A DNA stretch of 26,413 nt from a virus: the IMG/VR virus record IMGVR_UViG_3300042291_000717, positions 1 to 26,413 of that record; one strand, written 5' to 3'. The position numbers and the translations under genes are program-made. This document shows positions 1-26,413 of this stretch, one piece after another. A model generated the notes under the pieces. The model was not told the origin of the DNA. It did no database searches and saw only the letters and a list, made by a program, of their open reading frames with translations. Each line of letters opens with the position of its first letter. Position 1 is the first letter of the stretch.

Positions 1-793
1 CATAAGCGGCATTATTGTTTGTACAAAATGAACGTAATGAAACACCTTTATCATCAAATTTTCTATATAACTTAAAGTCATATGAAATATTAATTAGTTT
101 TTGAAAGTGATGTTGTGGTGCTTCAAATCTAACTCCAATTTGTACTGATTTAGGTTCATCTGGTAATTCATATTGATTAGCTAATTGTTGGGCAAAATCA
201 ATACCTGATTTACCTACAGCAAATATAAGTTCATCATAGTATTTATGTTTGGTTTCTTTAGCAGCTTCATTATTCCAATAATATGAAACTAAATTATTTT
301 CGAAATCAATTTGTTCTACTTTATGTTCCCAAATAAATTTTACACCTTTAGACACTAAATAATCATACCAATTTTTTCCTATTTCGTGTAAATAGTCTGT
401 ACCGATGTGATATACTCCAAATAAACGAAGACCAAAGTGTGGTTTGATGAAGTCTGGTTCTTCAGTGGGGTTTGAATACATAATTTTAGTTGGGTCCGGA
501 TGAAAGCGCTTCCAGGTTTCTATAACTTCATCCATTAATTGATATGCTTTTTCTTTTCCTGTGTACTTTGATAGTTGACCTCCAATCATATGGTGATATG
601 TTAGTTTACCATCAGAAAATCCTCCACTCCCTAACCAACCTGACATTACTTCTTCAGGTTTACGGTTGTATGGATTTTTACCCATATCAATTACTGTAAT
701 GAGTTTACCCGGATATCCACTATCAACTAATTTTGTTATTGCGTGAGCACCAGCTACACCACCACCAATTACTACAATTTTTTTATTTTTCAT
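1..793 (-). CDS. FAD-dependent dehydrogenase, COG2509-like (partial, C-terminus outside window)
   Basis: An open frame of 264 codons runs from the ATG at 793-791 off the left edge. Residues 6-16 form a Rossmann FAD-binding strand and turn (IVVIGGGVAGA, GxGxxG). Residues 55-65 read GSGGFSDGKLT, close to the GxGTFSDGKLT signature I know from COG2509 FAD-dependent dehydrogenases. Further on are an AVGKSG segment and IGVRFE, also like that family, then SFCTNN at 255-260, where the family usually has SFCMCPGG. The substrate of this family is not established, so only flavin-dependent redox chemistry is predicted, in the host cytoplasm. The gene follows a strong terminator and so probably has its own promoter. 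The 32 bases ahead of the start include TACATTTATAAT on the coding strand. It is unusual in a phage and may be an auxiliary metabolic gene. The family call is fairly firm; the role is open. Confidence 0.8.
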   Translation of the reverse strand, partial: MKNKKIVVIGGGVAGAHAITKLVDSGYPGKLITVIDMGKNPYNRKPEEVMSGWLGSGGFSDGKLTYHHMIGGQLSKYTGKEKAYQLMDEVIETWKRFHPDPTKIMYSNPTEEPDFIKPHFGLRLFGVYHIGTDYLHEIGKNWYDYLVSKGVKFIWEHKVEQIDFENNLVSYYWNNEAAKETKHKYYDELIFAVGKSGIDFAQQLANQYELPDEPKSVQIGVRFEAPQHHFQKLINISYDFKLYRKFDDKGVSLRSFCTNNNAAY

Positions 794-825
794 ATTATAA
801 ATGTATAAATTTTTATTTTGACTTC

Positions 826-863
826 AAAAAAAAGGTGGCTCCAGATCTTTCGATCGGAGCCAC
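826..863 (-). terminator. Rho-independent terminator
   Basis: Read on the minus strand, GTGGCTCC (863-856) pairs with GGAGCCAC (842-835). Inside it GATC (855-852) and GATC (847-844) pair around a GAAA tetraloop (GNRA type), leaving one bulged base at 843. A C and eight T residues follow (834, 833-826). It lies after the stop of the 80-aa gene at 912 and before the dehydrogenase start at 793. It is the only textbook intrinsic terminator I see in the window. Confidence 0.9.
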
Positions 864-911
864 AGCTTCCAATATTTTATTAATTCGACAGGCTATGAAT
901 CTGTCTGTATG

Positions 912-1154
912 TTATCTAATTATATTAGCTAATCTCTTTAAACGCTCTTGTAGCTCTTTGGCTTCATTTTTAACAATTTCATCGTATTGAGCCATTGTTA
1001 ATGTTTCGCCTGTAGTGCTTAATGCTAATGCTTTTTCAGCTACGTTATGTAAATCCATATCGGTTTTAGCATCTTCACGAGCATATTCTAATAAACGAAT
1101 AAACAATGGAACATCCACTGTAATTGAATCTGTTGGATTAAAATTAGCGTCCAT
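912..1154 (-). CDS. Small conserved phage protein, function unknown
   Basis: An 80-aa acidic, mostly helical protein with no Cys, no membrane segment and no signal peptide. Residues 12-42 (TVDVPLFIRLLEYAREDAKTDMDLHNVAEKA) resemble a short family I have seen in large phages, usually linked to peptide or phage-particle gene clusters, but I cannot name a function. The start at 1154 lies one base after the stop of the upstream gene (1156), so the two are translationally coupled in one transcript, which ends at the terminator at 826-863. The ATG is preceded by A/T-rich sequence with no Shine-Dalgarno site. The gene is likely real because of its tight spacing and protein-like composition. Confidence 0.75.
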   Translation of the reverse strand: MDANFNPTDSITVDVPLFIRLLEYAREDAKTDMDLHNVAEKALALSTTGETLTMAQYDEIVKNEAKELQERLKRLANIIR

Positions 1155-1155
1155 A

Positions 1156-1596
1156 TTATTGTACTTGATATTCGTTACTGCCTATTTTTAAATTAGAAAT
1201 TGTATTTACATTAATCATTCTGTATCCGTTATTTTTCATATCGTATACTGGAATTAATCCTTTTGTATCTGGATCATAAGGTAATTCACCACCTTTTAAG
1301 TATGCTTTAACACCTAAACGAGCATTCATTACTCGTGTTGTTCCGTCTTTCTTAGTGAAAGTTACAGTAAAGAATTTACCTTTGGTACCTTTAATTAGTT
1401 GTTTAGCCTCTTCAGTACTAATTGGTCCAGCAGGTGTTGCTGGTGTTTCAGCTTCGCCTTGTGGTACTTCAGCCTCTGGTGTTTCACCTTCTGGCTCTTG
1501 TCCCGGTCCTGGATCGATAGGTGTTATTGGTGCTTCTTTAAGGCGCTGGCTAACAGCTTCTTTAACTAACTGAGATAGTATATGTCTTAATTTCAT
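1156..1596 (-). CDS. SH3-barrel-like (DUF2693-type) protein with capsid-targeting-like N-terminus
   Basis: A 146-aa protein in three parts. Residues 1-22 form an amphipathic helix (MKLRHILSQLVKEAVSQRLK) that resembles the N-termini of three other proteins in this window and has a VKE-A site at 11-14 like T4 prohead protease sites. Residues 23-60 are a Pro/Glu-rich linker. Residues 66-146 (FFTVTFTKKDGTTRVMNARLG, then YLKGGELPYDP, GLIPVYDM, YRMINVNTI) match what I know of the small SH3-like beta-barrel family (DUF2693-type) seen in Bacteroidota phages. No enzymatic residues stand out. It may be a packaged internal protein; that is inference from the N-terminus. A copy of the recurrent gap motif lies 37 bases upstream. 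Confidence 0.75.
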   Translation of the reverse strand: MKLRHILSQLVKEAVSQRLKEAPITPIDPGPGQEPEGETPEAEVPQGEAETPATPAGPISTEEAKQLIKGTKGKFFTVTFTKKDGTTRVMNARLGVKAYLKGGELPYDPDTKGLIPVYDMKNNGYRMINVNTISNLKIGSNEYQVQ

Positions 1597-1633
1597 AATG
1601 TTTTATTGTGAAGATAATTAAATTGTCTTGCCA

Positions 1634-1643
1634 ATAAATATTA
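1634..1643. promoter_or_regulatory. Recurrent gap motif, copy 1
   Basis: ATAAATATTA on the plus strand (TAATATTTAT on the coding strand). The coding-strand TAA is the stop codon of the exonuclease gene. It lies 37 bases upstream of the 146-aa gene. It is part of the window-wide series of one-orientation gap motifs, and its function is inferred only. Confidence 0.4.
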
Positions 1644-2390
1644 CTCCGTCTCGCCTGCTGTAATAAGGGTATATGTTCTTTCAGATACAGTATGATACTT
1701 ATGACAACTTTTACATTGCATTTGTATTCTAGCCGTTCCTATTGCTGACATTCTGCGTTTAGTATATGTCCATTCATTTGAACCACAGCTAGGGCATGTT
1801 GTTTTATCATCGCTACAATGCGTTTTTGCTGGGAAATGTGATGCTAATCTGTTATATACTTGCTCTAATAATGTAACGTCACCTTGACAATATTCTACCA
1901 TTTTACTCATAGCTTCTTTATCGTTATTTAAAACAATATTTTTCCATAAGTCATATCCAGTATGAATTTTTGCACCTAAACCTAAAAATTTAGCAATATA
2001 ATCTAATTTATTACTGTTAAATCTAAATTTAGAACGAGCATATTTCAATGTGTCGATTGTTACGTAATTAGGGAAAACAGGAATACCATGGAATAGACAT
2101 CTAGTTCTAACCCAGGCTAAATCGTATTTATCGCCGTTGTGACCTACTAATTCATCAGCTTCGTTAGCTATAGTAATGAATTTTTCTAAAAGTTTCTTGT
2201 CGTCTTGTTTAGAGTCCCAAGTTAATGAATACACTTCATCATTACCTTCCCATTTATAACAAATGCAGATAATGGCTCTTTCTTTGATGATACTGTCGTG
2301 ACTAATATTTTGTTTGTAACCTGCTGTCCAAAACAAACCAATATTTGGGCTCGTCTCAATGTCAAAGAATAATCTTTTGATTTTGTTCAT
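1641..2390 (-). CDS. DEDD-family 3'-5' exonuclease with C-terminal zinc ribbon
   Basis: A 249-aa protein with the RNase H-like exonuclease signature: DIETSP at 10-15 (D10, E12), HNGDKYDL at 84-91 (D90), TIDTLKYAR at 111-119 and YCQGDV at 167-172 (D171). These are exonuclease motifs I, II and III of the DEDDy type, and together they would bind two metal ions. The C-terminal part has C199-x2-C202 and C226-x2-C229, a zinc ribbon that could bind nucleic acid. It probably trims DNA or RNA ends in phage replication or repair; the substrate is not shown by the sequence. No polymerase domain is attached. The ATG at 2390 overlaps a copy of the gap motif, and no other Met lies near the N-terminus. Activity class is fairly sure. 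Confidence 0.85.
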   Translation of the reverse strand: MNKIKRLFFDIETSPNIGLFWTAGYKQNISHDSIIKERAIICICYKWEGNDEVYSLTWDSKQDDKKLLEKFITIANEADELVGHNGDKYDLAWVRTRCLFHGIPVFPNYVTIDTLKYARSKFRFNSNKLDYIAKFLGLGAKIHTGYDLWKNIVLNNDKEAMSKMVEYCQGDVTLLEQVYNRLASHFPAKTHCSDDKTTCPSCGSNEWTYTKRRMSAIGTARIQMQCKSCHKYHTVSERTYTLITAGETE

Positions 2391-2398
2391 AAATATTT
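2389..2398. promoter_or_regulatory. Recurrent gap motif, copy 2
   Basis: ATAAATATTT on the plus strand. On the coding strand it runs into the ATG of the exonuclease gene, so a promoter -10 role for this copy would need a start site inside the gene. A second TATATTTC lies about 10 bases further upstream. This copy argues against a simple -10 box for the whole series. Confidence 0.3.
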
Positions 2399-2417
2399 TT
2401 TTAGAAATATAACAATT

Positions 2418-2438
2418 AAATTTGGCCTCTCCAAATTT
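2418..2438. other. 8-bp perfect inverted repeat after a stop codon
   Basis: AAATTTGG (2418-2425) and CCAAATTT (2431-2438) are perfect inverted repeats around a five-base loop. The repeat begins at the stop codon of the 174-aa gene and lies ahead of the exonuclease gene. No T-run follows on the coding strand, so it is not a classical terminator. It may be a weak attenuator, an RNA 3'-end stabiliser or an operator. Confidence 0.5.
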
Positions 2439-2962
2439 TATTCTGCAGGTGTTTCCTCAGGTATTTCCTCAGGCGCTTCCTCAGGTGTTGGGGCTAATTC
2501 TCCAGTAGTTGGGGCTAATTCTGGGTTTTCAAGATCTTGTTTAATACTAGCGTCACGTTGTGATGCTAATTCTTCTTTAGATTCTGCTGGGGCGTAATTT
2601 AATTCAAGTAAATCAGCAATTGCTTGTGATGCTCTTTCTAATTCACCTATATTAGCAGGATGGTATTTTTTACCTGATATTTTAGCTGTAAATGCACCTC
2701 TACCTATATAATAGATAATAAAATCTTGTCCGTTGATTAATTCAACACTAAATGTAGTTGGTTTAGGTGCTACTAAAGATACATTTGCTACATAACGACC
2801 AAATGCTGGTGACATTAATTCTTCAAATGTTTTCTTTAGCCCGGGAAAACGATATATAAAATACATCGCTTTCTCAGCTCGTTGTTGCTGTTCTTCTTGC
2901 TCTTTTAAAGCTTTCTTAACAGCCTTAGTAATATATTTTTCTAATATTAATGATTTATTCAT
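2438..2962 (-). CDS. Conserved phage protein of unknown function, acidic repeat tail
   Basis: A 174-aa protein. Residues 1-25 are a Lys/Glu-rich helix (MNKSLILEKYITKAVKKALK) related to the N-termini of neighbouring small proteins, though the site residue is K13 and not Glu. Residues 36-125 form a compact domain (FPGLKKTFEELM, VAPKPTTFSVELINGQDFIIYYIG, AKISGKKYHPANIG) that I recall from large marine phages but cannot name. Residues 145-174 are low-complexity ELAPT and PEE repeats. There is no Cys, membrane segment or catalytic motif. It starts two bases after the stop of the upstream 161-aa gene, so they are coupled. It may be an internal head or scaffold-associated protein, by its neighbours and N-terminus. 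Confidence 0.7.
   Translation of the reverse strand: MNKSLILEKYITKAVKKALKEQEEQQQRAEKAMYFIYRFPGLKKTFEELMSPAFGRYVANVSLVAPKPTTFSVELINGQDFIIYYIGRGAFTAKISGKKYHPANIGELERASQAIADLLELNYAPAESKEELASQRDASIKQDLENPELAPTTGELAPTPEEAPEEIPEETPAE
2452..2522. repeat. Short in-frame tandem repeats (12 nt and 21 nt)
   Basis: On the plus strand YTTCCTCAGG recurs at 2452, 2464 and 2476 (12-base period), and GTTGGGGCTAATTCT recurs at 2487 and 2508 (21-base period). Both periods are multiples of three and encode the Pro/Glu/Ala repeats at the C-terminus of the 174-aa protein. Copy number could vary by slippage without a frameshift. Confidence 0.8.
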
Positions 2963-2964
2963 TA

Positions 2965-3450
2965 TTATTTTTGTTTAGCTCCTAGATAAGCAGCAACTGC
3001 CATATCTTGTTTTTTAGCTTTTGATTTACCTTTAAATTGTGGTGCTTTTGATTTTCTAAAATCATCAACATATGCGCCAGCGCCCATAGATGGTTTTAAT
3101 TTTTCATCTAATTCTTCTGGTTTATCTTCAGATTTTTTATTTTTCTTAGCTCCTTTAGCAGGTTTAGTCATTTGCTTTTTAGCCTCTTCAAATTCTTTTT
3201 TCTTATCTTGAAGTTCTTTAATACTAGCTTCCATATCATCCATCATATCACTGATGATTTCTGGTTCTACATAATATTTTAATCCAGCCATATCTAATAA
3301 AGCAGATTTTACTCTCATAGCATCTTGAATATCTTCTTCAACTTTGTTGATTTTAGCTTCTACTGCTGCTATATCGCCAGCTTCATCGATCATTCTAATA
3401 CGCTCTTGAACGGCTTCTTTGATTAATTGTTTTAATTGACTTACTTTCAT
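2965..3450 (-). CDS. Coiled-coil protein with capsid-targeting-like N-terminus; possible internal head or scaffold protein
   Basis: A 161-aa, Lys/Glu-rich protein. Residues 1-13 (MKVSQLKQLIKEA) place I10-K11-E12 before A13, much like the T4 internal-protein targeting peptide MKTYQEFIAE-A. Residues 23-95 are predicted coiled coil, 95-115 a Lys-rich linker, and 120-161 a segment (MGAGAYVDDFRKS, PQFKGKSKAKKQDMAVAAYL) that I recall from marine phage proteins next to prohead genes. No enzyme motif is present. It starts 24 bases after the 894-aa gene, with a copy of the gap motif between, and is coupled to the 174-aa gene. A scaffold or packaged internal protein is the best guess, not proven. Confidence 0.75.
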   Translation of the reverse strand: MKVSQLKQLIKEAVQERIRMIDEAGDIAAVEAKINKVEEDIQDAMRVKSALLDMAGLKYYVEPEIISDMMDDMEASIKELQDKKKEFEEAKKQMTKPAKGAKKNKKSEDKPEELDEKLKPSMGAGAYVDDFRKSKAPQFKGKSKAKKQDMAVAAYLGAKQK

Positions 3451-3467
3451 TTTGTTATATGTTTAAT

Positions 3468-3477
3468 ATAAATATTA
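3468..3477. promoter_or_regulatory. Recurrent gap motif, copy 3
   Basis: ATAAATATTA on the plus strand; the full TATAAATA starts at 3467. On the coding strand its TAA is the stop codon of the 894-aa gene, and it lies 17 bases upstream of the 161-aa gene. Confidence 0.4.
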
Positions 3478-6159
3478 ATTTATTTTGGTTTCTTCAATGT
3501 GTTTTTCTAGTAATGATTTAATTTCACCAACGTGTTTAGGATTGCGCCCTAAATAATCATTTACTATATATTGATGCATTTCTACTAAATTTCGTTGTTG
3601 TAACGCGGCCATTAACTCAGCTGGTGAGTTTACTGCATATGAAGCATTAGTTGTTATAATGTAGTGGCTATTGCCTGGTTGTGATACGATTGAACCTATC
3701 ATTGCTCCATTAGCTAAACGAATAATATATAATGCACTTTCTCTATTATAGTTGTTAGTTACTAATACTACACCAGTTACTCGTCCGTTTCCACCTAATA
3801 TATTATTACGACGTGTTGCTCCAGCGTTTTGATTTACTGCTACTGCTCTTTGAGCACCAACGAATTTTCTTCTAATAGTTGCTGGTAGTGAATTAAATCC
3901 ACCTGTTAATCCTGCTGCTACTAAAGCTGCATCTAAAGCATCATTATTTTCTCCTCCAGCTGCTGCTACAACTGGTACAGGTACTGCTGCTGCTTGTCCT
4001 GCTACTCCTGCTGGTCTACCTCTTCTAGGTGCGCCTGCTGCTGGTGCTGCTGGTGCTGCTGCTGGTGCTTGTTCATCACCTGCTGCTGGTGCTGCTGGAC
4101 CTGCTAATGCTGCTGCTGTTCTTGCTGGTAATCTAGCTGCTAATAATTTACCTGTGTTTGGTGATACTTTATAACTAGCTGATGGGTCTTCTCTATTGAT
4201 AATGTAAACTACACCATCTCTAACAGCCATTATTAAATTAGAACCCTCAGTACGAGGTAAATCCATCTGTGCAAATGCTATTTTTGAATCATAATTACTA
4301 GTTGTATATCTATCAAATAAAGTTAAAATATCATTATCACTAACAGTTATATTGTATTTTCTTAAAAATTCAGGATATGCTGTTGGTACAGGAAGTGTTG
4401 AAAATGATACATATCTCCATGAAGTACCCTCGTTAGCTGTAGGTGCGTACCCTCTAAATCTAGTTAAAGCTGGGTTAGAATCAAAAGCAAGTATTACATC
4501 TTCACCATTAAATTGAGTAATATATATTCCTTTATTAGCATTAATTAATACATTAGCTGGAGCTTCTTTTAATATATCTATTAATTCTTCTTTATTTAAT
4601 GGAGATGTATAATTTGTTATATCATCATAATTTAATATAACATCTGCTGTATTTTTAATTATATTAGGATTAGCTTGTGCTATTGTAAGAAATGCTTCTC
4701 TAATACCTGGTGCGCTAAGTTTAACTGATTTTATAGTGTTATCTGATAGATCATATGCTTTTATTGTGTTGTTTGCTGTATCAAATAAAATATCTTTACC
4801 ATCAACATTAATTACTTGTTTAGCCCCATCTGTAGATTCTTTAGCATTATTGACAATATCTTTTATTGGTTTAGAATCTAAATTAAAATCAGTAATTGTT
4901 TTTATTAATTTATCAAATGGAATTTCATCTATATTTGGATAACCAAATAGATATTTTTGAGTTCTAGTATTTAATTTAATATTATCATAAACATCATCTT
5001 CAGTAATTAAATCAACTCTAATATTTTTCTTATCATGTCTAATATTAACTATAGTACTACCATCAGAGGTAACATAAGCATTAAAATATTCATCAAATGG
5101 TATTCTATTAGCTTGAATTAATTTTTTACTAACATCAAAAGGAATTTCTTTATTTATAATATCCTTTCCCTTTACTGCTATCTCCTGACCTGGACGATTA
5201 ACAAATGATATAATTGATTTTTGATTGTTAGGTTTTAAATATTCAAGATTATTTAATAATTTATCAAATCCTATAATCCATGGATTTGTACTAATCCAGT
5301 CTGCTATTCTATCATATTTAGGTAATACTTTTTGAATAAATTTTTCATAAGATAAATCCTTAAATAAGTCTCTATCTCTTAAACGAACCATTATGTACTG
5401 TTTTTTTTCTTCAAAATCTAAATCAGTAGCCCATTCATTAAATTTAAGTCCATCTTTATATTTTCGTTCTTTACCTTCGGCACTTGCCTCTACAGGAATA
5501 TATTTTAATATATTTTGTAAATTAGGAATATCAGCTAAATATGGTATGTTTCTAACTAGCTGAGAAAAACTCATTGGTTCAGAGTTATTTGGAACATTAC
5601 TTCTACCAGTCCATACGTATCTTTGATCTTCTGGTTTATTTCTTACTTGAATAGCAACAAAACTAAGAGTATCTGAACTTGGTAAATTATTATTTTTAAC
5701 TAAATAAAAAACAGGATATCCTGAACTAGAGCTATACCTGTAAGATCCATATGATCCTTTAGTAATACACCATCTTTCTCCTTTACCAAAAGTAACACAC
5801 TTACCTTCTACATCACCACTATATATTACTATACTATTATCATCACTGTTGTATACTACATCAGGTGTAATTTCAATGTCTTTTGGTTTAGTGTCTGATG
5901 TTGTTCTAACTAAACGAAGTAATTGGTTTACTGAGTATTTAGCTAAGTCTTTCTCAGCTACATTTGGATTATTTTTAAATTTAGTATCAAAAATTTCAAT
6001 TGCTGCTTTTAATTCATCATCTGAAATTGTTAGGTTTAAATCTTCAGCTTCATCTTTAAATTGCTTTATAAATACTTGCATTTGCTTAGCACTAAGTGCT
6101 TCAGTTAATCCTCCCCAATTGTGCACTACATGCAATATAAATTTATTTATAGATTTCAT
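3475..6159 (-). CDS. Large putative internal virion protein with WCI motif and Ala/Pro-rich linker
   Basis: An 894-aa protein. Its start at 6159 overlaps the stop of the upstream membrane protein (TAATG). Residues 1-21 hold an N-terminal helix and a GGLTE-A site (E20/A21), a possible prohead-protease site. Residues 118-154 contain GKGERWCITK, then SYGSYRY and YPVFYLV. This WCI...Y...FYLV pattern occurs in other large phage proteins of unknown role. Residues about 230-640 are Lys/Asp/Asn-rich with no family I recognise. Residues about 674-738 are a low-complexity Ala/Pro/Gly linker encoded by GC-rich GCT/GCA runs, unlike the AT-rich surroundings, and include RRGRPAG, which resembles an AT-hook. 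Residues 740-894 form a distinct C-terminal domain (ATRRNNILGG, RVTGVVLV, YIIRLANGAMIG, YIITTNASY). A packaged or injected DNA-binding protein is plausible but unproven. Confidence 0.7.
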   Translation of the reverse strand: MKSINKFILHVVHNWGGLTEALSAKQMQVFIKQFKDEAEDLNLTISDDELKAAIEIFDTKFKNNPNVAEKDLAKYSVNQLLRLVRTTSDTKPKDIEITPDVVYNSDDNSIVIYSGDVEGKCVTFGKGERWCITKGSYGSYRYSSSSGYPVFYLVKNNNLPSSDTLSFVAIQVRNKPEDQRYVWTGRSNVPNNSEPMSFSQLVRNIPYLADIPNLQNILKYIPVEASAEGKERKYKDGLKFNEWATDLDFEEKKQYIMVRLRDRDLFKDLSYEKFIQKVLPKYDRIADWISTNPWIIGFDKLLNNLEYLKPNNQKSIISFVNRPGQEIAVKGKDIINKEIPFDVSKKLIQANRIPFDEYFNAYVTSDGSTIVNIRHDKKNIRVDLITEDDVYDNIKLNTRTQKYLFGYPNIDEIPFDKLIKTITDFNLDSKPIKDIVNNAKESTDGAKQVINVDGKDILFDTANNTIKAYDLSDNTIKSVKLSAPGIREAFLTIAQANPNIIKNTADVILNYDDITNYTSPLNKEELIDILKEAPANVLINANKGIYITQFNGEDVILAFDSNPALTRFRGYAPTANEGTSWRYVSFSTLPVPTAYPEFLRKYNITVSDNDILTLFDRYTTSNYDSKIAFAQMDLPRTEGSNLIMAVRDGVVYIINREDPSASYKVSPNTGKLLAARLPARTAAALAGPAAPAAGDEQAPAAAPAAPAAGAPRRGRPAGVAGQAAAVPVPVVAAAGGENNDALDAALVAAGLTGGFNSLPATIRRKFVGAQRAVAVNQNAGATRRNNILGGNGRVTGVVLVTNNYNRESALYIIRLANGAMIGSIVSQPGNSHYIITTNASYAVNSPAELMAALQQRNLVEMHQYIVNDYLGRNPKHVGEIKSLLEKHIEETKIN

Positions 6160-6368
6160 TATAATTTTTTTGTTTTAAAGCGTAATAAGAAATATAATCC
6201 AAGAAACGAAGCAGAGGTAAGGTAGAACATTAAATCCGTAATCCAATAAGAATTTGTCCAATCCAGTACTAGTTTGAATAATATGTCGAATCCGAGAGGA
6301 TTGAAGAACATTGCCGTCATTAGACAGAATGTTGCTAAATTGCTCAGAAACGTTTTTCTCCAGGTCAT
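6159..6368 (-). CDS. Small two-pass membrane protein (holin candidate)
   Basis: I chose the ATG at 6368, giving 69 aa (MTWRKTFLSNLATFCLM...). A GTG at 6389 in the same frame would give 76 aa. Two hydrophobic segments, about residues 8-33 and 43-62, flank a short polar stretch with Asp/Asn, and the C-terminus is basic (RFKTKKL). This layout fits a small class II holin-like protein or another phage membrane protein, but nothing in the sequence proves lysis function. Its stop overlaps the start of the 894-aa gene (TAATG), so they are coupled. An ATG at 6396 opens a different frame (73 aa) with weaker composition, which I rejected. Confidence 0.65.
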   Translation of the reverse strand: MTWRKTFLSNLATFCLMTAMFFNPLGFDILFKLVLDWTNSYWITDLMFYLTSASFLGLYFLLRFKTKKL

Positions 6369-6410
6369 TTGATTGTCTTTTACTATCACCGTCCATATTT
6401 GTTTATTTAG

Positions 6411-7424
6411 TTACCACTTTCTACAAGACCAATAATTTGCTTTATGTCTTGGACCTGGATTAGCACAGTTATGTCTAGCTCTATAAGCTTTACGTCTTAC
6501 TGGATTATTCCTTTTAATATTCATTCCCTTTTGTCCAAAGTTAACTTTAACTACTTTGCCTTTAGGGTTTTTAACATACACTTTAAATTTCTTAACGTCA
6601 CCTTGCATTGGTTTACCTAATGTAACTTTACGTCCACGATATTCAGCTTCAAATACACAATCGCATTCAGCTTCATTTAGTGTTTGTGTATATTCTTTTA
6701 TAAATTTAGAAAATGATTTTATTTCTTCTAATGTTTCAACATCATATTCATCAATTTCTTCAGTAGTATCTAATGCTTTAAGTTTTTTACCTTCTCCTAA
6801 ATCGGGATTATTATCATGTCTACACATATTGCCAGATGGTAATATATTGTGACATATATATAAATCGTCTCCACCATCTTTAATATCCCATGTCCAACCA
6901 CAATTATCACAAATGATTTCTGTGTCGGTTACTATTTCTTTAACTAAACCTGATGCTTTAATTTTTTCAATGTATTTATCTATACTTTTTTTACTGTACC
7001 CTAAAATTTCACCTATTCTTCTAGATTCTTCTTCGGTAGCTTTATATGATAGATAACCATTATATTTTTCAGCAATATCTTTTAACTCTTTAGCTGCTGA
7101 TTCATTGCCTGTTTTATATATAATGATGGGTTTTTGCTCACCTTTAACAGGCTGTATTTTTAGATTATTATCTGAAACTAATGTTTTTATTTGTTCAATT
7201 TCGTCTTTGGATGAATGTTTTAAAACAATATACCCAACATCACGTTTACCATCTACTATAGTTTGAACAGAACCAACAATGGTAATTGCCTCTAGAGGAT
7301 CAATATCTTCATTGATTGGAACACAGTTAGGTACTTGTCGGCCATCTTTTTCTTTCATGCCGACTTGCTTGTAACCTTTCCAACAAGGTTTACCTTCTGA
7401 TAGTAGGTCAATTAATTTAATCAT
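6411..7424 (-). CDS. Modular zinc-binding phage protein with CWKGY, CDNCGW and YWSC modules
   Basis: A 337-aa protein made of segments I recall separately from many marine phage proteins. Residues 1-11 (MIKLIDLLSEG) have an LSE-G site like a prohead-protease site. Residues 13-36 hold PCWKGYKQVGMK...VPNCVP. Residues 45-160 are two alpha/beta-looking repeats and a short helix-rich part. Residues 171-204 are a zinc-binding module, CDNCGWTWDIKDGGDDLYICH, with C172, C175, C191 and C201 as likely ligands. Residues 238-252 (SKFIKEYTQTLNEAE) look like a second targeting peptide with LNE-A. Residues 253-337 (EYRGRKVTLGKPMQGDVKKF, RRKAYRARHNC, YWSCRKW) form a basic C-terminal domain with paired Cys. 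It overlaps the upstream 97-aa gene by eight bases. It may be an internal head protein; no enzymatic function is visible. Confidence 0.75.
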   Translation of the reverse strand: MIKLIDLLSEGKPCWKGYKQVGMKEKDGRQVPNCVPINEDIDPLEAITIVGSVQTIVDGKRDVGYIVLKHSSKDEIEQIKTLVSDNNLKIQPVKGEQKPIIIYKTGNESAAKELKDIAEKYNGYLSYKATEEESRRIGEILGYSKKSIDKYIEKIKASGLVKEIVTDTEIICDNCGWTWDIKDGGDDLYICHNILPSGNMCRHDNNPDLGEGKKLKALDTTEEIDEYDVETLEEIKSFSKFIKEYTQTLNEAECDCVFEAEYRGRKVTLGKPMQGDVKKFKVYVKNPKGKVVKVNFGQKGMNIKRNNPVRRKAYRARHNCANPGPRHKANYWSCRKW

Positions 7425-7710
7425 TTAATTGATGTTTAGTATTGCTTTTATTTAAGAATTCAACCTTAACACGCAATTCTGCTACTTCAGCAGTTAATTT
7501 TAGTACTAGGCTACGCAAATCATCTTTTTCTCTAGCAGATGCCTCTAATAATGCTTCTAATTTAGAAATTCTATCTTTGCAATCATGACGAATAAAATCA
7601 TCATCTCTTTCACGGTGCATTGCTCTTTTTTCGTAAAAACGAAACGCTGATGTGCCTCCTAAAACCGTTATTGCTGTGATCAATACTGACCACATATTGC
7701 TATTATCCAT
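7417..7710 (-). CDS. Membrane-anchored coiled-coil protein (spanin-like candidate)
   Basis: A 97-aa protein with one N-terminal hydrophobic segment at residues 7-24 (WSVLITAITVLGGTSAFRF). A charged stretch follows, and residues 46-85 have a heptad pattern of Leu/Val/Ala typical of coiled coil. One membrane anchor plus a coiled coil is the layout of inner-membrane spanins (Rz-like), but many other small phage proteins share it, and no outer-membrane lipoprotein partner is seen here. A copy of the gap motif lies 28 bases upstream. Its stop overlaps the start of the modular 337-aa gene by eight bases. Real gene likely; function uncertain. Confidence 0.7.
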   Translation of the reverse strand: MDNSNMWSVLITAITVLGGTSAFRFYEKRAMHRERDDDFIRHDCKDRISKLEALLEASAREKDDLRSLVLKLTAEVAELRVKVEFLNKSNTKHQLND

Positions 7711-7738
7711 GTTATAGTGTTTTGAGTAGTTATTGCTA

Positions 7739-7748
7739 ATAAATATTA
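7739..7748. promoter_or_regulatory. Recurrent gap motif, copy 4
   Basis: ATAAATATTA on the plus strand, inside the small inverted repeat CTAAT-AAAT-ATTAG (7736-7749). The coding-strand TAA is the stop of the 195-aa gene. It lies 28 bases upstream of the 97-aa gene. Confidence 0.4.
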
Positions 7749-8333
7749 GGGATTTACGGTAGCTTTTAAATTATTTAAATATTCTTGCATCCATTTGGTA
7801 ATTTCTTCTTTATCCAAACCATTACCTTTCCATGTTTCAATATCTCCAGCCTCAGTAACAAACGATTCTTCGGAAGTATTCATAGCTAAATCTAATAATG
7901 CATCTTCTATCTCTTTAATATGATATTGTACTCCTTGTTTAAGTATGTTTTGTTGATACTCATCAAATTTACCATCGCGTTTTAGTTTGGTTTCATGTTC
8001 AATAACACAATCTGAACAGGTATGATGTACTGCGTACATTTGTTTGTCTAAATTGCCTTTGTTCATTGCCCGTTTACATTTAGGGCATACTAATGGTATT
8101 TGTAATGTTTTTTTAACTAGATCTAATTTGGTTATGGTCATTTTAATACCATTTTTAATGGTCCAATTTTTGCCATTTTCTTCCCAAACATCACCCTCTT
8201 TACGTTCTACTTGTTCTTTAGTATAACCTACTTGAGTAAGGGTTCTATCTGAATAATTTTTAGATACTATATTACGAAGACGTGTAACGTCACGCTCCTT
8301 AAATTCTTTTTTTAAAACCGAATCATTATTCAT
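7746..8333 (-). CDS. Zinc-finger phage protein of unknown function
   Basis: A 195-aa protein. Residues 15-75 (DVTRLRNIVSKNY, TQVGYTK, EGDVWEENGKNWTIKNGIKMTITKLD) are followed by a four-Cys zinc module: CPKC at 83-86 and, after HHT, CSDC at 107-110. The rest is helical and acidic. I recall this arrangement from other large phages, but no function is known to me. The four Cys would bind one zinc, structural or nucleic-acid-binding. The start is four bases after the metallopeptidase stop (8338), so they are probably co-translated. No Shine-Dalgarno site is present. Confidence 0.75.
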   Translation of the reverse strand: MNNDSVLKKEFKERDVTRLRNIVSKNYSDRTLTQVGYTKEQVERKEGDVWEENGKNWTIKNGIKMTITKLDLVKKTLQIPLVCPKCKRAMNKGNLDKQMYAVHHTCSDCVIEHETKLKRDGKFDEYQQNILKQGVQYHIKEIEDALLDLAMNTSEESFVTEAGDIETWKGNGLDKEEITKWMQEYLNNLKATVNP

Positions 8334-8337
8334 AACT

Positions 8338-9225
8338 TTATTTTTGTTGTGTTTCTAATGTAATATATTGTGTGATAGGAGTATCGTATATGTTGTTGTG
8401 TTCTTTTCCAAAATTACGTAGTAATACACCAGCCATAGCGTTTGCTTCATTTTCAATTTCACTACCAGTATCGCCACTTTCATAGTTAATACGGCCATCT
8501 TCATCTTGTTTGCGATGAACTAATTCATGTGCTAATGTACGGAATATATCAGCCATATTTCTATCTTTACTATATACCCAAATTACATTCGTACTAGGTA
8601 CAAAATATCCAAACGAACATTTATCTTTAGTTTCGTCTGTGTCTCCTGAAAATGTGATTTGTGGTTTTTCAGCTAATTTAAGTTCATCCATACAGTATTG
8701 TATAAATTTATCTACTAAATTAACTTCAGATTTTGGTTCAGCTTCTTGCTCTTCAATAATATTTAAATTTAATGTAGCTTGAAGTACCTCCGGATTTTGG
8801 TCTAATGCTCTGTATAATGATAATATTAATTCACCTGCTACTAAATAGTATTTATCTGCCGCGTAGCGTAAAATTAATGGTAGTGGTAATGGTTCTGCGT
8901 TTTTAATAGCCTCTAGATATGGTTTTATATCTATGTTATGTTGTTGAGCATATAACATTACTTGCCCAATACTTTCTATGTTGTATGAATTTGTATTTTC
9001 TAATATTGCCCAAACATCGTCCATTAAAACCACATTTTGAGCCGCTGTAAACGCATACTCTAAATCACTAATGGGAACATTAAAATACTCAGCTGCTTTG
9101 TTTATAACGCTTAATTGGTTACTTATATATTTGTAATTATCATCATCTTCAAAGCCAACTGGTGTTGTTTCAGCTAATTGAAGAGACTCAGCCCACCATT
9201 GTTTAGTAAATACATTGTTTTCCAT
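8338..9225 (-). CDS. Zincin metallopeptidase with ParB-like segment
   Basis: A 295-aa protein. Residues 233-237 are HELVH, the zinc-binding HExxH motif. Downstream GSEIENEANAMAG at 254-266 offers E256 or E260 as third ligand, as in gluzincin-like peptidases. Residues 112-141 (PLPLPLILRYAADKYYLVAGELILSLYRAL) resemble the ParB-type fold in which a YxLVAGxxRLxAxRAL segment is usual, but here ELILS replaces the usual NTRLS-like residues, so nuclease or CTP-binding activity is doubtful. Residues 1-105 are helical. There is no signal peptide, so it acts in the cytoplasm or in the virion. It could process a phage or host protein. A perfect 9-bp inverted repeat and a gap motif lie just upstream. Confidence 0.75.
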   Translation of the reverse strand: MENNVFTKQWWAESLQLAETTPVGFEDDDNYKYISNQLSVINKAAEYFNVPISDLEYAFTAAQNVVLMDDVWAILENTNSYNIESIGQVMLYAQQHNIDIKPYLEAIKNAEPLPLPLILRYAADKYYLVAGELILSLYRALDQNPEVLQATLNLNIIEEQEAEPKSEVNLVDKFIQYCMDELKLAEKPQITFSGDTDETKDKCSFGYFVPSTNVIWVYSKDRNMADIFRTLAHELVHRKQDEDGRINYESGDTGSEIENEANAMAGVLLRNFGKEHNNIYDTPITQYITLETQQK

Positions 9226-9227
9226 AG

Positions 9228-9254
9228 TTCAATATTGTACGTATAAATATTGAA
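9228..9254. promoter_or_regulatory. 9-bp perfect inverted repeat upstream of the metallopeptidase gene
   Basis: TTCAATATT (9228-9236) and AATATTGAA (9246-9254) form a perfect inverted repeat with a nine-base spacer, two bases from the start codon at 9225. The right arm overlaps a copy of the gap motif. It could be an operator or a 5'-UTR stem-loop that hides the start region. Confidence 0.45.
9243..9252. promoter_or_regulatory. Recurrent gap motif, copy 5
   Basis: ATAAATATTG on the plus strand (TATAAATA from 9242). It lies 17 bases upstream of the metallopeptidase gene and overlaps the right arm of the 9-bp inverted repeat. Confidence 0.4.
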
Positions 9255-9256
9255 AT

Positions 9257-10042
9257 TTATGCTAATTTAACAGATGTAGGTAGTAATTCGCTATATGGTT
9301 TGCTATCTGGATTTTCTAATCTATATATGTCGTATATTTTAATAAACATATCAAAATTCTTTTCAATGTCTTCTATTACTCTTAATTGCCATCCAGCGCC
9401 TTGGATTTTTTCACCTTTTTTATCTTCACCACGAGTAGATGCTTTTAACCAAATGATACCAATATCTGTAATTGACTCATCATGGGTTTCATTCCATGCT
9501 TTAGCGTATGCTGATAATTGTAAGTCATAGCTAGTGTGTAATGAGTTAGATGTTTTGATATCCAATAACCATAATTTACCTCTTAATCTAACAACTAAAT
9601 CGGCTGTACCAGCATATTCATGTGTATCTGAAAATAGATGATATTCAGCTGCTACTAATTCTGGTTTTTCACGATTCCAAAACTCAGTGAATTTTAAAAT
9701 CATTTTCCAAACATCTAAATTATAGTTTACAAAACCATTTTCTTCAATCCATACTATTTCTTCACCGTTTAGGAATTTTTCTGCAGCGTTGTGTACTTGT
9801 GTACCTTCAGCAGCAGCTTTAGAAGCAATAATATCGCTATTGTGTCCTACATCCTTCAACCAAGAATGAAAAAATTGGTTTTTAGGGAAATAGTTTAAAA
9901 TACTAGATACTGAAGGGTAATATTTCTCATTACGTTTATAGAAACGTTGGTCTAATATTGTTACTTGTTTGTTGTCCTCACTATATTGAACGATACGTTT
10001 AATTTTAGGATCTTTAATTACGTTAAAATTTTTATCTATCAT
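9257..10042 (-). CDS. RecB/Cas4-like PD-(D/E)XK exonuclease
   Basis: A 261-aa protein with the order of motifs of the RecB-type nuclease fold: H84 in GTQVHNAAE, AAEYHLFSD at 131-139, GTADLVV at 145-151 (D148), LLDIKTS at 159-165 (D161-I-K163) and QLSAYAKAW at 175-183 (QxxxY). D148, D161 and K163 are the expected metal-binding and catalytic residues. It lacks the four Cys of Cas4, so no iron-sulphur cluster is expected. It probably processes DNA ends in phage replication, recombination or packaging. It overlaps the primase gene by four bases (ATGA type), so the two are coupled in one DNA-metabolism operon. Confidence 0.85.
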   Translation of the reverse strand: MIDKNFNVIKDPKIKRIVQYSEDNKQVTILDQRFYKRNEKYYPSVSSILNYFPKNQFFHSWLKDVGHNSDIIASKAAAEGTQVHNAAEKFLNGEEIVWIEENGFVNYNLDVWKMILKFTEFWNREKPELVAAEYHLFSDTHEYAGTADLVVRLRGKLWLLDIKTSNSLHTSYDLQLSAYAKAWNETHDESITDIGIIWLKASTRGEDKKGEKIQGAGWQLRVIEDIEKNFDMFIKIYDIYRLENPDSKPYSELLPTSVKLA

Positions 10043-10992
10043 ATGTTGTTTAATTTTTTCATTAATAAGCTTTGAAATGTAAGTGGTGGTGTTTCTTCTA
10101 ATACATTGAGGAAATTTTCAAATCCTATTGTATTAGCATCTTTACCATCTAATTCTACCATGTATACTTCCTTACCAAATGCCATTAATCGTTCACAATG
10201 TTTTAGTGAATCTTTAATAGCATCCTTATCCAAAGCGATGTATATTCGTGTAACGTCAGACGATACTAATTTTTCCATTAGTTTATCGTGAATTACTTTA
10301 CCGAATAGAGGAATACAATTACGTTTAACAGTTAGAAAATCAAATATACCTTCAACTAATATAATAGGAGCACTCCAATTTATAAGTAATTCCATACCAA
10401 TTATATTTTTAACTGTTACTGGTGGGTTATCATATTTTCTAGATAATGTGTCAGTATAGTCACGAGCAATAAAATAATTCAGCATACCGTTATTGTCGTA
10501 TGATGGTATTATAACTCGTTTCTCATATTTGCCTTCAACGCAGAATCCAATGTTGTATTTTAAGATGTCGTCCTCCGTTAAACCTCTAGATTTAATGTAT
10601 TTAATCGCATGTTTAGCGTTGATTTTCGTAAGTTTATCCAACGATTCTATATCGTTTAACGAAATATATTCTTTAGGTAAATCTATTGTTTTCTCAACGC
10701 GAGCTGCTGTGTGTCCTGGTTTGATAATTAATTTTAATTCTCTTAATTTATCAGGAGACGCTTGTATTTTTTTAAGTAGAGATGCTATTGTTTTACCCTT
10801 AGTATTATTTTCAGGTGGACATGTCCAGCAATGCCATGGATTTTCACTCTTTTCATTAGTCTCTAGCTGTATTTCTAGCTTGCGTTTTTGATGATGACAA
10901 AATGGACAGAAAAAGGACACATTACCTTTGCTAGTATTTTGCCCCTTACCTATTACGGATTCTAGTAATATTAATAAACCTTGATTTTCCAT
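10039..10992 (-). CDS. DNA primase (T4 gp61-like, zinc finger plus TOPRIM)
   Basis: From the ATG at 10992 the protein is 317 aa. Residues 29-58 form the zinc ribbon (CPFCHH then CWTC), which reads template in DnaG-type primases. The TOPRIM domain has IILVEGIFD (E214) and YIALDKDA (D255, D257), the metal-binding residues. No helicase domain is fused, as in T4 gp61, so a separate helicase is expected elsewhere. An upstream in-frame ATG at 11046 would add 18 residues (MFLNIKFDRLKNLSIFNL) but overlaps the homing endonuclease end by 23 bases. I prefer 10992 because the conserved core begins at MENQGLLILLESVIGKG. The extra residues may be a by-product of the homing endonuclease insertion. Confidence 0.87.
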   Translation of the reverse strand: MENQGLLILLESVIGKGQNTSKGNVSFFCPFCHHQKRKLEIQLETNEKSENPWHCWTCPPENNTKGKTIASLLKKIQASPDKLRELKLIIKPGHTAARVEKTIDLPKEYISLNDIESLDKLTKINAKHAIKYIKSRGLTEDDILKYNIGFCVEGKYEKRVIIPSYDNNGMLNYFIARDYTDTLSRKYDNPPVTVKNIIGMELLINWSAPIILVEGIFDFLTVKRNCIPLFGKVIHDKLMEKLVSSDVTRIYIALDKDAIKDSLKHCERLMAFGKEVYMVELDGKDANTIGFENFLNVLEETPPLTFQSLLMKKLNNI

Positions 10993-11023
10993 TAGATTGA
11001 ATATACTAAGATTTTTTAGCCTA

Positions 11024-11626
11024 TCAAACTTTATATTTAAAAACAAAACCTTTAATATGAATTTTATTACCTTTTAAAACGTCACATATATTTCCTTTAT
11101 TTAAACCTAATAATTCACTAGCTTCTTTTATAGATGAAAATTCTATTCCAAATAATGTATCACAAATAATAGGTTTAAGTCCTTTTCCTGTTTTATTTTG
11201 GGATATTTTATTACATGTTTCTTGTGATAATTTTCTACCACTTAATATATTTTTTAGATAATCCTTATGAGCTTGAGTTCGTTCATATGATAAACCACAT
11301 CCATTCTCTTTTAAAAATTTACTATGCTCTGGACGTTTTTTACCAGTCCATGCTGGTTTTGAGGCTAGTTTTATATTTAAACCAATAATATGGCTATTAT
11401 AATACAAAATATACTGTTCTTCTTTAATATTTAAATCCTTTACTAAACATTCTTCTATTATTTCAAAAACATGATTATCAAAACCATATTTATTTAATGA
11501 ATTATATAATTTTTTAGATTGAGAGCAATATAATTTATTATATTCTTTAAAGCGTCTATAGATATCTATAGATTGACCTATATATATTTTACCATTTGGA
11601 TTTGTTATTTTATATATTCCTATCAT
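11024..11626 (-). CDS. GIY-YIG homing endonuclease
   Basis: A 200-aa protein. Residues 3-28 have GIYKITNPNGKIYIGQSIDIYRR: the GIY and YIG strands, with R24 or R25 as the likely catalytic Arg, and E69 or E70 in NIKEEQYIL as the likely metal-binding Glu. Residues 95-150 carry two NUMOD3-like repeats (GKKRPEHSKFLKEN and SGRKLSQETCNKISQN) for DNA contact. Residues 163-187 (SSIKEASELLGLNKGNICDVLKGN) are a helix-turn-helix of NUMOD1 type. It is a free-standing mobile endonuclease placed between the 151-aa gene and the primase gene. Its own coding is even more A/T-rich than its neighbours, consistent with transfer. It is probably intact, with no frameshift. Confidence 0.93.
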   Translation of the reverse strand: MIGIYKITNPNGKIYIGQSIDIYRRFKEYNKLYCSQSKKLYNSLNKYGFDNHVFEIIEECLVKDLNIKEEQYILYYNSHIIGLNIKLASKPAWTGKKRPEHSKFLKENGCGLSYERTQAHKDYLKNILSGRKLSQETCNKISQNKTGKGLKPIICDTLFGIEFSSIKEASELLGLNKGNICDVLKGNKIHIKGFVFKYKV

Positions 11627-11630
11627 GATA

Positions 11631-11640
11631 ATAAATATAT
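11631..11640. promoter_or_regulatory. Recurrent gap motif, copy 6
   Basis: ATAAATATAT on the plus strand, only four bases ahead of the homing endonuclease start. It may be the original upstream element of the primase gene, now separated from it by the endonuclease. Confidence 0.35.
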
Positions 11641-11659
11641 AAAGAACTTACCTAGTATA

Positions 11660-12115
11660 TTAAATAAAATCAGTAGTATGAAATTTTCCTAAAATATCTC
11701 TATTATAAAATAATTCTGGGTGTTCTAATACTTTGTAAGTAAATAGAGCTTGTGTTTCGTAATATGTTAATAGCTTCTTATTAGGGGCTAATTTAATTAT
11801 AGTACGGGTAAACGATGCTTGTTTACCTTCCTTAATCAACTGCATTACTTCTTTATTAGAGCCATAGTAATTTAACCAATCAGATTCTTTAGTTACTATT
11901 TTAGTAGTTGGTTTGCGGCCGACACCAGTTAGTTCGGCTATTTCTTTTTTACCTAATTTTACTTTCTTATTGTGATATAGTACTTTTTTACCTATATATG
12001 ATTTATTAGTATCGTTATTTTTAACAATATAAATAAATCCAAAAGTATCTTTAGGGAAATCATTGAGATTAGTGATGGGCGTAGTATTGTACGTCCAAGT
12101 AGGAAGTGTTACCAT
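11660..12115 (-). CDS. GIY-YIG-like nuclease-related phage protein
   Basis: A 151-aa protein. Residues 26-46 (GFIYIVKNNDTNKSYIGKKV) match the GIY-YIG core (FIY and YIG). A later KESDWLNYYGS at 76-86 and YYETQALFTYKVL at 117-129 (E119 a possible metal ligand) match a phage-type GIY-YIG family I have seen annotated as putative endonuclease. It lacks the NUMOD repeats of the next gene, so it is probably not a typical homing endonuclease. The product is basic. The start at 12115 abuts the stop of the structural gene at 12116. Activity is likely but not proven, and a resolvase-like or nicking role is possible. Confidence 0.7.
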   Translation of the reverse strand: MVTLPTWTYNTTPITNLNDFPKDTFGFIYIVKNNDTNKSYIGKKVLYHNKKVKLGKKEIAELTGVGRKPTTKIVTKESDWLNYYGSNKEVMQLIKEGKQASFTRTIIKLAPNKKLLTYYETQALFTYKVLEHPELFYNRDILGKFHTTDFI

Positions 12116-13087
12116 TTATAAATCGTATTTAACTACAAACGTCATATCTGTATTTGGAGATAGTAATAGTGGTTTTCCAAATTTAGCTACAGCTAGCAAT
12201 TCATCATTGTCGTTGTATAATCCTAATGCTGTTACATAAGGCGAAAAATCAGAACTGGTAGCGAAGTTTTTTAGAGTACCATTATTAATATAGAAATTTG
12301 AACCAGAAACACTAACATTAGTTAGGCTTCCTGTTTGTAGTGTGGGGTTATAGCTTAAATTAAATTCGCTTTCCTTTACAACGCATCTTACTTCATTTTC
12401 ATAAATAGTATAATTATTTTGAAATGATACGGTAAATGGATTAGCTGGGTTATAGAAGTCAGTAGCATAGTTTTGATTAGTTATAACGATTATGCCTTGA
12501 GAATAAAATATATTCCCTGCAAATAGTGATTCACTTCCAGATTGCTCTAGGAAATAACTACCACTAACGTAACTAGCGCTAACGTATGATCCTGATAAGT
12601 TTGTTATGTTATATAGATTGCCTTTACCATCATCTACAATATAATGTATAGATGAAGACATTTTAAAACTATATGGAAGTATTTTATCTCCAAAGATATT
12701 GTTACTAACACTTAATATTCCAATTTGTTCATTAGAACCTGATGGAAATGCTTTTACGAAATCTGGATTAGAATCAAAGATAAAATAAGATGATGTTGGT
12801 CTTTGAGATGATGCTGATTCATAATATATAGAAGCAGCTAATGATCCTGTATTAAGAGAAGCAGTATATGATTGATAATATAACTGATTGGCTAATGCAT
12901 AGATAGAAGATTCATATTCTCCATTTGTAGTTGTGGTTCCACTAGCTACAAACGGGGCATTAGTACCTACATAATAAGCAATATATCCATCATTTGGAGT
13001 AATGCTATATGAGAAATTCCACTGCTTATTTGCAGTGTACGGTACTACAGTAACATCCGATGTGTAAAGTGGTTTGTATGAGCTCAT
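12116..13087 (-). CDS. Virion structural protein, paralogue of the next upstream gene
   Basis: A 323-aa Ser/Gly/Tyr/Thr-rich beta protein with no membrane segment. The C-terminal 40 residues (SPYVTALGLYNDNDELLAVAKFGKPL...VKYDL) align closely with the end of the 330-aa protein encoded upstream, so the two are paralogues. Other shared marks are FYSQGIIVIT against FLPDINVVIL and an EFNLSYNPT-like segment. The same C-terminal module recurs in structural proteins of marine phages I know. It may be a tail or baseplate decoration or fibre protein. It follows the paralogue after seven bases and abuts the GIY-YIG-like gene. Confidence 0.7.
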   Translation of the reverse strand: MSSYKPLYTSDVTVVPYTANKQWNFSYSITPNDGYIAYYVGTNAPFVASGTTTTNGEYESSIYALANQLYYQSYTASLNTGSLAASIYYESASSQRPTSSYFIFDSNPDFVKAFPSGSNEQIGILSVSNNIFGDKILPYSFKMSSSIHYIVDDGKGNLYNITNLSGSYVSASYVSGSYFLEQSGSESLFAGNIFYSQGIIVITNQNYATDFYNPANPFTVSFQNNYTIYENEVRCVVKESEFNLSYNPTLQTGSLTNVSVSGSNFYINNGTLKNFATSSDFSPYVTALGLYNDNDELLAVAKFGKPLLLSPNTDMTFVVKYDL

Positions 13088-13094
13088 GCATATT

Positions 13095-14087
13095 TTAGTA
13101 ATCTAACTTAACTCTAATAAGAGCTTCTTTAGTAAAATCTTTAACTAATGGTTTACTTAATTTAGCAACAGCTAACAAATCGTTATTATCGTTGTATAAT
13201 CCTACAGTTGTAACGTAGGTTTGTGGATTGTTAATTAATGTTGTATATAATATATTACCATTTGCATCTATGATAGATGGATTAGTAGTATAATTAAAAT
13301 CACCATTCTTAACACGTGTAAAGAAATATCGTGATGATACTGTTTCTGATGATTGTACTGTTAAAGGAATACCTGCTACTCCAGAAGATGATACTGAATT
13401 AAATAATCTAAAAGCATTATAATTAGCAGCAAATGATGATGTTATAGGGGCAGTGTATGCACTAATTGAATTAGAGCCACTTGCTTTTAAAATAACAACG
13501 TTAATATCAGGTAAAAACATACCATAATATGTTGTAGCAGCACTACCAGTATAAGCTGATCCGTTACTACCACTGATGATGTTATAGTATCTGTTTTCTC
13601 CAATAAAATTAGTAGTATTAGATACGTTACTATCGTCTGTTAAATATAATTGAGCACTACCAGTTCTTAAACCTATATTTAATGAACCTGGTAATAATGA
13701 TTCTTTATAACGAGCTCTAGAAAAGTTAATAACATATATATCATTAGCAGTTGTAGTACCACCATCAAAGCTAAAGTTAGTAGTTTCAGTACCGTATACT
13801 AAGTTTCTGTATTGTCCGTAAACAATACGACTTGGTGAAGCACCAGTTACTTGAGAATTTAAAAGTGCAGATCCTGAACCATATAAATTACCATATTGAA
13901 CAGTAAATTGTACTGATGCTGAAGCGTTAGTTGTAGGGTTAGCATTATATGCATCTAAATAGTACTCAGTGTATCCACTGGCTGTAAAGAATGTTGTTAA
14001 TGAACCTGTATCTCCACTAAATAATCCTCTAACTACTGTTTCTGAGCTGATTACTGAATCTTCTGGGTTGTATCTTGCAAATGACAT
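13095..14087 (-). CDS. Virion structural protein, paralogue of the next downstream gene
   Basis: A 330-aa protein rich in Ser, Thr, Asn and Tyr. Its end (TYVTTVGLYNDNNDLLAVAKLSKPL...RVKLDY, residues about 290-330) matches the end of the following 323-aa protein. The central part is beta-rich, with SGSNGSAYTGS-like low-complexity stretches. No catalytic motif, signal peptide or membrane segment is seen. Gene order (large structural protein, 218-aa protein, then two paralogues) suggests a tail or fibre module. The exact position in the virion is unknown. Confidence 0.7.
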   Translation of the reverse strand: MSFARYNPEDSVISSETVVRGLFSGDTGSLTTFFTASGYTEYYLDAYNANPTTNASASVQFTVQYGNLYGSGSALLNSQVTGASPSRIVYGQYRNLVYGTETTNFSFDGGTTTANDIYVINFSRARYKESLLPGSLNIGLRTGSAQLYLTDDSNVSNTTNFIGENRYYNIISGSNGSAYTGSAATTYYGMFLPDINVVILKASGSNSISAYTAPITSSFAANYNAFRLFNSVSSSGVAGIPLTVQSSETVSSRYFFTRVKNGDFNYTTNPSIIDANGNILYTTLINNPQTYVTTVGLYNDNNDLLAVAKLSKPLVKDFTKEALIRVKLDY

Positions 14088-14109
14088 ATTGTATAGTTAA
14101 TTTTTAAAT

Positions 14110-14766
14110 TTAGATTTTAGTTATGATAAGAGGAATAGTAATTCTTGCACCACTATCTCTACCAATTACTGTTAATGTTGTTGTAATTGACGTTAATGTA
14201 GTACCATATAATGTATTAACTGTTGTACCAGTAATAGAGAATGATGTACCTACTTGTGTTGCTGATAATATTGTTCCTGATGTTGTATTTAAACCAGTAA
14301 TGCCAGGAGCAGTTGTTGTAATACCTGTACCTTGGAATGATGATAATAATCTACCATCTGCTACTACTACAATATATCCATTACTTTCAAAGCTACTTAA
14401 AGCACCTAAGTAATTTAATGTTTGTGGAGTAATGGTTAATGATGCACCTTGTTTAATGATAATGCTATTGTATCCAACATTGATAATAGGTAATTTAGCT
14501 GTACCACGAGGTAAAGTAATTAACTTATAACGCATTGTTTGTGTGTCTTCAGGGAATGCTTCAATTACTGGCATAGCTTCAATAGCTTGTCCATAATATG
14601 CTGATCCTGATGGATGATTTGGATTATACAATGTATAATCGATTTCGTCATCAGCTAATGCAAATTGTGTGATTTGAAACGAACCATCGTTACGCGCTAA
14701 TAATTGGCGTCCTTTAGTGGTTAGAATAGCGTCTACTGTTACTGTAGAAGGGTTTAATATTGCCAT
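14110..14766 (-). CDS. Virion structural protein with Ig-like C-terminus
   Basis: A 218-aa protein. Residues 1-100 begin MAILNPSTVTVDAILTTKGR, continue with FALADDEIDYTLYNP, and contain PVIEAFPEDTQTMRYKL. I have seen this N-terminal region in structural proteins of large marine phages. Residues 150-218 are Thr/Gly/Ile-rich with alternating strands (TTLTVIGRDSGARITIPLIITKI), resembling an immunoglobulin-like fold. No membrane segment is present. It begins 48 bases after the 1268-aa gene with a gap motif between, and precedes the paralogous pair. Probably part of tail or fibre. Confidence 0.7.
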   Translation of the reverse strand: MAILNPSTVTVDAILTTKGRQLLARNDGSFQITQFALADDEIDYTLYNPNHPSGSAYYGQAIEAMPVIEAFPEDTQTMRYKLITLPRGTAKLPIINVGYNSIIIKQGASLTITPQTLNYLGALSSFESNGYIVVVADGRLLSSFQGTGITTTAPGITGLNTTSGTILSATQVGTSFSITGTTVNTLYGTTLTSITTTLTVIGRDSGARITIPLIITKI

Positions 14767-14788
14767 GTTTTAGTATTTTATTACTATT

Positions 14789-14798
14789 ATAAATATAT
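14789..14798. promoter_or_regulatory. Recurrent gap motif, copy 7
   Basis: ATAAATATAT on the plus strand (TATAAATA from 14788), in the 48-base gap after the 1268-aa gene and 22 bases upstream of the 218-aa gene. Confidence 0.4.
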
Positions 14799-14814
14799 GT
14801 TGTTTTAATTCTTG

Positions 14815-17800
14815 TTATAATATACCAGCTCTTCTAGCAATCTCCAAAGGACTATACGCAGGATTAAAATTCTTTGGAATTATTAGCCCTGAGCGTTCAT
14901 TGTTTAGCCCCACAGGTAGTAACACTATAGTATCATTAGGTATTCTTCTGTATATTAACCAACATTGTTTATCATATGTTGGTATAGTATTAGTAGGTAT
15001 TATTCTATCTACAAATAATGAACCTGATTGTAATCCAATAAATGAACTAGATACTATCATATAATCTGTTCTACCTGATAATCCCGGATTCCATTTAAAT
15101 GCTGGGATGTTGGTTGGATCGGGGGATAATATTCCTGTTTCTGTTCCTATTATTAGAAAATCTCCTATTTCTATTGATGAATACACATTATCAACTGAGG
15201 CTAAACTTTGTGAAGGGTTAATTCTAAGTTGTGATGTACTATCAGTTAGTGTACTTCCTGTACTAGCGTTAGCAATTTCTATATCAGTAATAAGGGATCC
15301 GCTAAAAGAACTAGTTAAAAAAGGATATAACCAATTGAATGGTTGTTCTGCATCCCCAGTTTCAGTACCATTTCTCATAAATGTTTTAAGTTCTGTGGTA
15401 GTAGTTACTGGTTTGAAGTATTCTGTTAAGTTTGCAGTAGTAGATCCTGTTAATTCTATACGTACTTTATTACTTCCACTAGTAATATATCCATAATATT
15501 GTACATTAGTTAATAAACCACTTGTAGAACCAGAAACTAAACTAGAAATAATAGTTACATAATTGTTTCCTGCATCTAAACAAGTAACAGTTTTAGGGGT
15601 AGATAAAGAGCTACTACTGTTAATATAATATAAGACTACGTCTGATCCTGGGCTGAATGTATTACTTACTTCGCTAATATATCTGTTTTCTCCTAAAGTA
15701 TATCTAGTACCATTTATATCTATTAATTCACTAATTCGAGCAGCACTACCTACTGCTACTTGAGAATATGAAGATGTTATGTAATTAAATACAGCAAAAT
15801 AATTCGTATAAACATCAATAGCAGCTGTTGAACCATATCCCTGATTACTAGATGATACAGTATTATATTCAGCACTTATTGTTTTTACACCATCATATCT
15901 TGAACGTTTATATGATGTTAAAGATAAATTTGAATCTTGCAATTCAGCTGGTGTAAATATAGATGATGTTGATTGTCTATTTATTAATTCACTATCTGGA
16001 GTATATATGTTACTTCTAAGTCTTGAGGTTACACTAGATGATACATTATTAAATAATGGATTAGCATTAACATCATATACAACTAAATCTTGAGTTGTTA
16101 CTATTACTGTACTTCCACTTAATTCACCAGTATAAAATTCACTTAAATCATTATGTAATTTAGTAACTAAACCTTTAGTAGTATTAATATTTTCTACCCA
16201 TGATTGAGAAGCAGGATTAATATCTTCATATACTCCTCCACTTCCTGCTCTAGCCATTACTAATGATCCTGACTCATCAGCAAATGTATTAAATTCACCT
16301 GTATGAATACTTTCAGTGGTAGATGTACTAGGGTTAGCGTACGTAAATTTATTACGCTCTAATACTGGAGAATTTATAGTAATACCTGTAGATAAACTAG
16401 TTCTAGCAGGTATAAAATCTCCTAATGTTTTAAATAATGAATTATCAAAGAATTGAATTAATCTAATAAATCCATTATAATCTAATAATGAACCTGTAAA
16501 TCCAGCATATGAACCAGTACCTTGAGAAAAATATATTTTACGTTGATTATCCAAATCAGGATAAGAACTACTATATATTTGTCTAGGATCACCAATATAA
16601 TCATCTATATTCCAAGTAGGATTACTAGATGATATAGATTGTGAAATATATAAATCAATTTGTGTTTGAGGTGAAAATGAAATATCAACGTAATTTAAAT
16701 CTTCATCTAAAATATTAGCTGATGCTGTATTTGCTTGTTGAATACTAATAAATGGGGATAATAAACTGCCTGTAGCGTTATTGTCTACTAATCTTACTTT
16801 AGTGTCATTATATCCTTTTAGTAATCCTTTTTTAGTTGAACCACCATATTCTTTAACACTTAATATACTACCTGTAATACCAAACGTAGTAATGATTGCT
16901 TCTAAACCAGTTTTAGTACCTTTAGTTTTAACTAAATAAGGTAAATTATGGTAAATACGTTTATATACTTCAGCTAATAAGTCTTTACGAGGAATATTAT
17001 TTAAATAGCTACTAGTAGGTGAAAAATTTTCTAATGAACCACTGTAAACAGCGCTTCCTGAATTATTACCAATTGCAAATTGATTTAAATCCTCACCGCC
17101 TAAGCTATTGTATACATTAATACCAAATGATTTTAATACATGGTATACTAAATCTTTAGATACGCCTTCTTCTAAATTATTGTTAGCTAAATTTATATCT
17201 GTGATTGATTGTAATAAAATCCATATATTATCAAAATAATGGCCAACCATATTTAAAAACAAAACATATTGGCTATTATCAGGGTTATCTACTAAATAAA
17301 CAGGAATACTGTTTTTTAGGTTATTTGGGTTTAATTCATCGTATGATGATGCTAACGCTATATTAGTATTATACCAAGTTATAGTAGTTGCTGAACCTGT
17401 TGAGCGTAATATATAAGGTAATGTGGTTGTTGATTTTGGCCAAGCATATGAGCTAGACTCAAAATATAAGTATGTTTCATATCCATCAAAATTAGCAATT
17501 ATATTACTAATACTAGATGAGTATGTGTTGATTTCTGTTTGTAAATTAGGAAATAATGAAGCACTAACAGTATACTTAGTTATTAAGTTATTATAGTCTT
17601 CTATTCGTTTTGCTTTAGTATAGAAATTAGTTAAACGTTGTTCTACTGATCCAAAGAATGAAAAATTAGAATAATTAGTATAATCAACATTAATATCTAT
17701 ACTTTGTGAAGTAAGGGCATTTAATAATTTATTATATGATGCACTTTGAGATACTTGTAATGTTGAAACTAAATCGCTATACGTTGTATATTGAGTAGAA

Positions 17801-18621
17801 ATTGTATTTGTTTCTACTGGGATATTAAAATTAGCTCCTCTTAGCATTAATGCTGATGGAGGTGATAATAATATGTCTAAGTTAATGTTAAAAATATAAG
17901 GGCTAACCTTTTCAGATACTACCCACACATATGTCTTTTCAGTAATTAAAGCTGGAAGTGGTTCATATAATTTAAATAGAATCTCATATCCAGCATCGTT
18001 TCTGTTAAGAGCAACGTTAACTGCTACTACTTGTTGATTTAATCCAAAATTAAGTAAATAGTTAACATAATATGTAGAACCACTTATTTCATTAAATAAA
18101 ACATTAGCATCTGCTTCAATTTGTTGGTTTGTAAATACAGTTGAAGAGATACTAAGTTCCGTTCTATCTGAAGATATTCTTTTAATGAAGTATTCAGCTT
18201 CAGGGGAAGATACTTTATTATTAAAGAAATTATACCTAACTGCAAATTCACCTGAATTATATCCTAAATTTTGTAAATCAACAATAGGATCTATTTCAAT
18301 TACAGGATATGATGAACCAACAGGAGATGGTGCTTTTAATAACCCAAGATCATCGTTTGTAATGTTATCTTTAGGATTTGGAGCAACAGTATAAATAGAA
18401 GATAAAGATGAATCAATAGGTAATTTAAAATCCCTATAATTGTAATTTAAATCTAATAAGTTACCTCCAGCATCATATACATAATACTCAATATAATCCT
18501 TAGGAGCTCCAAAGTTTTCTTGAATTTCCTGTGATTCTATTAGTATTGCATCTTGAGTAGAATAACGTGATACTATTTCTGTATTTAATATATCCCCTAC
18601 TATTTGTATATTATTAGCCAT
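14815..18621 (-). CDS. Large virion structural protein (tail or fibre)
   Basis: A 1268-aa protein, the largest in the window, rich in Ser, Thr, Asn, Tyr and Gly with many SGS, SSS and TGS stretches, typical of long tail or fibre proteins of Bacteroidota phages. There is no signal peptide and no transmembrane segment. A helical part at about residues 285-375 contains repeated short heptads. Residues about 480-590 (ESVSK-like helix, DLLAEVYKRIYHNLPYLVKTKGTKTGLEAIITTFGITGSILSVKEYG) form a more globular region, and a proximal-fibre or baseplate attachment role is possible. The C-terminus ends in a hydrophobic ARRAGIL. It overlaps the upstream 113-aa gene by eight bases. The exact virion role is unknown. 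Confidence 0.7.
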   Translation of the reverse strand: MANNIQIVGDILNTEIVSRYSTQDAILIESQEIQENFGAPKDYIEYYVYDAGGNLLDLNYNYRDFKLPIDSSLSSIYTVAPNPKDNITNDDLGLLKAPSPVGSSYPVIEIDPIVDLQNLGYNSGEFAVRYNFFNNKVSSPEAEYFIKRISSDRTELSISSTVFTNQQIEADANVLFNEISGSTYYVNYLLNFGLNQQVVAVNVALNRNDAGYEILFKLYEPLPALITEKTYVWVVSEKVSPYIFNINLDILLSPPSALMLRGANFNIPVETNTISTQYTTYSDLVSTLQVSQSASYNKLLNALTSQSIDINVDYTNYSNFSFFGSVEQRLTNFYTKAKRIEDYNNLITKYTVSASLFPNLQTEINTYSSSISNIIANFDGYETYLYFESSSYAWPKSTTTLPYILRSTGSATTITWYNTNIALASSYDELNPNNLKNSIPVYLVDNPDNSQYVLFLNMVGHYFDNIWILLQSITDINLANNNLEEGVSKDLVYHVLKSFGINVYNSLGGEDLNQFAIGNNSGSAVYSGSLENFSPTSSYLNNIPRKDLLAEVYKRIYHNLPYLVKTKGTKTGLEAIITTFGITGSILSVKEYGGSTKKGLLKGYNDTKVRLVDNNATGSLLSPFISIQQANTASANILDEDLNYVDISFSPQTQIDLYISQSISSSNPTWNIDDYIGDPRQIYSSSYPDLDNQRKIYFSQGTGSYAGFTGSLLDYNGFIRLIQFFDNSLFKTLGDFIPARTSLSTGITINSPVLERNKFTYANPSTSTTESIHTGEFNTFADESGSLVMARAGSGGVYEDINPASQSWVENINTTKGLVTKLHNDLSEFYTGELSGSTVIVTTQDLVVYDVNANPLFNNVSSSVTSRLRSNIYTPDSELINRQSTSSIFTPAELQDSNLSLTSYKRSRYDGVKTISAEYNTVSSSNQGYGSTAAIDVYTNYFAVFNYITSSYSQVAVGSAARISELIDINGTRYTLGENRYISEVSNTFSPGSDVVLYYINSSSSLSTPKTVTCLDAGNNYVTIISSLVSGSTSGLLTNVQYYGYITSGSNKVRIELTGSTTANLTEYFKPVTTTTELKTFMRNGTETGDAEQPFNWLYPFLTSSFSGSLITDIEIANASTGSTLTDSTSQLRINPSQSLASVDNVYSSIEIGDFLIIGTETGILSPDPTNIPAFKWNPGLSGRTDYMIVSSSFIGLQSGSLFVDRIIPTNTIPTYDKQCWLIYRRIPNDTIVLLPVGLNNERSGLIIPKNFNPAYSPLEIARRAGIL

Positions 18622-18955
18622 TGGTTGAACTTAATGTTTGGATGGTTTGTTGAGCTAAAGCTACTTCTTGTCTTAATACTGTAATTTCATCTAAGAGTGC
18701 TTGAAGATTATCTGTATTTAATTCAATACCTAAATAATCTGCTTCTTTCTGTAATATATAGTTATGGGAATTTGAGTCCCCATCTTTAGGTATTTGATAA
18801 AATAATTGCTCATATAGAGCAAAGAAATCCTCTAAAGTAAATTCAGGTGTATCATCTCCTTCTCCACTATTAAATAGTTGATGGAATTGAGTATCTACTA
18901 CTTTAGGAAAATTAACTTTATTAAATACCGTTTTTTGTACAGGGATTTGTGACAT
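18614..18955 (-). CDS. Small virion-associated protein, function unknown
   Basis: A 113-aa acidic protein. Residues 1-60 are mixed, with aromatic-rich FTLEDFFALYEQLFYQIP. Residues 80-108 are a leucine-heptad helix (LQALLDEITVLRQEVALAQQTIQTL) that could trimerise or bind a fibre. It starts one base after the DNRLRE-like gene stop and overlaps the 1268-aa gene by eight bases, so it is probably made in step with them. It may be a connector or assembly partner for the large protein. No family recognised. Confidence 0.65.
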   Translation of the reverse strand: MSQIPVQKTVFNKVNFPKVVDTQFHQLFNSGEGDDTPEFTLEDFFALYEQLFYQIPKDGDSNSHNYILQKEADYLGIELNTDNLQALLDEITVLRQEVALAQQTIQTLSSTNG

Positions 18956-18956
18956 T

Positions 18957-20048
18957 TTATCTTATAACTTTAAAATAATAATTTTCATCTAATACTACTA
19001 CTTCTTTATTAGCTAATACTGTTTTAAGTAATAATTGATAGTAACGTTCTGGTTGTAATCCACTCATATACACATCAAAATAGCTTCCTGAAGTATCTGC
19101 ACTTATTTTAGTATATGTTGTATCATAGTCTATAATAATCTCTTCAGTATCCAAGTCTTTAATAGACCAGTATGAAGTAGCAGGTAGTACTTTATTGTTC
19201 AAATATACGGAAGAAGTTTGGAAAGCCCTAGTAGGAAATTGATCTCTTACATTTACTCTAAAACGCTGTATTGAATCTTGTTGGTATTCATTTTGATTGT
19301 TTGGAATAGATGCTACTATTCTATCTGAAGTAATTACTGATAGTGAACCTGTACTATATACTGTATCATTCCATCTGATTTCTAAGCATGGAGGATAAAT
19401 AGTATGTGTGTTACTTGAAAAATATTTAGTTTCAAATTTAGAAGCCGAAGTAAATTCTATAGCAGAACTATGTTTAACTATAAATCCTTGGTTAGCTATT
19501 GAAGAACTAAACCAAGCAGATACAGTATTACTTACCTTTAATTCAATATCTTTTGAAGTAGCATTAGTAAATGATTGAGTAGCTTCGTATGAGCCAGTAT
19601 ACCATAAACCACCACCTGAATTTACACTGTATGAGCCTGTTGTTCCAGTTGGGAATGTTACTCCAAACCATGGACTACCGCTTTCTGCGTTTCTATAACC
19701 CCAACTAGCACCATCTGTTGTAATAGGTGAGTTAGATAATCTACCAGTACCTATATCCCAACTTCCTGATATTGGGTAACTATATAGTGTATAGTCTAAA
19801 GGGATTTCAGTAGCAGTAGCTAAGTATAATTTTAAATATGCATCGAATGCGCTACCAGATACTTTATTAGTAATGATATCACTAATTTCACTTTGTGGAA
19901 ATTTAATTAATACACGTGATGAATCATTAGTGCTGGTTGCGGTATAAAAAGTGCTAATCTCTAATATCTCATCCAAACCTGTGTTTAGTTCTGGATAGTA
20001 TGAATAGAGAGTAGCACTCTTTTCTGGGAAAATTTTATATATTGCCAT
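18957..20048 (-). CDS. Virion protein with DNRLRE-like N-terminal beta domain
   Basis: A 363-aa protein. Residues 8-135 contain ATLYSYYPELNTGLDEILEIS, SRVLIKFPQSEIS, AYLKLYLATATEIPLDYTLYSYPIS, then SGSWDIGTGRLSN and GASWGYR. This is the pattern of DNRLRE-type beta-sandwich domains (tyrosine-rich strand, NxG turn, RxLIKF, LxLYL, W-x-G), which in bacteria occur on secreted or surface proteins. The rest is beta-rich, and residues 240-363 look like a separate domain. A role as a receptor-facing or glycan-binding virion protein is possible. It follows the endolysin with a 45-base gap holding a gap motif. Confidence 0.65.
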   Translation of the reverse strand: MAIYKIFPEKSATLYSYYPELNTGLDEILEISTFYTATSTNDSSRVLIKFPQSEISDIITNKVSGSAFDAYLKLYLATATEIPLDYTLYSYPISGSWDIGTGRLSNSPITTDGASWGYRNAESGSPWFGVTFPTGTTGSYSVNSGGGLWYTGSYEATQSFTNATSKDIELKVSNTVSAWFSSSIANQGFIVKHSSAIEFTSASKFETKYFSSNTHTIYPPCLEIRWNDTVYSTGSLSVITSDRIVASIPNNQNEYQQDSIQRFRVNVRDQFPTRAFQTSSVYLNNKVLPATSYWSIKDLDTEEIIIDYDTTYTKISADTSGSYFDVYMSGLQPERYYQLLLKTVLANKEVVVLDENYYFKVIR

Positions 20049-20068
20049 GAATTATATGATTACTATAT

Positions 20069-20078
20069 ATAAATATAG
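20069..20078. promoter_or_regulatory. Recurrent gap motif, copy 8
   Basis: ATAAATATAG on the plus strand (TATAAATA from 20068), inside the inverted repeat CTATAT-ATAA-ATATAG (20063-20078). It lies 20 bases upstream of the DNRLRE-like gene. Confidence 0.4.
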
Positions 20079-20093
20079 CAACAATATGGATTT

Positions 20094-20906
20094 TTAAGAC
20101 AATAAACTATAGTATTCTTTAAAATGTTTAATACGATCTACTAAGCCAATTGTACCACCGTTAACGCGTTTAGTAACTGCTGTTACAGTTGCGTCATCAG
20201 CACCTTTATCACATATAGACCATAATTTATTTGAATCAAAGAAAAATGCTGCTGATGCTAATGGGTATTTAGTAGCAACTAAATCTGGGTTAGCAACGCA
20301 ATCTTCACCAATGTATTTAGTGAATCCTGTATAATTAGACTTACCTGTTAATTGGATATATCCACGTCCACGGAATTTAAAACCATCTTTAGATGCTTCA
20401 TCTCCATTACCCATACGAGATGCATATACTTTAGAAGCAATTTTCTCAGGATTACGAGCATAAGAATCAGCTGTAGCTCCAGGGAAATATTTAGGGAAAA
20501 TTTTCTTTAATCCATCTGCAGAGTAGTTAACGTTTTCAGATACTGCTTTAAAGCCACCTGATTCGTGTCCACACTGTGCTAAGAAATGAGCTAATCTTAA
20601 TGTGTTTGTAATGTTGAATTTAGCTGCGGTAACTGGAATTTGTGCAATTACTGCATCAGGAATGTGTCCTTTTAATTTGTCTAATTTAAAAGCTCCTGTA
20701 GAAACTGCTGGTGCTGCTGGTGCTGCTCCGAACATTTTAGTCCAAGTTCCTTCACCTACCATACCATCGGCACCTAAACCATTAGCGGCTTGCCATTCTT
20801 TTACTTTAGCTTCTGTACCTGGTCCAAATGCACCATCAGCTACTAATCCTAATTTTGCTTGGAGTTTTTTTACATCTTCTCCTGTTGATCCGTTTTTTAA
20901 TAACAT
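20094..20906 (-). CDS. Endolysin: peptidoglycan-binding domain plus GH19 lysozyme/chitinase-like domain
   Basis: A 270-aa protein. Residues 3-58 match the peptidoglycan-binding PG_binding_1 fold (GSTGEDVKKLQAKLG, DGAFGPGTEAKVKEWQ, DGMVGEGTWTKM). An Ala/Pro linker follows at 60-70. Residues 95-270 match a GH19-type glycosidase: HFLAQCGHESGGF at 107-119, with H114-E115 (E115 the likely acid), a second acidic GDEAS at 168-172, and RGRGYIQLTGKSNY at 179-192. It would cut the cell-wall glycan at lysis. There is no signal peptide, so release needs a holin or similar. It sits between gp6 and the tail-fibre genes, separated by gaps of about 25 and 45 bases. Confidence 0.93.
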   Translation of the reverse strand: MLLKNGSTGEDVKKLQAKLGLVADGAFGPGTEAKVKEWQAANGLGADGMVGEGTWTKMFGAAPAAPAVSTGAFKLDKLKGHIPDAVIAQIPVTAAKFNITNTLRLAHFLAQCGHESGGFKAVSENVNYSADGLKKIFPKYFPGATADSYARNPEKIASKVYASRMGNGDEASKDGFKFRGRGYIQLTGKSNYTGFTKYIGEDCVANPDLVATKYPLASAAFFFDSNKLWSICDKGADDATVTAVTKRVNGGTIGLVDRIKHFKEYYSLLS

Positions 20907-20930
20907 AGTTTGTTTGTTTTTAAGTGTTTA

Positions 20931-22772
20931 CTAATATGCTATAACTCTACCTTGAATATCAGTTTCAGGGTATCTTAATTCAAATATACTTGGATCCAAT
21001 GATGGATATATTATATTATTACTTGTTGCAGCTGCAATATCATATCCGTATTGAGAATATGTAGTACCTGCAGTATCTTGTTTATTTATAATTTCTAATT
21101 TTACTACGGATTGTACTCCTCTAATTTTAAGTAGTTGTGAAGTTATATCTGATAGTATAATAGGCTGATTAATTTGCCATTTATCTATGTTAAAATTAGT
21201 TTTTAAGGTATCAATACAATTAGATAATACTTCATTATTATTATATCCTACAGCTGTAGTAATATCAAAATTAATTCCAATATTAATGTAAAATGCATTT
21301 TTAATGTTAATAGCATCTGTTACCATTCTATATTGATCGATATATGTAGCTAAATTATTCTTTAATGTAGTATTAGCGTTTACTAATTTCTTATCAGTAT
21401 TGTATGCTAAAACATATAAATCTAAAGATAAAGGATTTACAGCGCTTGTAGGTGTTCCTGGTGTTGAATTAGTTGTGTTTGAAGCGAAATTCTGGCTTAA
21501 ATACACTTTAGCTATAGTACCATAATCAGAAGGTAAAGACAATGCTCTAACAATATAATCGTTTTTAGTTACTGCTCTTAATTGAGATGAATATGCATAT
21601 AATGCATTATTACGTATTTCTTCAATTTCATCACCACCTCTACCACCTGATGATGGAATAGGATTATTTGATACTACACTATCTAATACTTGATTTGCTA
21701 ATGCTGTATTAACAGGTGCTCCATTTTTAAAATAAGCGCCAGTAGTACTGATTGTAGTTAAATCATTTGAAGGAACATTTGATGTTATTCCACCTCCAAC
21801 TAAATACCTTACTTGTAATGTACCGTTAGATGGAGCTAAACCATATTCTCTAGTAAAGAAAATAGATGCTTTATTATAGTTATTACTTAAATTAGAAATC
21901 CCCGGTACTAAACCTAATTGGATATTATCTGGTGTAGGTAAAATAGTAGTGTCTGCACTATTAGATACTCCAGCTCCAAATTCTAATTGTAATGTATTAT
22001 TAGATAATACTCTAGATACAAATCGTCTAGGTACATTTTGTAATTGAAGTAAATAAGGTACTTGATCTGTAGAATAGTTAGGGTTAGTAACTTGATTAAA
22101 TATAGATGATTGGGCTAAGTAAGGTACTTCATACCATTGGTTACTATCACTACCTGTTACATCTAATATTTGTATAACATTTGTATCAGAAACACTAATG
22201 TTTGTAAATTTTTGTGGTGTAGCAAATGTATAAGTAGCTGTTTTAATTTCTGCTGAAATAGTAGATACTGTTTTCTTTAATAAGTAAAAATTACTATTTA
22301 CAAATGTAATTTCGGCTGAGCCTGTATCTGTAAAATCTATTAACTCTGTGGTTATAAATTTAGTATTTGTAGATGTTGAAGTAACAGTAGAATTAGCTGG
22401 GATTATTAATCCGTAAGTTGTAACGTTAGGAGTAGTAATACTTCCACTTGTGATAGAAGGTACTAATTGATATACATCTAATGATGTATTAGAAGCATAT
22501 GACGCCTTAGGTCTATATCCTAAAGCATACGATAATGCATATAAATTTTCTTTTTCTTTAGCGTATAGTAAGAAATTTTCCTGTACTTGTGTATCTACAT
22601 AGAATGACATTACATCACCTACATAAGATGCCATCTCAATAAACATACTGCCTGGAGAGGCATCACTAAAATCATTATATGAATTAGGGAAATATGTTTG
22701 AGCGTAGTTAATTAAACTGCTCTTAAAATCAGTAAATGTCTTATTTACATAAGATATGTTTTTATCCGCCAT
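20931..22772 (-). CDS. 6: Baseplate wedge protein gp6-like
   Basis: A 613-aa protein matching the T4-type gp6 family of baseplate wedges. The N-terminal region (SPGSMFIEMASYVGDVMSF at 39-57, then ENFLLYAKEKENLYALSYALGYRPK at 65-89) is highly characteristic of this group in marine myophages. The central part is beta-rich, and near residues 380-430 DEIEEIRNNALYAYSSQLRAVTKNDYIVRALS is the conserved Baseplate_J-like helix. It would form the wedge ring that links baseplate hub and fibres. It begins one base after the gp25 gene stop, the usual gp25-gp6 order in T4-like phages. Its length is close to that of T4 gp6 (660 aa). Name by family resemblance. Confidence 0.9.
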   Translation of the reverse strand: MADKNISYVNKTFTDFKSSLINYAQTYFPNSYNDFSDASPGSMFIEMASYVGDVMSFYVDTQVQENFLLYAKEKENLYALSYALGYRPKASYASNTSLDVYQLVPSITSGSITTPNVTTYGLIIPANSTVTSTSTNTKFITTELIDFTDTGSAEITFVNSNFYLLKKTVSTISAEIKTATYTFATPQKFTNISVSDTNVIQILDVTGSDSNQWYEVPYLAQSSIFNQVTNPNYSTDQVPYLLQLQNVPRRFVSRVLSNNTLQLEFGAGVSNSADTTILPTPDNIQLGLVPGISNLSNNYNKASIFFTREYGLAPSNGTLQVRYLVGGGITSNVPSNDLTTISTTGAYFKNGAPVNTALANQVLDSVVSNNPIPSSGGRGGDEIEEIRNNALYAYSSQLRAVTKNDYIVRALSLPSDYGTIAKVYLSQNFASNTTNSTPGTPTSAVNPLSLDLYVLAYNTDKKLVNANTTLKNNLATYIDQYRMVTDAINIKNAFYINIGINFDITTAVGYNNNEVLSNCIDTLKTNFNIDKWQINQPIILSDITSQLLKIRGVQSVVKLEIINKQDTAGTTYSQYGYDIAAATSNNIIYPSLDPSIFELRYPETDIQGRVIAY

Positions 22773-22773
22773 T

Positions 22774-23184
22774 TTATTTTAATTCTATTGTAATTTGATC
22801 TGCTTTTCCCGAAAGTATTAATCTATATTTTACTGTTATATTGATTGTATAATGGTCTTGATCATAAATCACATCAATAGTATCTGTTTGAATTTGAGGA
22901 ATAAATATACTAATCGCATCTGATATTTTACTTTGGATTAGTGGTATATTTTCATCCACCATTCCTTCAAATAACATATAGCTAATATCAGCTCCAAATT
23001 CAGGATTCATTATTCTTTCACCCTTATTAGATAATAAAAGATTAATCAAATTTGATTTAATTTGATCTTGAGTACTATATGTACTTTTAAATACTTCATT
23101 ACTATTAAACGGTAATGACACACCAATAGCTACATTTTGCTGTAGATCTAATGGATCAATACGGGTTACTTCTTGTATAGGCAT
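22774..23184 (-). CDS. 25: Baseplate wedge protein gp25-like
   Basis: A 136-aa protein of the gp25/GPW family (the sheath-initiation part of the baseplate in phages and the type VI secretion system). Key marks are QIKSNLINLLLSNKGERIMNPEFGADI at 41-67, where the GERxMNPEFG core is typical of the family, followed by LFEGM at 71-75. It has no lysozyme activity despite the family name. It starts one base after the 118-aa gene stop and ends one base before gp6, so all three are coupled. The length fits T4 gp25 (132 aa). High certainty. Confidence 0.93.
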   Translation of the reverse strand: MPIQEVTRIDPLDLQQNVAIGVSLPFNSNEVFKSTYSTQDQIKSNLINLLLSNKGERIMNPEFGADISYMLFEGMVDENIPLIQSKISDAISIFIPQIQTDTIDVIYDQDHYTINITVKYRLILSGKADQITIELK

Positions 23185-23185
23185 C

Positions 23186-23542
23186 TTATCCTAAGTTTTT
23201 TAGTCCTGCTTTGTCTTGTGCACTCATATTAGCTGCTGCATCCATAATGAAATCCGTAAATGGATTACCATTAGTTGGGTCTACTTTCAATTCAGCACCA
23301 TTATACGATGATACAGCAGGAGTATTAAATCCAAATGCTGCTCCCATTTTTGATCTTAATTGAGCACGAACATCTAACGTTTCATGTATATCGTTAGTAG
23401 TAAAGCTAACTGTTTTAGTTTCTTGTAATGATGATGGTTTACTAACCGCCTGGGGTGAGTCACTTAAAATAGCTAATAGCTCTTCGCGTACTGCTTCAGC
23501 TACTGCTTCTTTAATCAAACCTTTAAATGCTTTTACATTCAT
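23186..23542 (-). CDS. Small protein with capsid-targeting-like N-terminus, function unknown
   Basis: A 118-aa protein. Residues 1-22 (MNVKAFKGLIKEAVAEAVRE) strongly resemble the start of the 161-aa protein at 2965-3450: I10-K11-E12 then A13 at identical positions. Residues 60-118 contain a GAAFGFNTPAVSSYNGAELKVDPTNGNPFTDFIMDAAANM segment that I do not recognise. It is wedged between the hydrophobic coiled protein and gp25, so a baseplate or virion role is also possible. The shared N-terminus with proteins encoded 20 kb away is the notable feature. A gap motif lies four bases ahead of the start. Confidence 0.7.
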   Translation of the reverse strand: MNVKAFKGLIKEAVAEAVREELLAILSDSPQAVSKPSSLQETKTVSFTTNDIHETLDVRAQLRSKMGAAFGFNTPAVSSYNGAELKVDPTNGNPFTDFIMDAAANMSAQDKAGLKNLG

Positions 23543-23546
23543 ATAT

Positions 23547-23556
23547 ATAAATATTT
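23547..23556. promoter_or_regulatory. Recurrent gap motif, copy 9
   Basis: ATAAATATTT on the plus strand (TATAAATA from 23546). It overlaps the stop codon of the 402-aa gene (23555-23557) and lies four bases ahead of the 118-aa gene. Confidence 0.35.
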
Positions 23557-24763
23557 AACCTTGTAAATTTTGTTGATCTATTATTATTTTTAATTGGTCT
23601 ATTAGTACTGGTGGTTCTAGTGTATATGAATAGTCACTTTTAACCACCTCAACATTGCTTCTATTAATGGCTACAGCATAGTGGCGCTTAACGCCTCTAA
23701 TTATAGTTTTAGGATCATTATCTTCTTTAATTACTAATTTGAATCCCTTATACATATCCTCTACTGGTGTTTTAATATCGGCTAATAGCGCATTTAATGA
23801 TGCTAATGAATTAGAATTTATAGTTTGTAAATCTAATCGATTATCTACATCTCGTAATTGAGCCTTTAAATCCTCAAATTCAGCTATAACTGGTTCTAAT
23901 ATACTAATAATAATTGGTAAAATAAAACCAATTAATGCTAATGCTTCTTGTAGTCTTCTAATTAATGGAATAGGTGGTGGAACTGCAAGATTTAATAAAG
24001 GAATAAGTAATTCTGTTATTGTTACAATTAATTGTATAGTAATCAATCTATCCTGCATTTGGGTAAATGATCTTTCATTACTGTCTAAAACGTTATATGC
24101 CGAATTTCTAGATACTCTAGCCTGATCTAATTCAGTTGGTGTTTGAGCATTATCTATTATTTCATTAGTTTGATCTACTAATTCTTGAAGTTTTAAATTC
24201 TGTGATATAAGTTTAGTAATAATAATAACAGCAGAATAAGCAATTAATGGACCTAATGTTTTAGATATATTTCTAAGTAGTGTTTTAGCTGCTTTTATTT
24301 TATCAGCTTTACTTTTCTTTTTCTTTCTTTGTATTTTACTTTTTAATCTAAATCTTTTTTTCTTTTGTTCTATTTCCGGATCTTGAGTAATACTTTGAAT
24401 TTGTTCTTTAGTCTTATCATCTTGCTCAGTTAATCCTTTTTTCTCAATCTCATAGCTAACATTTTCAGCTACTACTGCAACTTCATATTCAGCTTGGGTT
24501 AAAACCGGGGTAGCTGGTGGTTTGGGTTGATATTGGTCGCCTAACTTTTTTAGATTATTCCTATGTCTAACTTCTAATTCAATTTTTTTCTTAGCAATTT
24601 CCTCAAGTTTCTGCTTAAGTTCACCTAATTTATCAACAGCTACAGATATTATTTTCTGTTTAGCAGCATCTTTAACTTGACTCCCAAACGCTTGAGGAGA
24701 ATTCACAGTAGCTAATGTGCTACCTACCTGAGGTGGAACTAAAGAGGATACGTTAGTAGGCAT
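23555..24763 (-). CDS. Coiled, hydrophobic baseplate-region protein, function unknown
   Basis: A 402-aa protein. Residues 30-75 form a Lys/Glu coiled coil, 133-159 are extremely Lys/Arg-rich (runs of KKK), and 169-187, 240-261 and 272-290 are hydrophobic stretches (for example LIVTITELLIPLLNLAVPPPIPLI), followed by another helix at 290-330. Hydrophobic helices flanked by coiled coil are also found in tape-measure and hub proteins, but 402 aa is short for a tape measure. No catalytic motif is visible. It overlaps the spike-like gene by one base (TAATG). Candidates are a hub or tail-tube-linked protein; function remains open. Confidence 0.65.
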   Translation of the reverse strand: MPTNVSSLVPPQVGSTLATVNSPQAFGSQVKDAAKQKIISVAVDKLGELKQKLEEIAKKKIELEVRHRNNLKKLGDQYQPKPPATPVLTQAEYEVAVVAENVSYEIEKKGLTEQDDKTKEQIQSITQDPEIEQKKKRFRLKSKIQRKKKKSKADKIKAAKTLLRNISKTLGPLIAYSAVIIITKLISQNLKLQELVDQTNEIIDNAQTPTELDQARVSRNSAYNVLDSNERSFTQMQDRLITIQLIVTITELLIPLLNLAVPPPIPLIRRLQEALALIGFILPIIISILEPVIAEFEDLKAQLRDVDNRLDLQTINSNSLASLNALLADIKTPVEDMYKGFKLVIKEDNDPKTIIRGVKRHYAVAINRSNVEVVKSDYSYTLEPPVLIDQLKIIIDQQNLQG

Positions 24764-26004
24764 TATGATATATATATTTTAGTAGATGCTATATAATTTT
24801 TAGCACCTGGTTCTAATCTGTCTAATAATTTTTCAGTTTTATCAGCTAATCTATCCGCAGCGGATTTAATACTAGCAACTATCATTCCCCGAGGAGCACC
24901 TATTGTAGGTGATATTGTATTTGAAAATTCATTCAATACTGATAGTATTTCACTTAATAAATCCATTGTTTGGTATCCTAATAAAATAGGTTCACCTGGT
25001 AGATTATTTATATTACCTTTTACAGTAGCTGGGCCTAAATATATTTTAGGTGAGTTTAAATGTATTCTAGAATCAGCATTTAAATTAATAATATTTCTAG
25101 TATTTAATTCAATATTTGTTCTAGCAAATAACATTATTTCATCTTTCTTTGAATTTAAAACAACTCTATCTCCATTAAGTATAACTTGAGCTCCATTATA
25201 TGTGTTAGCAGATATTGGGTTAGTAAACGGATTTAAACCACTATTTTTATCGGGAATTAAATTAATCGCTTGTGTAGAAGTTAAATAAATAGAAGAAGCA
25301 TCTTGGTTTATATGCTCTACATAAAGTAAAGCAGACGATGATGTATATGCGTGCCCATTAGTAATTAAAAGTATAGGATCACCATTACTACCTACACTAC
25401 TCCATTCATTACTGTTAATGGTGTTAGGGTTACTAAAAGATCTAACGGTACTACCGAAGCGAATTGAATTGCTTTTTCTACCAGATAATATATAATCACC
25501 TTCATATGCTAATAAATTTTTATTGTCTGATGTTTCTGTAAATGTTTTACCTAAAGGAGCATCACTTAATGTAGTTTGAGAATTTAATTGGCTGTTATTC
25601 CATAAATTAATAGGACCATTCCAATATTTAACTTCCTTAGTTCCCTTTTTAGATATTTGAGATGAAGGTTGTGGTGCTTGATATATGTTTACTAATTCAC
25701 CAATTAATGGTGGATAGTCTACATTCGGTTGTATAGATTTAGCTATGAAACATGTATTAAGAAAATCATCGGATAAATCACCGTTAATTTGTTTACTATT
25801 TTCATATCCTAAATAAAATACAGAACCAATACCACTAATACCACCCGCTTTTTCATACATAGCAGGGGTAGGTGTATTTTCTGTTGTAACAACAGCGTAT
25901 ACTTTACCAACGATATTATTAGAAGACCCAGGTGATGAGGATGCCTTGCGAGTATCCGTACTAATAGAATTACTTCCTCTTAAACCTTGTCTAATTACCG
26001 CCAT
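24763..26004 (-). CDS. Putative baseplate central spike/hub protein (gp5-like, no lysozyme domain)
   Basis: A 413-aa protein. Residues 30-110 (IVGKVYAVVTTENTPTP, GSVFYLGYEN, PLIGELVNIYQAP) look like an OB-fold, as in T4 gp5 and VgrG-type spikes. Residues about 280-325 are beta-repeat strands (GDRVVLNSKKDEIMLFAR, IELNTRNIINLNADSRIHLNSPKIYLG) typical of gpV/VgrG-like spikes. Residues 335-365 are a C-terminal helix (PILLGYQTMDLLSEILSVLNEF). The lysozyme domain of T4 gp5 is absent. Its position ahead of gp25 and gp6 fits a central baseplate role. It overlaps the 128-aa gene by one base (TAATG). Family call is moderate, by pattern only. Confidence 0.6.
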   Translation of the reverse strand: MAVIRQGLRGSNSISTDTRKASSSPGSSNNIVGKVYAVVTTENTPTPAMYEKAGGISGIGSVFYLGYENSKQINGDLSDDFLNTCFIAKSIQPNVDYPPLIGELVNIYQAPQPSSQISKKGTKEVKYWNGPINLWNNSQLNSQTTLSDAPLGKTFTETSDNKNLLAYEGDYILSGRKSNSIRFGSTVRSFSNPNTINSNEWSSVGSNGDPILLITNGHAYTSSSALLYVEHINQDASSIYLTSTQAINLIPDKNSGLNPFTNPISANTYNGAQVILNGDRVVLNSKKDEIMLFARTNIELNTRNIINLNADSRIHLNSPKIYLGPATVKGNINNLPGEPILLGYQTMDLLSEILSVLNEFSNTISPTIGAPRGMIVASIKSAADRLADKTEKLLDRLEPGAKNYIASTKIYIS

Positions 26005-26390
26005 TACGAGATTTGCTTTTGAATATTATTCGTTGTCTCTAGTAATTTAGCGCCCTCATCAACAACTGCTCGTTGCTCGTCTAATAATGATTGAATTTCA
26101 CTCATATCGAATAAAGATTCACCACTATTACTATTAACAGTAGCAGCACGTTGTGCTATACCAGCCATTTTAATTAGCTGATCGTTATTTTTTACATTAA
26201 CATCAATTAAATCTTTAACTGTAGGCATAAGCATAACAGCTGAACCAGCATTGTTAGATGCTAGTGGTTTTAATTGTTCAATTAATCCATTAATTTGAGC
26301 ATCAACGTCTTTATTGTTCTTATGAATCTGTTTAAATAAATCAGATAGAGATGTTTTTCCGTATAATGTTATGTCGTCAAATGAAGCCAT
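26004..26390 (-). CDS. Small helical virion-associated protein, function unknown
   Basis: A 128-aa acidic, helical protein. N-terminal residues 1-25 (MASFDDITLYGKTSLSDLFKQIHKN) are followed by a long amphipathic helix (residues 25-45), a Met-rich turn (MLMPTVKDLIDV) and a second helix at 95-125, fitting a small hairpin that could trimerise. No known family is recognised. It is the first gene of the baseplate block in the window and is coupled to the spike gene by TAATG. An exact T4-type TATAAATA lies on the coding strand 9 bases upstream (26400-26407). Confidence 0.65.
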   Translation of the reverse strand: MASFDDITLYGKTSLSDLFKQIHKNNKDVDAQINGLIEQLKPLASNNAGSAVMLMPTVKDLIDVNVKNNDQLIKMAGIAQRAATVNSNSGESLFDMSEIQSLLDEQRAVVDEGAKLLETTNNIQKQIS

Positions 26391-26399
26391 ATGTGTTGT

Positions 26400-26413
26400 T
26401 ATTTATAATAAAT
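26400..26413. promoter_or_regulatory. T4-late-like TATAAATA on the coding strand, and truncated gap motif
   Basis: On the plus strand TATTTATA (26400-26407) is TATAAATA on the coding strand, the exact T4 late promoter consensus in the sense orientation, 9 bases ahead of the 128-aa gene. The last six bases of the window (ATAAAT, 26408-26413) look like a tenth copy of the gap motif cut by the edge. Confidence 0.4.

Follow-up and report, generated by a model that had tools for sequence, protein, structure and literature searches.

The window, by which we mean the entire stretch of viral DNA analysed here (26,413 bases, the whole of one IMG/VR record), carries at its left edge an open reading frame on the minus strand that starts with ATG at position 793, spans 264 codons, and runs open to the contig edge at position 2, the gene's own C-terminus lying beyond the contig end. 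It represents the N-terminal part of a COG2509-like FAD-dependent oxidoreductase (2–793), an assignment that draws on motifs, relatives, family profile, fold, tree, and dN/dS. Upstream of it, on the same strand, lies a conserved leader RNA of ∼90 nt (826–914), recognised by alignment, covariation, and information profile, which is the main subject of this article.

Over its whole length, the best family match of the frame is phrog_12409, “dehydrogenase” (E 2.5e-14); Pfam recognises only the generic Rossmann part (Pyr_redox_2). A scan of viral contigs confirmed at least 597 relatives among 600 candidate stretches, and the best 80 of these are 70–88% identical to the window frame. The enzyme is widespread, with copies in hundreds of environmental phage contigs. 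Please note that our sequence scans are samples, and locus counts derived from them are lower bounds. Against five relatives the dN/dS is 0.07–0.17, which indicates that the protein is under purifying selection. Judged by these relatives and ratios, which rule out a chance frame, this is a real gene. Complete relatives are ∼430–460 amino acids long and continue past the position of the window's edge without a frameshift. The first-pass annotation had named such a frameshift, or membership in another flavoprotein family, as what would speak against its COG2509-like reading, and neither was seen in the relatives.

That reading relied on the motifs GGGVAGA and GSGGFSDGKLT and an SFC segment, all present in the translation, the last as SFCTNNN, and it agrees with both profile and fold. 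A profile of 39 phage proteins has VP0956 (3nlc), a COG2509 protein, as its top match in the PDB (E 1.6e-07), and a full-length relative that is 84% identical to the window, modelled by AlphaFold (pLDDT 90.6), aligns with 3nlc, its best solved relative, over 377 residues (Z 25.8), ahead of HI0933-type flavoproteins (Z 20.2). A predicted viral structure with a TM of 0.93 already bears the label “COG2509 Uncharacterized FAD-dependent dehydrogenases,” with a Campylobacter phage protein next. COG2509-like phage proteins are already known, being annotated in Campylobacter Fletchervirus and in BFVD.

The family resemblance has limits. The phage protein and the COG2509 proteins (VP0956, 3nlc; PF21688) have a common fold over most of the chain, together with (S/T)FC, GAG.(F/W)SDGK, and an H-G-T segment. 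Canonical bacterial members, however, are ∼520–550 amino acids long and have an N-terminal extension (∼85–100 residues), SFCMCPGG, and GEGAGYAGG, whereas the phage proteins have neither the extension nor the CPGG, and carry SFCTNNN and GDALSARG in place of the two canonical motifs. The first-pass annotation had spotted the SFCTNNN replacement in the window, and it recurs in the full-length phage proteins (∼151 of 165); among these 165, GDALSARG is kept in 161, and the Rossmann GxGVxG motif for FAD binding, whose retention had been put forward as a check, in ∼160. Conservation across the phage clade and the low dN/dS led us to reject the idea that SFCTNNN is a lesion. PF21688 (FAD-depend_C) was not among the families matched by 24 phage proteins; it was matched in 77/148 Bacteroidota genomes and 7/14 control genomes.

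In a maximum-likelihood tree, another of the checks proposed, the phage copies form one clade (support 100/99) on a long branch apart from canonical COG2509, with the Fletchervirus protein as its sister (100/97); this tree joins long branches, and it is uncertain in which order these two, the short bacterial clade, and canonical COG2509 diverged. Because the canonical SFCMCPGG and GEGAGYAGG motifs are missing, we file the phage protein as a separate, COG2509-like subfamily and withhold strict COG2509 membership. The Fletchervirus “NAD(FAD)-utilizing dehydrogenase” (NCTC12673 gp008) likewise belongs to a T4-like phage and is 28% identical, but its neighbours are a dUTPase and a clamp loader. 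Short bacterial FAD-binding proteins (Pusillibacter WP_213543876.1) and their gut-phage relatives have R(T/S)FC.N and GD...(T/A)RG in common with the phage clade and also have no N-terminal extension, although the gut-phage copies are only 26–33% identical and sit on long branches. COG2509 proteins occur widely across bacteria and archaea, and it has, to our knowledge, not been established what reaction they catalyse. The phage enzyme, we predict, most likely uses its flavin to oxidise or reduce a small molecule.

It is worthwhile looking at the neighbours. The gene order in relatives, all on a single strand, runs oxidoreductase, small protein, P-loop kinase, a few small genes, terminase large subunit, and portal. 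This place beside the packaging genes is conserved in dozens of contigs, which makes the oxidoreductase gene a lasting part of the phage lineage. The kinase is the most frequent downstream gene, found within six genes of the oxidoreductase 65 times over 84 copies. The first-pass annotation had taken the gene for metabolic or defence-related cargo of no evident use to the phage, separated from the virion genes by a strong terminator. We reject the cargo reading, because the position is conserved and a conserved element upstream belongs to the gene. Nor is the gene set off from virion genes, since terminase and portal are encoded on the same strand further downstream in relatives. The terminator itself is real (−23 kcal/mol, z = −4.1), but it forms the 3′ part of the gene's own leader.

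The lineage is one of abundant T4-like aquatic phages. Its closest terminase from an isolate, 59% identical, is that of the Flavobacterium phage Immutovirus; at the terminase region of Immutovirus or of Microcystis phage Mel-JY01 no oxidoreductase is annotated, and neither phage appears among the protein matches. The isolate collection yielded no cultured member of this lineage. A scan of bacterial genome contigs found the oxidoreductase in three contigs of metagenome-assembled genomes (MAGs) only (loci L084–L086), of which two are labelled Flavobacteriaceae and Flavobacteriales; L084 has the phage gene order and the RNA element, and is probably a misbinned phage or prophage-like contig. Given the Immutovirus match and the two labelled MAG contigs, the hosts probably belong to the class Flavobacteriia.

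Several features of these loci deserve mention in their own right. GIY-YIG homing endonuclease genes stand directly before the oxidoreductase in L002, L004, L007, L011, L016, L175, and L189, and some of them separate the gene from its RNA element. Between oxidoreductase and kinase, L009 and L019 (and also L124, L169, and L195) have a conserved inserted block that encodes an AAA_5-type AAA ATPase together with a VWA/metallopeptidase-like protein of DUF2201. In L144, L148, L150, and L152 (L170 partly), an insertion of ∼0.5–1.2 kb with small ORFs splits the oxidoreductase gene near codons 172–175; no Rfam intron family matched these split-gene loci at the gathering threshold, and the insertion is possibly an undescribed intron or homing element. 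Within the window, four otherwise unrelated proteins (1156–1596, 2438–2962, 2965–3450, and 23186–23542, minus strand) share an MKxxxLKxLIKEAVxE-type leader that is common in relatives too; by its resemblance to the T4 capsid-targeting leader, it may mark proteins packed into the head. An 894-residue protein (3475–6159, minus strand) lies among these small leader-type proteins; it has no Pfam match, and its C-terminal third is rich in Ala and Pro.

We now turn to the RNA. Alignment of relatives revealed a conserved block in the intergenic region, with a plan visible from 55 distinct copies: 5′ AACAUAYAGACN-G-AUUCAUAGC-C-NGUC, an A-rich linker of ∼15–30 nt, xyz-A-GCUGUGGC-z′y′x′, a loop, xyzGCCAC, and a U run. 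In the window (all positions on the minus strand) the 5′ strand AACAUAYA occupies 906–914, just before P1; in the information profile of 145 distinct elements, conservation ends sharply upstream of it. Hairpin P1 (887–905) pairs GACAG with CUGUC around the 9-nt loop AUUCAUAGC (892–900). After the A-rich linker comes hairpin P2 (855–871), the putative antiterminator, composed of UGGA, a bulged A, GC, the loop UGUG, GC, and UCCG. The strand CAUAGC in the P1 loop (892–897) is complementary to GCUGUG in the P2 loop region (861–866). The terminator hairpin P3 (835–863), recognised by folding energy and arm pairing as GUGGCUCCGAUC-GAAA-GAUCUGGAGCCAC, reuses the 3′ arm of P2 and is followed by a run of eight U (826–833); among the 110 elements that have P3, 108 show at least five U in the eight positions after it. 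The start codon of the oxidoreductase lies 33 nt beyond the U tract. An R1 covariance model matches the window at 854–907 with 67.2 bits, the window itself being part of the training alignment.

The structure is borne out by covariation. In 59 sequences, 94.4% of cells are paired, with a score of 0.396 against 0.119 for shuffled and at most 0.08 for slid controls. For 46 distinct, more divergent sequences, the score of P1 and P2 rises to 0.639 (shuffled 0.197; slid 0.04–0.15), and that of the structure including the loop–loop pairing is 0.490 (shuffled 0.156). All five pairs of P1 show double-sided changes, with 99.6% of cells paired, and at the outer three pairs of P2 both sides change in 17–22 of the 46 sequences. 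Exact Watson–Crick complementarity of the P2 triplet is seen in 80% of 151 distinct elements. On this comparative evidence, P1 and P2 are established as real RNA helices.

The 3′ arm of P2 leads, as it were, a double life. It is fully paired downstream in 73.5% of its own elements, against 9.4% when an arm is combined with the downstream region of an element with a different triplet (151 elements); about a quarter of the elements have no perfect 5-nt P3 match. Since the arm used in P2 is also used by the terminator, pairing logic dictates that P2 and P3 are mutually exclusive. Coordinated change in three segments, two of which form a terminator, is the hallmark of an antiterminator/terminator switch.

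Contact between the P1 and P2 loops, as a kissing loop or an H-type pseudoknot, is supported more weakly. The CAUAGC/GCUGUG pairing is intact in 97.5% of cells, and its outermost pair reads C-G in 42 of the 46 sequences and U-A in the remaining 4, with no other combination; the inner positions hardly vary, and the case for this pairing therefore comes mainly from one covarying pair. In a DNA scan for loop variants, the matches listed before the gene comprised three U..A, no C..A, and no U..G forms; the U..A form occurred in three contigs (one of them the known L010), with protein identities of 45–78%. These scans were small samples of 120 rows with short patterns whose matches are mostly chance, and they serve as supporting evidence only.

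How tightly is the element linked to the gene? When viral contigs were scanned with the RNA pattern only, at least 119 loci were readable, and the oxidoreductase lay downstream on the same strand in 116; among the matches listed, 93 were within 150 nt and 22 within 800 nt. At two of the three loci without the gene, the contig ends 17 and 111 nt from the element, which leaves 116 of 117 testable sites, and the remaining exception, L176, scores at chance level. In the reverse direction, loci selected by protein have the element in 76 of 80; the contig of L007 ends just upstream of the gene, and L011, L019, and L078 keep the gene with no detectable element. The covariance model gave one confident match in each of eight of nine large phage contigs and none in the ninth, that of L019. 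The element is kept at protein identities down to 41–45%. When ∼2.7 Mb of further viral DNA was searched, the model matched below E 0.01 at just two elements, both preceding the oxidoreductase. Among 247 Bacteroidota genomes, searched with stricter filters that may lose weak matches, one had the element, a MAG with a phage-like contig. Covariance searches found none in Fletchervirus, Immutovirus, or Mel-JY01, and the four gut-phage loci and the Pusillibacter locus searched also have none. The element thus appears to be confined to phages.

What is expected of a riboswitch at the level of sequence is found here: a covarying structured leader, a mutually exclusive antiterminator and terminator, and association with a gene. 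We consider it likely that a cis-acting RNA switch, either a default-off, ligand-on transcriptional riboswitch or an attenuator, stands directly upstream of the phage FAD-dependent oxidoreductase, and we regard it as a candidate class specific to this enzyme. During transcription of the leader, P1 and P2 would be the first to fold. When no signal is present, the more stable P3 would displace P2, and transcription would stop before the gene. A small molecule or factor that stabilises the complex of the P1 and P2 loops would let P2 survive and so block P3, whereupon transcription would run on into the oxidoreductase gene and probably also into the downstream kinase and packaging genes. The default-off direction is our inference from folding energies: the leader with P3 (−27.3 kcal/mol) is more stable than the leader through P2 (−11.9 kcal/mol), and termination should be the end state unless P2 is held. 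No conserved promoter was found upstream of the leader, which could therefore also be read through from upstream genes.

A stronger version of this proposal, in which a phage-only riboswitch class senses a metabolite through the kissing-loop complex and turns on a dedicated flavoenzyme for that metabolite or a derivative in these aquatic phages, is one that we hold tentatively, with the chances slightly below even. That the substrate of the enzyme is also the signal for the leader is a guess. The neighbours hint at no ligand. Our initial candidate, an NAD+-linked riboswitch followed by a NadR kinase, was weakened by the kinase itself: this AAA_28 protein is nearest by profile to deoxyguanosine/deoxynucleoside kinases (E 0.0005) and also matches phrog_2107 (“thymidylate kinase”), with only a weak NMN-adenylyltransferase match.

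The same anatomy would serve an attenuator under protein control, whether by the oxidoreductase itself or by another phage or host RNA-binding protein, with no small molecule involved; autoregulation would fit an element that is single-copy and tied strictly to one gene. Near-invariant 9-nt loops and a compact fold are, however, equally typical of metabolite aptamers, and we saw no RNA-binding domain in the phage oxidoreductase; we rate protein control as the less likely reading, though a serious rival.

Two further readings seem to us improbable, and to much the same degree. A length of ∼90 nt, a strong terminator, and a sharp 5′ boundary of conservation would suit a short trans-acting phage RNA that ends at the terminator and lies beside the gene through conserved synteny only. 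An antiterminator that changes in step with the terminator would be of no use to such an RNA, and in some contigs a homing endonuclease or other small genes have come to lie between element and gene, yet the pair persists. Alternatively, the element, whose two hairpins recall put RNA, could be a site for processive antitermination or late-operon control of the whole packaging operon, with no specificity for the oxidoreductase; terminase and portal do lie downstream. Yet Immutovirus and Mel-JY01, which have no oxidoreductase before the terminase, are without the element, we found no phage with the element before packaging genes that lacked the oxidoreductase, and in L009 the element stays with the oxidoreductase despite ∼6 kb of genes inserted before the kinase. 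If the element were simply the intrinsic terminator that closes the upstream operon, conserved through recent common descent, this would explain the strong hairpin, but such a terminator has no use for a conserved P1 and linker, and the reading is in practice refuted by compensatory changes that far exceed those in shuffled and slid controls and extend to protein identities of 41–45%, leaving it a very slim chance indeed.

The candidate switch resembles several known systems. Small pseudoknot or loop–loop riboswitches (NAD+-II/pnuC motif, preQ1-I, and SAM-II) and antiterminator/terminator switches likewise combine a small aptamer-like fold with long-range loop pairing and one gene type, but the consensus of the leader differs, it has no Rfam match, and it is phage-borne. 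In Rfam release 15, no family matched the leader region at E up to 1 and none matched the window at gathering; other copies of the element gave only far sub-threshold matches. No description of the leader RNA was found in a literature search with thin coverage of subscription papers. It is the leader RNA, and not the protein, that is new. NAD+-II, too, was put forward as a riboswitch on the grounds of structure and of linkage to a single kind of gene, and ligand tests came afterwards (PMC7749635). In phages, riboswitches are described as rare, and the known example is the glutamine class of marine phages such as Melnitz (PMC9004378); it too is encoded by aquatic phages, but that class is known and also occurs in bacteria, whereas the leader element appears phage-only.

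What we describe, then, is a compact, strongly covarying candidate switch without an Rfam family, linked nearly one-to-one with a flavoenzyme. The phage riboswitches of which we know all belong to classes that also occur in bacteria. The identity of the ligand would point to the chemistry of the enzyme, and with it to what these aquatic phages change in their hosts.
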